A DNA stretch of 64,000 nucleotides from Streptomyces phaeolivaceus (lineage in GTDB: Bacteria > Actinomycetota > Actinomycetes > Streptomycetales > Streptomycetaceae), in contig NZ_CP045096.1 in the NCBI RefSeq assembly GCF_009184865.1, positions 4,588,001-4,652,000 on the forward strand, in the 5' to 3' direction. Below the pieces are notes generated by a model that made no database searches, was not told where the DNA came from, and saw only the letters and a list, made by a program, of their open reading frames with translations. Made by a program: the position numbers and the translations under genes. Positions within the stretch are counted from its first letter, which is position 1, and each line of letters begins with the position of its first letter. This document shows, in pieces, positions 1 through 64,000 of this stretch.

Positions 1-559
1 CGATGATGCTGGGGCAGACGCAGTTGGCCCGGATGCCGTGCTTCGCGTACTCGACGGCGAGGGACTTCGTCAGCATCAGCACGCCGCCCTTGGTGGTGTT
101 GTAGGCGGCGATGCCGGGCCAGGCCACCAGCCCGCTGACGGAGCAGACGTTCACGATCGCCCCGCTCCGCGCCGCCATCATCGGGCGCAGCGCGTGCTTG
201 GAGCACAGGAACATGCTCTTCAGGTTGGTGTCGAAGAGCCGGTCCCACTCGGGCACCGACATCTCGTGGATCGGGGTGGATATCTCGATGCCGACGTTGT
301 TGACCAGGACGTCCACCCGGCCGGTCCGCTCCGCGGCGACGGCGACGAGGTGCTCGCAGTCCGCCTCGGCGGTCAGATCGGCCCGGACGAAGACCGCCCG
401 GTGCCCGTCGCTGTTCAGCTTGGCGACGACCTCGGGGCCGTTCGTCCCGTCGACGTCCGCCACGACGACCGTCGCGCCCTGCCGGGCGAACTCGATCGCC
501 GTCCGCCTCCCGATCCCCGACGCGGCCCCGGTGACCACGACGACTTTGTCCTCGAACAA
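1..559 (-). CDS. bacC: BacC-like SDR, dihydroanticapsin dehydrogenase homologue (partial, 3' end outside window)
   Basis: Short-chain dehydrogenase cut by the window edge; 186 codons are visible. The N-terminal NAD site TGAASGIG is at residues 10-17 and the active site is Ser140/142 with Tyr153-x3-Lys157. The stretches GIEISTPIHEM, CSKHAL, GLVAWPGIAAYN and YAKHGIRANCVCP follow Bacillus BacC as I remember it (GIEIVAPIHEM, GLVAWPDIPAYN, YAKHQIRVNCVCP). BacC oxidises the C7 hydroxyl of dihydroanticapsin. I chose the TTG at 557-559 because GAGGAGGG lies just upstream and the reading frame begins there; no ATG or GTG fits. It starts 13 nt after the bacG stop, so it is the fourth gene of the operon. 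Confidence 0.85.
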   Translation of the reverse strand, partial: MFEDKVVVVTGAASGIGRRTAIEFARQGATVVVADVDGTNGPEVVAKLNSDGHRAVFVRADLTAEADCEHLVAVAAERTGRVDVLVNNVGIEISTPIHEMSVPEWDRLFDTNLKSMFLCSKHALRPMMAARSGAIVNVCSVSGLVAWPGIAAYNTTKGGVLMLTKSLAVEYAKHGIRANCVCPSII

Positions 560-572
560 TCTCGGTCCCTCC

Positions 573-1343
573 TCACACGCTCTTCAGTTGGCCGCCGTCG
601 GCCGAGATCTGCTGGCCGGTGATGTAGGACGCCTCGTCGGAGGCCAGGAATCCGATGAGGGCGGCGACCTCGTCGGCCTGCCCCGGCCGGTTCATGGGGA
701 TGGCCCGTACGAGGCGGTCCTCCACCTCGGGCCGTGGGACACCGCCGTCCCGGCTCAGGTGGTGGACGGCCTGGTCGTAGCGCGGGGTCCGGATGGTTCC
801 GGGGTGTACGCAGTTCACCGTGACGTTGTGCCCGGCGTACTGACCCGCCAGATACTTACTGGCGTTGGACATGGCCGCGTTGACCAGACCGGAGAGAAAC
901 ATGCCCGGCAGGGGCTCTCTTCCGATGTTTCCGACGACATTGATGATCCGGCCGAATTCGTTCCTCGTCATCATCGGCGCGACGGATCTGATGAGATCCA
1001 GATACGGCACCAGTTTCTGATGCATCGCGGCACACACGTCGTCGTTCACCCGCACCCCGTCGAACGGGCCCGGCGCCGGACCGGGCCCGTTGTTGACCAG
1101 TACATCGACCCGGCCGAACCGGCGTGCCACCTTTTCGACCAGTTCGGCACGGAATTCCGGTGAGGTGATGTCACCCGGCACGACATAGGCGTTTTGTTCG
1201 TCGCCGGATTCCTTCGCGACCTTCTCCAGCGCGTCCCGGCCCCGGGCACTCAGGACCGTCGTGTACGCCCCGGACAGCAGTCGCAGCGCGGTCGCCCGCC
1301 CGATTCCGCTGCCGGCACCCAGCACAATCGCTACGCGTGGCAC
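573..1343 (-). CDS. bacG: BacG-like SDR reductase (256 aa), anticapsin pathway
   Basis: Rossmann-fold SDR with GAGSGIG at residues 9-15, NEFGRIINVVGN in the middle and ASYITGQQISADGG at the C-terminus. The last two are near-identical to Bacillus BacG/YwfH as I recall it. The usual SDR YxxxK tyrosine is missing: the aligned stretch reads AAMSNASK, as in BacG, which adds hydride to a conjugated dienone rather than reducing a simple ketone. Expected role: NADH-dependent reduction of dihydro-4-hydroxyphenylpyruvate isomers to the tetrahydro form. It lies 20 nt downstream of bacB and 13 nt before bacC. A generic SDR is the alternative, but the gene context argues strongly against it. Confidence 0.88.
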   Translation of the reverse strand: MPRVAIVLGAGSGIGRATALRLLSGAYTTVLSARGRDALEKVAKESGDEQNAYVVPGDITSPEFRAELVEKVARRFGRVDVLVNNGPGPAPGPFDGVRVNDDVCAAMHQKLVPYLDLIRSVAPMMTRNEFGRIINVVGNIGREPLPGMFLSGLVNAAMSNASKYLAGQYAGHNVTVNCVHPGTIRTPRYDQAVHHLSRDGGVPRPEVEDRLVRAIPMNRPGQADEVAALIGFLASDEASYITGQQISADGGQLKSV

Positions 1344-1363
1344 CGCGCTCCTCTGCCGGTCGT

Positions 1364-2041
1364 CTACTTGGGGACCCGGTGGTACCGGGGCGGAATGAAG
1401 ATGTTGAGGGAGCGCGCCACGCTCTCGTGCGGATTCGCGGCACCGTGCCCCTCCTGGCTCTCGCAGAAGTAGGTGGCGCCGAAGACGAGTTCGTGGGTCG
1501 TCTCCTCGACCGTCATGTCGTAGCGCCCTTCCAGACAGATCCCGATCTGTTCGTGCGAGTGCTTGTGGTACGGCATCTCACCACCGCCCGGAATGTCGGC
1601 GACCATCAGCTCGATCCAGCTCTCCAGAAAGAACGTGACGTCCATTCCGACGAATTTGCGCGATTCGATCGGGCCGAGGAAGTACTCGCTCGGCGCGGTG
1701 TACTTCTCGCCCGGCTTGTAGCGCTTGACGTCCAGCGCGACGGTCTCCTCCGAGGTCGGGTTCACCGCCGAGTGCTCGACATGGGAAGGAGCGATGTACA
1801 CGTCCTTCTCGGCGCGCATCAGCCGGGTCACCCCGCCGACCGTCATGGCGAGTTCGCCCCGGACGACCATCCCCACCTGCGCCTCCTTGTGGGAGTGGGG
1901 CGCCACGACGGCACCGGGCGGCAGGTACGACACCAGCACCTCCGTGTCACCGCGCCGGTAGGACTCCATCCGGATCCCGTTGTCGTGGAACACCACGGCG
2001 GAGTCCGGGAAATAGGGGCGCTCATACACGTGCGTGGTCAT
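1364..2041 (-). CDS. bacB: BacB-like bicupin isomerase (225 aa)
   Basis: Two cupin barrels. The first metal site is PHSHKEAQ with His49, His51, Gln55 and His90; the second is YHKHSHEQIG with His159, His161, Gln165 and His199. These match the ligand pattern of Bacillus BacB, which moves the double bond in dihydro-4-hydroxyphenylpyruvate. RGDTEVLVSYLPPG and GMVVRGELAMTVG are also BacB-like, and length is close to the family's (about 235 aa). I set the start at the ATG at 2041, whose ATGA overlaps the bacA stop and implies translational coupling; a longer in-frame extension upstream would run into bacA. Confidence 0.9.
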   Translation of the reverse strand: MTTHVYERPYFPDSAVVFHDNGIRMESYRRGDTEVLVSYLPPGAVVAPHSHKEAQVGMVVRGELAMTVGGVTRLMRAEKDVYIAPSHVEHSAVNPTSEETVALDVKRYKPGEKYTAPSEYFLGPIESRKFVGMDVTFFLESWIELMVADIPGGGEMPYHKHSHEQIGICLEGRYDMTVEETTHELVFGATYFCESQEGHGAANPHESVARSLNIFIPPRYHRVPK

Positions 2042-2664
2042 CGCGGTCCTTCCTTTTCGAGTCGTTTCGAGAAGACGGTCCACGTCATGGGTATCGGTGA
2101 GAACCGGTAGACGAACTTCAGATTGTGCTGTCGGGCCGCCTGTTCATTGGTGATGGCGATGTTGTAGAGACCATCGGCCACCTGGCCGGCCGCCTGGCTC
2201 GTGGATGTCGTCGTGACCAGCTTCACGGGCCGGTCGAAGTAGTACTCCAGCAGCGGAATGGGCGCCGGATGGGTCACCACCGTGTCGGTGAACAGCAGTT
2301 CCTCGTGAAAGGCGAAATCGGACCGCGCGGCGAGACCGTATTCCGGCGTGCTCCCACGGAAGACGATCGAGGGTTCCAGCAGCGGATTCATATAGAAGGC
2401 GTTGATGTTGGCGTAGGCGTGCGGCACCAGGGCGAGATCGATACGACCTTCGGTGAGCGCGCCCATGCAGTGCTCGAAGGTCTCCTCCAGCACAATGCCG
2501 AAGCGTCCCTGGTCACCGAATAATCGCGTCATCAGCCGGGCCACGTACTCACTACTGGTCCCCTCGGGTCCCAGCGTGCCGAGCTTCACGGAACGTCGCG
2601 ACCCGTCCCCCACCAGCGCGATCAGCGCACGTTTCTCATCACCGGAGATCCGAAGCGTCTCCAT
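2038..2664 (-). CDS. bacA: BacA-like prephenate decarboxylase (208 aa)
   Basis: The prephenate-binding motif GTLGPEGTSSEYVA is at residues 29-42, and HPAPIPLLEYYF, TSTSQAA and YNIAITNEQAA follow. This is the pattern of Bacillus BacA (204 aa by memory) and of SalX/AerD-type non-aromatizing prephenate decarboxylases rather than PheA, which carries an ACT domain. Role: decarboxylation of prephenate to dihydro-4-hydroxyphenylpyruvate, the first step toward anticapsin or tetrahydrotyrosine. The ATG at 2664 is preceded by AGGTAGG. Leu48 is encoded by TTA (2521-2523), the rare bldA-read codon. First gene of the operon bacABGC. Confidence 0.9.
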   Translation of the reverse strand: METLRISGDEKRALIALVGDGSRRSVKLGTLGPEGTSSEYVARLMTRLFGDQGRFGIVLEETFEHCMGALTEGRIDLALVPHAYANINAFYMNPLLEPSIVFRGSTPEYGLAARSDFAFHEELLFTDTVVTHPAPIPLLEYYFDRPVKLVTTTSTSQAAGQVADGLYNIAITNEQAARQHNLKFVYRFSPIPMTWTVFSKRLEKEGPR

Positions 2665-2940
2665 ACTTCCTACCTCACCTTTCCCCCAGAGACAGCACAG
2701 GCGAGCACGCGCAAGCCTCACGAAGGATTGTTTCCACCAGATTCCATGCACGGAACAACAAGTAATCCGGCGATCAGGCCATCGATTTTCGGCCTGCCGC
2801 CACACATCGCAAGTGAAGTAATTCCGCCACGAATAAGCGAGTTCCCCGAGGACGGGAAAGTCCCGGTTGTCACCGCCGTCCCGCCTGACCTCGGCGGACC
2901 AGGCGCGCGAAAAACCCGGAGGAAGTCCGCGGCGGCGGGA
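2665..2940 (-). promoter_or_regulatory. Upstream region of the bac operon
   Basis: This 276-nt gap separates bacA from the 3' end of the M1 peptidase gene, which is on the same strand. Its stretch from about 2720 to 2850 is visibly richer in A and T than the neighbouring genes. The bac promoter should lie here, but I cannot assign -35/-10 hexamers or an operator with confidence. Confidence 0.4.
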
Positions 2941-4452
2941 TCAGGCCAGCGGAGGCTTTCCGTCCCCGTACAGCCAGTCGTCCCAGACCGGTGTCAGATC
3001 CGCCCCCGGAGCCGCCTTCTCCGCGAACTCCTCCACGTACGCCGTGAAGTCGGCCGTGTCCGCGTTGCCGTGGCGGTGCGCGGTCGCCCAGCCCCGGATC
3101 AACGCGAAGAAGGCGTCGTCGCCGACTGCCTGCCTGATCCTGTGCAGGACCATGGCACCGCGTTCGTACACCGGACTGTCGGAGATCCGGGCGGCACTCG
3201 GCGGCCTCGCCGGCGGAAAGTCCCAGACGGCCTCGTTCGAGGCGGCGTCCTCGAAATAGTCGCCCTCGTACAGCGCGTCGAAGATCTCCTGGGCGCTGTC
3301 ACCGCCGTGGTCCTCCTCCCACAGCCACTCGGCGTACGTCGCGAACCCCTCGTTGAGCCACATGTCCCGCCAGCTCTCCGGGGTGACGGAGTCGCCGTAC
3401 CACTGGTGCGCCAGTTCATGGACGAGGAGCAGGAGGTCGGGGGCGCCGGGGAAGACGGGCCGGTTCTGGGTCTCCAGCGCGTACGCGACATCCTCCGGCC
3501 TGTCGACGATCGCCCCCGTGGAGGAGAAGGGATACGGCCCGAAGTTCCCCTCCGCCCACGCGATCACCTCGGGAATCCGCCGAAGCACGGCCCGGCTGCG
3601 CTCGACCTGGGAGGGATCGACAGCGACGTACACGGGAAGCCGCCCCGCACCCCTTCCGACGCCACCCCCTTCCTCTCCGTCCCCCGCTGTCGAGCGCTGG
3701 ATCTCGTACCTGCCGATGGCGAGGGTGGCCACATGGCTCGCCATCGGTTCGGGGGTGTGCCAGGAGTAGGTCGTACGGCCGTCCTCGGTGGCCTCGCTCC
3801 TCAACTCCCCGTTGGATACGGCCCGCAGGCCCTCGGGGACGGTGACGGTGAGGTCGTAGGCGGCCTTGTCGGAGGGGTGGTGGTTGCCGGGGAACCAGGT
3901 CATCGAGCCCGCCGGTTCACCGAGCGCGAGGGCGCCGTCGGCGGTGGGCAGCCAGCCCTCCCGGGAGCCGTCCGGGTCGGTGAGCGTCTCCGGGGTGCCG
4001 GAGTAGCGCACGGTCGTACGGAACGTCTCCCCTTCGGCGAGCGCACCGTTCCCGGGGGTGACGGTCAGCTCCTGCCCCGCGCGTTTCCACCGCGCGGCCG
4101 TACCCTCGACGGCGACCGACGTCACGTCCATGCCCTTGAGGTCGAGGTTGAAGGAGCCGAGGTCCCGGGTCGCCCGTGCGGTGACGACGGCGGTGGCGCG
4201 CAGCCGGGCCTTCGCCTCGGGGTCGTATCGGAGGGTGAGGGCGTAGTGGGTGACGTCGTATCCGCCGTTGCCGAGCCCGGGGAAGTACGGGTCCCGGAGA
4301 CCGGCGGAGCCTCGGGCCGCCGCGGCCTCACCGCCGCCCTCGGTGCACGAGGTGAGCGTGAGTGCCAGCGTGAGGGTGAGCAGGGCGACCGGAACAACCG
4401 GGAGGACCGGAACGACCGGGACGACCGGGACGACCGGTGCGGATCGGGACAC
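2941..4452 (-). CDS. M1-family metallopeptidase lipoprotein (about 503 aa)
   Basis: Zinc aminopeptidase of the M1 (gluzincin) family. HELAHQWYGD at about residues 345-354 gives the HExxH site, and NEGFATYAEW supplies the third ligand Glu about 19 residues later. The N-terminus is a lipoprotein signal ending in the lipobox LTSC, preceded by a proline-valine repeat (VPVVPVVPV) that comes from tandem copies of GGTCGTCCC. I prefer the GTG at 4452 (AGGAT upstream) to the ATG at 4482, since it gives a normal-length signal. It is likely anchored on the outer face of the membrane. It lies divergently from the gene at 4490 and just upstream of the bac operon, with no evident functional link. Confidence 0.88.
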   Translation of the reverse strand: MSRSAPVVPVVPVVPVLPVVPVALLTLTLALTLTSCTEGGGEAAAARGSAGLRDPYFPGLGNGGYDVTHYALTLRYDPEAKARLRATAVVTARATRDLGSFNLDLKGMDVTSVAVEGTAARWKRAGQELTVTPGNGALAEGETFRTTVRYSGTPETLTDPDGSREGWLPTADGALALGEPAGSMTWFPGNHHPSDKAAYDLTVTVPEGLRAVSNGELRSEATEDGRTTYSWHTPEPMASHVATLAIGRYEIQRSTAGDGEEGGGVGRGAGRLPVYVAVDPSQVERSRAVLRRIPEVIAWAEGNFGPYPFSSTGAIVDRPEDVAYALETQNRPVFPGAPDLLLLVHELAHQWYGDSVTPESWRDMWLNEGFATYAEWLWEEDHGGDSAQEIFDALYEGDYFEDAASNEAVWDFPPARPPSAARISDSPVYERGAMVLHRIRQAVGDDAFFALIRGWATAHRHGNADTADFTAYVEEFAEKAAPGADLTPVWDDWLYGDGKPPLA

Positions 4453-4489
4453 GTCGGCGATCCTATGAGGACATGACACCATCGCCTAC

Positions 4490-4990
4490 GTGCTCGACAT
4501 CGGCTACGCCCTCTCCAACCGCTTCCCCGACCCACCGCAGACGGACTATCGGCGGGCCGACGTGTACGCGCTGCGGCACGACCTGTTCTGCGGGGATGTG
4601 TATCTCGCCGACACCAAGGCGGACCGGGAGTTGTCCACAGCCTGGGGATGGGTGCCGGTGCTGGACTTCGCGTGGGCGCTGTGCGACATCGTGGAACGGA
4701 TCGACCAGGACCCGGCGGGGTCCCGGGCGTCCCGGCCCCAGTACGCGGAGCTGGACTTCACCGAGTCCACGGACCGCATGCTCTTCGAGCGCCGCTTCGG
4801 GTGGGTGGATGTCGAGGCGGACTGGATGCGGGCGGAGGAGCCACCGCTGACCTTTCCGCACGCCGAACTCCGGCGCGAGGCGCGGGACTTCCTGCACGAC
4901 GTCATCGCCGATCTGTGCGATCTGCATGACGCGCTCGCGGAGAACCCGGCGATCTGGACGCTGCAGGCGCGGTTCCCGAGGGTGCCGTAG
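4490..4990 (+). CDS. Hypothetical protein (166 aa)
   Basis: Acidic, aromatic-rich cytoplasmic protein with no signal peptide or membrane segment. I recognise no catalytic motif. Codon bias is typical of Streptomyces genes and the frame is open over its full length, so it is a real gene. The start is uncertain: the GTG at 4490 gives MLDIGYAL, but the only purine-rich stretch (GAGGA, 4467-4471) is 18 nt away. It is transcribed away from the M1 peptidase and followed by the intergenic inverted repeat at 5025-5170. Confidence 0.7.
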   Translation: MLDIGYALSNRFPDPPQTDYRRADVYALRHDLFCGDVYLADTKADRELSTAWGWVPVLDFAWALCDIVERIDQDPAGSRASRPQYAELDFTESTDRMLFERRFGWVDVEADWMRAEEPPLTFPHAELRREARDFLHDVIADLCDLHDALAENPAIWTLQARFPRVP

Positions 4991-5024
4991 GAACTGAGGG
5001 GCGCGTCGTTCGTCTGCGGGCGCG

Positions 5025-5170
5025 TGGGGCTTCTCGCGCAGTTCCCCGCGCCCCTAAAAGATCAGGCCCCTGCGGGCCTGAAAAAAGACCACGGCCCCTG
5101 CGGGCCTGAAAGCGCCACGGGGCGCAGCCCCTGCTTTTCAGGGGCGCGGGGAACTGCGCGAGAAGCCCCA
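5025..5170. repeat. Intergenic inverted-repeat element with perfect 31-bp arms
   Basis: The left arm (5025-5055) is the exact reverse complement of the right arm (5140-5170); the right arm begins AGGGGCGCGGGGAACTGCGC. The 84-bp centre holds two further copies of a GGCCCCTGCGGGCCTGA module and a CCACGGGGCGCAGCCCC segment, so the whole region can fold into a long cruciform. A second copy of one arm plus about 45 bp of its flank lies at 16197-16274. This marks it as a dispersed family typical of Streptomyces intergenic space. It may act as a bidirectional terminator between the convergent genes on either side. Confidence 0.85.
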
Positions 5171-5242
5171 CCGGAGCCGCACCCGCCAACGCACCCGAAC
5201 TCCCGAGCTATTAGGCACCCGGCACACCGCACACCGAACCGC

Positions 5243-5911
5243 TCACCCCTCCACCCGAATCCCCATCTCCCCCGCCAACACCGGCGCCAGATCCATCAAC
5301 TGCGCCGTACTGATCACCGCCCCCGACAACCGCTCCACCCCCCGAGCGATCTCCACCACCGCGGCCCCCCGCAGATCCACATCCACCAAGGTCACCCCAC
5401 TCAGATCGGCCCCCTTCACCGCACACCCCACGAACTCGACCCGCTCCAGCCGCGCACCCCCGAAATCCGGCTCGACCAGCACACAGTCCTCGAAGACGAC
5501 GTCCTTGAGCCGGGCCTCCCGCAGGTTGAGGTAGTCGATCTTCCCCCCACGCACGAGCACCCGCTCCCACACGCTCCCGTGCGCCTGCACCCCACCGAGC
5601 CGCGCCTCCACCAGCTCCACATCACGCAGGGTCGCCTCGGCCAGATCAGTGCCGACGCCGCGTATCCCGGTGAGGACGGAATCGAGCAGCCGGGCCCGGT
5701 GCAGCCGCGTCTCGTCCAGCGCGCACCCCGTCAGCGCGCAGTCCATGAACCGCGCGCCCCCGCCGTCCTGCCCGACGAAGTCCTCCTCCCGGAACTCCAG
5801 CCCGTCGTAGTCCCCGTCGGGCTCCAACTCCCCGCCCGCGTACGCCTCCAGCGCCGGCAACCGCACCTCCGGCCGCCGCGCCGCCTTCACCACCGACCTG
5901 GTCCGCACCAT
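5243..5911 (-). CDS. Pentapeptide-repeat protein (222 aa)
   Basis: From about residue 45 the protein shows the A(D/N)Lxx pattern of pentapeptide repeats, for example ALDETRLHRARLLDSVL, TDLAEATLRDVELVEARLGG and GADLSGVTLVDVDLRGA, which form a right-handed beta-helix. Cytoplasmic, with no signal peptide. Some family members (Qnr, MfpA, AlbG) protect DNA gyrase, but nothing here proves that role. The ATG at 5911 follows GGATGGGGGG; an in-frame ATG nine bases upstream is possible. A much longer in-frame extension upstream is antisense to the FAD oxidoreductase and not credible. Confidence 0.85.
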   Translation of the reverse strand: MVRTRSVVKAARRPEVRLPALEAYAGGELEPDGDYDGLEFREEDFVGQDGGGARFMDCALTGCALDETRLHRARLLDSVLTGIRGVGTDLAEATLRDVELVEARLGGVQAHGSVWERVLVRGGKIDYLNLREARLKDVVFEDCVLVEPDFGGARLERVEFVGCAVKGADLSGVTLVDVDLRGAAVVEIARGVERLSGAVISTAQLMDLAPVLAGEMGIRVEG

Positions 5912-6070
5912 GCCCCCCATCCTGCACCCACCCACTGACAATCCCCCCGACCTGCGCGAACGCGCCCCGAGCCCCCACCCCGGCCCCCATGTCACATTCC
6001 GGCGCCCCCGGCCCGTCGTACCCAGGACAGCCGCAAGGACGGCCCGGCACCGACCGAGGGAGCCCCAGCC

Positions 6071-7387
6071 ATGCACCGCGCTCCAGCCCCGCACCGAGCC
6101 CCAGCCGCACACCGCGCCTCCGGCCCCGCCCCCACCCCCCTCACCGTCGTCGGCGGCGGTTTCGCCGGGCTCACCGCGGCGATCACCGCCGCCGAGGCGG
6201 GCGCGCGGGTCACCGTGTACGAGGCGCACCACACCCTCGGCGGCCGGGCCAGGACCGCGGAGGGCCCGTACCGGACGAACGAGGGCCCGCACGCCCTGTA
6301 CAGCGGCGGCCCGCACTGGACCTGGCTCGCCCAACGGGATCTGATCGGACCGCTCGCCCCCCTCCCGCCCCTGGAGGCCGCCCGGCTGCGCCTGCACCAC
6401 AGGGGCGTCCTGCGCCGCACCCCGCCGTTCGCGATGCTCAAGCTCCTCCGCCCGCGCCGGGGCCATGGCCGTACGGGCCGACAGGCGCCCGTGGACGTCG
6501 ACTTCCTCACCTGGGCGACCGAACAGGCGGGCGAGGAGGCCGCGCGGACCGCCGCCAACTACGCGGCGGTGGCGCTGTTCCACCACGACCCGGGCTCCCT
6601 GTCCGCCGCGTTCGTGCAGGAACGGCTGCGCCGGGCCACGAAGTTGCCCCCGGAGGCGCACTACCCGCGCGGCGGCTGGGCGAGCGTCGTCGACCGGATG
6701 GCGGCCCGCGCCTGGAACCTCGGGGTCCGTATGGAGACCCTCAGCCGAGTCGACAGCCTCGACTCCCTCACCGGCACCACCACCAGCACCACTATCGGCA
6801 CCACCACCGGCACCACTATCGGCAAGGGATCAGGCACGGGTCCGATCATCGTCGCCACCTCGCTCGACGCCGCCCGCCGTCTGCTCGGGGACGACTCGCT
6901 GACCTGGCCGAGCGGCCGTACCGCGCTTCTCGATCTCGCGCTGCGCACCCGCCGCGGCGACCCGTTCGCGATCTCCGACCTGGACGCGCCCGGCTGGATC
7001 GAACGGTTCACCGCGCAGGACCGCACGCTGGCCCCGGCGGGCGAGCAGCTGCTCCAGGGGCAGTTCCCGATCGGTCCTCGGGAGTCCCGGGCGGACGGTG
7101 TCGCCCGCGCCGAACACCTGCTCGACCTGGGCTTCCCCGGCTGGCGGGACCGGATCACCTGGCGGCGCGAGGCGACCTCGAACGGCCGTACGGGCGCGGT
7201 CGATCTGCCCGGCACCAGCTGGCGCGACCGCCCGGCCGTGGACCGGGGCGACGGCGTGTACCTCGTGGGCGACCAGGTCGCGGCGCCCGGTGTGCTCTCG
7301 GAGGTGTCCTTCAACAGCGCCCTCGCGGCCGTCTCGCTGGCCCTGGGAAGGAGGTCGAGGAACACGCTTGACCTCAAGCATGCTTGA
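6071..7387 (+). CDS. NAD(P)/FAD-dependent oxidoreductase, phytoene-desaturase-like (438 aa)
   Basis: The N-terminal dinucleotide-binding fold VVGGGFAGLTAA (residues 26-37) is followed by VYEAHHTLGGRART and, at the C-terminus, GVYLVGDQVAAPGVLSEVSFNSALAA. This is the layout of the amine-oxidase/phytoene-desaturase superfamily. No membrane helices. A low-complexity GTTTSTTIGTTTG insert (DNA 6770-6830, tandem ACCACC-type repeats) sits in a surface region. The ATG at 6071 has GAGGGAG upstream. Substrate unknown. Its last codons overlap the SoxR-like palindrome controlling the next gene. Confidence 0.82.
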   Translation: MHRAPAPHRAPAAHRASGPAPTPLTVVGGGFAGLTAAITAAEAGARVTVYEAHHTLGGRARTAEGPYRTNEGPHALYSGGPHWTWLAQRDLIGPLAPLPPLEAARLRLHHRGVLRRTPPFAMLKLLRPRRGHGRTGRQAPVDVDFLTWATEQAGEEAARTAANYAAVALFHHDPGSLSAAFVQERLRRATKLPPEAHYPRGGWASVVDRMAARAWNLGVRMETLSRVDSLDSLTGTTTSTTIGTTTGTTIGKGSGTGPIIVATSLDAARRLLGDDSLTWPSGRTALLDLALRTRRGDPFAISDLDAPGWIERFTAQDRTLAPAGEQLLQGQFPIGPRESRADGVARAEHLLDLGFPGWRDRITWRREATSNGRTGAVDLPGTSWRDRPAVDRGDGVYLVGDQVAAPGVLSEVSFNSALAAVSLALGRRSRNTLDLKHA

Positions 7388-7391
7388 GGTC
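7370..7391 (+). promoter_or_regulatory. SoxR-type operator/promoter (perfect 22-bp palindrome)
   Basis: The half-site GACCTCAAGCA is followed at once by its exact reverse complement. TTGACC (7368-7373) forms a -35 element partly inside it, and a 19-bp spacer, typical of MerR-family promoters, leads to GAGGCT as a weak -10. From memory the E. coli soxS box contains CCTCAAG...CTTGAGG and Streptomyces SoxR sites have the same core. The gene beginning at 7471 is a homologue of SCO4266, a known SoxR target, which supports the call. Confidence 0.8.
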
Positions 7392-7470
7392 GGAGGCTGG
7401 GGCCCACCGAGCGAAACCAGGTGCTCACGCGACACCGCTCGGGTTCGCCGAACGCCCAAGGGGGCCCCAC

Positions 7471-8220
7471 ATGCACGCCATCCGTCTGCACACCTTCGGT
7501 CCGGCCGAGAACCTGACGTACGAGAAGGTCGCGGACCCCGAACCCGGTCCGGGCCAGGTGCGTATCGCCGTCGCCGCGGCGGGCGTGCACCTGCTGGACG
7601 CGGCGCTCCGCGAGGGCCTTCCGGGGCCGGGGCCGACACCGCGACTGCCCACGATCCCCGGCCGCGAGGTCGCCGGAGTCGTCGAGGCGCTCGGGGAGGG
7701 CGCTCCAGAGCCCTGGCTCGGCAGGCGGGTCACCGCCCACCTCGGCTTCGTACCCGGCGGTTACGCCGAACTGGCCGTCACCGAGGTCGAACGCCTGCAC
7801 GAAATCCCGGAGAACCTCGACTTCGCCGAGGCGGTCGCGATGATCGGCACGGGCCGTACGGCGATGGGGATCCTGCTCTTCGCCGAACCCGGCCCCGACG
7901 ACGTGGTCGTGGTCCCGGCGGCGGCCGGCGGCATCGGCACGCTCCTCGTGCGGTACGCCAAGAACGCGGGCGCCACGGTCGTCGGCCTCGCCGGCGGCCC
8001 CGGGAAGACGGCCCGGGTGGCGGCGAACGGCGCCGACCTCGCCGTCGACTACACCGACCCGGCCTGGCCGGAGAAGGTCGCCACGTACCGGGGGAAAGCC
8101 ACGATCGTCTTCGACGGCGTCGGCGGGGCGGTGGCACGGGAGTCCGACGCCCTCCTCCTCGCGACCGCCATCGCCGCGACGACGATCACGGCCAAGGCGC
8201 CACAGCACGCCGCCACTTGA
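7471..8220 (+). CDS. Zinc-binding-dehydrogenase/quinone oxidoreductase, C-terminally shortened (249 aa)
   Basis: MDR-superfamily NADPH:quinone oxidoreductase resembling SCO4266. It has the N-terminal GroES-like domain (GREVAGVVEALG, GGYAELAV) and a Rossmann domain with VVPAAAGGIGTLLVRYAKNAGATVVGL. The ATG at 7471 (AAGGGGG upstream) places the SoxR-type box 80 nt away. Relatives are about 310-325 aa; here similarity ends soon after FDGVGG and the frame closes after an Ala/Thr-rich tail, so roughly 70 residues of the C-terminal domain are missing. It may be a pseudogene produced by a deletion, or a shortened but functional reductase. The expected role is handling redox-cycling quinones or antibiotics. 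Confidence 0.8.
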   Translation: MHAIRLHTFGPAENLTYEKVADPEPGPGQVRIAVAAAGVHLLDAALREGLPGPGPTPRLPTIPGREVAGVVEALGEGAPEPWLGRRVTAHLGFVPGGYAELAVTEVERLHEIPENLDFAEAVAMIGTGRTAMGILLFAEPGPDDVVVVPAAAGGIGTLLVRYAKNAGATVVGLAGGPGKTARVAANGADLAVDYTDPAWPEKVATYRGKATIVFDGVGGAVARESDALLLATAIAATTITAKAPQHAAT

Positions 8221-8265
8221 CCCCGAGGAGGGAAGCGGACGGTCGCGGCGGTGAGGCCCTCCTCG

Positions 8266-9687
8266 CTACCGCCCCGCGACCCGATCGGCCACGCGCGCCA
8301 ACCGCGACGACTCCCCGCTCCGCGAAGCCGCCTCGCGCCGATCGGCCGTGCGATACGTCGCGTACATCCCCTGCACGCCCACCCAACGGAACGGCTCCGG
8401 CTCCCACTTGCGCACCCGGTGGTTCACCCACGGCAGCGCGGTCAGCTCGGTGGCCCCGCCCTGCCCGGAGTCCCGCCGGACCAGATCGCGGAGCGTACGG
8501 CCGGCGAGGTTGGTGGTGGCCACACCGGAGCCGACGTAACCACCGGCCCAGCCCAGCCCCGTCGCCCGGTCGAGGGTGACCGTGGCACACCAGTCGCGGG
8601 GCACCCCGAGCACGCCCGACCAGGCATGCTCGACCCTCACCCCCGTCAGCGAGGGAAAGAACCGCACCAGAATCTCGTACAACGCCTCGATCGTCGCCGG
8701 CTGCGTACGCCCGTCGTTGTCGGTCCGCGACCCGAACCGGTACGGCACCCCGCGCCCGCCGAGCGCGATCCGGTCGTCGGCGGTGCGCTGGGCGTACATA
8801 TAGGCGTGCGCCATGTCGCCGAGCGTCTCGCGCCCCTCCCAGCCGATGGTCGCCCACTGCTCGGCGGTCAGCGGCTCGGTGGCGATCATCGAGGAGTTCA
8901 TCGGCAGCCAGGTCCGCTTCTGCCCCTTGAGGTTCGCCGTGAAGCCCTCGGTGCAGCGCAGCACATAGCGCGCCCGGACCGTGCCGTACGGCGTGACGGC
9001 GTGCCCCGGCCGGATCGCGGTGACGGGCGTCAGCTCGTGGACGGTCACCCCCAGCGCCTCGACCACGGCCGCCAGCCCGGTCACCAGCTTCACCGGATTC
9101 AGCCGCGCCCCGTGCGGGGTCCAGGTCGACCCCACGGCGTCCGCGACCCTGATCCGCTCGGCGGTCTCCCGGGCCCCGTACAGCTCACGGTCGTCCTCCC
9201 CATAGGCCGCCTCATGCTCATGAAAGGCCTTCAGCCGTCCCAACTGCGCCGGGGTGTAGGCGACTTCGAGCACCCCACCCCGATGGATGTCGGCCTCGAA
9301 GCCCTCCTCCCCCACCACCCGCACGACCTCGTCGACGGTCTCGTTCATGGCCCGCTGCAACCGCACGGCGGCCTCCCGCCCGTGCAGCCGCGCGTACCGG
9401 TCCCGTCCGGCGATCCCGTTGTAGAGCCAGCCGCCGTTGCGCCCCGAGGCCCCGTACCCGCAGAACTTCCGCTCCAGGACGACGACCCGCAGCCCGGGGT
9501 CGGCCTTCTTGAGGTAGTAGGCGGTCCACAACCCGGTGTACCCGCCCCCCACGATCACCACATCGGCGGACGCGTCCCCCGCCAACGGCTCCCTGGGAAC
9601 CGGGATGCCGGCCTGCGCGTACCAGAAGGAGATCCCGCCGTTGACGGCGCCGGCGATCGCGTCCGAGATGCTCGTCGAGCTGCTCAT
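8266..9687 (-). CDS. FAD-dependent amine oxidase, DAO/GlpO family (473 aa)
   Basis: The FAD-binding motif VVIVGGGYTGLWTAYYLKK is at about residues 43-61. VVLERKFCGYGASGRNGGW follows, the typical second flavin contact of gamma-glutamylputrescine-oxidase-like enzymes. The C-terminal GLGWAGGYVGSGVATTNLAGR closes the flavin site. Length is normal. The likely reaction is oxidative deamination of an amine or N-methylated amino acid; the substrate cannot be read from sequence. The gene converges on the shortened quinone oxidoreductase and diverges from the kinase gene at 9805. Confidence 0.87.
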   Translation of the reverse strand: MSSSTSISDAIAGAVNGGISFWYAQAGIPVPREPLAGDASADVVIVGGGYTGLWTAYYLKKADPGLRVVVLERKFCGYGASGRNGGWLYNGIAGRDRYARLHGREAAVRLQRAMNETVDEVVRVVGEEGFEADIHRGGVLEVAYTPAQLGRLKAFHEHEAAYGEDDRELYGARETAERIRVADAVGSTWTPHGARLNPVKLVTGLAAVVEALGVTVHELTPVTAIRPGHAVTPYGTVRARYVLRCTEGFTANLKGQKRTWLPMNSSMIATEPLTAEQWATIGWEGRETLGDMAHAYMYAQRTADDRIALGGRGVPYRFGSRTDNDGRTQPATIEALYEILVRFFPSLTGVRVEHAWSGVLGVPRDWCATVTLDRATGLGWAGGYVGSGVATTNLAGRTLRDLVRRDSGQGGATELTALPWVNHRVRKWEPEPFRWVGVQGMYATYRTADRREAASRSGESSRLARVADRVAGR

Positions 9688-9804
9688 GGCCGGACGCTAA
9701 CCCCTGTCCGGGCCCCCTGTCTCCTACGGATTCCGTGGCGCGCGGGCGCCTTCGCCCCGGAAATCCAAAGCACTCCTGGCCGGGGCGCGCGTAGGGTCGG
9801 CCGC

Positions 9805-10683
9805 ATGATCGATGTTCCGGAGGAACTGGCCGAGACCCAGGAAGAGATCAACGGGGAGGCGGGCCGGAGGTTCATCACGGACCTCCCACGTCTGACGGCC
9901 GATTTCCTGGACCGCTGGGACCTGCGCCTCGACGGCCACCCCATGCACGGCATGTGCGCCCTGGTCCTCCCGGTGGTCCGGACGACCGACGGCACCCCGG
10001 CGGTCCTCAAGCTCCAGATCCTGGACGACGAGAGCGAGGGCGAGCCGATCGCCCTGCGCGTCTGGGACGGCGACGGGGCCGTACGGCTCCTGGGCCACGA
10101 CCCCGACACGGGCACGATGCTGCTCGAACGCCTCGACCCGGCCCGCATGCTGTCCCACGACCCCGACACCCACCGGGCCGTCCTGGTCATCGCCGACCTC
10201 CTGGCCCACCTGACCGCCACCCCGGCCCCGCCGACCGTGCGCCGCCTGTCCGACATCGCCACGGACATGCTGGAGCGCACCCCGCCGGTTCTGGCCCGCG
10301 TCCCGGACCCGGCCGACCGCCGTCTGCTCGCCGACTGCGCGGCGGCCCTCCGCGAGGTCATGACCGAACCCGGCGACCGTCTCCTCCACTGGGACCTGCA
10401 CTTCGACAACGTCCTGGCCGCCGACCGCGCGCCCTGGCTCGCCATCGACCCCAAGCCCCTCGCCGGCGACCCCGGCTTCGACCTCTGGCCGGCCCTGAAC
10501 AACCGCTTCGACCCGGCCGACGTCCGCTGGCGCTTCGACGCGATGACGGAGGTCCTGGGCCTGAACCGCGAACGGGCGAGGGCCTGGACCCTCGCCCGCC
10601 TCCTCCAGAACGCCCTCTGGGAGATCGAGGAACACCGCTCCCTCGACCCGGACGACGTGGAACTGGGCCACCGGCTCCGCTGA
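9805..10683 (+). CDS. Aminoglycoside/hydroxyurea phosphotransferase, APH(6)/Hur family (292 aa)
   Basis: The catalytic loop HWDLHFDNVL and the metal-binding IDPKPLAGDPGFDLWP segment are diagnostic of the APH(6)/Hur family (streptomycin 6-kinase and hydroxyurea kinase). The N-terminal VLKLQI holds the ATP-contacting Lys. Such proteins are common in Streptomyces and many have no proven drug substrate. I chose the ATG at 9805 because family members start at about this point and the longer frame upstream is antisense to the FAD enzyme. Transcribed alone. Confidence 0.85.
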   Translation: MIDVPEELAETQEEINGEAGRRFITDLPRLTADFLDRWDLRLDGHPMHGMCALVLPVVRTTDGTPAVLKLQILDDESEGEPIALRVWDGDGAVRLLGHDPDTGTMLLERLDPARMLSHDPDTHRAVLVIADLLAHLTATPAPPTVRRLSDIATDMLERTPPVLARVPDPADRRLLADCAAALREVMTEPGDRLLHWDLHFDNVLAADRAPWLAIDPKPLAGDPGFDLWPALNNRFDPADVRWRFDAMTEVLGLNRERARAWTLARLLQNALWEIEEHRSLDPDDVELGHRLR

Positions 10684-10699
10684 CCGGTCCCGGCCGGGA

Positions 10700-11269
10700 T
10701 CACCAGGTGTGGGCCACGTCCACCACGACACGGTCGGGCAGCTGGATCACCCGGAACGGCAGCCGGGCACGGACCCCGAGTCCGACCTGGGTCTGCCCCT
10801 CGAAGGTGCCGGCGAACTTGGTGTCCCGGAAGGTGCTGTACCCGGCGAGGTTCACACCGGGCAGGGCCTCCCCGAACTCACCGGGGTAAGTAGGCTCCCC
10901 GGCCTCCAGGTCGTAGCTCCACGCACCGATCCGGATGTCGAGAACCGCACCGCCGGCGACCGGTATGTACTCACCCGAGGGATCCGCCTCCAGCCGGTCC
11001 ACGTACTGCACGTGATACCCGACCGCGCTCCCCCCTCCCGGCACGTCGAACACGAGGCGGTCATAGCACTCATGCCGCCCGGCCCTGACATCCACCAGAT
11101 GCTCGCCCCCCTGAGCGACACCCCCCTTGCCGCCACTCCCCCACCCGACCGGACAGACAGCCGCCACCTTCGAGGCCTCCCCCACGGCCCCCGCGGTCCC
11201 CGCCGCAGCCCCCAAGGTGGCCCCCGCCAACACGAACACCGCCGCCACCACTCCGATTCGCCGCACCAT
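10700..11269 (-). CDS. Secreted AMIN-like domain protein (189 aa)
   Basis: Sec signal peptide: MVRRIG, then a hydrophobic core to about residue 25 and a likely cleavage after AGA. The mature part has the alternating beta pattern of the AMIN-like domain: HECYDRLVFDVPG, YHVQYVD, DPSGEYIPV, YSTFRDTKFAGTFEGQTQVGLGVRARLPFRVI and DRVVVDVAHTW. Two Cys may form a disulfide. AMIN domains often bind cell-wall polymers. It converges on the APH gene with only 16 nt between stops. The start is ATG in ACCATGTCC, read on the minus strand as an ATG preceded by GGGGGACAT-type purines. Confidence 0.8.
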   Translation of the reverse strand: MVRRIGVVAAVFVLAGATLGAAAGTAGAVGEASKVAAVCPVGWGSGGKGGVAQGGEHLVDVRAGRHECYDRLVFDVPGGGSAVGYHVQYVDRLEADPSGEYIPVAGGAVLDIRIGAWSYDLEAGEPTYPGEFGEALPGVNLAGYSTFRDTKFAGTFEGQTQVGLGVRARLPFRVIQLPDRVVVDVAHTW

Positions 11270-11290
11270 GTCCCCCTGCCCCCCGTGTCC

Positions 11291-11326
11291 GTCGCTTGAC
11301 GTCGCTTGACGTCGCTTGACGTCGCT
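11291..11326. repeat. Tandem 10-bp repeat GTCGCTTGAC (3.6 copies)
   Basis: Three exact copies plus a partial fourth, in phase with one helical turn, lie just upstream of the AMIN-like gene. Each copy contains TTGAC on the plus strand. It could be a regulator site or simple slippage. Confidence 0.8.
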
Positions 11327-11401
11327 GATGCCGGTTGAGACGGCCCGGTACGCCGGAAGGTTGTACGACAGAAAGGGACAAAACAGGGAGCCTCCCCTCC
11401 G

Positions 11402-12325
11402 TTACAGGTGTTCTTGCTCCGTCACGACCGGAGGCAGCGGTTCACAGGCCGCGTGCCAGGCAGGGGGAAGTGCGGCGACGCCCGTGCGCGCGGCGATCAC
11501 CCCGCCCGCGATGGCGCACGTGGTGTCGATGTCGCCGCGACCGGCGACCGTGAACCACAAGCCCTCGTGCAGGTCGTCCAGGTGCCCCGCCGCGCACCAC
11601 AGGGCGTACGGGACGGTGTCGGGCCCCGACATCCGGTAGCCGGAGCCCAGGACCTCCGCGGCGTGCCGGACCGAGGTGCGCTCCGGCATCCGGGCCGCGA
11701 CCCGTATTCCCGACCGGACGTCGCTGTCGGGGAGCCGCTCGGCGACCGCCTGAAGGAAGTCCGACCGGACCGGGGCGTGCCCGCCCCGGCTGCGGTTGGC
11801 CAACGCCGCGGCGAGGGCGACCGCGACCGCCGCGGCGACCGCCTCCGGGTGCTGGTGCGAGACCGCGCCCTGACGGGCGGCCTGTTCGGCGACCGCGTCG
11901 AGGTCGGCGGAGTGCCAGGCGCCGAGCGGGGCGGCACGCATGGCCGCGCCGTTGCCCCACGAGCCTTGGCCGCCGAACTGTCCGGCGACCACCTCCTGCC
12001 AGGGCTCGCCCGCGCCGATCCAGCGCAGCACGTCGTGCATCGAGGCTCCGTACCCGCGGTGCGTGTCGTCGGCGTAGGCCGCCGCGAAGGCCAGAGCCAG
12101 GCGGTCCTGGTCGACGGTGCCATCGCCTTCGGCGAGTTCCCGGACGAGAACGAGTGCTTGGGCGGTGTCGTCACTCCACCGCCACAGAGGTTCGGGCGGC
12201 AGCGTCCGCGCCTCCAGGACGGCCGGACCGTCCCGGCGCAGGATGCCGAACCAACGGTCACCGAAGGCATCGCCGAACGCGAGCCCGTACAACGAATCCA
12301 GCACAACAGCGGGCACGGTGATCAC
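11402..12325 (-). CDS. ADP-ribosylglycohydrolase family protein (about 307 aa)
   Basis: The N-terminal LDSLYGLAFGDAFGDRW and WSDDTAQALVL (the Asp/Thr pair that binds magnesium in DraG-type enzymes), the middle GSWGNGAAMRAAPLG and the C-terminal GRGDIDTTCAIAGGVIAA are the successive metal-site motifs of the ADP-ribosylglycohydrolase (crystallin J1) family. The protein would remove ADP-ribose from a modified target. The GTG at 12325 gives the family's usual N-terminus; the frame stays open to 12583, but that extension has no family features. No neighbouring ADP-ribosyltransferase is visible. Confidence 0.8.
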   Translation of the reverse strand: MITVPAVVLDSLYGLAFGDAFGDRWFGILRRDGPAVLEARTLPPEPLWRWSDDTAQALVLVRELAEGDGTVDQDRLALAFAAAYADDTHRGYGASMHDVLRWIGAGEPWQEVVAGQFGGQGSWGNGAAMRAAPLGAWHSADLDAVAEQAARQGAVSHQHPEAVAAAVAVALAAALANRSRGGHAPVRSDFLQAVAERLPDSDVRSGIRVAARMPERTSVRHAAEVLGSGYRMSGPDTVPYALWCAAGHLDDLHEGLWFTVAGRGDIDTTCAIAGGVIAARTGVAALPPAWHAACEPLPPVVTEQEHL

Positions 12326-12962
12326 CGGCAGAGTTTCGCAGCACGACGGCGCTCCCACACTGCGTTTGTTTCCGGAAGCCGTGCGGACGACCGGGACCCG
12401 CATCTGATCGGCTGCTCCCTCGTCGACCAGGCTCAGGTCCGCACCATGGCCACGCAGCGGCAGGCGCACGGCACGGCCGAAGCACCGGTGCCGCTGACCG
12501 AGGACGAGAGACGCCACGTACACACGGGTCCGGAACTCTGTCGAGACGCCCGACCACCTCAAAGGATGGGCACCAGCGCCCACCCGTCGGTCCGCTCCCC
12601 GCGCCCGTCACCCCACAGGGCCATAAGACATCCAACACACCGCACAACAGCCGGACCCGGAGCCGACGTACGGCGACATCGACGTGGACAGCTTCACGAT
12701 CGAGCTGCGGACCACCGAGCGGCAGTGCGGTCCGGTCATCGAAACGGCTGAGCTGACGGATCGAACGAGCTTGAGCTACTCGCAGTCACTGATCAGTACC
12801 GCTTCGGCGAGGGTGATGCGCCACGCAGCAGCCGCGCGGGGATGGTCTGGACCGGCCTTTCCGCCTCGCTTCGTAGCAACCGAATCCCCACGAGACCGGC
12901 AACTGCGACGACACCGAAAACGACTCAGCGGCTCCCCGAGGGAAACCGCCGGCCAGAGAAAG
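12326..12962. other. Gene-poor stretch with a possible gene relic
   Basis: Between the glycohydrolase and the tRNA there is no complete gene. A coding-like fragment around 12655-12760 on the plus strand (EPTYGDIDVDSFTIELR) has Streptomyces codon use but no credible start, and its frame continues into the tRNA gene. I read it as the remains of a gene, perhaps left by an insertion at the tRNA. GC content is lower than in neighbouring genes from about 12770 on. Confidence 0.35.
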
Positions 12963-13036
12963 AGCCCCCTGTCGGATTCGAACCGACGACCTACGCATTA
13001 CAAGTGCGTTGCTCTGGCCAGCTGAGCTAAGGAGGC
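12963..13036 (-). tRNA. tRNA-Thr (anticodon TGT)
   Basis: Read on the minus strand the 74 nt fold completely. The acceptor GCCTCCT pairs with AGGGGGC; the D stem is GCTC/GAGC; the anticodon stem ACGCA/TGCGT encloses loop CTTGTAA with anticodon TGT; the T stem GTCGG/CCGAC encloses TTCGAAT. CCA is not encoded. The isolated gene reads ACA threonine codons. Confidence 0.96.
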
Positions 13037-13269
13037 GTGGCCCCTCGCGGGGGCGCCCGTGCAGTGTACCCACGTCACAGGGTGCGCTCGTCGAAAATTT
13101 CCGCGAAGTTCACAGGGGTCCAGGTACTGACAGACCCGGTGAACGGGAGGTACCGTCCTGACCCAATCCACTCCCGTGGACTACACCACCGCGGAACGAT
13201 CCGCGGCGGATCACCACCTTTACTCGGATCGTCCGGCACGTTCCTGCCGGTGAAGGGGGCCTACGACCC

Positions 13270-14406
<1,137 letters not shown>

Positions 14407-14411
14407 GCCGG

Positions 14412-14528
14412 ATGAACCGGACGGGACGGACGGGACGGACGGGACGGACGGGACGGACGGGACGGACGGACGGACGGGACGGACGGGACGGACGGGACGG
14501 ACGGACGGACGGACGGATGGGACGGACG
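14412..14528. repeat. GGACGGACG microsatellite after msiK
   Basis: About 115 bp of 4- to 9-nt units (GGACGGAC, GGGACGGAC) immediately after the msiK stop. Purine/pyrimidine strand asymmetry is strong. Similar units occur inside the AraC gene near 41650. Confidence 0.9.
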
Positions 14529-14610
14529 CGCCGGACACGGCCGTTGCGATCATCATCCGTGACGGCCGTCGGTGAAACCCCCCAGCCGGGATAAATCACC
14601 CAGGTTGACG

Positions 14611-14644
14611 AAAAAGGCCCCGCAAACATTCGCGGGGCCTTTTT
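14611..14644. terminator. Bidirectional hairpin terminator downstream of msiK
   Basis: The 13-bp stem AAAAAGGCCCCGC / GCGGGGCCTTTTT closes an 8-nt loop. Flanking A and T runs make it a rho-independent terminator in either direction, which is unusual for this genome, where most hairpins have no T-tract. Confidence 0.92.
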
Positions 14645-14784
14645 CATTGCCCCCAACTACCCCGGCAAATACGTCTGTTTCGACCTTCGTTCGTCAACCC
14701 GGCGCCCCGGACACGGCGCTTCGACATCCCCCGTATCGGTGACCTAATGTCGCCATATCACTACCCCGCGCTACCCTCACTCGC

Positions 14785-15234
14785 GTGAAGCACACCCACA
14801 CCCACACCCAACGGACGCGGCGCGGTCGCGGCCCCGCCCGCCGGATCGGCCGTTCCCTGGCCCTGGTCCTGCCCGTCGTCATGGTCCTCTCCGGCACCCT
14901 CGCGGTGACCCGGGTCAACTGGTCGGGCACCGACCCCTCGGAGTCGATGCTCGCCGCCTCGGAGGTCTCCCAGCGCGCCAAGACCCGTGCCGCGCACGAG
15001 GTGCTGCGCGACAAACTCCTCCTCGAACTCCAGGAGGAGGACCCCGGCGTCGCCCTCACCCACCTCCAGCAGGCGGTGAACGGCCGCCCGGCACTGGCGA
15101 AGCACTGCACCTCCATCGCCCGCGCCCTCGGCCGCGCCGCCGTCCGTGCCTACGGCCCCACGCGCGCGCAGTCCTTCGCCCGCCCGGTCTGCGACACCTC
15201 CTTCGCGACAGGGGTGGCCGCCCAGTTCGGCTGA
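14785..15234 (+). CDS. Hypothetical membrane-anchored/secreted protein (149 aa)
   Basis: Basic N-terminus with an HTHTHT stretch, then one hydrophobic segment (LALVLPVVMVLSGTLAV, about residues 29-45), then a helical extracytoplasmic domain containing two Cys (KHCTSIA and PVCDTSF). I do not recognise the family; small proteins of this layout are conserved in Streptomyces beside msiK as far as I recall. Starts at a GTG. Type II membrane protein or uncleaved signal are both possible. Confidence 0.7.
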   Translation: MKHTHTHTQRTRRGRGPARRIGRSLALVLPVVMVLSGTLAVTRVNWSGTDPSESMLAASEVSQRAKTRAAHEVLRDKLLLELQEEDPGVALTHLQQAVNGRPALAKHCTSIARALGRAAVRAYGPTRAQSFARPVCDTSFATGVAAQFG

Positions 15235-15428
15235 GACCACGCAGGACACCGCTGGGGGCCTCCCGGCGCCGCAGGGGCTCCCCGGGGAGCCGCCGGGCCC
15301 CCGGGAGCGCCCCGAGGGCCCCGGGGCTCGCCCCCACGCCAGTAGCGCCACACCGCCCCGTTTCCACCCCCGTACACCGATCACAGGGCCGTGCTCCCGC
15401 GAACGGGGCGCCACGTACAGTTCGGGTC

Positions 15429-16160
15429 ATGACCGATCCGAACGCCGCGTCGCGCCCCGTTCAAGCCGTGGTCCTCGCCGGTGGCCAGGGCTCACGGCTG
15501 CGTCCGTACACCGACGACCGGCCCAAGCCCATGGTCGAGATCCCCGGTACGGGCACGCCGATCATCGGCCATCAGCTCACCTGGCTCGCCGAGGAGGGCG
15601 TGACCGACGTGGTCGTCTCCTGCGGCCACCTCGCCGACGTCCTGCAGAAGTGGCTGGACTCGGTCGACCTGCCGGTCCGCGTCACCACGGTCGTCGAGAC
15701 GGAGCCCCTGGGCCGCGGCGGGGGCCTCAAGTACGCCGCCTCGCACCTCCCGCACCCCGACCAGCCCTGGTACGCCACCAACGGCGACATCTGGACCCGC
15801 TTCTCGCTGCGTGACATGGCGGACTTCCACGCCGAGCGCGACGCCCTCGCCACGCTCGCCCTGGCCCGCCCGCGCATCCCCTGGGGCGCCGTGAAGACGG
15901 ACGGCTTCGGCCGCGTGACGGACTTCATCGAGGCCCCGCCCACGACGTACGAGATCAACGCCGGCGTCTACGTCTTCTCCCCGGAGTTCACCGACCTCCT
16001 CCCCGCCCGGGGCGACCACGAGCGCACCACCTTCCCCCGCCTCGCCCGAGAACGCCGCCTCGCGGGCTTCCCCATCCCCCAGGGCGCCTACTGGCGAGCC
16101 ATCGACACGGCCAAGGACCTCACAGAGGCAGCGAAGGAACTGGCGGCCCTGGGCCGCTAG
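15429..16160 (+). CDS. Nucleotidyltransferase family protein, sugar-1-phosphate type (243 aa)
   Basis: The N-terminal VVLAGGQGSRLRPYTDDRPKPM is the NTP-transferase signature (GGxGxRLxP...KPM) binding the nucleotide. ATNGDIW holds the metal-binding Asp, and the length fits a single GT-A-like domain without the beta-helix of GlmU. Reaction: NTP plus sugar-1-phosphate to NDP-sugar; which sugar (glucose or mannose) is not readable. ATG start. It is followed closely by a dispersed intergenic repeat copy. Confidence 0.85.
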   Translation: MTDPNAASRPVQAVVLAGGQGSRLRPYTDDRPKPMVEIPGTGTPIIGHQLTWLAEEGVTDVVVSCGHLADVLQKWLDSVDLPVRVTTVVETEPLGRGGGLKYAASHLPHPDQPWYATNGDIWTRFSLRDMADFHAERDALATLALARPRIPWGAVKTDGFGRVTDFIEAPPTTYEINAGVYVFSPEFTDLLPARGDHERTTFPRLARERRLAGFPIPQGAYWRAIDTAKDLTEAAKELAALGR

Positions 16161-16196
16161 GGCACCTTTCGCAGCCACGGCTCCCCTTGGTTCTTG

Positions 16197-16274
16197 GGGG
16201 CGCGGGGAACTGCGCGAGAAGCCCCACACACCCGCACCCGCCGACGAACCCGAACCCCCGAGCTCTCAGGCGCC
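16197..16274. repeat. Second copy of the dispersed intergenic repeat
   Basis: GGGGCGCGGGGAACTGCGCG at 16197-16216 continues through AGAAGCCCCA and then about 45 bp that align with 5171-5220 (CCGCACCCGCC, ACCCGAACNCCCGAGCT). Here only one arm is present, so it cannot form the long hairpin seen at 5025-5170. Confidence 0.8.
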
Positions 16275-16348
16275 CTTGTCTCACACGCCCATGGGCCCCG
16301 CGCAAGATTCACGCGGGGCCCACAGCCACATCCCAACAGCTGACCGAA

Positions 16349-18160
16349 CTACCCGAGCAAGCCCCCCACCAGCCCAGGCTGCCCACCCGAGGAACTACCC
16401 CCGGTCGACCCCCCGGAGGACCCCGTGGCCCCACCGGTCGTACCGCCGGAGGCACCCGCCCCCCCACTGGAACTCGGCCCGGCAGTGGTGCTCGGCACCT
16501 GCTGCTCCACCGGGGACGACTGCTGCGGCGGCGCCTGCCCGGCCGTCGCCCCCTGCGTCTGAGTCGGCTGCCCCCCGGTGACCGCACCGGTGTCCCGCGT
16601 GGCCCCCGGCGTGGTGGCCTCCTGCGAGGGCTGGGCCGAAGTGGCGCCCGCGGTGGGCGAGTTGGACGCGGACGGGCTGTTCTCGCGGCGGGCGCTCGGC
16701 TCACCCGGCAGCGGGGACCCCGGCAGTTCGTTGCGCGGCGCCTCCCCGGGTCCGGGAACCACGATCCGGTCGGCGTCCCGCACGGCACCGCCGAGCAACG
16801 ACCCCACCAGCAGCGTCAGTCCGACCACGATCGCGGCGATCAGCGCGCCCCGGCGCAGTACGTAGCGCCGCAGCTCCCAGATGTCGGCGCGCGGCCCGAG
16901 CGTGCGCCAGGCGCCGCCCGCGAGCCGCCCGTCGACGGAGTACACCGGCGCGCCCGCGATGATCAGCGGGGACCAGGCGGCGAGGTAGATGATGTCGGGC
17001 GTCTCGTAGACGGGGACGGTCTTCCAGCTGACGGTGACCAGCAGCGCGGCCGACAGCAGCGCCCCGACTCCGGCGGCGAGGCGCTGCCACAGTCCGAAGA
17101 CGGTCAGCACACCGACGATGACCTGGGCGAAGGCGATGACCAGCCCGGAGCCCACGGGGTGTTCGAGTGCGAACTGCCGCAGCGGCTCGGCGACTTCCCA
17201 GGGGTGCAGCGTGTTCAGCCACTTCACCATGGAGCCGCGCCTGCCGCCGTCGAAGTAGTGCGGGTCGCAGAGCTTGCCCATGCCGGCGTAGATGGAGATG
17301 AAGCCGAGGAAGACGCGCAGCGGCAGCAGCACCACGCCGAGGTTCATCCGCCGGCCGGGGTAATAGGCGTGCCGCACGGGCTCGTTGCCGACCCGCCGCC
17401 CGCCACGCTCGCCCGCGTCACCGTCGTACGAGCCGGCGAACTCCCCGTCCGCGAACTCGCCGTCGGCGAACTCCCCGTCGGCGTAGGCGTCCTGGCCGTA
17501 CCGCGTCCGGTCGTACCGGGGTTCGTCGTACGCGCTGTCCACCGTGCGCATGGCGGGCAGCAGCCGGGTTCCGTCGGCGGCATGGTCACCGTGGGTGCGC
17601 TGGCTGCCGACGATGGGCGTCTCGACCGTCTCCACGGTCAAGTCGGCCGCGTAGCGCGCGCTTTCGTCGCCGTAGCGTCCGCTCTCGGGGTCGTAGCCAC
17701 CGCCGCCCGTGCCGTCGACGCGGGGGATGACCTGGGTCGAGCCCGTGTCGCTCAGCGGGTCGGGGGCGGCGCCGACGACGCCGCCGCGCACCGCCTGGAG
17801 AAGCCGGTGGGCCCCGGTGTCGTCCGGCGCGGACTTCCCGCTCCAGACGACCGGCGCACGCCGACGCCCGGCAGCGGGCGCGCCGGAGCGCCCCGCCGTG
17901 CCCACGACGGGGATGCGCGCGGTGTCCTCGGTGGCGCTCAAGTGCCGTGCGATGCGCGGGGACGCCCGCGTGGAGACGCCCAACTGCACGCGGAAGCTCG
18001 CGTGGTTGACGATGACCTGCGCCGGATCGCTCGGCACCTTCACCATGCTCAGCGCGGGAGCGTCGTCGAATCCCGACTGGGATCCAGAGTTGGATCCCGA
18101 GTCGAATCGCGACGAACGGTCCCCCGTGGGTGTGCGGGGTGTTCTGGTGTCCACACTCAT
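16349..18160 (-). CDS. DoxX-family membrane protein with long disordered termini (603 aa)
   Basis: Residues 1-270 are hydrophilic, with repeated YADGEFADGEFADGEFAGS. Four hydrophobic segments follow between about 275 and 425 (LGVVLLPLRVFLGFISIYAG, GLVIAFAQVIVGVLTVFGLW, AAGVGALLSAALLVTVSW, IIYLAAWSPLIIAGAPVY), the DoxX/SURF4-like core. A further helix GALIAAIVVGLTLLVGSLLG and a Gly/Ser/Thr/Gln-rich tail complete it. DoxX proteins have been linked to thiol/oxidative stress complexes; that role is not shown here. The tail's TGGATGSSGGSTGG character suggests an extracellular spacer. Confidence 0.82.
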   Translation of the reverse strand: MSVDTRTPRTPTGDRSSRFDSGSNSGSQSGFDDAPALSMVKVPSDPAQVIVNHASFRVQLGVSTRASPRIARHLSATEDTARIPVVGTAGRSGAPAAGRRRAPVVWSGKSAPDDTGAHRLLQAVRGGVVGAAPDPLSDTGSTQVIPRVDGTGGGGYDPESGRYGDESARYAADLTVETVETPIVGSQRTHGDHAADGTRLLPAMRTVDSAYDEPRYDRTRYGQDAYADGEFADGEFADGEFAGSYDGDAGERGGRRVGNEPVRHAYYPGRRMNLGVVLLPLRVFLGFISIYAGMGKLCDPHYFDGGRRGSMVKWLNTLHPWEVAEPLRQFALEHPVGSGLVIAFAQVIVGVLTVFGLWQRLAAGVGALLSAALLVTVSWKTVPVYETPDIIYLAAWSPLIIAGAPVYSVDGRLAGGAWRTLGPRADIWELRRYVLRRGALIAAIVVGLTLLVGSLLGGAVRDADRIVVPGPGEAPRNELPGSPLPGEPSARRENSPSASNSPTAGATSAQPSQEATTPGATRDTGAVTGGQPTQTQGATAGQAPPQQSSPVEQQVPSTTAGPSSSGGAGASGGTTGGATGSSGGSTGGSSSGGQPGLVGGLLG

Positions 18161-18264
18161 CTAACCGAGTGACGTGTCGTTAGGACACTGCTTTGACCGC
18201 CCCGATCTGTCCGGACCCCGTCAAGGTGATCCAGAACATCCAGAACCCCCGGTCAGAGCCCTCC

Positions 18265-18371
18265 TCAGGCCCGCCGACGCGCCACCTCGTACAACACAAC
18301 CCCCGCCGCCACACCCGCGTTCAACGACTCGGCCCCACCCGGCATCGGAATCCGCACCCGGAAGTCGCAGG
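18265..18371 (-). pseudogene. Duplicated 3' end of rlmB
   Basis: These 107 bp match the last 107 bp of rlmB (18464-18570) with three mismatches, including the stop codon. The copy would encode the last 34 residues of RlmB with one change (YEVARRRA for YEAARRRA). No upstream coding sequence remains. The 92-bp spacer between copies is GC-rich and unrelated. It could be the scar of an integrative element that used the rlmB 3' end, or a local duplication. Confidence 0.9.
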
Positions 18372-18463
18372 ACCCCTCCCACCCGCGCCCCTCGCACCGC
18401 TACGCGGGCTTCGCGCCACCGCGCCGGCCTCCGGCCGTCGGGCTCCGCCGACCGAGCACGCCA

Positions 18464-19402
18464 TCAGGCCCGCCGACGCGCCGCCTCGTACAGCACAACG
18501 CCCGCCGCCACACCCGCGTTCAACGACTCGGCCCCACCCGGCATCGGAATCCGCACCCGGAAGTCGCAGGTCTCGCCGACCAGGCGGGACAGGCCCTTGC
18601 CCTCGCTGCCGACGACGATCACGACGGGGCCGGACAGGGCCTCCAGCTCGCCGACCTCGGCCTCGCCGTCGGCGGCGAGGCCGACCACGACGACACCGGC
18701 CTTCTTGTAGGCCTCCAGCGCGCGCGTGAGGTTGGTGCAGCGGGCGACGGGCGTACGGGCGGCCGTACCGGCGGACGTCTTCCACGCGCCGGCGGTCATG
18801 CCGGCCGCGCGCCGCTCGGGCACGACCACGCCGTGACCGCCGAACGCGGAGACGGACCGGACGACGGCACCGAGGTTGCGCGGGTCGGTCACCCCGTCGA
18901 GGGCGACGATCAGCGGGTCCTCGCCCTCGTCGAACGCCGCGCTCACCAGGTCCTCGGGGTGCGCGTACTCGTACGGCGGGACCTGGAGGACGAGCCCCTG
19001 GTGGTTGAGCCCGTTGGTCATACGGTCCAACTCGGGGCGCGGCGCCTCCATGAGGTTGATGCCACCGCGCTCGGCCGCCAGCTGGAGCGCCTCGCGCACC
19101 CGCTCGTCGTTGTCGATGAACTGCTGGACGTACAGCGTCGACGCGGGCACGCCCTCGCGCAGCGCCTCGACGACGGGGTTGCGGCCCACGACCATCTCGG
19201 ACGTGCCCTTGCCGCCCCGGCGTGCCACGGGCCGGCGCGCGGCCTGCTTCGCCTTGGCGTTCGCGATCCGGTTCGCCTTGTGCTTCTTGCGCATCTCGGC
19301 GGGCGGCGTCGGCCCCCTGCCCTCAAGACCCTTGCGCCGCTGGCCGCCACTGCCGACCTGCGCGCCCTTCTTGCCGGACATGCGGCGGTTGTTAGCGGCC
19401 AT
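18464..19402 (-). CDS. rlmB: 23S rRNA (guanosine 2251-2'-O)-methyltransferase RlmB (312 aa)
   Basis: SPOUT/TrmH methyltransferase. The basic N-terminal extension (residues 1-70) precedes the substrate-binding domain ([21 protein letters not shown]) and the knotted catalytic domain with [39 protein letters not shown] and [23 protein letters not shown], which are the three TrmH motifs. It modifies the ribosomal peptidyl-transferase region. Next to cysS and ispF/ispD, an arrangement shared by many actinobacteria. The 3' end is duplicated downstream. Confidence 0.93.
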
Positions 19403-19554
19403 GACCTACCCGTCTCTGAGAAGCGTGTGCGCGTACGCGCCACGAGCCGTGCGGCCCGATCACGCGTACGTCGTCCTGTGTACGTAATGCAGTGTGCCGC
19501 CCGGATGGCCGGGCGGCACAATCGATCAAGGTGACCGGAGGTGATTTGTCCGGG

Positions 19555-20958
<1,404 letters not shown>

Positions 20959-21068
20959 GCCTCCAAGCGTAGTGGCCCGTCACCCATGCCCCGAGCCCTT
21001 CACCTCAAGGACGAGGAATTCGTGACGTATGCCCACCGGACCCGCGCAGGCCCTCCCGTCTCCGCACG

Positions 21069-21581
21069 TCACCCCACCCGCACCACCAGCGCCGTGGCCA
21101 CCGCCATCACCCCTTCCCCCCGCCCGGGAAACCCGAGCCCATCGGTGGTCGCCCCCGACACCGACACCGGCGCCCCGACGACCTCCGACAGCACCTTCTG
21201 CGCCTCGTCCCGCCGCTTCCCGATTCTCGGCCGCTCTCCCACCACCTGCACCGCCACGTTCCCGATCACGAACCCCCCGGCCCGCACGATCCGCGCGGCC
21301 TCCGCCAGCAACGTCACCCCGGACGCCCCGGACCACTCCGGCCGCCCGGTCCCGAAGTGCTGCCCCAGGTCCCCCATCCCGGCGGCGGAGAACAACGCGT
21401 TGCACGCGGCGTGCGCCACGACATCCGCGTCGGAGTGCCCGGCGAGCCCCGGCCCCTCGCCCTCCCACTTCAGCCCGGCGCACCACAGCTCCCGCCCCTC
21501 CTCGAAGGCGTGGATGTCGGTACCGATCCCGACCTGCGGCAACACCACGGATCCCGGCAGCCCCGGCGTCTCAGAACCCAT
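21069..21581 (-). CDS. ispF: 2-C-methyl-D-erythritol 2,4-cyclodiphosphate synthase (170 aa)
   Basis: GIGTDIHAF supplies the zinc Asp/His pair, [29 protein letters not shown] the remaining active-site loop, and the C-terminal [13 protein letters not shown] the family signature. Fifth step of the MEP isoprenoid pathway, in a trimer. Its start overlaps the ispD stop by 11 nt, so the two are translationally coupled. Normal length. Confidence 0.95.
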
Positions 21582-22347
21582 CGTTCAGCCTCCTGCGCGC
21601 CAGAACCGCCTCCGCGAGCACCAGGTCGAGCGGCCTGGTGACCTTGAACGCCTCCTCGTGCCCGGGGACGACCACGACCCCGAGCCCGAGCCGCTCCACC
21701 ATGCTCGCGTCGTCGGTCACCTCCCCGGTGACCGTCCCGTGCGCCCGCACCAGCGTCTCCCGGTCGAATCCCTGCGGCGTCTGCACGGCCCGCAGCCGCG
21801 CCCGCGACGGCGTGGCGACGACCGGCTCGGGCACCCCCGGCGCGTCCGCCGGCTCGACCTCCTTGACCGTGTCGGCGAGCGGCAGCGCGGGCACCACGGC
21901 CGGCGCCCCGTCCCGTACGGCCTCGATGACGGCGTCGACCGTGTCGACGGGCACCAGCGGACGGGCCGCGTCGTGGACGAGGACGATGTCGTAGCCGGGC
22001 GGCAGCGCGTCGAGGCCGTGTTTCACCGATTCCTGCCGCGACTCGCCCCCGGGGACGACGAGGAAATCGGTCCGTTCGGGCAGGGCGTGCGCGTCCAGCA
22101 GGGTCTTGACCTCGGGCGCGCCGTCGGGCGGCGCCACGACGATCACGAGGGAGACGGCCCGGGACGCGGCCATGGCCCGCACGGCGTGGATCAGCATCGG
22201 AGTGCCGTTCAGCGCACGGAGCGCTTTGGGGGCGCCCGGACCGAGGCGTACGCCCCGGCCGGCGGCCGGGATCACGGCCGCCGTACGGGTCTGCGCGGGG
22301 GTTGCCGTACCGGTTCCGGAAGGCGAAGGGCGCGAATCGTCAGACAT
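21571..22347 (-). CDS. ispD: 2-C-methyl-D-erythritol 4-phosphate cytidylyltransferase (258 aa)
   Basis: [19 protein letters not shown] is the CTP-binding loop, [12 protein letters not shown] the catalytic/metal segment, and [14 protein letters not shown] the substrate loop. The third MEP-pathway enzyme, joining MEP and CTP. About 25 Ser/Pro/Thr-rich residues precede the domain, slightly more than usual; a later start cannot be excluded. Leads the ispD-ispF operon. Confidence 0.94.
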
Positions 22348-22704
22348 CGGTTCCTGTCAGGTTTGTGTGCTCGGCCTACGTGGGTATGGCCACAGCGTGC
22401 CGGGCGCGACACCTTGACCGGACCCTTCCGTGACATCTGGTCGAGCCAGCTGCCCCGGGCCCGGCACACCAGCACGAGTACGCAGTACTTCGCAGTACTT
22501 ATGAGCACCGGGGCACGCCGAGCATCGCCAAGTATCGGGGACCCCATCCAGGCGTACGGCATCCGGGTACGAACATGCCGCAGCGCCCGGCGACAATACG
22601 TACGTCATCGGGCACCGCGGCATTTCGATGTGCTGCTTGCTGCTGCACTGAACGGCTGAGCGGGCTGGCTGCCTGCCACAGGTCAGTTCGGGAATGCAGT
22701 CAGT
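22348..22704. other. Intergenic region between ispD and carD
   Basis: No gene is supported in these 357 nt. A direct repeat GCAGTACTT at about 22479-22500 (two copies, 9-bp spacing) is the only structure I noticed. The region must hold the ispD promoter and the carD terminator; neither is clear by eye. Confidence 0.4.
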
Positions 22705-23187
22705 TCAGGACGCGAGGACCTCGTCGAGCAGGGCCTCGGCCTTGTCCTCGTTCGTGTTCTCCGCGAGGGCGAGCTCGCTCACCAGGATCTGGCGGGCCTT
22801 GGCGAGCATGCGCTTCTCACCGGCGGACAGTCCGCGCTCACGCTCTCGACGCCACAGGTCACGCACGACCTCCGCGACCTTGATGACATCACCGGAGGCG
22901 AGCTTCTCCAGGTTTGCCTTGTAGCGACGCGACCAGTTCGTGGGCTCCTCGGCATACGGCGCGCGCAGCACCTCGAAGACCCGGTCCAGGCCGTCCTGAC
23001 CGACCACATCACGTACGCCGACGAACTCCGCATTGTCCGCTGGCACACGCACCGTCAGGTCGCCCTGAGCGACCTTGAGCACCAAGTAGGTCTTGTCCAC
23101 GCCTTTGATCTGGCGAGTTTCGATGGCCTCAATCAGCGCGGCCCCGTGATGGGGATAGACCACGGTGTCGCCAACCTTGAACGTCAT
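22705..23187 (-). CDS. carD: CarD-family RNA polymerase-binding regulator (160 aa)
   Basis: The N-terminal Tudor-like RNAP-interaction domain starts [21 protein letters not shown], and the helical DNA-binding domain includes [17 protein letters not shown] with the conserved Trp that contacts the upstream edge of the transcription bubble. In actinobacteria CarD/CdnL stabilises the open complex at rRNA and many housekeeping promoters. ATG start, single gene, length as in M. tuberculosis CarD (162 aa by memory). Confidence 0.94.
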
Positions 23188-23852
23188 GTGACAGGTACCC
23201 CTTCCGTGGCTATCCAGGGTAACACGGAAACGGCGTGTTCTGAATGGCGTTTTCGCAGGTCAGGGCGCATCTCGGGGCTTGACAACAGCAACAGGAACGT
23301 GCTGCGAGGGCCGAACGGAAGAGGGTATTCGCAGGTCGGAGCGGCTCTCCGGGCACAGTGAAACGCGTACGTTACACGCATCCGGAGGAGTCCACGAGCG
23401 GCCGAACGTCCCGCTTTGTCCACGCCCAAGTGTGCGACTTCCGCTACTCCGTTCGGCGAGCGGAGTCGGGTACGAGTCGAATCCGGAATTGATCAAGAAG
23501 TTCGATCTACGGGCGCTGTTCCGCCGTTACCGGATCGTGTTCTGACGCCGTTCCGACACTCGTTCCGACACTCGTTCCGGCACCCGTTCCTGTGGCGTTC
23601 CGTCGCGTTCTGGCGGTCGATCGCTTTCTCGTGGCGCCTCGCATTCCTTGGCGGAAATCCGGGGCGCGGCGGCGGCGAGTTCGATGGTGGTTATGTGAAT
23701 GCCGGACAGAGGTGTGGGTGGCGCGTCCTCAATTGCTTCCGGTGACATGTCGGGGACTTGGGGAGGGTCGGGTGCGGCGGCGGTGGGACGGCTCGGTAAC
23801 CTAAGGCCGCTAACGACCACGTACCGCCCACGTTCTAGGAGTTGCCGCCGCC
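23188..23852. other. Long intergenic region upstream of carD
   Basis: These 665 nt between the divergent carD and lipoprotein genes have no convincing coding sequence. They are less GC-rich than the genes. A degenerate direct repeat (CGTTCCGACACT twice, then CGTTCCGGCACC, about 23549-23587) is visible. The size suggests several carD promoters or an unseen small RNA. Confidence 0.45.
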
Positions 23853-24554
23853 GTGAGCAGCAGCCTTCGACGCGGCGCCCTCGCCGCCGCCGCCATCGCG
23901 TTCTCGATCGCCTCACTCGCCGCGTGCGCCGCCGGCAACAACGCCCAGACGCTGGAAGTCAAGCCGGACAACGCGGCCACCAGCGTCGGCGACATCAAGA
24001 TCCAGAACGCGATCGTGGTCACCCAGCCGGGCACCGAGACCAAGGGCCCCGCCGTCGTCTCCGCGACGCTGTTCAACACCGCCACGACCGACCAGACCCT
24101 GGACTCGATCACCGTGGACGGCGCCGGCACCGCCGAGCTGACCCCGGCCAAGGGCGAGGGCAAGGGCGGCAAGGTCGTCGTCCCGGCCGGCGGCTCCGTG
24201 ATCCTGGGCGGCGAGAACAACGCCTCCGCGGTCCTGACGGACATCACCGACACGGTGAAGGACGGCAACGCCCAGCAGGTCACCTTCAACTTCAGCGAGA
24301 CCGGCGAGGTCGGCCTGCGCGCCTTCGTGGTCCCCGCCGAGCACTACTTCGAGAAGTGGGGCCCGACCGACATCCCGGAGGCCCCCACCGCCTCCGCCTC
24401 GCCGTCCGAGGAGACCACCGGCTCCCCGTCCCCGTCCGACACGGGCTCGCCGTCCGCCGACGGGACGGACACCGAGGAGGAGGGCACCGCCGCGGGCTCG
24501 ACGTCCTCCCCCTCCACGTCGGCCTCGGCCTCCGAGGAGACCGCGGGCCACTGA
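23853..24554 (+). CDS. Lipoprotein with DUF461/PCu(A)C-like fold (233 aa)
   Basis: The GTG start is followed by a basic n-region, hydrophobic core and lipobox LAAC (Cys at about 25), so it is lipid-anchored outside the membrane. Residues 30-175 form the beta-rich domain: IQNAIVVTQP, AVVSATLFNTATTDQTLDSI, VVPAGGSVILGG, VTFNFSETGEVGLRAFVVP. It resembles the copper-chaperone PCu(A)C family, but I do not see its Met/His copper ligands. A Ser/Pro/Thr/Glu-rich tail of about 55 residues follows. A hairpin terminator separates it from phoP. Confidence 0.75.
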   Translation: MSSSLRRGALAAAAIAFSIASLAACAAGNNAQTLEVKPDNAATSVGDIKIQNAIVVTQPGTETKGPAVVSATLFNTATTDQTLDSITVDGAGTAELTPAKGEGKGGKVVVPAGGSVILGGENNASAVLTDITDTVKDGNAQQVTFNFSETGEVGLRAFVVPAEHYFEKWGPTDIPEAPTASASPSEETTGSPSPSDTGSPSADGTDTEEEGTAAGSTSSPSTSASASEETAGH

Positions 24555-24572
24555 GGCCCGTACAGCCCGACC

Positions 24573-24617
24573 ACGCCGAAGGGCGGCACCCTCCCAGGGG
24601 GTGCCGCCCTTCGGCGT
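24573..24617. terminator. Hairpin terminator between lipoprotein gene and phoP
   Basis: A perfect 19-bp inverted repeat (ACGCCGAAGGGCGGCACCC and its complement) with a 7-nt loop and no T-tract, placed between two convergent genes, so it probably serves both. Confidence 0.9.
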
Positions 24618-24665
24618 ACGACGCGCGTGTAGGCCGTACGGCCTACGGCCCGAAGCCGGGCCGGT

Positions 24666-25346
24666 CTACGGCTCGAACTTGTATCCGAGGCCACGCACGG
24701 TCACCAGATACCGGGGCGCGCCCGGGTCCGGCTCGATCTTGGCGCGGAGGCGCTTGACGTGGACGTCGAGGGTCTTGGTGTCGCCCACGTAGTCGGCGCC
24801 CCAGACGCGGTCGATGAGCTGCATACGGGTCAGGACGCGGCCCGCGTTTCGCAGCAGCATTTCGAGCAGGTCGAACTCCTTGAGGGGGAGGTCGACCTTG
24901 GAGCCCGAGACAGTGACCACGTGACGGTCGACGTCCATCCGGACGGGGCCGGCCTCCAGCGCGGCCGGGGTGACCTCCTCGGGCTCGCCGCGGCGGCGCA
25001 GTACGGCCCGGATACGGGCGACGAGCTCGCGGGAGGAGAAGGGCTTGGTGACATAGTCATCGGCTCCTATTTCCAGGCCCACGACCTTGTCGATCTCGCT
25101 GTCCTTGGCGGTCACCATGATCACCGGGACATTGGAACGGCCGCGCAGCTGACGGCAGACCTCGGTGCCCGGCAGACCGGGCAGCATCAGGTCCAGGAGG
25201 ACGAGATCGGCTCCGTTGCGCTCGAACTCGTCGAGACCGTCGGGCCCGGTGGTCGCGATGGCGACCTCGAAGCCCTCTTTGCGGAGCATGTAGGACAGGG
25301 CGTCGGAGAAGGACTCCTCGTCCTCGACGACGAGCACTCGGGTCAC
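24666..25346 (-). CDS. phoP: Phosphate response regulator PhoP (226 aa)
   Basis: OmpR/PhoB-type regulator. The receiver has acidic pocket VVEDEE, phospho-acceptor in LVLLDLMLPGLPG, conserved Thr in VPVIMVTAKD and Lys in DDYVTKPFSSREL. The winged helix ends in LDVHVKRLRAKIEPDPGAPRYLVTVRGLGYKF. It is nearly identical to S. coelicolor PhoP (SCO4230) as I remember it. The GTG at 25346 overlaps the phoR stop by 4 nt. PhoP represses antibiotic production and activates phosphate scavenging under starvation. Confidence 0.95.
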   Translation of the reverse strand: MTRVLVVEDEESFSDALSYMLRKEGFEVAIATTGPDGLDEFERNGADLVLLDLMLPGLPGTEVCRQLRGRSNVPVIMVTAKDSEIDKVVGLEIGADDYVTKPFSSRELVARIRAVLRRRGEPEEVTPAALEAGPVRMDVDRHVVTVSGSKVDLPLKEFDLLEMLLRNAGRVLTRMQLIDRVWGADYVGDTKTLDVHVKRLRAKIEPDPGAPRYLVTVRGLGYKFEP

Positions 25347-26608
25347 GGAAGGACCTCCGGGGCGGGAAGCGGGTCGTACGGTCCGTACGGGGATGGGTCG
25401 GGGTGAGGCTGTCCGTCCTCGTCGTCGAGGTCCGGGTGCGGGTCCGCGCGGTCGCGGGACGCGCCCGCCTCCGGCAGCCTGAGGGTGAACGTGGAGCCCT
25501 GTCCCTCCGAGCTCCACACCGTGACCTCCCCGCCGTGCGAGGCGGCCACGTGCTTGACGATCGCGAGACCGAGACCCGTACCGCCGGTCTGGCGGGAACG
25601 GGCCGGGTCCACGCGGTAGAAGCGCTCGAAGATGCGCTCCTTGTCCTTGTCCGAGATGCCGATGCCCTGGTCGGTCACGGCGATCTCGATGTTGTCACCG
25701 CCGGGCGCGGTCACCCGGCGGGCGGCTATGCCCACACGGGTGCGGGCCGGGGAGTAGTTGACGGCGTTCTCGACGAGGTTGCCGAGGGCGGCGGCCAGCT
25801 GTCCGCGGTTGCCCCAGACGCGCAGTTCGGCGGTGCCGCCGGCGGCCATGGTGATCTGCTTGGTACCCGCCTGGTGGCGGCAGCGGTCGACGGCCTCGGC
25901 GACCAGCTCGTCCACCCGGACGGGCTCGGCGTCCTCCAGCGGGTCGTCGTTCTGCACCCGGGAGAGGTCGATGAGTTCCTGCACGAGATTGGTGAGCCGG
26001 GTGGCCTCGATCTGCATGCGCCCGGCGAACCGTTCCACCGCCTCCGGGTCGTCCGAGGCCCCCATGACCGCCTCGGAGAGGAGGGAGAGCGCGCCGACGG
26101 GAGTCTTCAGCTCATGGCTGACGTTCGCGACGAAGTCCCGCCGCACGGCCTCTATCCGGCGGGCCTCGGTGAGGTCCTCGACCAGGAGCAGCACCAGCCG
26201 GGAGCCCAGCGGCGCCACGCGCGCGGAGACGGCGAGCGCCTCGCCGCGTCCCGTGCCGCGCCGGGGCAGGTCCAGCTCGACCTGCCGTATCTCGCCGTCC
26301 CGGCGGGTCTCGCGGGCCATCTTCATCATCGGCTCGACGGCGAGCTTCCCCCCGCGCACCAGCCCGAGGGCGTACGCGGCGGAGCTGGCCTTGACGACGG
26401 CGTCCGCCTCGTCGAGCACGACGGCGGAGGAGCGGAGCACGGACAGCACGGTGTCGACGCCGGGCGGCAGCACCGGGTCCGTGTGCAGGGAGGTTCTGGT
26501 GGGACGCTTCTGCTCGCGCTCGCTGAAACGGAACGCCAGCATGGCGATGACGCCGGTGAGCACTCCGGCGATCGCTGCCGCTGCGGCGACCGCCGCGTTC
26601 ACGTCCAT
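25343..26608 (-). CDS. phoR: Phosphate sensor histidine kinase PhoR (421 aa)
   Basis: One N-terminal transmembrane segment (residues 4-26), then a PAS-like region, the HisKA box FVANVSHELKTPVGALSLLSEAV with the phosphorylated His, an N box GNLVENAVNYSP, G1 VTDQGIGIS, F box and G2 GTGLGLAIVKHVA. The single membrane segment fits Streptomyces PhoR. It is the first gene of phoR-phoP, transcribed away from phoU across a region with PHO-box-like repeats. Confidence 0.95.
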   Translation of the reverse strand: MDVNAAVAAAAAIAGVLTGVIAMLAFRFSEREQKRPTRTSLHTDPVLPPGVDTVLSVLRSSAVVLDEADAVVKASSAAYALGLVRGGKLAVEPMMKMARETRRDGEIRQVELDLPRRGTGRGEALAVSARVAPLGSRLVLLLVEDLTEARRIEAVRRDFVANVSHELKTPVGALSLLSEAVMGASDDPEAVERFAGRMQIEATRLTNLVQELIDLSRVQNDDPLEDAEPVRVDELVAEAVDRCRHQAGTKQITMAAGGTAELRVWGNRGQLAAALGNLVENAVNYSPARTRVGIAARRVTAPGGDNIEIAVTDQGIGISDKDKERIFERFYRVDPARSRQTGGTGLGLAIVKHVAASHGGEVTVWSSEGQGSTFTLRLPEAGASRDRADPHPDLDDEDGQPHPDPSPYGPYDPLPAPEVLP

Positions 26609-26894
26609 GCAACCAGGTTAGGCACGAGGTCGGACATCCCCACAGCGATCGGAGGGCGACCTCGAACACTCGTCGCCCAGAGTTCACCTTGGAGCCAGTA
26701 TTGGTTCATTTGAGATGGCTGAAACGGACGCGTACGGGTCGGAACGTGGGAGCGTGGGGTTCGTCCGGGCCCCCGGTCACCGTTCACCTTCGCCGTTCAC
26801 TCGGTCGTTCGGTCGTCCTGGCCTGGCGGAACGGCTTCCGGCACGGCTTTTCTGGTTACCCACGAGCAGACGTACGTAAGAGAGGGACACCCTG
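26609..26894. promoter_or_regulatory. phoR/phoU divergent promoter region with PHO-box-like repeats
   Basis: GTTCACCTTGG (26682) and GTTCATTTGAG (26704) are 22 bp apart, i.e. two 11-bp units, the spacing known for Streptomyces PhoP direct repeats (consensus close to GTTCACC plus 4). Further GGTCACC (26775), GTTCACC (26782) and GTTCACT (26795) lie nearer phoU. The arrangement fits PhoP autoregulation and control of phoU. Confidence 0.8.
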
Positions 26895-27584
26895 ATGCGG
26901 GACGCGTACCACGAGGAACTTGACTCGATCGGTGAGGGCCTGGTCGAGATGGCCCGACTGGTGGGGTCGGCTATCGGGCGCGCCACGACGGCGATGCTCG
27001 ACGCCGACCTGAAGCTGGCCGAGAGCGTGATCGAGGCCGACAAGAAGGTCGACGACCTCCAGCACGACCTGGAGGCCCGCGCGATAGCCCTGCTGGCCAG
27101 GCAGCAGCCGGTGGCGACGGATCTCCGGATCGTCGTGACCTCGCTGCGGATGTCGGCCGACCTGGAGCGCTCCGGCGACCTCGCCCAGCACGTGGCCAAG
27201 CTGACCCGGCTCCGCTTCCCCGACAAGACGGTCCCGCGCGACCTGCACGCCACGATCCTGGAGATGGGCCAGCTCGCGCAGCGCCTGATGGCCAAGGCCG
27301 CCGAGGTGATCATCACCAAGGACGTCGACCTCGCGCTCCAGCTGGAGCAGGACGACGACGCGATGGACCTCCTGCACCGCACGCTCTTCCAGCACCTCAT
27401 GGACGACCGCTGGAAGCACGGCATCGAGACCGCCGTCGACGTCACCCTCCTCGGCCGCTACTACGAGCGCTTCGCCGACCACGCGGTGTCCGTCGCCAAG
27501 CGCGTCGTCTACCTGGTGACCGGCGAACACGCGGACGAGCTGCAGGCGGACATCCAGCCCGTTACGGGGGTGGAGGGGGCGTAG
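26895..27584 (+). CDS. phoU: Phosphate transport regulator PhoU (229 aa)
   Basis: Two three-helix PhoU domains, each with the metal-binding E/DxxxD pattern: DLRIVVTSLRMSADLERSGDLAQHVAK at about 78-104 and YYERFADHAVSVAKRVVYLVTGE near the end. It begins MRDAYHEELDSIGEGLVEMA, as in actinobacterial PhoU. It dampens PhoR signalling when phosphate is plentiful. ATG start preceded by AGAGAGGGA. Divergent from phoR. Confidence 0.94.
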   Translation: MRDAYHEELDSIGEGLVEMARLVGSAIGRATTAMLDADLKLAESVIEADKKVDDLQHDLEARAIALLARQQPVATDLRIVVTSLRMSADLERSGDLAQHVAKLTRLRFPDKTVPRDLHATILEMGQLAQRLMAKAAEVIITKDVDLALQLEQDDDAMDLLHRTLFQHLMDDRWKHGIETAVDVTLLGRYYERFADHAVSVAKRVVYLVTGEHADELQADIQPVTGVEGA

Positions 27585-27763
27585 GCCCTTCGGGGGCAGG
27601 CCTCTCGGTGCCGCGGCGCTCCGGCGGTCGGGGCCTCGGTGGGGCGTGCGGACGCCTCCATGCGCCGTTGATGCGCCCGGCTGAGCGGGCGTGCAATGGG
27701 GCAACCAATGGGCACGGGCGCCAGCCTTCGCTGCGCCGCCTTCCATGCCTTCGAGGAGGGACC

Positions 27764-27925
27764 ATGGCCGAATCCCCCGCCACCCCGAGCACCCCGGACC
27801 CGACACAGGTCCGGGACACCCATCAGCCCGCCGACCTCAAGACCCTGCCCCTTTTCGGCGCCTGCGGCTGCGGCTCCGGATGCGCGTGCGGGTGCCAGTC
27901 CGGCAACCCGTGCCAGTGCGGCTGA
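27764..27925 (+). CDS. Small Cys-rich protein (53 aa), putative metal-binding peptide
   Basis: The ATG follows GAGGAGGG with 3-nt spacing, a strong ribosome site. Residues 1-31 are Pro/Thr/Asp-rich; the C-terminal 22 residues contain seven Cys in CGCGSGCACGCQSGNPCQC, a metallothionein-like pattern. The coding sequence is far too short for the usual size limit but has clear GC3 bias, and a strong hairpin terminator follows. It resembles small Cys-rich proteins found near phoU in Streptomyces as far as I recall; no function is known to me. Zinc or copper buffering is an inference. Confidence 0.75.
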   Translation: MAESPATPSTPDPTQVRDTHQPADLKTLPLFGACGCGSGCACGCQSGNPCQCG

Positions 27926-27950
27926 CCGCACACGGTCGCTCTCGTACGGG

Positions 27951-27991
27951 GTGAAGGGGGCCTGTCGCTGTGACGGACAGGCCCCCTTCAC
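27951..27991. terminator. Hairpin terminator after the Cys-rich gene
   Basis: The 16-bp perfect stem GTGAAGGGGGCCTGTC and its complement enclose a 9-nt loop. Confidence 0.9.
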
Positions 27992-28009
27992 TCATGCGTG
28001 CGTGACTCA

Positions 28010-28042
28010 CTTATGTACGCGACTCTCTTATGTACGCGACTC
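28010..28042. repeat. 16-bp direct repeat CTTATGTACGCGACTC
   Basis: Two exact copies one base apart (28010-28025, 28027-28042), upstream of the gene at 28206. Possibly a regulator site; nothing else supports this. Confidence 0.7.
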
Positions 28043-28205
28043 ACCTTTGCGGGATGAACGAGCCCAAGTGGGGCGAACGCGCAACAAGCGCGCGAGGCAT
28101 TTCGACCCGCGCCGCACACCTCCGCACGCCCTGTCCGGCAGCGCCCCCGGGATGGAACCATCCCCATGCCGACACCGGCAGTGACAACAACAGGGGGTCC
28201 CGCAC

Positions 28206-28505
28206 ATGTCCGTAGTGATGTCGATGCACTGGCCAGAGGTAACCCCGGAGCAGTACGACACCGTGCGAGACGCGGTCGACTGGGAGGGGGTCGCGGCGGC
28301 CGGGGGTCAGATCCACGTGGCCTGGTTCGACGACCGGGGCCTCCACGTCACCGACGTCTGGGACACCCAACAGGCCTTCGAAGCCTTCTTCACCGAACGC
28401 CTGGCCCCCGCCCTCCAGAAAGCCGCCCTCACAGGCACCCCCGAAACCACCATCACCCCCCTCCACCGCCGCTTCATCGCCCCGAACATCACGGGCACGG
28501 AGTAG
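28206..28505 (+). CDS. Hypothetical protein (99 aa)
   Basis: A small alpha/beta protein: MHWPEVTPEQYDTVRDAV, GGQIHVAWFDDRGLHVTDVWDTQQAFEAFFTERLAPALQKA. The pattern (a substrate-side beta strand, then a helix) resembles the dimeric alpha-beta barrel (antibiotic-monooxygenase/DUF-type) fold, but I see no catalytic residue. ATG start with a weak upstream site. A terminator hairpin follows, then the attL-like sequence, so it is the last host gene before the integrative element. Confidence 0.75.
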   Translation: MSVVMSMHWPEVTPEQYDTVRDAVDWEGVAAAGGQIHVAWFDDRGLHVTDVWDTQQAFEAFFTERLAPALQKAALTGTPETTITPLHRRFIAPNITGTE

Positions 28506-28530
28506 CTCCGGCCCCACCCCACCCCGACAC

Positions 28531-28579
28531 GACAAGGCCCCCTGCCGCGCGGCTGATCCGCGGTCAGGGGGCGCTTGTC
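28531..28579. terminator. Hairpin terminator downstream of the 99-aa gene
   Basis: GACAAGGCCCCCTG pairs with CAGGGGGCGCTTGTC, with one bulge, around an inner CCGCG/CGCGG stem. In the uninterrupted chromosome it would lie between this gene and the convergent gpmA. Confidence 0.85.
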
Positions 28580-28587
28580 GGGCGTTG

Positions 28588-28607
28588 CCTACTTCTTCTT
28601 GCCCTGG
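28588..28607. other. attL: duplicated gpmA 3' end
   Basis: CCTACTTCTTCTTGCCCTGG here is identical to 38054-38073, which encodes the last residues (QGKKK, stop) of gpmA. The sequences on both sides differ. It is the left core site of the integrative element, with the integrase gene next to the other copy. Confidence 0.88.
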
Positions 28608-28970
28608 GTCTGGGGGGCCCGTTTTTGGGCCCTGGTCAGAGGGGTGTGCACCTCAACTGACCTGCTGTCGAGCGGTCGTTGGTGGTCGTCATCTGTCGTC
28701 GTTGGTCGTCCTCGGAGGGCCCACAGAGGGCCCGGTGACGGGGCCCGATCTGCCGCTCTCGGGGCGGGCCACCGGGCCGGGCCGTCGGCCGTCGTGTGGG
28801 GAAGAGCTAGAAGGAGCGGCCTACGGCCGCGCGTCTTTCGGCGCCCACCCGCGTCCGTCGCGTGCCACGTTGGCGACGTGCAGTCAGGACATCGAACCCG
28901 GATGCCTCGCCCCGGCTGACGGCCGCCTGACACCTTCTGACACCCGACCCTGACACCCAGCCCGTACGCG

Positions 28971-29033
28971 CCCGAGGACGGCAGTCCAGGGCGGGGGACT
29001 CCCGCTCGCCCCGCCTGGAATGCCGTCCTCGGG
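28971..29033. repeat. Large two-stem hairpin in the element's left end
   Basis: The outer 13-bp arms CCCGAGGACGGCA (28971-28983) and their complement (29021-29033) enclose an inner stem TCCAGGGCGGGG/CCCCGCCTGGA (28985-28996 / 29009-29019) with one bulge. It could be a structured RNA, a terminator or a cruciform at an origin. Confidence 0.85.
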
Positions 29034-29198
29034 GCCTTCCAAGGGGCAGACGGCAGACCAGCGGGCACCGTCGGGCCCCTGCCGCTCCGAGGGGGTTCGG
29101 GAGGCTTTTCAGCAGGGGGCAGGACGGCCGTACCCACCGCGCCGCTGTCCCCGCCGGAAAAGCCGTCCCTGCTCCCCTTCCTAGAGAGTTGAGGGAAG

Positions 29199-29390
29199 AC
29201 AGCGTCCGCAGCGTCCGGCGCGCCTCTCACACCACCTCTGACCAGCACTTTTCCTGCGGACGCTAAACAAAATATGCAGCGTCCGTCAGTGTCCGCAGCG
29301 TCCGACCACCCTCCGCTACTAAGAGCCGGTTTCCGCAGGTCACGACGTGCTCTTAGAGAGAGGCGGGTGCGGACGCTGCGGACACTGGCA
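29199..29390. repeat. AGCGTCCGC motif cluster, left
   Basis: About seven copies of AGCGTCCGC or its complement GCGGACGCT, some with one change, e.g. 29199-29218, 29256-29265, 29277-29306 and 29368-29382. The same motif recurs at 35690-35810 on the other side of the element's core. Confidence 0.8.
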
Positions 29391-29466
29391 CTTCGAAGGG
29401 GAAGAGACCAGCCCGGCGGCGGGTGGTGTCTTGGTCCTCGGTCGCGCCAAGTCGGACGCTCACGCC

Positions 29467-29519
29467 GGTACGAGCAAGAGGAGCACCACCCGGCTTGTCG
29501 TGCTCCTCTTGCTCGTACC
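29467..29519. repeat. Perfect 20-bp inverted repeat with 13-nt loop
   Basis: GGTACGAGCAAGAGGAGCAC (29467-29486) and its exact complement (29500-29519). Flanking CGCC/GGC bases extend the stem imperfectly. No T-tract and no adjacent gene to terminate. Confidence 0.92.
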
Positions 29520-29577
29520 ACCGGCAGATGGCACCTCCGCCCGCAGAGGGCCGAGAAACGGGCTCTGACCTGGGATG

Positions 29578-29644
29578 CGACAAGCGACAAGACAAGACAA
29601 GCGACAAGCCGCACGACAAGCGAGACGACAAGTGACGCGACAAG
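29578..29644. repeat. CGACAAG iteron array (six copies)
   Basis: Exact copies start at 29578, 29585, 29602, 29614, 29626 and 29638, mostly at 12-bp steps, all in the same direction. This resembles the iterons bound by replication initiators. Confidence 0.85.
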
Positions 29645-29692
29645 CGCGACCGGCCGATCCCTGGGCACTCGGGAGCTCCCGACCGCCACCGC

Positions 29693-29812
29693 GTCACACC
29701 GTCACACGTGACGGCCGCGTCACACCCAAACCCCTAGGCAGACCCGCTGTGACGCGAGCGTCACACCACCTCACACCAGCCCGTCACACCCGCCGACCGA
29801 CCAGCGTCACAC
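29693..29812. repeat. GTCACAC repeat array (six direct copies)
   Basis: Copies start at 29693, 29701, 29719, 29760, 29783 and 29806, with inverted GTGACG at 29708 and 29749. GTCAC/GTGAC units also recur inside the coding sequence at 33000-33110. Confidence 0.85.
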
Positions 29813-29917
29813 TTCGGGCAGACCAGCGCACGCGCGCGACGAAGCCCCGCAGACACGGCGGCCATCGCGCGCGAGCGCAGCTCGCTGCCAAGGATCGTGC
29901 GGCCGTGGCCGCACCTT

Positions 29918-30514
29918 CTAGCCTCTGCTCTGACGAGACTCTGGGTCTTCTTCCAGCACCTTCAAGACCGAGTCAGGGTCGCCGTTGTAGACCAAGTACG
30001 GCTCACCTGATGCGGGTGGTACGAACCGGTTCCGGTAACGGATCAGGTCGCTTTCCGCGAAGTAGATCGAGTTCGGATCGGCTTCATGGCGCGCGTTGCG
30101 CTTGCTCACACGCGACCAGAGTTCCCCATGGCTGACCTCCAGGTAGACCACCACCGAGTTCGCACCCGCGTCGGTCGCGATCGACCGCCAGTGAGCACGG
30201 TCGTCCGGCGTCCAGAAACCATGGTCGACCACCACATCGCGCCCGGCCAGGAGTTGTTGACTGAGTTCCACAGAGATCTCTTCGAGGACAGGACGCTCAA
30301 GGGTCGGGAACGTCCCTCGCGGGAAGTCCACCCCGTACACGCCATGTCGGCGGTACATCTCTTCGTCTGGGCACAGTCTGACGAAGCCACGGGCCGTCAG
30401 CTCACGTGACAGAGTCGTCTTTCCTGAGCCCGGAAGCCCCGCCATCAGGACGCAAAACGGCCGGCGGGCGTCGTTGGCGCCTGTCACTGCGCGACTTCCG
30501 ATTCCGTTCGCCAC
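29918..30514 (-). CDS. P-loop kinase/zeta-toxin-like AAA_33 protein (198 aa)
   Basis: Walker A AGLPGSGKTTLSREL at about residues 24-38, then LCPDEEMYRR and VVVDHGFWTPDDRAHWRSIA, a layout shared by zeta-toxin, chloramphenicol-phosphotransferase-like and polynucleotide-kinase-like small kinases. Cytoplasmic. It begins 31 nt inside the end of the GntR gene, so the two are co-transcribed. Without an epsilon-like antitoxin partner I would not call it a toxin. It may be cargo of the element: modification of a nucleotide, sugar or drug. The start at 30514 is not certain. Confidence 0.75.
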   Translation of the reverse strand: MANGIGSRAVTGANDARRPFCVLMAGLPGSGKTTLSRELTARGFVRLCPDEEMYRRHGVYGVDFPRGTFPTLERPVLEEISVELSQQLLAGRDVVVDHGFWTPDDRAHWRSIATDAGANSVVVYLEVSHGELWSRVSKRNARHEADPNSIYFAESDLIRYRNRFVPPASGEPYLVYNGDPDSVLKVLEEDPESRQSRG

Positions 30515-31242
30515 TTGCGACCAGGGCCCCCGAGGTCAACGCCGTACTCAACAACGTTGCCCTCGCTGTCGACGAACTTCGCGGTCATCACGACCACTGG
30601 CTCCGTGGGCGGCTCCGCAGGGTCCAGCTCCAACAGCTCCGCATCCTCCGCCGTCAGCAGGCGCGCCGAAGCGGTGTCGATCCGGTGTGTGATCGGGCGG
30701 CCGGTGGCTTGGGCGATGAGCTGTAGCGAAGTCCCGCCGGTCAGGCGCTCGCTCTTCGCTAGCTGCGGGATCAGCCTGCCGTACCGGTCAGGAATCCATG
30801 AGGTCGAGTGCGCGACGATGCCGTGCCGGTCGCGGTACACACGGCGCCGCCTGATCACGTCCGCGCCAGGCTTGATGTCCAGTGCTTGCGCCACGTCTGT
30901 AGGTGCTGACACCACGGCTGCCTGGTGAGAGTCGGACCGTTCCCCGGACCCCCAGCTAGACCCGGTCTGGCGTCCCCGGTCCTGGCGCTGCGCCCCCGAG
31001 GACATCGGAGCGGGACGATCCAGTACCTCCGTCCCGATGCCGTGAATCCCCCTCACGAGCCCCTCGTTGCGCAGCTTCCGCAATGCCTTCTCGGCGGTCG
31101 CGGTACTGACCTTCCACTCCTGCGAGAGGTTCTTGATGCTCGGCAGGAGTGAGCCCGGCTGTAGCTCACCGGACGTGATCAGTTCCGCGTAGTGGGCGGC
31201 AATCTGCGCGTACGGCGCCCGATTGTCGGCCTGATCCGACAT
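30484..31242 (-). CDS. GntR/HutC-family regulator (252 aa)
   Basis: N-terminal winged helix YAQIAAHYAELITSGELQPGSLLPSIKNLSQEWKVSTATAEKALRKLRNEGLV, a linker of about 45 residues, and a C-terminal UTRA ligand domain (VIRRRRVYRDRHGIVAHSTSWIPDRYG...). KorSA/PlmA-type GntR proteins control transfer and excision in actinomycete integrating elements, so this is probably the element's repressor. It is divergent from the coupled plus-strand operon, with TAGGG repeats between. Confidence 0.86.
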   Translation of the reverse strand: MSDQADNRAPYAQIAAHYAELITSGELQPGSLLPSIKNLSQEWKVSTATAEKALRKLRNEGLVRGIHGIGTEVLDRPAPMSSGAQRQDRGRQTGSSWGSGERSDSHQAAVVSAPTDVAQALDIKPGADVIRRRRVYRDRHGIVAHSTSWIPDRYGRLIPQLAKSERLTGGTSLQLIAQATGRPITHRIDTASARLLTAEDAELLELDPAEPPTEPVVVMTAKFVDSEGNVVEYGVDLGGPGRKWRTESEVAQ

Positions 31243-31474
31243 CTCGCTTGCTCCCTTGTCTCAGTGGGTCACTTCCCTAGCGTACCGCTTGACACCATAG
31301 GGTGCCCTAGGGAACCTTAGGGATGTGCCCGCCGGTCGGATCGCTCGATCGGGGACGGCCCTATCTGGCGTGCACTGATCTAAGAAACCCCTGGTCAACC
31401 CAGGGGGAAGCAAGGAGCGGCGCCCTAACCGCCAAGAAAGACCGCCGCTCCCTGACCCTCGAAGGGGTGTCTTC
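31243..31474. promoter_or_regulatory. Divergent control region of the integrative element
   Basis: TTCCCTA (31273) and TAGGGAA (31308) form widely spaced inverted half-sites. Three TAGGG units (31298, 31308, 31318) overlap or follow a TTGACA hexamer (31289-31294). It is the likely operator for the GntR protein and the promoter for both directions. Confidence 0.6.
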
Positions 31475-32014
31475 ATGATGCCTGGAACCATCGCGCAACG
31501 GCGTGTCGACATGGTCAAGGTTGAGGCTGGTGCGGCCGTTGATGTCTCCGGTCTCACGAGTGCTGAGCGGACCGTGGCGCTGTACGCGTCGGACATGCCG
31601 ACCCGGCGCCGGTACGGCTCGAAGGAGCAGGTGCGGGCGTGGGTCGTTCAGGGTGTCGAGCGGCTGGGCCGTAGGGAGCTGACGCGCCGGGCGCTGTTCT
31701 TCAACGGGCAGTTCCTGCTGGCGCTGGGTGGTCTGGTTCCCGTTCCGGCCCCGGTGCAGGCGAGGCACGACGAGCGGTTCCCGGACGCGTACCGACTGAC
31801 GGTGGCCGGGCAGGCGACGGCGACCAGCGTGCTCTTCGACGGCATGAGCAAGGCTGCGATGAAGCGGAACGCGGCGGCGAAGGTCGACGGGCAGTGCCCG
31901 TGCGAGGACACCGGCCGGATGTTCATCGACATCGACGGTGACCCCGACCTGTCGTACGAGGTGGACTGCCCGGTCCACGCGTCCACCCCTCAGTTCGTCC
32001 GGGCGGGTCGCTGA
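31475..32014 (+). CDS. Hypothetical element protein (179 aa)
   Basis: First gene of the coupled operon. Soluble; it has one CPCEDTGRMFIDIDGDPDLSYEVDCPVH segment whose two CxC/CP pairs suggest a small zinc site. The N-terminal part is helical and basic (TRRRYGSKEQVRAWVVQGVERLGRRELTRRALFFNGQFLLAL). I do not recognise the family. AAGGGGTG precedes the ATG; an ATG one codon later is equally possible. The stop overlaps the next start by one base. Confidence 0.7.
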   Translation: MMPGTIAQRRVDMVKVEAGAAVDVSGLTSAERTVALYASDMPTRRRYGSKEQVRAWVVQGVERLGRRELTRRALFFNGQFLLALGGLVPVPAPVQARHDERFPDAYRLTVAGQATATSVLFDGMSKAAMKRNAAAKVDGQCPCEDTGRMFIDIDGDPDLSYEVDCPVHASTPQFVRAGR

Positions 32015-32430
32015 TGTCCGCCGTCGTGTCGGAGCTGCGTGTTCGGGTGGAGGGTGCGGTGCCCCGGCAGCCGTCTGATCTGCACTCGGCTGACACGCCC
32101 CTGGGCCGGGCGCGGGTGGCCCGTGGCTGGTCGCAGGACAAGGTGGTGCGGGCCCTGATGCTCCTTGCGGACAACTGGGGTTGGCAGATCGCTGCTGAGC
32201 AGTCGCTGCGCGTGTACATGTCGGACTGGGAGCGCGGGGTGCGCCGCCCGAACGAGACGTACCGCGTCCTGCTGTCCACCCTGTACCGGGCCACGCCGGA
32301 CGACCTCGGCTTCACCGCGCCCCGGCGCGAGACCGCCATGGACGACCTGTCGGCGCGGGTCAACGAACTGGCCGCCGTGGTCGAACGGCTGACGGTCGCC
32401 CTGGGCGGCGTGCAGGGGGCGAGCGCATGA
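32014..32430 (+). CDS. XRE-like helix-turn-helix protein (138 aa)
   Basis: LGRARVARGWSQDKVVRALMLLADNWGW...LRVYMSDWERGVRRPNETYRVLLSTLYRATPDDLGF is the Cro/C1-type HTH layout common in Streptomyces regulators. The C-terminal MDDLSARVNELAAVVERLTVAL looks like a short coiled coil for dimerisation. Starts in a TGATG overlap and ends in an ATGA overlap, so it is tightly coupled to its neighbours. Confidence 0.78.
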   Translation: MSAVVSELRVRVEGAVPRQPSDLHSADTPLGRARVARGWSQDKVVRALMLLADNWGWQIAAEQSLRVYMSDWERGVRRPNETYRVLLSTLYRATPDDLGFTAPRRETAMDDLSARVNELAAVVERLTVALGGVQGASA

Positions 32431-33302
32431 GTGCCACCGACCTGAACGGGCTGTTCGCCCGCGTGGCGGCTCCGGCCGCTCCCACCGTGCCTCTGGCATG
32501 GCGAGAGCGCCGCCGGGCGGGAGAGGACTTCCCCACCGTCCCGGCCGCCGGTCTGGAGTGGGCGCCGGTCGAGGTGGCCGCCGCGCTCTTCGAGGCGGGG
32601 GCCGATGCCGAGCTGGGGGAGACGGTGCCCAGCACCGACACCCTGTACGCGGTGCTGCGCGAGTCGGCCAGCGCCCTGGGCCCGGCCGGGATCGCCGAAG
32701 TCACCGCCATCTTCACCACCCTCGATCCGGTCGAGTTCTTCGAGGTGGCCTACTGCCAGCGGTACGCCTACCGGCTGGCCCTGTCCCTCTGGTACGAGGG
32801 CGCCCGCGCCCGGCCCATGACCGCCGGGGAGGCGGCCGTTGCGCTGTACCTCTCGGACGCCTACCGCCACCACCACATCGACCCGGCCACCTTCCGCCGT
32901 ACCCCGCTGCTGGTGTCCCGAGCGATCCGGCAGGGCGCCGCCCTGGTGCCCGTCGAGACGCTGATGCGCCTCGGGGCGGCCATGACACGGGAGTTCGCCG
33001 TCACGGCCGTCACGCCCCCCGTGACGCCGGGTGTGACGCCCGTCGTCACACAGGTCAACGCCGTTGACGCCCCGTCGACGCCAAGGGTCGTCACAGCGCT
33101 CCCGGCGGGCCGTGACTGGCTCTACCGGCAGGCTCTGCCCGACTACCACCGGCGCCGGTTCTGCTTCGACCTCATGCGCTTCGACGCCCGTCAACCCTCC
33201 CCGCTCATCGTCCGCCTGGACGGCGGCGCCTACGCGGTCGGCGCCACCCCGCCGCCGGGCCCCGACGGCACATGGGCACGCACGCTACGGGCGGAGTGGT
33301 AA
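32427..33302 (+). CDS. Hypothetical element protein (291 aa)
   Basis: Helical N-terminal two thirds with no motif I recognise. A low-complexity TAVTPPVTPGVTPVVTQVNAV linker follows at about 193-213, whose DNA is a run of GTCAC/GTGAC repeats (33000-33110), then a compact C-terminal domain (DWLYRQALPDYHRRRFCFDLMRFD). Fourth in neither family nor motif databases that I can recall. The ATGA overlap with the preceding gene and the 3-nt gap to the HNH gene show it belongs to the operon. Confidence 0.7.
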   Translation: MSATDLNGLFARVAAPAAPTVPLAWRERRRAGEDFPTVPAAGLEWAPVEVAAALFEAGADAELGETVPSTDTLYAVLRESASALGPAGIAEVTAIFTTLDPVEFFEVAYCQRYAYRLALSLWYEGARARPMTAGEAAVALYLSDAYRHHHIDPATFRRTPLLVSRAIRQGAALVPVETLMRLGAAMTREFAVTAVTPPVTPGVTPVVTQVNAVDAPSTPRVVTALPAGRDWLYRQALPDYHRRRFCFDLMRFDARQPSPLIVRLDGGAYAVGATPPPGPDGTWARTLRAEW

Positions 33303-33305
33303 CCC

Positions 33306-33911
33306 GTGGCCCGTACCTCTCCGCACCTGAACTCCGAGCGGCGCCGCCTGCGCAAGCGGCAGCTTTCCAAACGGTTCGGGCGGCACTGCGCCTACTGCCG
33401 CCGCCCGTTCACCACCCTGCGGGACGCCACCCTCGATCACGTCGTGCCGTACTCGCTGTGGCGTACCTGGTCCGTCACCGCGCTCGTGCTGGCGTGCTGG
33501 GACTGCAACCACCGCAAGGGCGACCGCTTCCCTCTGTCGATCGCCCTCCTGATCTGCGCGACGCTGCGGTCGACGGGCGTCAACACCACCTCGACGCCCG
33601 TCAACCCGACCGTCGACGCCCCGACTGTTCACGTCGACGGCCCCGCGTTCACGGCCGCTCACGACGTGTTCACGGCGCCGTTCACGCTCGACATCTGGCG
33701 ACTGCTGGCCCGACTCGCCCACGCCAACCAGCCGACTTTCGCGGCCGTGTGGTCGCCCGACCCGACCGGCCGACGGTCGACCCCTGACCAGCCTCGATCG
33801 ACCTGCCACGGCCGCCGTGAACAGCGGCCGTCGGCCCGACCGAACTGCCTGCGCGCACCCCGACCAGTGCGGACGTGCGCGGGCCCGACCGGAGAGGCGG
33901 TGCCCGCGTGA
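33306..33911 (+). CDS. HNH endonuclease (201 aa)
   Basis: CAYCRRPF (zinc pair 1), ATLDHVVPYS (the catalytic His of the HNH) and ACWDCNHRKGDR (zinc pair 2 with the N-H) make a complete HNH core in residues 25-78. The remaining 120 residues are Pro/Thr/Arg-rich, and their DNA contains GTCAAC and GTTCAC repeats. GTG start. Satellites and phages often place an HNH next to replication or packaging genes; a nicking role is possible but not shown. Confidence 0.85.
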   Translation: MARTSPHLNSERRRLRKRQLSKRFGRHCAYCRRPFTTLRDATLDHVVPYSLWRTWSVTALVLACWDCNHRKGDRFPLSIALLICATLRSTGVNTTSTPVNPTVDAPTVHVDGPAFTAAHDVFTAPFTLDIWRLLARLAHANQPTFAAVWSPDPTGRRSTPDQPRSTCHGRREQRPSARPNCLRAPRPVRTCAGPTGEAVPA

Positions 33912-33999
33912 ACGCGGTGAACACCCCCGTGAACGGATCGACCCGACCCGTGAACGGAACAGCCCGACCGGTGAACACGGTGAACGCGGCCGTGAACAC
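33907..33999. repeat. GTGAAC repeats at the 5' end of the ATPase gene
   Basis: Eight GTGAAC units in about 92 bp encode Val-Asn pairs. The complementary form GTTCAC occurs three or more times at about 33627-33690 in the HNH gene. They may be protein-binding sites within coding DNA. Confidence 0.75.
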
Positions 34000-35635
34000 C
34001 GATCCGCACACCGACCCCGCACGGGTCGACCGCACGCCCGCCCGTGCGGATTCCGGGCCCGCCCGTGCGGACCGCACACCCACACGCGCAGGTCGCACGC
34101 CCGCACGGCCCCCGCACACCGACACCGACGGCAAGCCACCGCCCGCCGCCGCCCGCATCGTGGCCATGGCGCGCGAGCAGTACCGGTTCGTGACGTCCAC
34201 CGACGGCCGCCCCTACGCGGTCGCCCTGGACGGCCCGAACATCGCGCTCCCGCTGCGGGGCCGGGCCGGTGTCCGTCAGCGCCTCGCCCGGCAGTTCGCG
34301 GACGCCTACCCCGGCGAGGTCGCCTCACAGTCCGCCCTCGCGGACGCCATGACCGTCCTGGAAGGCATCTGCGAGGACACCGACCCCGTCCCGGTGAACC
34401 TCCGGGTGGGCCGTGACCCCGCCGGCGCCATCGTGGTCGACCTGGGCAGCGCCGACGGCCGCGCGGTCGTCGTGACCGGTGTCGGCTGGAACGTGGTCGA
34501 CCGGGCCCCGGTGCTCTTCCGCCGGTCCGGCGCCATGGCCCCGATGCCCGAACCGGTCCTGGACGGGGACGGGTTGGCCAAACTGCACGCGCTGCTGAAC
34601 ATGGACGAGTCGACGTTCCGTCAGCTCGTGGGCTGGCTGGTCGCGGCCTGGATTCCGGACATCCCCCACCCCGCCCTGGTCTGCAAGGGCGAGCAGGGCA
34701 CGGGCAAGTCCAAGGCCGCGCAGATGTTCATCAACCTGGTCGACCCCTCCCCGGCCGCCAAGCGCAGTCAGCCACGGGACGAAAAGGCGTGGTCACGGCA
34801 GGCGTTCAGCTCATGGGCACTCTGCCTGGACAACATCAGCACCATCCCGCCATGGCTCTCCGACACCCTGTGCAAGGCGGTGACCGGGGACGGCGTGGTC
34901 GATCGCGCCTTGTACACCGATGACGACGTGGTGGTCCTCACCTTCAAGCGGGTGCTGGCCATGACCACCATCGACGCGGGAGCTCTCGCCGGAGACCTCG
35001 CCGAACGGGTGCTGCTGCTCGACTTGCAGCTCATCGACTCCACCCGGCGCCGCTCTGAGGAGGAGTTGGACGCCACCTTTGAGGCGGTCCGCCCGGCCGT
35101 GCTCGGGGCCCTGTTCGACGTCCTGGCGTGCGCCCTCGCAGTGCTGCCGTCGGTGCGGCTGGAGTCCATGCCTCGCATGGCCGACTTCGCCCGCGTCCTC
35201 GCCGCAGTCGACCAGACACAGGGGTGGCGCACCCTGGACGACTACCTTGCCACCTCCGCGAACGTCGCCACGGACGCGATGGAAGGCGACCAATTCGCCA
35301 TGGCGATTGCCGCCCTGGTCGACCAGGCGGGCACCTGGCAGGGCACGGCCGCCCAGTTGCTTGAAGTGCTCCCCGCCCCGCTCGTACGGCCGCCGAACTG
35401 GCCCAAGGACGCCACCCGCGCGAGCGGACGCGTCAAGCGACTCGCCCCGCTGCTGCGGTCCATCGGGATCACCGTGGACGACACGCAACGTAGCCGCGAC
35501 CGGCACCGACACCGACTCCTCACCCTGTCCCGCGCACCCGACGAAGACGACTCAGCGTCCACCTCCGAACAGTCCTCCCTCTGGCCGGAGGTCGCCCCGC
35601 CGGGGCACGGCAGAACCCCACCCCACCAGCACTGA
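33908..35635 (+). CDS. D5/VirE-like ATPase, putative replication helicase (575 aa)
   Basis: The GTG at 33908 overlaps the HNH stop (GTGA). Residues 1-75 are disordered, with VN repeats from eight GTGAAC units. A central domain leads to Walker A KGEQGTGKSKAAQMF at about 260-273, Walker B-like WALCLDNIS at about 306, and the arginine-finger-like region FKRVLAMTTIDAGALAGDLAERVLLLDL. This is the DUF927/D5-type superfamily-3-like ATPase common in phage satellites. No primase active site is evident, so primer synthesis must come from elsewhere. Probably element replication. Confidence 0.8.
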   Translation: MNAVNTPVNGSTRPVNGTARPVNTVNAAVNTDPHTDPARVDRTPARADSGPARADRTPTRAGRTPARPPHTDTDGKPPPAAARIVAMAREQYRFVTSTDGRPYAVALDGPNIALPLRGRAGVRQRLARQFADAYPGEVASQSALADAMTVLEGICEDTDPVPVNLRVGRDPAGAIVVDLGSADGRAVVVTGVGWNVVDRAPVLFRRSGAMAPMPEPVLDGDGLAKLHALLNMDESTFRQLVGWLVAAWIPDIPHPALVCKGEQGTGKSKAAQMFINLVDPSPAAKRSQPRDEKAWSRQAFSSWALCLDNISTIPPWLSDTLCKAVTGDGVVDRALYTDDDVVVLTFKRVLAMTTIDAGALAGDLAERVLLLDLQLIDSTRRRSEEELDATFEAVRPAVLGALFDVLACALAVLPSVRLESMPRMADFARVLAAVDQTQGWRTLDDYLATSANVATDAMEGDQFAMAIAALVDQAGTWQGTAAQLLEVLPAPLVRPPNWPKDATRASGRVKRLAPLLRSIGITVDDTQRSRDRHRHRLLTLSRAPDEDDSASTSEQSSLWPEVAPPGHGRTPPHQH

Positions 35636-35886
35636 CGTAGCCGGAACACCCACCGGGCCGGGCCGCACACCAGCGGCCCGGACACGTCGAAGCTGCGGAC
35701 GCTACGGCCGTCCAGCGTCCACAGCGTCCGCCCTAGCGTCCACACCTCTCACCCCCACTGGCCTGCCGTAACGCGGCCGTGCGGACGCTAGGGCGCTGCG
35801 GACGCTGAGATACACCAACTCTCTAGGACGGCCGCCCGGCACCACTCCCCCGCACCGCACCCCGGACACGAGGAGTCACCACCACC
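35636..35886. repeat. AGCGTCCGC motif cluster, right
   Basis: This 251-nt gap upstream of the excisionase gene holds about six GCGGACGCT/AGCGTCCGC motifs (35693-35809) and CAACTCTCTAGG at 35816-35827, the inverse of CCTAGAGAGTTG at 29180-29191. The left and right ends of the element therefore share the same motif set in inverted relation. Confidence 0.8.
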
Positions 35887-36129
35887 ATGGCCACCACCGA
35901 AGAGCCGACCGACCTACGCGCCACCCTGCGCGGCGGCCTCCCTGACCGCTACCTCACCCCCGAAGACCTGGTCACCATGTTCAGCCTCCCGAGCGTCGAG
36001 ACGGTCTACCAGTGGCGCCGCAAGCGCATCGGCCCGCCTGGCTTCCGCGTCGGCCGCTACCTCCGCTTCAACCCCGCCGCCGTACAGGCATGGGAGGCCG
36101 AACGGACCACCCTCACGGACGCGGCCTGA
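35887..36129 (+). CDS. Excisionase-type HTH protein (80 aa)
   Basis: RYLTPEDLVTMFSLPSVETVYQWRRKRIGPPGFRVGRYLRFNPAAVQAWEAERT is the winged HTH of the MerR-like excisionase family (HTH_17). GAGGAG lies 12 nt before the ATG. Size and position just ahead of the integrase gene fit Xis, the directionality factor for excision. Confidence 0.86.
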   Translation: MATTEEPTDLRATLRGGLPDRYLTPEDLVTMFSLPSVETVYQWRRKRIGPPGFRVGRYLRFNPAAVQAWEAERTTLTDAA

Positions 36130-36739
36130 GCCGTCCAGCCGACGGGGAGGCACCACCCGCCGGGCCGGGGAGGCGGGGAGAACTCCCCCACCGCCTCCCC
36201 GGCCCGCATCCCCCGCAGTGACCAGTGCAAAGACCTGTTTGGGGAGGCGGGGAGGCACCGTCGGAACCCTCCCGAAAACCGCCCCTGGAAGCCCTTCGGG
36301 GCCCCTGTCTCCGCCTCCCCGCCGGGCACCCGACGGGGCACCGCGACCGGCAGGGAGGAACACCCACCCGGCCAAGGGAGGCAGGGAGAACTCCCTGCCC
36401 CCTCCCTGACCCGCCTCCCTCACCCTGACCAGCGCGGACACCCCCTCAGGGAGGCAGGGAGGCACACCCCCGACACCCCCGAAAACCCCCTCCAGAGGCC
36501 ACCCGACACCCCCTGTCTCCGCCTCCCTGAACCCCCGCCGGACGCTGCTACCGGTAGCAGCCCCACCCGCTACCGGTAGCAACCCCGCTAGCAACCCAGA
36601 CCCCAAGTGATCAGGCCCGTAGCAAGTAGCGGGCCCGGCCCAGCACACCCCGAAACCGGCCGGACGGCCGCCATCTGGCCGTCCCGCGCCCTGCTACCGG
36701 CCGCGCATCTGCGGCCACCCAACGAGGAGCCCACAGCCC
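36130..36739. repeat. Non-coding 208-bp tandem duplication and palindromes upstream of int
   Basis: Two diverged copies with a 208-bp offset (about 36143-36350 and 36351-36531) each contain GGGAGGCNGGGAGAACTCCC, GGGAGGCNGGGAGGCAC, CCCGAAAACC and CTGTCTCCGCCTCCC in the same order. Each can form hairpins between GGGAGGC and GCCTCCC. Then come two 12-bp palindromes GCTACCGGTAGC (36547-36558, 36569-36580), 22 bp apart, close to the integrase promoter. Confidence 0.85.
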
Positions 36740-37963
36740 ATGGCAGGCAGCATCCAAGACCGCTGGTTCACGACCGAGACCACCACCGGCGGCAAGACCG
36801 TCCGCGTCAAGACCGAGCGTCACGGCACCGGTCTGCGCTACCGGGCCCGCTACTTCGCGCCCGACGGCAAGCGCAAGTCGAAGTCGTTCGCCGACGGACA
36901 GAGGCGTCTCGCTGAGCAGTGGCTCAGCAACATCAGCGCGGACGTGGCGCGCGGTCAGTACATCGACCCGAACGCGGCCAAGACGTCGTTCCAGGACTTC
37001 GCGGAGAAGTGGTTGGAGAGCCAGAGCGGCGACCCGAACACCCGAGCCTCGATGCAGTCCCAGCTCAAGCTTCACGCCTTCCCGCGCATCGGGGCCCGGC
37101 CCCTGGGTGGCTTCCAGCCCAGCCACATCCGCGAGTTCGTGACCCAGCTCGAAGCTTCCGGCATGTCCGGCTCGTACGCCCGCGTCATCTTCTCCAACGT
37201 GCGCGCCATCCTGAGCGCGGCCGTCGAAGATGGGTACCTGCCCCGGAACCCCTGCAACTCGCGCACGGTGACGCTCCCGGAGATGGGCGCGCGCCGCGTG
37301 GTCCCGTGGCTGCCTGAGCGGGTCTTCGCCATGCGCGGCGCCCTGGTCGAGCGGTTCCGCCCCATGGTGGACGTGGGCGCTGGGTGCGGGCTCCGACAGG
37401 GCGAGATCCTCGGTCTGTCGGTCGAAGAGCTGGACTTCGACAACGCCACGGTTCACGTCGTCCAACAGCTCAAGCTCAGCCTGAGTACGCCCGTGTTCGC
37501 CCCGCCGAAGGGCGGCAAGCTGCGGGACGTGCCGTTGCCCAATCCCGTGGCGGACGGGCTCAAGGCACACATGAAGCTCTTCCCGCCGGTAGACATCACG
37601 CTGCCGTGGATGCGCGCCGGCGGTCCGCCCGTGACCAAGCGCCTGATCTTCACCGGGCCTCTGGGTGGGCACGTCTGGCGTACGTCGCTGAACGAAGACC
37701 ACTGGAAGCCCGCGCTCGCCAAGGTGGGCGTCATCCCCACAGCGAAGAGTCGGGAGCATGCCGCCGCGCGTGAGCACGGCATGCACGCGCTGAGGCACTT
37801 CTACGCGTCCGTGTTGCTGGACGCCGGGGAGAGCATCAAGGCCGTCAGCGAGTACTTGGGGCACTCCGATCCGGGGCTGACGCTCAAGGTGTACGCCCAC
37901 CTCATGCCCACGAGCCGGGACCGCGCGCGGAACGCTCTCGGCAAGGCTCTTCGGCCGGACTGA
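36740..37963 (+). CDS. Tyrosine-type site-specific integrase (407 aa)
   Basis: An N-terminal arm-binding domain (AP2-like, residues 1-55), a core-binding SAM-like domain (FQDFAEKWLESQ...), then the catalytic domain with Arg219 (GLRQGEILGL), His349-x-x-Arg352 (HALRHFYAS), His375 (YLGHSD) and nucleophile Tyr385 (KVYAHLM). All catalytic residues are present, so it should be active. It ends 90 bp from the attR copy in gpmA and is therefore the enzyme that uses the gpmA 3' end as target. Confidence 0.94.
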   Translation: MAGSIQDRWFTTETTTGGKTVRVKTERHGTGLRYRARYFAPDGKRKSKSFADGQRRLAEQWLSNISADVARGQYIDPNAAKTSFQDFAEKWLESQSGDPNTRASMQSQLKLHAFPRIGARPLGGFQPSHIREFVTQLEASGMSGSYARVIFSNVRAILSAAVEDGYLPRNPCNSRTVTLPEMGARRVVPWLPERVFAMRGALVERFRPMVDVGAGCGLRQGEILGLSVEELDFDNATVHVVQQLKLSLSTPVFAPPKGGKLRDVPLPNPVADGLKAHMKLFPPVDITLPWMRAGGPPVTKRLIFTGPLGGHVWRTSLNEDHWKPALAKVGVIPTAKSREHAAAREHGMHALRHFYASVLLDAGESIKAVSEYLGHSDPGLTLKVYAHLMPTSRDRARNALGKALRPD

Positions 37964-38053
37964 TCACCGGCACTGAGGGCCCGCAGTGGGCCCAGGCCGT
38001 GAAAATGCCCCCGCACCGCGCCGTATGCGCAGGTCGGGGGCATGATCACTCAA

Positions 38054-38073
38054 CCTACTTCTTCTTGCCCTGG
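38054..38073. other. attR: gpmA 3' end core site
   Basis: Identical over 20 bp to 28588-28607. It contains the last codons and stop of gpmA, so integration leaves the gene intact. Confidence 0.88.
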
Positions 38074-38816
38074 TTCTTGACCGCCTCGATTGCCGCCGCT
38101 GCCGCGTCCGGGTCGAGGTAGGTGCCGCCGGGGTTCAGGGGCTTGAAGTCGGCGTCGAGTTCGTAGGAGAGGGGGATGCCGGTCGGGATGTTGAGGCCGG
38201 CGATGTCGGCGTCGGAGATGTCGTCGAGGTGCTTGACGAGGGCGCGCAGGGAGTTGCCGTGGGCGGCGACGAGGACCGTGCGGCCGGCCAGGAGGTCGGG
38301 GACGATGCCGTCGTACCAGTACGGGAGCATGCGGGTGACGACGTCCTTGAGGCACTCCGTGCGGGGGCGGAGCTCCGGCGGGATGGTCGCGTAGCGCGCG
38401 TCCGAGGCCTGGGAGAACTCCGAGTCGTCCGCGAGCGGGGGCGGCGGGGTGTCGTACGAGCGGCGCCACAGCATGAACTGCTCCTCGCCGAACTCCGCGA
38501 GGGTCTGCGCCTTGTCCTTGCCCTGGAGGGCGCCGTAGTGGCGCTCGTTCAGGCGCCAGCTGCGGTGGACCGGGATCCAGTGGCGGTCGGCGGAGTCGAG
38601 GGCCAGCTGCGCGGTGCGGATGGCGCGCCGCTGGAGGGAGGTGTGGAGTACGTCCGGGAGCAGGCCGGCGTCCTTCAGCAGCTCACCGCCGCGCGTCGCC
38701 TCCTTCTCTCCCTTCGGCGTGAGGTTGACGTCCACCCAGCCGGTGAACAGGTTCTTCTCGTTCCACTCGCTCTCGCCGTGGCGGAGGAGGATCAGCTTGT
38801 ACGGTGCGTCGGCCAT
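38055..38816 (-). CDS. gpmA: 2,3-bisphosphoglycerate-dependent phosphoglycerate mutase (253 aa)
   Basis: Histidine-phosphatase fold: [21 protein letters not shown] carries the phospho-acceptor His, then [33 protein letters not shown] with the catalytic Glu, and [15 protein letters not shown] with the second His. Interconverts 3- and 2-phosphoglycerate in glycolysis. Its 3' end (NQGKKK) is the attachment site of the element on its downstream side. ATG start at 38816; complete and normal in length. Confidence 0.95.
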
Positions 38817-38980
38817 GGCTCCGAGCGTAATCGACGGCCGGGATCGGCCAAACGCCCGGCCGACAGGCGGACAGGCCGGGCTGACAGTTGACGGGGGTTG
38901 CTAATTGAGTGGCCCGGGTTCCGCACGCGTTCGTAAGTTGTGTTCGCCGCCTTAGCCGCTTACGTCCGTGGGGGATCTCC

Positions 38981-40342
38981 ATGCCACTCGTCGCCGTCAG
39001 ACGTGCCGTCCGGGAGTCCGTCTCGGGGCTGCCCCGGGAGTTCTGGTGGCTGTGGACGAGCACGCTGGTGAACCGGCTGGGCGCGTTCGTCGCCACCTTC
39101 ATGGCGCTGTATCTGACGCTGGACCGCGGCTACTCCGCCTCCTACGCCGGACTCGTCGCCTCGCTGCACGGCCTCGGCGGAGTCGTCTCGTCCCTCGGGG
39201 GAGGCGTCATGGCCGACCGGCTCGGGCGGCGGCCCACTCTGCTCATCGCGCAGGCGTCGACCGCCGTCTCCGTCGCGCTCCTCGGCTACGTCCAGCATCC
39301 CGCCGCCATCGCCGCCGTCGCCTTCCTCGTCGGCGCGACCAGCAACGCGTCCCGCCCCGCCGTGCAGGCGATGATGGCGGACATCGTCCGGCCCGAGGAC
39401 CGCGTCCGCGCGTTCTCCCTCAACTACTGGGCCATCAACCTCGGTTTCGCCGTCTCCTCCATGGCCGCCGGGTTCATCGCCGAGGTCAGCTACCGCGCCG
39501 GGTTTCTGATCGAGGCCGGCATGACGATGACCTGCGCGATCCTCGTCTTCCTGAAGCTGCCCGAGTCACGGCCCGAGAGCGGTACGGCAGGGGTGGGGAA
39601 GGCCGGCCGCACGGACGCGGTCGGGCTGGGGACCGTCGTGCGTGACGGGCGGTTCATGGGTGTCGTGGGGCTGTCCTTCCTCGTCGCGCTGATCTTTCAG
39701 CAAGGGTCGGTGGGGCTGCCGGTCGCGATGGGCGAGGCGGGTTTCACGCCCGCCGACTACGGCCTCGCCATCGCCGTCAACGGCGTGCTGATCGTCGTAC
39801 TGCAGATCCCGGTCACCCGGTTCATCGAACACCGGGATCCGCGGCGGCTGCTCGTCGTCTCGTCCGTGCTCGCCGGGTACGGCTTCGGCCTCACCGCCTT
39901 CGCCGGGTCGATCGGCGCGTTCGCCCTCACCGTCTGCGTCTGGACCCTCGCCGAGATCGTCAACGCGCCCACCCAGACCGGCGTCGTCGTCCGCCTCTCG
40001 CCCGCACAGGGGCGTGGCCGCTACCAGGGCATGTACACGATGTCCTGGTCCGTCGCCGCGCTCGTCGCTCCCCTCATGTCCGGTGTCGTCATCGACCGGT
40101 GGGGAGCGGAGTGGCTGTGGGGGCTGTGCGCGGTGATCGGGACCGTGGCGGGCGTGGGGTACGGGGTGCTCATGCGGCGGATGCCGGTGACCGAGACCGA
40201 GACCGAGACCGAGACCGACGGAGTGGAGGAGGTCGCCGAGAGGCCGGTCGCCCCCGGGGAGTCCGGCGTAGGTACGCCCGCGCGGGCTGAGGCCCGTACG
40301 ACGGCTCCGGAGGCGAAGGCCGGTACCGGCGGCCAGGACTGA
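38981..40342 (+). CDS. MFS transporter (453 aa)
   Basis: Twelve predicted membrane segments. The MFS loop GGGVMADRLGRRPTLLIAQ lies between helices 2 and 3, and AMMADIVRPEDRVRAFSLNYWAINLGFAVSSMAAGFI is the DHA1-like signature of drug exporters. The C-terminal 50 residues are cytoplasmic and contain TETETETETD, a GAGACC microsatellite (40191-40216). GGGGGAT precedes the ATG at 38981; a longer frame upstream begins at 38909. Substrate unknown. Confidence 0.85.
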   Translation: MPLVAVRRAVRESVSGLPREFWWLWTSTLVNRLGAFVATFMALYLTLDRGYSASYAGLVASLHGLGGVVSSLGGGVMADRLGRRPTLLIAQASTAVSVALLGYVQHPAAIAAVAFLVGATSNASRPAVQAMMADIVRPEDRVRAFSLNYWAINLGFAVSSMAAGFIAEVSYRAGFLIEAGMTMTCAILVFLKLPESRPESGTAGVGKAGRTDAVGLGTVVRDGRFMGVVGLSFLVALIFQQGSVGLPVAMGEAGFTPADYGLAIAVNGVLIVVLQIPVTRFIEHRDPRRLLVVSSVLAGYGFGLTAFAGSIGAFALTVCVWTLAEIVNAPTQTGVVVRLSPAQGRGRYQGMYTMSWSVAALVAPLMSGVVIDRWGAEWLWGLCAVIGTVAGVGYGVLMRRMPVTETETETETDGVEEVAERPVAPGESGVGTPARAEARTTAPEAKAGTGGQD

Positions 40343-40376
40343 GCCTTCCGAGCATCCGGCGCGAGCATCGCCATCG

Positions 40377-41054
40377 TCACGGGTGCATCCGCGCCCCCTT
40401 CACCACCTTGTCCACGCTGTTGCGCGGGCCGTACACCGCGAGCCCCACCAGGTCCAGGCCGGCCGCCGCCACCGCTCGTACGGCCGCGCGGTTGTCACGG
40501 TCGTTGCCCGTGGTGAAGAGGTCGGACGTGAAGACGGCGCGGGGCAGGGCACGGGTCAGCGCGCGCGTGTGGGCCGCCTTCAGGACCTCCTTCGTGCCCT
40601 CGAAGACGAAGACCGGCTGCCGGAACATCGGCAGGTACGCCGTGCCGTCGGCGTCCTCGTACGACTCGCCGATCACCTCCGGGACGGTCGGGCCGAGGCC
40701 GCTGACCAGGAAGGACGTGACGTTGAGGCGTTGCCAGGTCTCCAGGTCGTCGCGGAGGAGGACGGCGATCTTGGTGTCGAACCGGACGGGCGGCGACGCG
40801 TCCAGAGGGGTCTCGCTGTGCACAGGCGTGTGCACAGAGCTGTGCACACGGTTGTTCGTGGGACTGTTCGTGGGGCTGTTCGTGGCACTGCCCGTGGGAC
40901 TGTTCGTGGGGCTGTTCGTGGCACTGCCCGTGGGACTGTTCGTGGCACTGCTCGTGGGACTGTTCGTGGCACTGCTCGTGGGACTGCTCATCGGGGTGTT
41001 CATGGGACGAGACTGCCGAGCGGTGTTCACCCTCGTCTTGTACGTTCTTTGCAT
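40377..41054 (-). CDS. DUF2000 domain protein with repetitive N-terminus (up to 225 aa)
   Basis: From about residue 88 the protein shows the DUF2000 core: FDTKIAVLLRDDLETWQRLNVTSFLVSGLGPTVPEVIGESYEDADG...MFRQPVFVFEG. The N-terminal 70 residues are SPT/SATN repeats encoded by a GGGACTGTTCGTGGCACT-type minisatellite (40858-41000) and may not be translated; a GTG near 40855 is another candidate start. If the start is at 41054, it shares two bases with the start of the divergent AraC gene. Function unknown. Confidence 0.72.
   Translation of the reverse strand: MQRTYKTRVNTARQSRPMNTPMSSPTSSATNSPTSSATNSPTGSATNSPTNSPTGSATNSPTNSPTNNRVHSSVHTPVHSETPLDASPPVRFDTKIAVLLRDDLETWQRLNVTSFLVSGLGPTVPEVIGESYEDADGTAYLPMFRQPVFVFEGTKEVLKAAHTRALTRALPRAVFTSDLFTTGNDRDNRAAVRAVAAAGLDLVGLAVYGPRNSVDKVVKGARMHP
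40858..41000. repeat. Minisatellite at the DUF2000 5' end
   Basis: Alternating GTGGGACTGTTC, GTGGGGCTGTTC and GTGGCACTGCCC/CTC 12-nt units, about twelve in all, kept in frame. Confidence 0.85.
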
Positions 41055-41979
41055 GTGCCCGCAGCGGCAGCAGGCCCCCCAGCGTGACGTCTCCGCGTGG
41101 CGGCCCCGTGTACCCGGCGTCGTCGAGGTGTTCCACGCGCACTACACGGAGTACGCGTACCCGATGCATGTGCACGACGTCTGGACGCTGCTGATCGTGG
41201 ACGACGGGGCCGTACGGTACGAGCTGGACCGGCATGAGCACGGGACGCCGAACGACACGGTCTCGCTGTTGCCGCCGTACGTGCCGCACAACGGGGCGCC
41301 GGTCACGGACGCGGGCTTTCGCAAGCGGGTGCTGTATCTGGACCCGGGGTCGACCGCGCTGGACGAGGGCCTCATCGGCGCGGCGGTGGACGAACCGGAC
41401 CTCCGGGATCCGCTGCTGCGGCTACGGGTGGGGCAGTTGCACGCGGCGCTCGCGCGCCCGGGGGACGAACTGGAGGCGGAGAGCCGGCTCGCGCTCGTCG
41501 GAGAGCGGCTGCGAGGGCATCTGCGCGGACCGGCGGAGGACTCGTCCCTCCGGGCATCCGGCGGCCGTACCCGTCATGCCGTCGCCCACCAGCTGCGCGA
41601 ACTGCTCGACGAGCGGATCGCGGACGGGGTGGACGAGGTGGACGGTGCGGACAGCACTGACGGGACGGACAGGGCAGACAGGACGGACAGGGCGGACGGG
41701 GCGGACGGGGCAGGAAGGATCACGCTGGAGGAGGCCGCGCGGACGGTCCATGCCCATCCGGCCCATCTCGTACGGGCGTTCGGGGCGGCCTTCGGGATCG
41801 CGCCGCACCAGTATCTGATGTCCCGTCGGGTGGAGCGGGCCAGGCGGCTGCTGCTGGACGGAATGCGGCCGGGCGAGGCGGCGGCGGTCGCCGGCTTCTA
41901 CGACCAGGCGCATCTGACGCGGCACTTCAAGCGGTGGGTGGGGGTCACCCCTGGCCGCTATCGGAGCGGTCGGCCGTAG
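41053..41979 (+). CDS. AraC-family regulator (308 aa)
   Basis: An N-terminal cupin sensor (AYPMHVHDVWTLLIVDDGAVRYELD, LLPPYVPHNG) and a C-terminal double HTH: ITLEEAARTVHAHPAHLVRAFGAAFGIAPHQYLMSRRVERARRLLLDGMRPGEAAAVAGFYDQAHLTRHFKRWVGVTPGRYR. A linker of TDGTDRADRTDRADGADGA is a GGACGG microsatellite (41640-41715). I chose the ATG at 41053; the frame upstream is the repeat antisense to DUF2000. Probably regulates itself and the divergent DUF2000 gene. Its 3' end overlaps the convergent YbjN gene by 35 bp. Confidence 0.86.
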   Translation: MCPQRQQAPQRDVSAWRPRVPGVVEVFHAHYTEYAYPMHVHDVWTLLIVDDGAVRYELDRHEHGTPNDTVSLLPPYVPHNGAPVTDAGFRKRVLYLDPGSTALDEGLIGAAVDEPDLRDPLLRLRVGQLHAALARPGDELEAESRLALVGERLRGHLRGPAEDSSLRASGGRTRHAVAHQLRELLDERIADGVDEVDGADSTDGTDRADRTDRADGADGAGRITLEEAARTVHAHPAHLVRAFGAAFGIAPHQYLMSRRVERARRLLLDGMRPGEAAAVAGFYDQAHLTRHFKRWVGVTPGRYRSGRP

Positions 41980-42544
41980 TCGCTTCACGCGTCTCGCGCT
42001 TCTCGCATGTCTCACGTGTCTCGTGTGTCTCGCGTGTCTCGCGCTGCTCGCGCGTCAGGTGGCTGAACGCGTCCAGGTTGCGGGTCGACTCCCCCCGGGA
42101 CACGCGCCACGCGTACTCCTTGCGGATCGCGGAGGCGAAGCCCAGTTCGAGAAGGGTGTTGAAGGCGCCGTCGGCCGCCTCCAGGACCTGGCCGAGGAGG
42201 CCGTCGATGCCGTCGGGGGTGACGGCGGAGAGCGGCAGCCGGGCCGTGACGTAGATGTCGCCGAGCGGGTCGACGGCGTAACTCACGCCGTACAGCTTGA
42301 GGTTGCGTTCCAGGAGCCAGCGGTGGACGTTCGCCTCGTTCTCGTCGGGGTGGCGGATCACGAAGGCGTTGAGGGAGAGGGAGTGCCGGCCGACGATCAG
42401 GGAGACGGTCGTCGAGAGCTTGCGGGTGCCGGGGAGTTTCACGACATAGGAGCCGGGTGCCGGGCTCTCCCACTCCAGCTCGGCCTCGGTGAGGACCTGC
42501 TCGATGATCGACACCGGCTCGACGATCGACGCTTTGTCAGCCAT
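41945..42544 (-). CDS. YbjN-domain protein (199 aa)
   Basis: YbjN fold of type III secretion-chaperone-like topology: VLTEAELEWESPAPGSYVVKLPGTRKLSTTVSLIVGRHSLSLNAFVIRHPDENEANVHRWLLERNLKLYGVSYAVDPLGDIYVTARLPL. The last 40 residues are repetitive RETRETHETRETCEKRETRE from a CGTGTCTCG repeat (41995-42050). Chaperone- or sensory-like role unknown. Sits next to mshA, as in other actinomycetes as I recall. Confidence 0.85.
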   Translation of the reverse strand: MADKASIVEPVSIIEQVLTEAELEWESPAPGSYVVKLPGTRKLSTTVSLIVGRHSLSLNAFVIRHPDENEANVHRWLLERNLKLYGVSYAVDPLGDIYVTARLPLSAVTPDGIDGLLGQVLEAADGAFNTLLELGFASAIRKEYAWRVSRGESTRNLDAFSHLTREQRETRETHETRETCEKRETREATTADRSDSGQG

Positions 42545-42694
42545 GGGGCGAGGGTACCCGCCGGTACGGACAGGCCCACGGCCTCATAGCTCATGCCCCC
42601 ATGACCCATAGCCCTATGACCCATAGCCCCATGGCTCACGGACCCACGGCTTACGGCTCACGGCTCACGGGCCCACAGCTGTCCGGCGGTGACC
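42545..42694. other. Short-repeat spacer between YbjN gene and mshA
   Basis: 150 nt holding ATGACCCATAGCCC twice, then ACGGCTCACGG variants up to 42670. No gene. Confidence 0.7.
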
Positions 42695-44035
42695 TCAGGC
42701 GTAGTGGCCCCGCACTCGCTGGCGTCGGTGGTCGTGCATGGCGGCCGTGTACACGTCCGCGGTGGCGGCGGCCGAGGTGTCCCAGCCGAAGGACTCGGCG
42801 TGGCGGGCTGCGGCGGCGCCCATCCGGGCGGGCAGTTCGGGGCTGTCGGCGAAATCGCGGAGCACGCGCGCGTAGGCGACGGGATCGTGGCCCTGGACCA
42901 GGAAACCCGTCTCCCCGTCCCGCACGGCGACCGGGAGCCCGCCGACCGAGGCCGCCAGCACCGGCGTACCGGCCGCCTGCGCCTCGATCGCGACCAGCCC
43001 GAAGGACTCGCTGTACGAGGGCATGACCAGCACGGACGCCGCCCGGAACCAGTCCGCGAGCTGCTCCTGCCCCACCGGCGGCCGGAACCGTACGACATCG
43101 GCTATGCCGAGCCGCGCCGCCAGTTTCTGCAGGCCCTCGGGTTTGGCGAGGCCGCTGCCGCTGGGCCCGCCGACCACCGGGACGACGATCCGCGACCGCA
43201 GCTCGGGGCGTTCGTCGAGGAGGACGGCTACGGCGCGGAGCAGGACGTCGGGGGCCTTGAGGGGCTGGATACGGCCGGCGAAGAGCGGGATCAGGGCGTC
43301 CTGCGGCAGGCCGAGACGGGCCCTCGCCGCCGCGCGGCCGTCGGCGGGGCGGAAGCGGTCGAGGTTGACGCCCGGGTGGACGACGGCGACCTTGGCGGGG
43401 TCGGCCTCGTAGTGGCGTACGAGTTCGTCGGCCTCCTCGGCCGTGTTGGCGATGAGGCGGTCGGCGGCGCGGACGATCTGGGTCTCGCCGATGACGCGGG
43501 CGGCGGGCTCGGGGGTGTCGTCGGTGGCGAGCGCGGCGTTCTTGACCTTCGCCATGGTGTGCATGGCGTGCACCAGGGGCACGCCCCAGCGTTCGGCGGC
43601 GAGCCAGCCGACGTGGCCGGAGAGCCAGTAGTGCGAGTGCACGAGGTCGTAGTGGCCGGGGCGGTGGCCCGCCCACGCCTGCATCACCCCGTGCGTGAAC
43701 GCGCACAGCTGGGCCGGGAGTTCCTCCTTCGCCAACCCTTCGTACGGGCCCGCGTCGACGTGCCGGACCAGGACGCCCGGGGCCAGCTCGACCGTGGGGG
43801 GCAGGGCGCCGGTCGTGGCGCGGGTGAAGATCTCCACCTCGATGTTCTGCGCGGCCAGCCGCTGCGCCAGCTCGACGATGTAGACATTCATCCCGCCCGC
43901 GTCGCCCGTGCCGGGCTGGTGCAGCGGCGAGGTGTGCACCGAGAGCATCGCGACCCGGCGCGGCTTCCGGTGCAGCCGCAGCCGCGCCGCGGCGGCCGGG
44001 GAGCGTCGCCCGAGCCTGCTGACGTAGTGGCTCAC
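42695..44035 (-). CDS. mshA: D-inositol-3-phosphate glycosyltransferase MshA (446 aa)
   Basis: GT-B glycosyltransferase, family GT4. [34 protein letters not shown] at the N-terminus, [10 protein letters not shown] in the first domain, [13 protein letters not shown] at the domain junction, and the C-terminal EX7E region [19 protein letters not shown]. These are the hallmarks of MshA, which adds GlcNAc to inositol-3-phosphate in the first step of mycothiol synthesis, the main thiol of actinobacteria. ATG start; length as in mycobacterial MshA plus a short basic extension. Confidence 0.93.
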
Positions 44036-44189
44036 GTGGCGTTCCTCCTCGCTCCGGGCATGCCGTTCGGAGGGCGTGGGGTCCCTCTAGGCAGGGGGAA
44101 CGCCGGAGGGGGCTGTTCCATTTCCTCTTTGCGCAATTATTACCGAGCTTCGCTCAACCGTTCGAGCAACTGGTGAGTGGGGGGACAGG

Positions 44190-44306
44190 AGCGAGGGATG
44201 GGACGGGGTGGGGAGGGGAGGGGAGGGGAGGGGAGGGTGCCAGGGACGGGGTGGGGCGGGAATGGGGGTGGGGTGGGGCGGGGATGGGTGGGGGCGCCTC
44301 CCCGAT
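44190..44306 (+). repeat. G-tract/G-quadruplex-prone region upstream of the methyltransferase
   Basis: More than a dozen runs of three or more G (GGGGA repeats at 44209-44240, GGGTGGGGC later) on the coding strand, within 120 bp before the ATG at 44328. Strongly G-quadruplex-prone. It may affect mshA or methyltransferase expression or be a slippage product. Confidence 0.85.
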
Positions 44307-44327
44307 CGCCCGACATACGCTCACCCC

Positions 44328-45194
44328 ATGGCAAGACCAGTCGGCACCGTGACGCGCGGCACCACCAACCCCAACCGCCTGCGCCGCATGGACCGCTGGA
44401 TCGCGGCGACCCACGGAGCCGAACTCCGCCGCGCCGCCACCCCCCTCGCCGTCGACCTCGGTTACGGCGCCGCCCCCTGGACCGCCGTCGAACTCCTGCG
44501 ACGCCTGCGTGCGACGGCGCCCCGCACCCAGGTGGTCGGCGTCGAGATCGACCCGGCCAGGGTCACGGCGGCGAAACCGTACGAGTGCGAGGGGCTGACC
44601 TTCCGGCACGGCGGCTTCGAGGTACCGGTGCCGGGCCGACCGACCCTGATCCGGGCGGCGAACGTCCTGCGCCAGTACGACGAGGACGAGGTCGCCGCCG
44701 TCTGGGAACGGCTGTGCGCCCTCCTCGAACCGGCCGCGCCCTCACCCCTCCCCGCTTCACCCCTCCCCTCATCCTCCTTCTCCGGGGGCTTTGGGGGCTC
44801 GGGGGGCTCGGGGGGCTCCGGAGGGCTGCTCGTCGAGGGCACCTGTGACGAGATCGGCCGTCGGCACGTCTGGGTCGCGCTCGGTCCGGAGGGCCCCCGC
44901 ACGGTCACCTTCGCCACCCGGCTCGGCTCACTGGACCGCCCCTCCGACCTCGCCGAACGCCTCCCCAAGGCACTCATCCACCGCAACGTCCCCGGCGAAC
45001 CGGTGCACACCTTCCTCCGCGACTTCGACCGCGCCTGGGCCGCCGCGGCGCCGTACGCCTCGTACGGCGCACGCCAGCGCTGGATCCGCACGGTCCGCAC
45101 CCTCAGTACGGACTGGCCGGTCCGGGACGGGGTGAAGCGCTGGCGGCAGGGCGAAGTCACGGTGGCGTGGGAGGCGTTGGCACCGCGCCGCTGA
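44328..45194 (+). CDS. Class I SAM-dependent methyltransferase (288 aa)
   Basis: LAVDLGYGAAPWTAVELLRRL is motif I for SAM binding, VVGVEIDPARV motif II, and RAANVLRQYDEDEVAAVWERL the post-motif region. A flexible SPLPASPLPSSSFSGGFGGSGGSGGSGG insert (44747-44825) interrupts the fold and is another G/C microsatellite. I recall similar proteins next to mshA in Streptomyces; target unknown. ATG at 44328. Confidence 0.83.
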   Translation: MARPVGTVTRGTTNPNRLRRMDRWIAATHGAELRRAATPLAVDLGYGAAPWTAVELLRRLRATAPRTQVVGVEIDPARVTAAKPYECEGLTFRHGGFEVPVPGRPTLIRAANVLRQYDEDEVAAVWERLCALLEPAAPSPLPASPLPSSSFSGGFGGSGGSGGSGGLLVEGTCDEIGRRHVWVALGPEGPRTVTFATRLGSLDRPSDLAERLPKALIHRNVPGEPVHTFLRDFDRAWAAAAPYASYGARQRWIRTVRTLSTDWPVRDGVKRWRQGEVTVAWEALAPRR

Positions 45195-45451
45195 GCGATG
45201 GAGGCCGTCGACTTCGTGACTCAGAGCGACGAAATAGCGACGGACGGGAACGATCGCCTCGGGCCGTTCGTCACACAGTCGGGGCCGATGTCACGCAGGT
45301 GAGAGCGGGAGAGAAACAAGGGGGAGCGAGGAGAAGTGAGTTCTTGCCCGCCTCTGTCGCATTCCGCGACGCCGTGACACGATCACCCGGGCACCGGCAA
45401 GTTACTGACGGTTAACTATTGCTGTTTCTATTGGGGTTGGGGGCAAGGGGT

Positions 45452-46585
45452 ATGGGAGCCGGCAAGCGGAACCTGACCATGGCGGCCGTGGCCGTGGTCT
45501 GCGCGATGACGGTGCTGGGCGCACCGGTCCACGCGTACGCGAGCCAGACGAAACCGACCGAGCCGACCCCGAGCCCCTCGTCCTCCTCTTCACCGTCACC
45601 CTCACCGTCGCCCTTGTCCTCGCCCTCGTCCGCGTCGACGCCCGTGACGAACGAGGAGTTGGAGGCCGTACGCACCAAGCTGGAGGGCCTGTACCACGAC
45701 GCGGCGGTCGCGACGGACGCGTACAACGCGGCCGAGGAGAGGGCCGACCAGCAGTCCGAGGAGCTCGTCGACCTGGCGCACGAGGTCGTCAAGGGCCAGC
45801 AGAAGCTGGACAAGTTGCAGGACCTCATCGGTGCCGCGGCCCGCGCGCAGTACCGCGGCGGCGGCCTTCCGCCCGAGGTGCAGCTGTGGCTGAGCGAGAA
45901 CCCACAGGACTTCCTGGAGGGCGCGGACCGCCTGCGGCAGGGCCAGCTCGCGACCAAGGGGCTGCTCGCCGAAATGACGCGGACCCAGCAGGACTTGGAG
46001 CAGTACTCGAAGGACGCCTCCGCGCGCTGGGAGAAGCTGGAGGCGAACCGCAAGGCCAAGGAGAAGGCCAAGAAGAAGATCAAGAAGCAGATCGCCGCCG
46101 CGCAGGAGCTGGAAGCGCAGCTGGAGGACGACGAGCGGGAGCGGTTGGCGCAGCTGGAGGAGGAGGCCGCGCAGCAGTCGCAGGCCGCGTGGCTGGACTC
46201 CGGCATCCTCGACGAGATCAACGGCAAGGCGTCGCCGCAGGGCAAGAAGGCCGTGAAGTTCGCGACGGACCAGATAGGCAAGTGGTACGAGTGGGGCGCC
46301 GAGGGTCCCGACACATACGACTGCTCCGGCCTCACCAGCCAGGCGTGGGCCGCCGCCGGTCTGACCGTCCCCCGCACGTCCCAGGAGCAGTGGCGTCAGC
46401 TCAAGCACATCGACATCCAGGACATGCGCCCCGGCGACCTCATCATCTACAACGCCGACGCCAGCCATGTGGCCATGTACCTGGGCAACGGCTCGATGGT
46501 CCACGCCCCCCGACCGAACCGAAAGGTGACGATCGCGGGCGCGGGGACGATGCAGATCCTGGGGGTCGTACGACCGGATGCGTGA
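45452..46585 (+). CDS. Secreted NlpC/P60 peptidoglycan hydrolase (377 aa)
   Basis: Signal peptide (MAAVAVVCAMTVLGAPVHAYA), then a Ser/Pro spacer, a long coiled-coil domain (residues 60-240, with NRKAKEKAKKKIKKQI in the middle), and a C-terminal NlpC/P60 domain: YDCSGLTSQAWAAAGLTVPRTSQEQW with the catalytic Cys, RPGDLIIYNADASHVAMYLGNGSMVHAPRP with the His. Cleaves peptide stems in the cell wall; the coiled coil resembles RipA/RpfB-partner hydrolases of actinobacteria. The ATG at 45452 is 8 nt after a GGGGG. Confidence 0.9.
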   Translation: MGAGKRNLTMAAVAVVCAMTVLGAPVHAYASQTKPTEPTPSPSSSSSPSPSPSPLSSPSSASTPVTNEELEAVRTKLEGLYHDAAVATDAYNAAEERADQQSEELVDLAHEVVKGQQKLDKLQDLIGAAARAQYRGGGLPPEVQLWLSENPQDFLEGADRLRQGQLATKGLLAEMTRTQQDLEQYSKDASARWEKLEANRKAKEKAKKKIKKQIAAAQELEAQLEDDERERLAQLEEEAAQQSQAAWLDSGILDEINGKASPQGKKAVKFATDQIGKWYEWGAEGPDTYDCSGLTSQAWAAAGLTVPRTSQEQWRQLKHIDIQDMRPGDLIIYNADASHVAMYLGNGSMVHAPRPNRKVTIAGAGTMQILGVVRPDA

Positions 46586-46639
46586 TCGGGGTGGGCCGGG
46601 TGGGGTGGCCCGTCCGCGCGCTTGAGGCTGGGGTGGGGT

Positions 46640-46790
46640 GGCGGTTCGGGGCTTGAGGCCGGGGTGCGGTGACGGTTCGGGGCTTGAGGCCGGGGTGCGG
46701 TGACGGTTCGGGGCTTGAGGCCGGGGTGCGGTGACGGTTCGGGGCTTGAGGCCGGGGTGCGGTGACGGTTCGGGGCTTGAGGCCGGGGCG
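46640..46790. repeat. 31-bp minisatellite (nearly five copies)
   Basis: Unit GACGGTTCGGGGCTTGAGGC plus CGGGGTGCGGT; copies begin at 46671, 46702, 46733 and 46764, nearly identical, with a diverged first copy from 46641. Confidence 0.92.
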
Positions 46791-46951
46791 TGAGTTGAGG
46801 CCGGGGCCGGGGGTGTGGACGCGGGCCGGAGCGAGCCAGGGCTGTGACGTCAGCCGAGGCCGGGCGTACACCAGGGCTGAGCATCAGCCAAGGCTGAGGC
46901 GTCAGCCAAGGCCGAGGCGTCAGCCAAGGCCGAGGGCTTGAACAAGGCCTG

Positions 46952-47092
46952 GCGCGAGCCAGGGTGTGGCGTCGGCCGAGGCCGGGGCGCGAGCCAGGGT
47001 GTGGCGTCGGCCGAGGCCGGGGCGCGAGCCAGGGTGTGGCGTCGGCCGAGGCCGGGGCGCGAGCCAGGGTGTGGCGTCGGCCGAGGCCGGGG
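46952..47092. repeat. 35-bp minisatellite (four copies)
   Basis: Unit GCGCGAGCCAGGGTGTGGCG plus TCGGCCGAGGCCGGG; exact starts at 46952, 46987, 47022 and 47057. Diverged relatives continue to about 47180. Confidence 0.92.
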
Positions 47093-47674
47093 CACACACC
47101 CGGACCGGGGATGCGAACCAGGGTTGTGGCGTCAGCCGAGGCCAGGGCAGGCACCGGGCCGGGGCGCGAGCCAGGGCTGAGTCAACAGGCGAGGCTGGGC
47201 GTGAACCAAAGCTGGGGCTATGAGTCACAGCGGCGCCATGAGTCATGGCTCGGGACATGTGCCGGGGCCGGGGGCGTGAGCCCGTACGCGAGCGGGCGGG
47301 GTCGAAGGGGCGCAGCCCCTGGGGATGGGACGGGTAGGGGCGGCGGGGGCGAAATCTCCCAGCCTCAGCCCGACAAACATCGCAACTCACCCCAATCCCA
47401 CCGCCACCCCGACCAAACCCGCCACCCACCCACAGCCACAGCCACACACCCACTCCACCCGACCTCGCCCCGCCCCCACCCGACCTCACCCCGCCCCACC
47501 CGCAACCCCCGGCCCCAGCCCCGGGTTGCCAGCCCCCAGCCCCCAACCCCAAGCCCCCAACCCCAGTCACCCACCCCCTCCCCAAGTGACCCACCCCACG
47601 TGACTCTCACCACCTTCACCACCCGGCTCAACCCTCACCGCGTGACATTCGTCATCCCAGGAGAAAGCCCCGCC

Positions 47675-47707
47675 ATGTCCAAGTGCGGTACAGGATGCGG
47701 CATATGA
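47675..47707 (+). CDS. Possible tiny ORF (10 aa, two Cys)
   Basis: The ATG follows AGGAGAA at a good distance and encodes MSKCGTGCGI, then stop, 130 nt before the receiver-PP2C gene. It could be a leader peptide or chance. Confidence 0.3.
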   Translation: MSKCGTGCGI

Positions 47708-47838
47708 CGGCGGCCGTTTGCCGCCCGACGCCCCGCCGAGCATTCCGTTGCGGCGGCGCCGGGCGCTATGGTCCCCGTCGGTGGGTCGAGGTCCCTCGCC
47801 CCACCATGCCCTCGGGGGGAGGGAAGGAACCCAACACG

Positions 47839-49341
47839 ATGCCCGTACCCGTACCGCGGCAGAGAGCGATCCCGGCCGCGGAAAGTGGTCAGGCGCACGC
47901 CGTGTCCGCACCCAGCGGACCGTCCGGAGAGGGGGCGGCCATGAACGCCTCGGCCCTGGCCCCTGCAGACAACTCCACACCCCGGCCCGGCCCCACCGGC
48001 GACCGCGCCCCGGGCCCGACAGGCCTGGGCCCGACAGGCCTGGGCCCGACAGGCCTGGGCCCGACCGGACCCACCGGTCAGACCGGTCCGACCGCGCAGC
48101 CCGGCGGCCCCACCAACCTCACGGTCCTCCTCATCGAGGACGACCCGGCGGGTTCCCTCAACGTGCCCGAACTGCTCGACTCCGCGGGCAAGCCGATCCG
48201 CGTCCGCACCGCCCGCAACCTCACCGAGGCCCAGCGGCTGCTGACCGACGACGTCAACTGCATCCTGCTGGACCTGGCACTCCCGGCCCCGGCCCGCCCC
48301 ACCACCGCGACGGACCCCGACGCGGACACCGAGACGGCCGACGGCCCGGACGACGAACTCGCCGTCCTCAAGCACGTACTGGAGCTGGCCCCCCGCCACG
48401 CCGTCCTCGCCCTCACCGACTCGGGCGACGCCGAACGCGGCACGGAGGCGGTACGGGTCGGCGCCCAGGACTACCTCTTCCGGGACGAAGTGGACGGCCG
48501 TCTGCTGAGCCGCGCGATCCGCTACGCGGTGGAGCGCAAGCGGTCGGACACTGCCGAGCGCCGACTCACGGAGTCCAAGCTGCGCGCCCAGGAGAACGCC
48601 CGTCTGGAGCGCGGCCTGCTGCCGACGCCCCTGCTGGAGGGCTCGTCCCTGCGGTTCGCCGCCCGCTACCGACCCGGCCGTTCGCGCGCCCTGCTCGGCG
48701 GCGACTTCTACGACACCGTCCGCACCCCGGACGGCACCGTGCACGTCATGATCGGCGATGTCTGCGGGCACGGCCCCGACGAGGCGGCGCTCGGAGTGGA
48801 GCTGCGGATCGCCTGGCGGGCGCTGACGTTCGCGGGGCTGTGCGGCGACGAGCTGCTGTCCACACTCCAGCGCGTCCTGGAGCACGAGCGCGAGAGCGAC
48901 GAGATCTTCGCGACGCTCTGCACGGTCGACATCGCGCCCGACGGCCGCCGCGCGGGCCTCTGCCTGGCCGGCCACCCGGCCCCGCTGATCGTCCGCCACG
49001 GCCGCAACGGCCGGCCCACCCCGCCGGCCGAGCTGCTGCCGTACGACAACGGCGGTCCCGCCCTCGGCCTGCTCCCGAACGCCCGCTGGCCGCGCACCCA
49101 GATCGAACTGGGCGCCGCCTGGAGTCTGATGCTCTACACCGACGGCCTGATAGAGGGCCGGATCGGCCAGGGCAAAGAGCGGCTGGGCCAGGACGGCATG
49201 GTGGAGATGGTCCGCCGCCAGCTCGCCGAGGGCCTGCGCGGCGAGGACCTGCTGCGCGCGGCGGTGAGCGAGGTCCGCGACCTCAACGGCGGCGAACTGA
49301 CCGACGACGTGGCGGTCCTCCTACTGGACCGCGAAGCCTGA
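47839..49341 (+). CDS. Receiver-PP2C (RsbU-type) serine phosphatase (500 aa)
   Basis: A disordered N-terminus with collagen-like GPTGLGPTGLGPTG repeats (DNA 48015-48075). A degenerate receiver domain then follows (VLLIEDDPAGSL, CILLDLALPAPA, AVLALTDSGDAERGTEAVRVGAQDYLFRD). The C-terminus is a PP2C/SpoIIE phosphatase (GGDFYDTVRTPDGTVHVMIGDVCGHGPDEAA with metal-binding Asp, LCLAGHPAPLIV, LMLYTDGLIEGR, LTDDVAVLLL). The proteins probably dephosphorylate an anti-sigma-factor antagonist. I chose the ATG at 47839, which has GGGAAGGAA upstream; a longer frame exists. Confidence 0.88.
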   Translation: MPVPVPRQRAIPAAESGQAHAVSAPSGPSGEGAAMNASALAPADNSTPRPGPTGDRAPGPTGLGPTGLGPTGLGPTGPTGQTGPTAQPGGPTNLTVLLIEDDPAGSLNVPELLDSAGKPIRVRTARNLTEAQRLLTDDVNCILLDLALPAPARPTTATDPDADTETADGPDDELAVLKHVLELAPRHAVLALTDSGDAERGTEAVRVGAQDYLFRDEVDGRLLSRAIRYAVERKRSDTAERRLTESKLRAQENARLERGLLPTPLLEGSSLRFAARYRPGRSRALLGGDFYDTVRTPDGTVHVMIGDVCGHGPDEAALGVELRIAWRALTFAGLCGDELLSTLQRVLEHERESDEIFATLCTVDIAPDGRRAGLCLAGHPAPLIVRHGRNGRPTPPAELLPYDNGGPALGLLPNARWPRTQIELGAAWSLMLYTDGLIEGRIGQGKERLGQDGMVEMVRRQLAEGLRGEDLLRAAVSEVRDLNGGELTDDVAVLLLDREA

Positions 49342-49412
49342 CCGGAGCAGGTCTGGGCCGTCAGCTGGGCACCGGCCGGCTGAGCAGCCCTCGGCCCTCG
49401 GCCTCGCCGGGG

Positions 49413-49766
49413 TCACCGACCGCCGTTGTACGGCCCGTACGGACCGTCGCTGCTGGAGCCGCGGCGCCCGCCGCCGCCCCCGCCACCGGAGACCTGCTTG
49501 ACCGCGGGCCGCACATCCACGATGTAGACGATGCTCGCGATGACGCCGATGATCGGCAGGAACGACAGGATCGAGAACAGCCAGCTCACGATGAGGGCGA
49601 TCCCGAGGATGATCAGCCAGAACACCTTGGTCTGCTTGTCCGCCGCACGGAACGCGTCCTCACGCCGGAACGCGGCGTCGAACAGCCCGAACGCGGCGAG
49701 AGCCATCAGGACGATCTTCAGAAGTCCCAGGAACCCCGCGAAGCCCGTCATCAGCATGCCGCCCAC
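49413..49766 (-). CDS. DUF2516-family membrane protein (117 aa)
   Basis: Two to three membrane segments: LLKIVLMALAAFGLFDAAF, VFWLIILGIALIVSWLFSI and FLPIIGVIASIVYIVDVRPAV, joined by RREDAFRAADKQTK. It matches the DUF2516 pattern, followed by a Gly-rich tail ending YGPYNGGR. Start could be any of three closely spaced ATGs. Function unknown. Confidence 0.84.
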   Translation of the reverse strand: MGGMLMTGFAGFLGLLKIVLMALAAFGLFDAAFRREDAFRAADKQTKVFWLIILGIALIVSWLFSILSFLPIIGVIASIVYIVDVRPAVKQVSGGGGGGGRRGSSSDGPYGPYNGGR

Positions 49767-50074
49767 ACCACCCGTTCCATTCGCATTCGCTCTTTCGACG
49801 TCCGGTTTCCGATCTTCCGATCTTCCGATCTTCCGGCCGCCAGGCTCCTACGCGGCCACCGTACCCGTAGAACGGGCCGGCCACCCCAAAGGTGCCCGGC
49901 CCGTCTCCGTACCGTGAGGTGTCACGCGACCACGTCGCGCATACCCCAGATACCCCAGATACCTCCGATATACGCGATGTACGCAATCCATGGGAGGCAC
50001 CGCACGGGCACCTCTCGCTCTGTCACCGACCTCGCCGTCGGCTATGTCGCCCACGCGGAAGCGCGTCCTGCCGC
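49767..50074. other. Intergenic region with short direct repeats
   Basis: 308 nt without a gene. GATCTTCC appears three times in a row (49812-49838), and CCCCAGATA repeats at 49940-49965. It should contain the DUF2516 promoter. Confidence 0.6.
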
Positions 50075-50680
50075 TTACTTGGCAGGCGGGGTGGTCTTCT
50101 TCGCGGTCGTGGTCTTGCGGGCCGGGGCCTTCTTCGGCGCGGGCTTCTTCGCCGCGGCGGGGGCGGGCGCGGCCTGGGCCGGGACCGGCTTCACGGCCGG
50201 CTCGTCCTTGACCTCGACCGGCTGGGTCTTCGGCTCGACGGCGATCGCCAGCTCCTCGATCTCCTCCGCGGCCTCGCCACGCCAGGTCTTCACGGCCTGC
50301 TCACCGTGCTCGGCGACCTTCTCGTACGTCTCCCGGGCCTTGACCGCGTACTCGGCGGCGACGCCGACGCTGCGCAGCGCGAGGTCCTGAGCGGTCTCAC
50401 CGAGCTTCTTCAGGTCGGTGTCGAGGGTGCCGATCAGCTCGGTGACCTTGGTCTGAAGGTTCTCCTGGGTCTCCTTGACCCGGGCGGTCGCCTTCTCCTG
50501 GACGGCCTTCGGGTCGGTCTGGCGTACGGCGTCGATCCTGGCCGGCGCCTCGGCGCGCAGCTGCTCGACGATGCCGGGGACCTTCTTCGCCTGCTGGAGG
50601 GCGAGGTCGGCGGTGCCGGCGGCGAAGTAGAACGGCGTCGGGTCGGAGACGGCCTTGCGGATGTCGTCGGTGATGGCCAT
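50075..50680 (-). CDS. HbhA-like heparin-binding/helical protein (201 aa)
   Basis: MAITDDIRKAVSDPTPFYFAAGTADLALQQAKKVPGIVEQLR is followed by a long helical region and a Lys/Pro/Ala-rich tail (KKPAPKKAPARKTTTAKKTT). This is the layout of mycobacterial heparin-binding haemagglutinin HbhA. In Streptomyces it probably binds wall or DNA polymers, not host heparan. GAGGACC lies ahead of the ATG at 50680. It is the second gene after the XRE regulator on the same strand. Confidence 0.86.
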   Translation of the reverse strand: MAITDDIRKAVSDPTPFYFAAGTADLALQQAKKVPGIVEQLRAEAPARIDAVRQTDPKAVQEKATARVKETQENLQTKVTELIGTLDTDLKKLGETAQDLALRSVGVAAEYAVKARETYEKVAEHGEQAVKTWRGEAAEEIEELAIAVEPKTQPVEVKDEPAVKPVPAQAAPAPAAAKKPAPKKAPARKTTTAKKTTPPAK

Positions 50681-50789
50681 GGTGAGGGTCCTCCGGGTTG
50701 CTTGCTGCTGAGGGTTGTGTGTCGTCATTCCGGTCCACGCGGACGGCTCGGCCACCACAGGCGTCACCACCGCATCCGGCATCGTCGTA

Positions 50790-50870
50790 GTCGAATCGAT
50801 CAACTCGGCCAGCTCGATCAGCTCGATCAGCTCGATCAAATCAGTCGACTCGGCCAACTCGGTCAACTCG
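50790..50870. repeat. AGCTCGATC minisatellite between XRE and HbhA genes
   Basis: About eight 9-nt units of (A)GCTCGATC or ACTCGGTC type lie in the 182-bp gap and just inside the XRE 3' end. Confidence 0.85.
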
Positions 50871-51402
50871 CCGTCTGCCGCGGACCGGCATCGTCGCCGT
50901 CGGCCGTACGAGGGCCGGGGGCCGATGCCTCTCCGGTATCCACCGCGTCAGTCGCCACACCGGTCCCGACCCCACGGCCGCCGACGACGTCGTCACCGTC
51001 GATCTCACTGTCGATCACACGGACGACGTGACTGACGACCTCGCTGTCGATCTCGAACCCGTTCTCCTTGCGGAAGGACTCGTAGATCTGGAGCAGCACC
51101 TGCTTCTGCCGCTCGTTCAGCGTGGGATCGGCGAGGATGACGGCGCGCGTCTCCACCTCGTCGCGATCCCGCTCGGCGTCGAGGATGCCGGCCCGCACGT
51201 ACAGCGTCTCGGCGGAGATCCGCAGCGCCTTGGCGACCTGCTGCAACACCTCCGCGCTCGGCTTGCGCAGCCCGCGCTCGATCTGGCTCAGATACGGATT
51301 GGACACCCCGGCGGCATCGGCGAGCTGCCTGAGCGACAGCCGCGCGTTCCGCCGCTGTTCACGCAGATACTCACCGAGATTGCCGACGTTGAGCGATGCC
51401 AT
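50863..51402 (-). CDS. XRE-family regulator (179 aa)
   Basis: HTH: LGEYLREQRRNARLSLRQLADAAGVSNPYLSQIERGLRKPSAEVLQQVAKALRISAETLYVRAG, then a helical C-terminal region and an acidic tail. The ATG at 51402 has GGGGGC upstream. The perfect inverted repeat at 51429-51456 just ahead of it suggests autoregulation. Probably controls the HbhA-like gene downstream. Confidence 0.88.
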   Translation of the reverse strand: MASLNVGNLGEYLREQRRNARLSLRQLADAAGVSNPYLSQIERGLRKPSAEVLQQVAKALRISAETLYVRAGILDAERDRDEVETRAVILADPTLNERQKQVLLQIYESFRKENGFEIDSEVVSHVVRVIDSEIDGDDVVGGRGVGTGVATDAVDTGEASAPGPRTADGDDAGPRQTAS

Positions 51403-51428
51403 GCCCCCACCATGCCCCACCCCCGCTA

Positions 51429-51456
51429 ACTTTTGCAAGCACCCGCTTGCAAAAGT
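51429..51456. promoter_or_regulatory. Inverted-repeat operator of the XRE gene
   Basis: 12-bp arms ACTTTTGCAAGC / GCTTGCAAAAGT with a 4-bp spacer, 27 nt upstream of the start. Unusually AT-rich for its surroundings. The likely binding site of a regulator dimer. Confidence 0.8.
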
Positions 51457-51476
51457 GCGCTACCCCACTCTCGGCC

Positions 51477-51481
51477 GAGGA
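51477..51481. other. Left copy of 5-bp target-site duplication (GAGGA)
   Basis: GAGGA directly precedes the transposon's TGTGAC end and is repeated right after the other end at 60195-60199. Confidence 0.9.
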
Positions 51482-51530
51482 TGTGACTGAGCACGCTGGT
51501 TGTCACTTGAGCAAGGCAACTGTCACCAAG
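51482..51530. repeat. Left end: terminal inverted repeat and TnsB-type sites
   Basis: The terminal repeat contains TTGTCAC, and CTGTCACC recurs at 51520-51527, where it overlaps the stop codon of the distal tniQ gene. The element is therefore compact at this end. Confidence 0.85.
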
Positions 51531-52800
51531 GCTCGCGCCGGCGATACCCCTCCGAGCGCGCCCCACTGCCATCGCCCTTGGGGATCGGTCCGCGGGCGAT
51601 GATGTCGCCCATCGCCATCATGCTCTTGGGGCGGTTCATGCTGACGATCCGCAGCGGGAACGAGACCCACGCCTCGCGCCGGAGGTAGATCGACAGGGCT
51701 TGATCGACGCAGCTGGCCTGGTGGATGAGCGGCAGCATGAGCTCCCGCGCCTGTTCCTCGTCCGGGGCATCAAGCAGCCGCTCGGCGATTCCGAGCACCG
51801 CGCCCATGAGAAACGGGTCCAGCGGTGGGTCGGTGAAGGGACGCGAGCTGTGCTTCTTCCCAGGCCTGTCACGAAGGGCCGCTGCACGGGCAAGGCGCTC
51901 CTCGGCTTCCCGGTCAATGGCCTCCGCGAGCGCCGGGGTCGCGGCGAAGGAGCGAGCCGCAGGCCAAGAGAGGAACACGAGGCCGAGCAAGGCCCTCAGG
52001 TCGGCGAAGTAGTCAGCGGCGGGGATCAGCCAGCCGACGCTCGGGGTCACGGCCGGGCCGACGGGATCGAGGAGCTTCAGGAGCCGTCGCTGAAGGCCGA
52101 GGAGATGCTCCAGCGTCTGCGGGTCCGGTGCGATCTCGGGACCAGCCCCGACTGGCTCCGCGAGCTGTGCGCCACAGGCTGACTGGAGGCGCCCGACGGT
52201 GCGCGGCGCGATCGTGGTCCGGCATTGCGTCGGATGAAGATCCTCGTCCCAGGGGCGGGCGATGATGCTGTTCATCTCGACCGCGTGGACGGGCTGACGG
52301 CAGGCCGGGCAGTTGGTCCGAAGGAGACGACGATGCCGAGGGCAGGCGAAGACCGGCGGGAGGCGCCAGGAAAGCCGCCAGGCCCCGCCGTGGCGCCGTT
52401 GGATCTCGCTCCTGTCCCCGGTGAGACATTGCGGGCAGTACCTCGGCGTTCGAGTCAGCAGCCACGCGTTGTCGTTGATCATCCTCGCGGCGCTACTGCG
52501 CGGGGTGAACCTCCTGTTCGCCGGCCCGTACCGGCCGGCGAACGAGGAGGTCACCAGTCGGCCGATCTCGTCCGGGGAGAGGCGGGTGGTTCGACTGAAG
52601 AGCCGCACCTGTCCGGGCTCCAGGTCGTGCAGCAGCCGCATGGGGATGCGGAACAGCACGTTCTCCTTACGGCCGCCGGTCAGACCGGTCCAGATGGCGA
52701 TCGCCCCTGGCGAAGTTCCGAGGCGGTGCGCGAGGCGAAGGATGTAGCCGGTCAGCGCCTCGTCGGGGAGTGGGTCGAGGCTGCGGGGCAACGCGCGCAT
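51523..52800 (-). CDS. tniQ: TniQ-family targeting protein, distal copy (425 aa)
   Basis: TniQ fold: LPRSLDPLPDEALTGYILRLAHRLGTSPGAIAIWTGLTG at the N-terminus, then zinc-ribbon motifs RYCPQCL, CPRHRRLL and CPACRQPV, and the C-terminal SVGWLIPAADYFADLRALLGLVFLSWP. It is clearly paralogous to the proximal TniQ at 54358-55611. In Tn7-like systems TniQ/TnsD links the TnsC filament to the target. It is separated from the transposase operon by the membrane-protein gene. ATG start at 52800; the 217-nt gap upstream may hold its own promoter. Confidence 0.9.
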   Translation of the reverse strand: MRALPRSLDPLPDEALTGYILRLAHRLGTSPGAIAIWTGLTGGRKENVLFRIPMRLLHDLEPGQVRLFSRTTRLSPDEIGRLVTSSFAGRYGPANRRFTPRSSAARMINDNAWLLTRTPRYCPQCLTGDRSEIQRRHGGAWRLSWRLPPVFACPRHRRLLRTNCPACRQPVHAVEMNSIIARPWDEDLHPTQCRTTIAPRTVGRLQSACGAQLAEPVGAGPEIAPDPQTLEHLLGLQRRLLKLLDPVGPAVTPSVGWLIPAADYFADLRALLGLVFLSWPAARSFAATPALAEAIDREAEERLARAAALRDRPGKKHSSRPFTDPPLDPFLMGAVLGIAERLLDAPDEEQARELMLPLIHQASCVDQALSIYLRREAWVSFPLRIVSMNRPKSMMAMGDIIARGPIPKGDGSGARSEGYRRREPW

Positions 52801-53017
52801 GACCGCATGTTGCCCCGCGGTGCTGGCCCGAACGCCGTGCTGGCCAAACCACCGGAGAGCAGGTCCGTGTCCCTCCAGACGCTCACACCGCCGTTGGCAC
52901 GTTCTACCACTCCTCCACGGAGGCGAACGCCGAGGTCACCAGCCGTCTAATATCCGAAAAAAACCGGTCGTTGATGCCCTGGCCCGCCCCGTGTACTCCA
53001 CGGCAAGGCCGCCCCTC

Positions 53018-54139
53018 TCACCCGACTGCAATGTCCTTCACGCAGAGCGTCCGGACCTCGGCATTGCTCACATCCACACCGTCCGCGCCCCCCACCTTTA
53101 GGACCGACTTGTGCTGGAGGGCGCCGGTTACTCCGGGTACCAGCGCACACTGCGACATGCTGTCTCCGTCTATGACCTGGACAACCTGGACAGTGGCATT
53201 GGGATCTTCGCAAGGAACTGCGATTGGCTGATCCCGGTCGGCGGCGATGCAGTCACCCACCACTGGAACCGGCTGGTCATTCGGGTCACTGTCCTCGCCA
53301 GCGTCCGCAAAAAATGCTCCGTAGACAAAGCCAACCGCCAGCAAGAGGAACACGGAACCCGCCACAAACAGCTTGCCACCGTGCCATACGAGGCGCACTA
53401 GCCGTCTGAGCCGCCCTGTTCGAGCAGGCATCTGGGGGAGAGATGAAGAATCAATAGCGCCGGATTCTGACACCGCAGAGTCCAACCCATACCTCTGGTC
53501 CGCGACCTTTCGGGCAAATTCTGGATTTTCCGCCTTAATCCAGGCCCAAAGCGACGCAGCGATCGAAGGTTTCCCGTTATCGACCCACTCACGGAACTCG
53601 GCAACCATTTTGGCGTGCTCCGCTGTCCACTCGAAATGACGCAGGCACATGTGGCAAAAATCTGGGGATACGTTCCACTCATCTTGCTGCCATCCGCCGC
53701 ACTCTGCGCACACAAGCGGCCCGTGAGGCGGCAGGGGGGTCAGTCGACTCTTGGGCTGTTCTCTGATCGGGGCACCAGCAAGCGGTACCATCGCCCGTAC
53801 AGCCTTCCGCATTCCTCCTCGTCTACCCAGCAGGCCGATTTGGCCTAGCGGACCGGCATCGATGAAAGCAGAGAGACGGAAAGGGAATCGCTTCTCGGTC
53901 AAGACTCTGACCACATCGGGATGAGCGATAGAGGTACAAGTGAAGTTGTCCTGCACTATGAGGATACGCAGGTCAGTGACTGCGAATACTCCACCAGGAC
54001 GCTCGATCGCCCGCTCCCCTGCCGTAAGCTGTCCCAGCAGGACCAGGAAGGTTTCGAACTCGCAGATCGAGAGCAGCCGCTCGTCCTCCCGCACGTAACT
54101 ACGGATGCGCTGCCAAGACTTGTACCTCTGGATCTCCAC
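53018..54139 (-). CDS. Membrane protein with zinc ribbon, only cargo-like gene (373 aa)
   Basis: Residues 1-125 form an unrecognised cytoplasmic domain (WQRIRSYVREDERLLSICEFETFLVLLGQLTAGERAIERPGGVFAVTDLRILIVQ, PH-like in appearance). A CAECGGWQQDEWNVSPDFCHMC zinc ribbon follows at about 143-164. One membrane helix (GKLFVAGSVFLLLAVGFVYGAFFA) is near 255-278. The outside domain VPVVGDCIAADRDQPIAVPCEDPNATVQVVQV resembles the LppU/SCO3897 C-terminal fold. GTG start with AGGGGG. Codon use is somewhat less GC-biased than in host genes. Confidence 0.72.
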   Translation of the reverse strand: MEIQRYKSWQRIRSYVREDERLLSICEFETFLVLLGQLTAGERAIERPGGVFAVTDLRILIVQDNFTCTSIAHPDVVRVLTEKRFPFRLSAFIDAGPLGQIGLLGRRGGMRKAVRAMVPLAGAPIREQPKSRLTPLPPHGPLVCAECGGWQQDEWNVSPDFCHMCLRHFEWTAEHAKMVAEFREWVDNGKPSIAASLWAWIKAENPEFARKVADQRYGLDSAVSESGAIDSSSLPQMPARTGRLRRLVRLVWHGGKLFVAGSVFLLLAVGFVYGAFFADAGEDSDPNDQPVPVVGDCIAADRDQPIAVPCEDPNATVQVVQVIDGDSMSQCALVPGVTGALQHKSVLKVGGADGVDVSNAEVRTLCVKDIAVG

Positions 54140-54357
54140 CAGGCCCCCTCACTCGCTACCCCAGGGCGGGATCGTAACGCCTCATGGAAGGAGCATTTAC
54201 CAGAGGTTGAGCAGCGGAAATCCGGCCCCTGATCGTCGACAGAACCAAGCCCCGAGCAACGGCACTCCATGCTGATCACCGTGGTGGCCGCTATCCCCGT
54301 GGGCAGAGAGACGGTCATGGGCGGAGTCTTCGTATCCCGCCGCCCCCACATGCAACT
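54140..54357. other. Spacer between proximal tniQ and cargo gene
   Basis: 218 nt, comparatively AT-rich. I see no gene and no clear promoter. Confidence 0.5.
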
Positions 54358-55611
54358 TCAGGTGAGTCGCTGGGCTGCGGCAAGGCGCCTGAAGCCCTGT
54401 CCCTCGATCCGCTGCCCCATGCGCTGGAACGCCCCACGGTCCTGACGCGAGGTCAGGAGGATGGCCTGGAGCGGGTAGGAGGTCCCGCTGAGGCGTCGGA
54501 ACTGGTAACTCATCGAGAAGTTCCGTTCCTTGGCTCCATCGATGATCGGCGCCATCAACTCGTGGGTCTCATTCTCGTCAGGGGCCGACAGAAGCCGTGC
54601 GGCGATGCCCAGCACCGCGCCCGCGACGGCGGGATCCGCTGCCGGGTCGCTGTAGTGGTGCGAGGCTTGGCGCCGTCGGCCGGCCTTGGCCTCGGCCCGG
54701 GACTTGGCGAACTCGGCGTGCCGTTCCTCCGCCTCCCGGTCAACCAGCACGGCCAGAGCCTCTGTGTCGGCGAGTGCCCTGGCGCGGGGCCAGGTCATGA
54801 AGATCAACGCGCTCAGAGCGCGGAGGTCGATGAAGTACTGGGCCGCGGGAATCAGCCATCCGAAGCTGCCCACCAACTTCGGCCCATCGGGGTCCAAGAG
54901 CCCGTCGAAGTGGTGCTGAAGCCTCAGCAACGCGGCGACCGCGGAGGGAGCGCGGGGAAGCCGGTCCTCTTGGCCGGCCAGGCCCGCGCCACACATCGCT
55001 CGTGTGCTGGGGACGGTGGCTCTGCACTGAGCGGGGTGGAGGCCCGCCTCGGAGGCTCGGGCGATCAGGCTTCCCGTGCGAGCCGCGTTGACGTCCTGCC
55101 CGCAGCGAGGGCAGCCGGACAGCAGCAGGCGCTGGTGACGTAGACAGGCGAAGACGGGAGGCAATCTCCAGGCCCGGCGCCAGCACCCACCGTGACGCTC
55201 TTCGATCTCGGTTCCGTCGCCGGAGAGGCATCGCGGGCAGTACCGGGTCGTCCTGGTGAGAATCCAGCGGTTGTTGTGGACCATTCCCTTGGGCGTACGG
55301 AACTCGGCCAGCAGACGTGCGCTCAGCGGACCGTAGCGCTCGCCCAGCGGAGCCGTCAGCAACCCCCGGGCCTCATCACGCGTGAGGCGAGTGGCGCGAG
55401 CGAACGCGTCGAGCCGCCGCTCGTCCAGGTCGTGCAGAAGGCGAACGGGAATGCGATTTCGAGCGGGGACCGGATCGACGAGCCCTGTTCGGACGGCGAT
55501 CTCCAGGGGTGCGGCGCCGAACCGGTGGGCGAGCCGGAGAAGATATCCGTGGATCGATTCGTCCTCCAGCGGGTCCAGGCTCCGGGGCAGGAGTCGCAGG
55601 CGGCCTGCCAT
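54358..55611 (-). CDS. tniQ: TniQ-family targeting protein, proximal copy (417 aa)
   Basis: LLPRSLDPLEDESIHGYLLRLAHRFGAAPLEIAVRTGLV, zinc pairs in RYCPRCLSGDG, CLRHQRLLLSGCPRCG, and SFGWLIPAAQYFIDLRALSALIFMTWPRARALADTEAL. These follow the distal copy along the whole length. The ATG overlaps the tnsC stop by one base (TGATG), as expected for a core operon member. Probably couples TnsC to the target. Confidence 0.92.
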   Translation of the reverse strand: MAGRLRLLPRSLDPLEDESIHGYLLRLAHRFGAAPLEIAVRTGLVDPVPARNRIPVRLLHDLDERRLDAFARATRLTRDEARGLLTAPLGERYGPLSARLLAEFRTPKGMVHNNRWILTRTTRYCPRCLSGDGTEIEERHGGCWRRAWRLPPVFACLRHQRLLLSGCPRCGQDVNAARTGSLIARASEAGLHPAQCRATVPSTRAMCGAGLAGQEDRLPRAPSAVAALLRLQHHFDGLLDPDGPKLVGSFGWLIPAAQYFIDLRALSALIFMTWPRARALADTEALAVLVDREAEERHAEFAKSRAEAKAGRRRQASHHYSDPAADPAVAGAVLGIAARLLSAPDENETHELMAPIIDGAKERNFSMSYQFRRLSGTSYPLQAILLTSRQDRGAFQRMGQRIEGQGFRRLAAAQRLT

Positions 55612-56876
55612 CAGGCATCGGCGGCGGGGCGGCCGCCCTGGTCGTCGAAGGCGGTGTTCCGGCCGCGCCTGCGGCGCTTGGGCGGGGCTCCTCTTCCCTC
55701 GTCCTTGAGCACGGGGACCTCACCGGAGCCCGGGTCCCGCCCGGGAACGTTGCCGAGATTGATGGGGATCTCCTGGAGCAGGTCGATGGTCAGGTTCTCC
55801 TGGCTGGTCTCTATGGCCTTGGTGCAACCGTCCTCGATGAGGCGTTTCAGCAGCCCGACAATCCCCTCGGTACGGCGGAACAGGTACTCGGGCATCGTGC
55901 CGCCGGTGAGCATGCCCGGCGCTGCCCGGAAGAGCCGCAGCTGGTCTTCGATGCCGGCGAGGTGGTTGACCCAAGCGGCAATGCCGTCGGGGGTGTCGTA
56001 GTGAAACGGGTCGAGGTTGATCATGTCGAAGCGGCGCTCGGTCTGGGTGGCCGCCTCGTCGTTGTGGCTTCTGCCGCATTTGACGGGCGACAGCGCCGTC
56101 TGCCCAGTGCGCGGGTCGTGACGGCCTTCCCGCAACAGCCCGGAGCTAGGGATGTTGACGCCGATGAGGACGAGAGTGACGTTCAGGCTCATCAGGTCCC
56201 GGATGAGATCGAGGGTGTCCTGGTCGTCTTCCCTGTGCATCTTCAACCGAGTGATGTCGTCGAGCAGCAGCGCTGTGGTGCAGTGCGCGTGCAGGGACTC
56301 GCGGACGTTGCGGATCAGCCCACGCAGGGTCTTGGCGTGCGGGGCTCCGTAGAAGTCCAGGATCGCCTCGCACAGTCCCTTCGGCGTGGCCTTGACCGGC
56401 GTCTGGCAGTAGGCCACCGGCAGGAAGAGGTCCCGGGTGCCGGGGATCGCGTTCGGGTTGAGCTGGTGGTGCAGGTCGCGCCAGAAGTCCTCGAACTCGG
56501 CGGCGGTCTCGCAGGCCGTCTCCGTCTTTCCCTGGTAACCGCCACCGTTGATCATCAGTCCGTCGCGGGTGCCGGGTGTCTGCTTCAGCGCGTTGTTCTG
56601 GAGTCTGGCCCGCATCAGCGCGGTGACCTGCGCGCTCATCGGGGTTTCCTGCATCCGCAGGTTCACATGGGTCGCCGCTCGGTGCAGGTCATGCAGCCCG
56701 CGCTTGCGGGGGCTCATGGCCCGATACTGGTCCAGCGTCAGTCTTGGGGCCGGAATGAAGGCTCCTCGTGTCCGCCGCCACTGCTGGTATCCCTCGTGGG
56801 TGACCCGGTTCGGCGAGGGACCGATCCGGAGGAACGGGACGACACCATCCTGCGGTCCGCTCTGGCCATCGACCAC
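55611..56876 (-). CDS. tnsC: TnsC/TniB-like AAA ATPase (421 aa)
   Basis: P-loop ATPase: Walker A GGGYQGKTETACE at about 110-122, Walker B TTALLLDDI near 205, sensor VTLVLIGVNIP near 236. A basic C-terminal tail (PPKRRRRGRN) could contact DNA. It is the transposition regulator that bridges TnsB and TniQ. I prefer the GTG at 56876, since GGAGGGG lies 6 nt upstream and the overlap with tnsB is small; the longer frame starts at 56918. Confidence 0.92.
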   Translation of the reverse strand: MVDGQSGPQDGVVPFLRIGPSPNRVTHEGYQQWRRTRGAFIPAPRLTLDQYRAMSPRKRGLHDLHRAATHVNLRMQETPMSAQVTALMRARLQNNALKQTPGTRDGLMINGGGYQGKTETACETAAEFEDFWRDLHHQLNPNAIPGTRDLFLPVAYCQTPVKATPKGLCEAILDFYGAPHAKTLRGLIRNVRESLHAHCTTALLLDDITRLKMHREDDQDTLDLIRDLMSLNVTLVLIGVNIPSSGLLREGRHDPRTGQTALSPVKCGRSHNDEAATQTERRFDMINLDPFHYDTPDGIAAWVNHLAGIEDQLRLFRAAPGMLTGGTMPEYLFRRTEGIVGLLKRLIEDGCTKAIETSQENLTIDLLQEIPINLGNVPGRDPGSGEVPVLKDEGRGAPPKRRRRGRNTAFDDQGGRPAADA

Positions 56877-56877
56877 G

Positions 56878-59151
56878 TCATTCCCCTCCGGCCGGGAGCG
56901 AACTGCCGCCCGGCTCACCCTCGTCGTTCTCGTCCCCGTCAGGCAGGATGAACAAGTTCCTCTTGCGGTAGCTGGCGCCCAGCGGGGGCGGAAGCGCGGG
57001 CCGGGGCGGCCCGGCTACTTCTCTGCGTCGGCGGCGCTCGGCGTCCAAACTCTCCTCGGCCCTGCGCGCCTGCTCCGGCCAGTGCAGGTGAACGACGGTG
57101 TCTCCTGCCGCCCGGTTGGCAGGCTCCTGCTCGGCCTGCGTAGCTGGACGGTCGGCGGCAGCGGTACTGGCCTGGATGACATCGCGGGCGTATTCGGTGC
57201 GCCGGGACTTCTTCAGGCGCGTCGGCCAGTGCGCGACCGGTGTGTGCAGGCCGATCACGTCGAGGAGAAGCGGCAGGAGTTCGGCGTCCGTCTTCGGTTT
57301 CAGTCCCGCCTTCTGTGCCCGCTGTAAGAAGTCGCGCACCCGAGCGTCGCCAAAGGCCGGCGTCCTACCCTCCGGTGGGAGTCCGGTCCAGCGCAGCGGG
57401 TGCCATGCGTGGGTGAGCGGGTCCTGGAAGAACACGGTGCGGCGGTCACGGGGCTCGCGGTGGACGATCCACTGCCCTTTGCGTCTGCCGCCACGGGTGG
57501 ACCGCTGGTCACGGTAGGGATCCAGAGCCGGGCCGTCGTACCAGAGCCCACGGATCTTCACTCCGCGGCGGCCGTGGATCTTCGTCACCGTGTGCTGCGG
57601 CAGCAGCTGGTAGTAGAGCTCGGGCGAGGGGATCTCCATCGCGAAGCCGCCCTGGGCGAACGAGGCCGCGAAGAGCGAGTTCGGGCTGTGGTCGCCGCCC
57701 GGGTCCCAGCTCGGCGCGTACTCGCCCAGGCGGCGCTGTTGCCACACCTTCACGATCCACGTTGCGATCACGTGCTCCATCTCCTCGATGGTCCACGTTG
57801 CGTCGCCCTCCGGGTCGGCCCCACGATCGGCGACATCGACCCCGGTGTAGCCCAGCAGGTGCTCGAACAGCAGAGACCGGATGCTGCCGAAGGCCCTCTC
57901 CACCACCTGCTTGTCCGTGGGACGCAGGATCCTGGAGGGAAGGATGTTGCAGCCGAGCACGCGCTGAACATCGACGAGATGGTGATTGCGGTAGACCGAC
58001 CCGTGGTCGGTGGTCACCGTCTCCGGGGCGAAAAACGGCAACCCGGCGACCTCGTATCCTGCGAACTCGGCGACCACGGCGGCAGGCAGCCCGGGATAGG
58101 GCCACTCCATGTCCTCGCCCCAGTCCGCCCGCATCGGCAGCGGCAGCATCACGTCCCGTAGCAGCATCGCCACGTCCACCGAGGTGTCGGAGACCAGGGT
58201 GAGGCGGAAAGCGCACAGCGAGTGCGTGTAGACATCCATGGCGAGAGTCAGGTGGACCTTCACCGGATCACCGAACACGCCCTCACGGACCATGACGGGC
58301 AGCACCGTGGTGTCCAGCGCCACTACCTGCCCGGGGCGGTGGACCACCACATGACCAGCCTTGGTGGGCAGCTGGGCCGAGCGCTCATAGCGCTGACGCG
58401 CTCCGTTCGGGCCGAACCACTCCTTCCAGACCCTCAGCAGGGTGTGATAGCCCGGGACCGCGGTGTCCGGGCCGAAGGTCTCCCGTACGTACTGGTGGAT
58501 CATGGCCTCGCGGGTGCGGCCATGTACTCGGGAGCGGTGCAGCGTCTCCGCCCGCACCGCGAAGATCGCCTCCCGGACCTCCTCGCTGATGCTCGGATGC
58601 CCGCCGCTCTCCCGCAGCCATCGATCGTCTGCGCAGCCGATCAGCCCGAAGCGGCTGCGGTTCTTCTCCCAGCGGATCAGCGTGCGGTAGCCCACCTCCG
58701 CGAGGCCGAGTAGCTTTGCTTCCTCACGGTTCAGGGCTTTGAGTTCGGCGACCTTCGCCATCCGCCGTTCGGTCAGCGTGGTCGTCTCCGGGTCGTACTC
58801 GGGCTTCGGTTCCCCCGGCCCCGGCCGCAGTGGATCGCCGCTGCGGAACCCCGTCTTCACTTCCAGCAGATGGGCCACGCGCAGCTCGGCCAGCCGACGC
58901 CTGTCCGGCTTCAAGTCCCCCACCGAAGCGGGCTGCCGACCACGGCCCGCCCCCGAGCCCGACGTCCGGGACGAAGGACGGCAGTGCTGGTGATTGGCCA
59001 GGAATCGGAACGTCAAGCGCTGCCTTGAACCGTCGGGTCCCACCAACTGAACCCGCCCGAGATGCGGTTCACGCCGTTCGACGATCCATTCGACGTCGTC
59101 GAGCACAACCCCGGCACCCACGGACAGGTCCAGCACGCGAGCGGTACTCAC
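56878..59151 (-). CDS. tnsB: TnsB/TniA-type DDE transposase (757 aa)
   Basis: Mu/Tn7-type integrase superfamily. N-terminal HTH region (EEAKLLGLAEVGYRTLIRWEKNRSRFGLIGCADDRWL) precedes the RNase-H core with Asp in VVALDTTVLPV, Asp in TVTTDHGSVYRNH and Glu in DKQVVERAFGSIRSLL. The C-terminal beta-barrel and tail (residues 560-757) are basic. The GTG at 59151 overlaps the tnsA stop as GTGA. It would join element 3' ends to target DNA, giving the 5-bp duplication found. Confidence 0.94.
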   Translation of the reverse strand: MSTARVLDLSVGAGVVLDDVEWIVERREPHLGRVQLVGPDGSRQRLTFRFLANHQHCRPSSRTSGSGAGRGRQPASVGDLKPDRRRLAELRVAHLLEVKTGFRSGDPLRPGPGEPKPEYDPETTTLTERRMAKVAELKALNREEAKLLGLAEVGYRTLIRWEKNRSRFGLIGCADDRWLRESGGHPSISEEVREAIFAVRAETLHRSRVHGRTREAMIHQYVRETFGPDTAVPGYHTLLRVWKEWFGPNGARQRYERSAQLPTKAGHVVVHRPGQVVALDTTVLPVMVREGVFGDPVKVHLTLAMDVYTHSLCAFRLTLVSDTSVDVAMLLRDVMLPLPMRADWGEDMEWPYPGLPAAVVAEFAGYEVAGLPFFAPETVTTDHGSVYRNHHLVDVQRVLGCNILPSRILRPTDKQVVERAFGSIRSLLFEHLLGYTGVDVADRGADPEGDATWTIEEMEHVIATWIVKVWQQRRLGEYAPSWDPGGDHSPNSLFAASFAQGGFAMEIPSPELYYQLLPQHTVTKIHGRRGVKIRGLWYDGPALDPYRDQRSTRGGRRKGQWIVHREPRDRRTVFFQDPLTHAWHPLRWTGLPPEGRTPAFGDARVRDFLQRAQKAGLKPKTDAELLPLLLDVIGLHTPVAHWPTRLKKSRRTEYARDVIQASTAAADRPATQAEQEPANRAAGDTVVHLHWPEQARRAEESLDAERRRRREVAGPPRPALPPPLGASYRKRNLFILPDGDENDEGEPGGSSLPAGGE

Positions 59152-59984
59152 GACGACTCCGATCCGAGGACAACTGTGGAACGGTCCCCGAGAGGCCGGC
59201 CCAGATCGATGCCGACGCGGCGGTGCCACAGCAGGTGCAACAGATGGGCCCGTGCGACCGGCTCGAACGCGCTTCCCGCCGCGATCTCCCCGAAGGTCAT
59301 GGCCGCACCGGCTCCGGCGAGCAGGCCCGGCCTGACACCCAGCGGGTCCGTGAGCGGCCGACGCCTGGCCGACATCGCATCCACCACCATTAGCACGCAC
59401 GGCTTCCACCGCGCAGCCACCGTGTAGTGCCAGCCGCAGGCCAACGCGGCCTCGGCCGCCGCTGCGAAGGACTCCCGGTCCTCGTCACCGATCAGGTCAG
59501 CGGGGCGGACGTCGATCAACCAGATGCCCAGGCGGCTGACCATAAGGAAGTCGGGGGTGTGCCTGCGCCATCCGTCGACGGTACGGAACTTCAGCCGAAG
59601 TGGCTGCGAGAGGACCTCGACCACGTGGCCGGCGAAATCCAGGACCAGCAGCAGCCCGGCTTCCTCCAGACTCTCGAAGCCGTGCAGGCGGCCGGTGCTG
59701 ACCATGTACTCCAGCCCGGGACGATGTCGCTGGTCGCGCCGCCAGGTGAAGCCCCGCATCGGCCCCAGCCTGGTGACCGGAGCGGCTGCCAGATCAGCCA
59801 CCGCGCTTGTAACCTCGCCCCCGGCGTACCGCCAGGTAGCCGTCCACCGCCGCGTCCAGCCCTCGTCCAGGTCGAGCGTCTGACGCCCCGCGCCGAGGGA
59901 GACCGGTACGAGCAGGTCGTCCCACCGGCACGAATGCGACCACAACGGCCCATACACCGCACCGTCAGCCGTCCGGGCGTGCAC
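59148..59984 (-). CDS. tnsA: TnsA-like endonuclease subunit (278 aa)
   Basis: Restriction-endonuclease-like fold: Glu in GRLHGFESLEEAGLLLVLDF, Asp in RRHTPDFLMV, then LIDVRPADLIG in place of the usual E/QxK. The C-terminal part resembles TnsA C-terminal wing segments (GEIAAGSAFEPVARAHLLHLLWHRRVGIDL). It would cut the 5' strands so that transposition is cut-and-paste. GTG at 59984 with AAGGA 8 nt upstream is the best start; the open frame reaches a TTG at 60080 inside the right-end repeats. Coupled to tnsB. Confidence 0.85.
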   Translation of the reverse strand: MHARTADGAVYGPLWSHSCRWDDLLVPVSLGAGRQTLDLDEGWTRRWTATWRYAGGEVTSAVADLAAAPVTRLGPMRGFTWRRDQRHRPGLEYMVSTGRLHGFESLEEAGLLLVLDFAGHVVEVLSQPLRLKFRTVDGWRRHTPDFLMVSRLGIWLIDVRPADLIGDEDRESFAAAAEAALACGWHYTVAARWKPCVLMVVDAMSARRRPLTDPLGVRPGLLAGAGAAMTFGEIAAGSAFEPVARAHLLHLLWHRRVGIDLGRPLGDRSTVVLGSESS

Positions 59985-60062
59985 CCCGCCAGATCCTTGA
60001 ACCTCCGCCACGTCTCCAGGGAAGCGAAGCCCGGCGTACGCCGTAGGCGATCTTCGGTACTG

Positions 60063-60194
60063 GTGACAACAAGACCGCAAACGATCTCAGCGTGACAAGA
60101 GTCCTGCACTTCCAGTGACAACAATCCCGCTCACGCCATCGCGGCGGACGATGTCGGGACGACTCCCAGGTGACAACCACCGTGCTCAGTCACA
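60063..60194. repeat. Right end: four TnsB-type sites and terminal inverted repeat
   Basis: GTGACAA begins at 60063, 60092, 60115 and 60170. The last is part of the terminal repeat GTGACAACCACCGTGCTCAG ending CACA at 60194. All four are in the same orientation, facing the end. Confidence 0.9.
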
Positions 60195-60199
60195 GAGGA
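60195..60199. other. Right copy of 5-bp target-site duplication (GAGGA)
   Basis: Identical to 51477-51481 and directly adjoining the right terminal repeat. Confidence 0.9.
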
Positions 60200-60220
60200 A
60201 CGCCCTCTTCCTACGTGACC

Positions 60221-60323
60221 TGTCTCGCTGAACGTGGGCCAGTCTCGGTCTATCTGAGCCATCTACCCGCGCGTCTCAGTCAACCTTGGCCATCTGCTGT
60301 TCTGTCTCGCTCTTTCTGAGCCG
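60221..60323. repeat. Left end of a second Tn7-like element: four 20-bp repeats
   Basis: GTCTCGCTGAACGTGGGCCA (60222), GTCTCGGTCTATCTGAGCCA (60242), GTCTCAGTCAACCTTGGCCA (60273) and GTCTCGCTCTTTCTGAGCCG (60304) share GTCTC(G/A)(C/G)T...GCC(A/G). Spacing is 20, 31 and 31. A T before the first makes TGTCTCG the end at 60221. The pattern is that of TnsB sites at a Tn7-like end, but unlike those of the first element. Confidence 0.85.
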
Positions 60324-60380
60324 CTGCCGCGCTTGGCTGCCTACGGTTGTACGACTGGCGACAAGGCGACGGGGGCAACG

Positions 60381-61229
60381 ATGCGCATCGCGGTGACGGG
60401 GGCGGCGGGCAGCCTGGGCGGGCGGGTCGTGCAGTTGCTCGCGGACCGGGCCGACGTGGACGTCGTAGCAATGACCAGGAGGAGGCTGCCTGCCGAGGCG
60501 TTTCCGCCGCAGGTGGAGATCGCCGTCGCCGACTACGCCGATCCACCGGCGCTGCGTGCGGCGCTGAAGGGCGTGGACACGCTGGTCTTCGTCTCCAGTG
60601 ACGGGCCCGATGCACGGGTGCTGCTGCACCACCGCAACGTTGTCGCCGCCGTGGCGGCTGAGCGTGTCGGCCATGTCGCGGCGCTGAGCAGCGTTGACGC
60701 CGACATGGCGTCCCCGTTCTGCTATGCCGTGGTCAACCGGCTCACCGAGGATCTGCTTCTGGCTACCGGCGTCCCGTGCTCGTTCGCCAGGGCTTCGCTC
60801 TATATCGAGTTCTTCCAAGGCTGGCTCACCGAGGCGCGCGCGACCGGGCTGCTGCGGCTTCCGGCAGCGGATGGCCGGGTCTCCCTGGTGGCGCGCGACG
60901 ACGTGGCGCGCGCCCTCGCCGCACTCGCGGTGGGTGAGCCGACCGGCCGTCACCATGACATCACGGGGCCCGAGTCGGTGGACCTGGCAGGCATCGCCTC
61001 GATCACAGCGGAGGCGTGGGAGACGCCTGTCACCTACGTGGACATCCCTGATGACAACTACCATGCCGAGACTGCGGCGACCGGCCTGGATCCCTGGTGG
61101 CTCTATGCCTTTTCGTCCATGTTCGCCTCGGTGCGCGAGCAGCGCTGGGATCAAGTCCGAAGCGACTACACCGAGCTGACCGGCCGCTCCCCTCTCGCTC
61201 TCCGCGACGTCCTGTCAGCACACGGGTGA
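60381..61229 (+). CDS. NmrA-like NAD(P)-binding protein (282 aa)
   Basis: Atypical SDR: MRIAVTGAAGSLGGRVVQLLADRADVDVVAMTRR carries the GxxGxxG nucleotide site; VADYADPPALRAALKGVDTLVFVSS is the NmrA/HSCARG signature; ASLYIEFFQGWL follows. No YxxxK, as usual for NmrA-like sensors and quinone oxidoreductases. GACGGGGG precedes the ATG at 60381. It sits between the second transposon's end repeats and its tnsA, so it is likely cargo, in an unusual place; it could also be a host gene if 60221 is not the true end. Confidence 0.85.
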   Translation: MRIAVTGAAGSLGGRVVQLLADRADVDVVAMTRRRLPAEAFPPQVEIAVADYADPPALRAALKGVDTLVFVSSDGPDARVLLHHRNVVAAVAAERVGHVAALSSVDADMASPFCYAVVNRLTEDLLLATGVPCSFARASLYIEFFQGWLTEARATGLLRLPAADGRVSLVARDDVARALAALAVGEPTGRHHDITGPESVDLAGIASITAEAWETPVTYVDIPDDNYHAETAATGLDPWWLYAFSSMFASVREQRWDQVRSDYTELTGRSPLALRDVLSAHG

Positions 61230-61332
61230 GAGCCGGACACCGCCGAGCGGGCCACGACGACGCTCAGCGGGGCCGACTCAAGCACTCAGTCGCAGGTCGT
61301 TGCACGTGGTCAGCGCGGAGTGGAGGTGGCTG

Positions 61333-62109
61333 GTGGAGGCTGAGGACTTCTGGCTGGAGTACGTCGACGCTCGCGGTGAGCTGCACGAGGGACCGTTTGA
61401 GGTGATGTGGTCGGCGCCTTTCGAGGCGGCCAGGCAGGTGCGGGCATTTCCGTCCTACCGGGGTCAGCGCAGTTTCCCCGGCTGGTACTGGGCCGCTACG
61501 GGTGCCGAGTTGGTGGGTTATGAGTCGTGGGTGGAACTCGGTCAGCTGATGCGGCTGGACTGTGATCCCGGCGTGGTGGCGATGGCGTCGCAGCCGTTCC
61601 GGCTCTCGTGGCGGTCTGACGGACGGAACCGGCGGATCAGCCACACTCCGGACTATTTCGTTCGCCGTCGGGACGGCACCGGTGTGGTGCTGGACGTGCG
61701 TCCCGACGACCGGATCGAGCCCGAGGACGCGGTGATGTTCGAGGTCACGGCGGCGGCCTGCGCACGGGTGGGCTGGAGCTTTGAGCGGGTGGGTGTTCTC
61801 GATCCGGTGCTGGCGGCGAATCTGCGCTGGTTGTCGGGCTACCGGCATCCGCGGGTGCGGCGAGATCCGGTGGCGGAGGAGTTGCGGGCGGCATTCGCCC
61901 GGCCTCGGGGTCTGTTGGCGGGCGCCTGTGCGGTGGGCGATCCGATCGCCGTGTTGCCGGTGCTCTTCCATCTGCTCTGGTGCGGGGAGCTGGCGGTGGA
62001 TCTGGAGGCCGGTCTGCTGTCGGCGGCCACGCAGGTGAGCCCGGTGTCCGTGGTCGCGGAGGAGGTGGGTGGGGATGCCGGCACGTCCGAGGCTGCTGTC
62101 GCTGGGTGA
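61333..62109 (+). CDS. tnsA: TnsA-like endonuclease subunit of the second element (258 aa)
   Basis: Same fold as the first TnsA: Glu in VGYESWVELGQLMRLD, Asp in ISHTPDYFVRRR, then VVLDVRPDDRIEP where E/QxK is usual. GEL...CAVGDPIAVLPVLFHLLWCGELAVDLEAGL matches the C-terminal wing of the other copy. I chose the GTG at 61333 because GGAGG lies 6 nt upstream; the frame is open from a TTG at 61300. Its end overlaps tnsB by 35 nt. Confidence 0.83.
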   Translation: MEAEDFWLEYVDARGELHEGPFEVMWSAPFEAARQVRAFPSYRGQRSFPGWYWAATGAELVGYESWVELGQLMRLDCDPGVVAMASQPFRLSWRSDGRNRRISHTPDYFVRRRDGTGVVLDVRPDDRIEPEDAVMFEVTAAACARVGWSFERVGVLDPVLAANLRWLSGYRHPRVRRDPVAEELRAAFARPRGLLAGACAVGDPIAVLPVLFHLLWCGELAVDLEAGLLSAATQVSPVSVVAEEVGGDAGTSEAAVAG

Positions 62110-64000
62110 CAGGGTCCGCTACGACGGGCGGGAGCACACGGTTGCCGCACTGCATGGCACGTTGGTGCGGCTGGTCGATGATGCCCAGGCCGCCGGCGTC
62201 GTGCTGCTGGGGCACCTGCTGGCGTCGGAGGGTTTCACCGTGCTCAGCACCGCGCTGAGCCGCCCGCCGCTGCCGGAGGTCGGGGTGTTGGAGGGGCTGC
62301 GGGAGGAAGCGGTACAGCGGGCTGAGTGGTGGAGGCGGCATCTGACGGAGCTGCTCACCGGCCGCCCGGACGGCGATGCCAGCGGCCCGGTGCGGGCTGA
62401 GTACGACCCGACGGTGCGCTCTCTGCGGCAGCGGGAGCTGGCCAAGGTGGCCGAGCTGCGGGACTGCGGTGAGGCGGTGGGGCTGAGCACGCTGCGCCGG
62501 ATGCGGTCCCGTTTCGAGAACGAAGGGGTGGCGGGCCTGGTGGACGGCAGGCTGCGCAGGCCCGCCACGGGCACGAGCCGGGCCGATCCCCGGGTGGTCG
62601 AAGCGATCGCGAAGGTCGCGGGCAGCCGGACGGACGAGCCGACCGTCTCCGCGCAGGTGCTGCGGCGCCGCGTCGAACGGCTCCTGGTCACCGAGCACGG
62701 TCCCGGAGTGGTCCGGATGCCGTCGAGGGCGGCGTTCTACCGTCTGCTGGAAGCGGTCTCGACCGGGCAGCATCTGTTCGGTTCGGCCCGCACCCGCCGC
62801 TCGCTGGGCAAGCAGCCGAAGCGGATGTTCGGGCAGCTGACGGCAGCCCGGCCCGGCGAGGTGATGGAGATCGACTCCACGCCGCTGGACGTCATGGTCA
62901 TCCACGATGACGGGACGGTGGACCGCTGCGAGCTGACCGGGCTGATCGACCTGGTCACGCGGACGCTGGCTGCGGTGGTGCTGCGGCCGTCGACGAAGGC
63001 GGTCGATGCCGCGCTGCTGCTGGCCCGCGCCATGACGCCGGAACCGGTGCGGCCCGGCTGGTCCGACGCTCTGCGCATGTCGCGCTCCGTGCTCCCCTAC
63101 GCTTCCTTGCTGTCGCTGGACGAGCGGCTGGACAAGGCCGCCGCGGTCCCGGTGATCGTCCCGGAGACGGTGGTCAGCGACCACGGCAAGGCGTTCATCT
63201 CGGACAACTTCCGCAATGCCTGCCGCCACTTGGGGATCTCGTTCCAGCCCGCGCACCCGGACACCCCGACCGACAGACCGCACATCGAGCGGACGCTGGG
63301 CTCGGTGTCGGCGATGTTCGCCCAGTACGTGGCCGGCTACACGGGACGCAGTGCCGAGATGCGGGGCAAGGACCCGGCCGCGCAGGCGGCCTGGTCCATC
63401 CACGAACTCCAGGAACTTCTCCAGGAGTGGATCGTCGTCTGGCAGGCCAGGCCGCACGACGGGCTGCGCGATCCGCTGATGCCGGACCGGCCGCTGAGCC
63501 CGAACGAGAAGTACGCCGCGCTGGTGTCAGCGGCCGGATACGTCCCCGTCGCGCTCAGCCCGCAGGAGTACATCCAGCTGATGCCCCGCGAATGGCGGGT
63601 GATCGGCCGCAGCGGGGTGCGGATCAACAACCGTACTTACGACGCCCCCGCACTCACGCCTTTCCGGCGTCAGCCCTCGGGGACGGGTCCGGACGGCAAG
63701 CTCTGGGAGGTCCACTACGACCCCTACGACATCTCCTGCGTCTGGGTACGCAACCACCACGGCACGGGCTGGATCACCGCGGCCTGGCGGCATCTGCGCA
63801 CGTCTCCCGTCCCGATGGGCGAGCTGGTCTTCGACCGGGCTCACCAGATCCTGACCGAACGCGGGCAGCGCAAGCCGGACGAGGAAGCCGTCGCACAGGC
63901 CGCGGCAGAGCTGCTGGACCGGGCCTCGGACGGGCCCGGTGACGAGCCTGGCCGCCGGACGGAGGGGAGGGACCGGCCAGCCCGGCGGCGCGACCGAAAG
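62075..64000 (+). CDS. tnsB: TnsB/TniA-type DDE transposase of the second element (partial, 642 codons)
   Basis: The ATG at 62075 follows GGAGGAGG by 9 nt. HTH region ELAKVAELRDCGEAVGLSTLRRMRSRFENEGVAGLVDGRLR, then the DDE core with Asp in VMEIDSTPLDV, Asp in VVSDHGKAFISDN and Glu in RPHIERTLGSVSAMFAQY. The C-terminal barrel GRSGVRINNRTYDAPAL...WEVHYDPYD is typical of Mu transposase. The frame is open to the window edge, with a basic tail just before it, so only a little is missing. Confidence 0.93.
   Translation, partial: MPARPRLLSLGDRVRYDGREHTVAALHGTLVRLVDDAQAAGVVLLGHLLASEGFTVLSTALSRPPLPEVGVLEGLREEAVQRAEWWRRHLTELLTGRPDGDASGPVRAEYDPTVRSLRQRELAKVAELRDCGEAVGLSTLRRMRSRFENEGVAGLVDGRLRRPATGTSRADPRVVEAIAKVAGSRTDEPTVSAQVLRRRVERLLVTEHGPGVVRMPSRAAFYRLLEAVSTGQHLFGSARTRRSLGKQPKRMFGQLTAARPGEVMEIDSTPLDVMVIHDDGTVDRCELTGLIDLVTRTLAAVVLRPSTKAVDAALLLARAMTPEPVRPGWSDALRMSRSVLPYASLLSLDERLDKAAAVPVIVPETVVSDHGKAFISDNFRNACRHLGISFQPAHPDTPTDRPHIERTLGSVSAMFAQYVAGYTGRSAEMRGKDPAAQAAWSIHELQELLQEWIVVWQARPHDGLRDPLMPDRPLSPNEKYAALVSAAGYVPVALSPQEYIQLMPREWRVIGRSGVRINNRTYDAPALTPFRRQPSGTGPDGKLWEVHYDPYDISCVWVRNHHGTGWITAAWRHLRTSPVPMGELVFDRAHQILTERGQRKPDEEAVAQAAAELLDRASDGPGDEPGRRTEGRDRPARRRDRK

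Follow-up and report, generated by a model that had tools for sequence, protein, structure and literature searches.

The window, a stretch of 64,000 nucleotides from Streptomyces phaeolivaceus, contains a complete Tn7-like element of about 8.7 kb (51482–60194, 8,713 bp), whose genes all lie on the minus strand. These are tnsA (59148–60080, putative start codon), which matches the NF033179 profile (TnsA_like_Actin) with 126 bits; tnsB, a DDE transposase ORF (56878–59409) whose true start is probably near 59150; tnsC, encoding a TniB/AAA ATPase (55611–56918); tniQ-a (54358–55611, 417 aa), which adjoins tnsC; a cargo gene (53018–54139, 373 aa); and tniQ-b (51523–52800, 425 aa), which is 48% identical to tniQ-a and stops 13 bp short of the terminal repeat. 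Profile searches of the element ORFs returned TniQ twice, TniB/AAA, a TnsA-like protein, and an IS481-like/DDE transposase. The TnsB score against IS481 is far under the cut-off of that family, and TnsB matches the TnsB chains in the PDB (1e-11). TnsB contains DTT, TDHG, and VVERAF motifs and TnsC contains GGGYQGKT and LLLDD, which we take to be catalytic. TniQ-b carries a CCCH motif (C122/C125/C153/H156), and the best alignment of its predicted fold is to TniQ/TnsD. The cargo protein has a weak match to the LppU/SCO3897 C-terminal profile (26 bits against a cut-off of 25) and none in Pfam. Collectively, the gene set is that of a Tn7-like transposon: TnsA, TnsB (DDE), TnsC (AAA+), and TniQ/TnsD.

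A scan of the six element ORFs gave no match to TnsE, a weakly conserved protein. There are no cas genes among the element genes, which comprise the tns and tniQ genes plus one cargo gene, and none of the direct-repeat families listed (20 of 48) has CRISPR-like spacing. With no cas genes and no array seen, a CRISPR-associated transposon was ruled out; the gene and profile-match content likewise bears out an earlier reading made from the sequence alone (the sequence-only reading), which had noted the lack of Cas genes and an intergenic location. Members of the Tn5053/Tn402 family generally lack TnsA and have a resolvase; this family was ruled out, as TnsA is present here and the six ORFs scanned gave no resolvase match.

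The element is flanked by an exact duplication of GAGGA (51477–51481 and 60195–60199). The left end, which is tnsA-distal and att-proximal, has a terminal inverted repeat on the plus strand (51482–51509) with one GTTGTCAC box (51499–51506), and the right end on the tnsA side (60063–60194, minus strand) consists of a terminal repeat (60167–60194) and four GTTGTCAC-type boxes (60170–60177, 60115–60122, 60092–60099, and 60063–60070). The two 28-nt repeats are 93% complementary and rank first among the inverted pairs listed (25 of 56); the sole longer pair among those listed measures 29 nt and is 76% complementary. A search of the 10.18-Mb genome with the outer 25-mer (≤3 mismatches) matched the two element ends only, and the reversed-pattern control gave 0 matches, which ruled out end repeats arising by chance. 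The sequence-only reading had described a complete Tn7-like transposon with GAGGA on both sides and a 24/25 match between the repeats, and this description held: the ends differ at a single position across their outer 25 nt, the duplication is exact, and tnsA, tnsB, tnsC, and two tniQ genes are present. Its asymmetric TnsB-type sites were also recovered, since the tnsA end has four copies of GTTGTCAC (≤1 mismatch), against a single copy within the first 260 nt of the tniQ end. Such asymmetry, with several boxes that are putative TnsB-binding sites, is as expected of a Tn7-like transposon. Judging from the exact duplication, the open genes, and the matched ends, it is plausible that the insertion is recent and probably active.

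A fixed insertion position upstream of an XRE-family regulator gene

Beyond the left end lies an XRE-family regulator gene (50863–51402, minus strand), and the target region is upstream of this gene. It includes a palindrome, TTGCAAGC-N4-GCTTGCAA (51433–51452), and a 16-mer, GCTTGCAANAGTTAGC (51425–51440, minus strand), that consists of the distal half-site and an asymmetric extension. The palindrome occurs at one place in the 10.2-Mb genome (≤2 mismatches). The reversed palindrome matched twice per strand at this threshold, so chance could account for a motif of this type by itself when 2 mismatches are allowed; the true site has 0 mismatches. The att pattern (≤3 mismatches) is present in 323 of 392 Streptomyces genomes, at most once per strand.

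We then compared 16 occupied sites. The 16-mer is intact in all of them, the element end lies 39–42 bp from it, and the distance from this end to the ATG of the XRE gene is 76–80 bp in the 15 sites where the ATG is present in the sequence. Eight junctions were read directly, at loci found without the motif by way of TnsB or the window (the window, L010, L011, L012, L014, L016, L018, and L032); those of L013 and L015 were located via the att motif (≤3 mismatches), five by the occupied-site pattern, and the remaining one, G143, separately from these groups. Wherever genes reveal the orientation (13 of the 16 sites), the tnsA-distal end faces the XRE gene; for L013, counted among the 13, this was taken from its tnsA end, which lies on another contig. 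A tnsA remnant gives the orientation at one more site, G113, and the end-only sites G391 and G212 give none. Position and orientation beside a conserved gene are therefore fixed, as in other Tn7-like elements. The target duplication is exact in 10 of the 11 elements having both ends (L015 has AGCAG and ACAGC), and its sequence differs in all ten, indicating that the position, and not the sequence at the insertion point, is specified. The sequence-only reading had expected both the end repeats and GAGGA to recur in homologous elements. The end repeats are indeed kept in close homologues; GAGGA is not, nor should it be, since each element has its own duplicated 5 bp.

The joined flanks of a sister element (L012) align with L136 at 93.7% identity over 300 nt with 0 gaps, which gives a base-precise empty site. 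The occupied-site pattern was found in only 8 of 392 genomes. Relatives at the site range from 7.3 to 17.2 kb and differ in cargo, with defence-type genes in some; L016 is a tandem arrangement. Several are decayed: the TnsB of L012 and the TniQ of L016 are in pieces, and G369, G113, G083, and G089 are decayed as well.

On the TniQ tree, one clade with 100/99 support has all 16 of its rows (11 elements, 404–431 aa) at the att site; every sampled member of this clade is thus at the site. L013 counts as an at-site and not an off-site element, since the att of its genome bears an end with the same duplication, ACCGC, on another contig; it was assigned to the at-site group after the tree had been made. 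The contrast with elements elsewhere, which mostly have larger TniQs, is only partly firm. A missing XRE match in the flank does not prove an off-site location, because L009 and L013 have none within 10 kb and yet are at the site; G031, G032, G055, and G134 are firmly off-site by coordinates. One further locus, L205 (G104), on a 5.3-kb contig, has a TnsB of 68% identity, looks close to the family of the window element (Family 1), and may lie at the site or elsewhere.

How the site may be recognised

The targeting rule, which the sequence-only reading had regarded as unknown, follows from this comparison of insertion sites across genomes. For an actinobacterial Tn7-like lineage, this makes the target concrete and open to test. 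We consider it quite probable that this Tn7-like transposon is of the cut-and-paste type and has a single fixed attachment site, where TniQ reads a half-site and TnsABC inserts, in the manner of Tn7 at glmS. One or both TnsD-like TniQ proteins would recognise GCTTGCAANAGTTAGC, the distal palindrome half upstream of the XRE gene, and recruit TnsC; TnsA–TnsB would then place the element some 40 bp upstream of the half-site, on its gene-distal side. This would put the left end toward the gene and duplicate whatever 5 bp lie there. The roles of TniQ as DNA reader, TnsC as bridge, and TnsA in cleavage are inferred. The phylogeny cannot tell reader from transposase, because TnsB and TniQ are inherited together. 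Because insertion takes place on one side of a symmetric palindrome, some asymmetric determinant is needed. In L014 and L016 the proximal half of the palindrome is altered, yet both sites are still occupied. The att site could serve integration in antibiotic-producing bacteria.

That a single TniQ reads the site, the other serving a second pathway (e.g., conjugative plasmids) or being a relic of tandem fusion, has in our view an even chance, and it is compatible with the mechanism above. The same site is used by complete elements that yielded a single TniQ (L014, L015, L018, and L032), so two TniQs are not required. Also in its favour, L016 is a tandem arrangement, and the two tniQ genes flank the cargo in the window, L009, L010, and L012. 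L011 has a further 2.6 kb beyond its second tniQ. However, both TniQs of the window fall within the site-specific clade, and therefore neither looks specialised for another target. The phylogeny cannot tell reader from transposase, because TnsB and TniQ are inherited together.

A host XRE regulator sitting on its operator might instead recruit TnsC or TniQ, with TniQ reading protein and not DNA. The palindrome would suit this, being directly upstream of the XRE gene, at one genome location, and similar in appearance to an autoregulatory operator. We nevertheless regard it as improbable: L014 and L016 are occupied despite their altered proximal halves, the TniQs exceed 400 aa, a size class tied to direct target selection in the account of PMC10293859, and they keep the CCCH motif that TnsD requires for DNA binding as described in PMC2918618. 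A common position could also reflect one ancient insertion inherited vertically without repeated targeting, in keeping with the relatedness of every Family 1 element there. This we hold to be very improbable in view of the ten different exact duplications, the base-precise empty site, the scarcity of the occupied-site pattern (8/392), the differing sizes and cargo, and the tandem in L016.

A second family at the site and comparison with known systems

The window element sits between the att site and a divergent Tn7-like set, Family 2, consisting of tnsA' (61300–62109, plus strand), tnsB' (62069–64165), tnsC' (64156–65202), and tniQ' (65199–66080); the set (61300–66080) runs past the window end. 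Family 2 uses the same att site in the opposite orientation. Insertion beside a Family 2 end was ruled out as the rule by L010, L012, L014, and L032, whose flanks gave no match to tnsA'. The operator-like sequence might be a genus-wide dock that two divergent families read independently, with the host regulator competing or required on the same palindrome, although we think this unlikely. Two families at one site in opposite orientations would allow the control of insertion orientation to be studied on identical target DNA.

Like Tn7 (TnsABCD, attTn7 at glmS), the element has tnsA, tnsB, tnsC, and a TnsD-like TniQ, asymmetric ends, a 5-bp duplication, and a fixed distance from a recognised site (~25 bp in Tn7) that stays intact. 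Unlike Tn7, its site is not glmS or the 3' end of a coding gene but an operator-like sequence upstream of the XRE gene, which would extend Tn7-type homing from coding or tRNA sequences to sequences of this kind. In Tn7, the tnsA-side (right) end faces glmS, whereas here the tnsA-distal end faces the site; the element also differs in having two TniQs of similar size and no TnsE recognised among the scanned ORFs. The spacing resembles the TnsD footprint at attTn7, given as +23 to +58 in PMC2918618, with the palindrome and extension here at about +27 to +54.

The host phylum and gene set are those of the Actinobacteria-dominated Tn7-like clade described by Benler et al. (2021, PMC8649781), and the defence-type cargo of some relatives is also alike; this likeness is one of description. 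That clade is presented there as having no experimentally characterised member, and this account names no attachment site for it, although a supplementary list may. Modular target selection by the TniQ family is shared with the Tn6022/TnsF and dual TniQ–TnsD elements of Faure et al. (2023, PMC10293859); in the dual loci, as outlined there, one protein usually exceeds 400 aa and its partner is considerably smaller, whereas both TniQs here (417–425 aa) belong to one clade. Tn7706 of Rhodococcus erythropolis, as reported in PMC12915292, is likewise an actinobacterial tnsA/tnsB/tniB/tniQ element; its partial or complete copies are described in most contigs of one genome, whereas the element here is a single copy at one site.

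Element ends and the sequence adjoining them

The window element, a Tn7-like transposon, occupies 51482-60194 (8,713 bp), with 28-nt terminal repeats (93%) at both ends and GAGGA flanking it on each side; a search of the 10.18-Mb genome that tolerated up to 3 mismatches gave no further copy of its outer 25-mer. The minus strand carries every one of its genes, tnsA, tnsB, tnsC, tniQ-a, a cargo gene (373 aa) and tniQ-b, and the two TniQ products share 48% identity. By the convention in the available text of a review (PMC11406308), the right end is the tnsA side. Boxes of the GTTGTCAC type number four at this end and one at the left end. The products of tnsA (59148-60080), of tnsA' (61300-62109) in the neighboring set and of related genes read DVR or DIR in 26 of 26 listed rows, two of them repeats (the TnsAs of the window and of L009), at the position where TnsA-type nucleases have their catalytic lysine.

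A TnsB search of genome contigs yielded 24 loci, and alignment of their element ends revealed that the left end adjoins the same sequence. Outward from it lie the 5-bp target-site duplication (TSD), about 22 variable bp, a palindrome, TTGCAAGC-N4-GCTTGCAANAGTTAGC, and then an XRE-family regulator gene (50863-51402, minus strand, in the window), with about 78 bp separating its ATG from the element. This site is occupied in ten of the 24 loci (L009, L010, L011, L012, L013, L014, L015, L016, L018, and L032); the right junction of L009 was found in L037/L083, a junction of L013 in a different contig (L042), and that of L015 also in L036. Seven of the 14 remaining loci are on short or cut contigs, and the other seven (L019, L023, L026-L029, and L031) had no XRE match in their 10-kb flanks, which does not prove another site because L009 and L013 likewise lack a match in the flank and yet are at the site. 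Among the papers listed by literature searches, no title or abstract opening describes this insertion site; a supplement may already list it. The available text of Benler et al. (2021, PMC8649781) describes an Actinobacteria-dominated Tn7-like clade in which no member was experimentally characterized.

Precision and specificity of insertion

Across 16 occupied sites, the element end lies 39-42 bp from GCTTGCAANAGTTAGC and 76-80 bp from the ATG (15 sites with the ATG in sequence). A 16-mer comprising the distal palindrome half and its asymmetric extension (51425-51440, minus strand) is unaltered in all 16. Eight of these sites were read independently of the motif; two of the remaining junctions were located by the motif, five by the occupied-site pattern, and one (G143) by another route. 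L014 and L016 have changes in the proximal half, which makes the distal half plus its AGTTAGC extension the stronger candidate for the sequence being read.

Exact TSDs, all different from one another, flank 10 of the 11 elements for which both ends are in sequence (window, L009, L010, L012, L013, L014, L016, L018, L032, and G143); the exception, L015, has unequal ones (AGCAG/ACAGC). A base-precise empty site was found in genome G324, where stretch L136 matches the joined L012 flanks gap-free at 93.7% over 300 nt. The joined window flanks match genome G040 at 89% over 582 nt with 16 gap columns, a comparison that is not base-precise; a divergent set (Family 2) adjoins the site there, and the fetched 20 kb contained no match to the window element and its close relatives (Family 1). 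Three of the 16 occupied sites, in genomes G391, G212, and G113 (L095, L096, and L098), have element-type ends, and these genomes have no PF06527 match. No tns match was detected in the stretches fetched from G391 and G212, and G113 has a tnsA remnant only; these ends may be read as relics or non-autonomous elements.

The genome of the window has the palindrome (up to 2 mismatches) at a single place, which carries no statistical claim because the reversed-palindrome control gave 2 matches per strand. A longer motif (up to 3 mismatches) was present in 323 of 392 genomes of a genus draw, and no genome had more than one match on either strand. A second, separate draw comprised 121 genomes, 17 of which had TnsB relatives, at 22 places. 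Two of the 17, G000 and G101, are at-site cases, and 18 stretches from the other 15 covered 19 of the 20 remaining places (all except G104:C75). The XRE gene is present in two stretches (L220 and L221), each with decayed Family 1 genes; the other 16, three of them shorter than 12 kb, had no XRE match, and their TniQs are about 503-710 aa where intact-looking and otherwise fragments. L205, a 5.3-kb contig without TniQ (TnsB 68%), may belong to Family 1, at the site or elsewhere. Four genomes (G031, G032, G055, and G134) are firmly off-site by coordinates; for example, G031 has the site at 3.44 Mb and TnsB at 5.42 Mb. The contrast between at-site and off-site elements is weaker than first judged.

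In a TniQ tree of 31 rows (midpoint root only, long branches), the 15 at-site rows then known form one side of a branch with support of 90/90, below the program's threshold for firm support. A clade of 16 at-site rows (11 elements), the sixteenth (L013) assigned to the site after the tree was made, has support of 100/99. TniQs of the at-site clade are 404-431 aa as read, and the other rows are 608-658 aa, L017 (356 aa) excepted.

A second family at the same site

Adjoining the window element is the Family 2 set tnsA'-tnsB'-tnsC'-tniQ' (61300-66080, plus strand). This second core set (L089, 60200-66080, running past the window end) includes a weak tniQ' (293 aa) that matches PF06527 at an E value of only 0.048; an NmrA/SDR gene sits between the set's own end and tnsA', and the far end of the set was not located. 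Of 79 distinct survey rows, seven (L067, L075, L076, L107, L113, L129, and L137) have a tnsA' homologue that begins no more than about 400 bp from the palindrome, two (L116 and L139) have fragments near it, and one (L157) has a set 2.4 kb away. G044 (L097), an occupied-pattern genome, is an additional case. These Family 2 genes point away from the site, an orientation opposite to that of Family 1.

The Family 2 element of G174 appears complete (5,847 bp, TSD GCCTC, end bases identical at 9 of 12), and its right end, at 29 bp from the palindrome, stands where Family 1 ends are found most often. G028 and G026 likewise have a near end 29 bp away by our count; their far ends were not found. The window element therefore has the site on one side and, on the other, an older element from a different family. 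In L016, another element-type end directly adjoins the element.

End-like CTCAG/CTCGG motifs begin at -37 to -40 from the palindrome in L074, L077, L078, L080, L104, L111, L112, L146, and L148, which suggests that the site holds additional elements or scars. In the survey of the site, for which six of 85 rows had been selected as occupied, CTCAG stands at -39 in six of the 85 (three being Family 2), compared with an average of 0.12 at any one position.

Targeting, cargo and related elements

Mutation of the CCCH motif in the TnsD protein of Tn7 abolished binding, according to the available text of PMC2918618, and this motif corresponds to C122-x2-C125 ... C153-x2-H156, which is invariant in TniQ-b relatives (43 aligned, among 120 listed of 220 found). 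An AlphaFold model of TniQ-b (pLDDT 85.9) aligned best with TniQ and TnsD chains, and a profile search returned TniQ.1 (4e-4) and Tn7 TnsD (2e-3). From the motif, fold, and profile matches we therefore infer, with good support, that TniQ is the site reader. The geometry also resembles attTn7, where, according to the same text, the TnsD footprint covers +23 to +58, counted from the center of the duplication, and the element inserts about 25 bp away from the site; the palindrome and extension here span about +27 to +54 by our count. The most probable reading is that a TnsD-like TniQ reads the half-site and recruits TnsABC. The element inserts upstream of the regulator's palindrome, and both the palindrome and the XRE gene stay intact. 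That the host XRE regulator itself mediates targeting is improbable, but it gained weight as the off-site contrast proved weaker, and our confidence in a TniQ reader of the half-site was lowered for the same reason.

The single cargo gene of the window element has no assigned function. Among eight scanned cargo proteins from relatives, four are of defence type, namely the type I restriction proteins HsdR and HsdM (L009), an AIPR protein (L012), and a SAVED-domain protein (L014). The remaining four comprise a peptidase inhibitor (L010), a DDE_5 transposase (L018), and, both in L011, a DUF5710 protein and one without any match. Outside the eight, L032 has a SAVED-type ORF near-identical to that of L014.

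TGAGCC ends were observed in the related elements L020 and L021 (both ends) and L022 (right end), whose contigs stop at most 1 base from the element end, suggesting that each genome carries several copies; the TniQs of these elements measure about 610-620 aa. Linear plasmid NZ_CP107888.1 of S. nojiriensis also carries a related element (L182), which is annotated TnsA-like/transposase/AAA/TniQ and whose TniQ is about 610 aa long.
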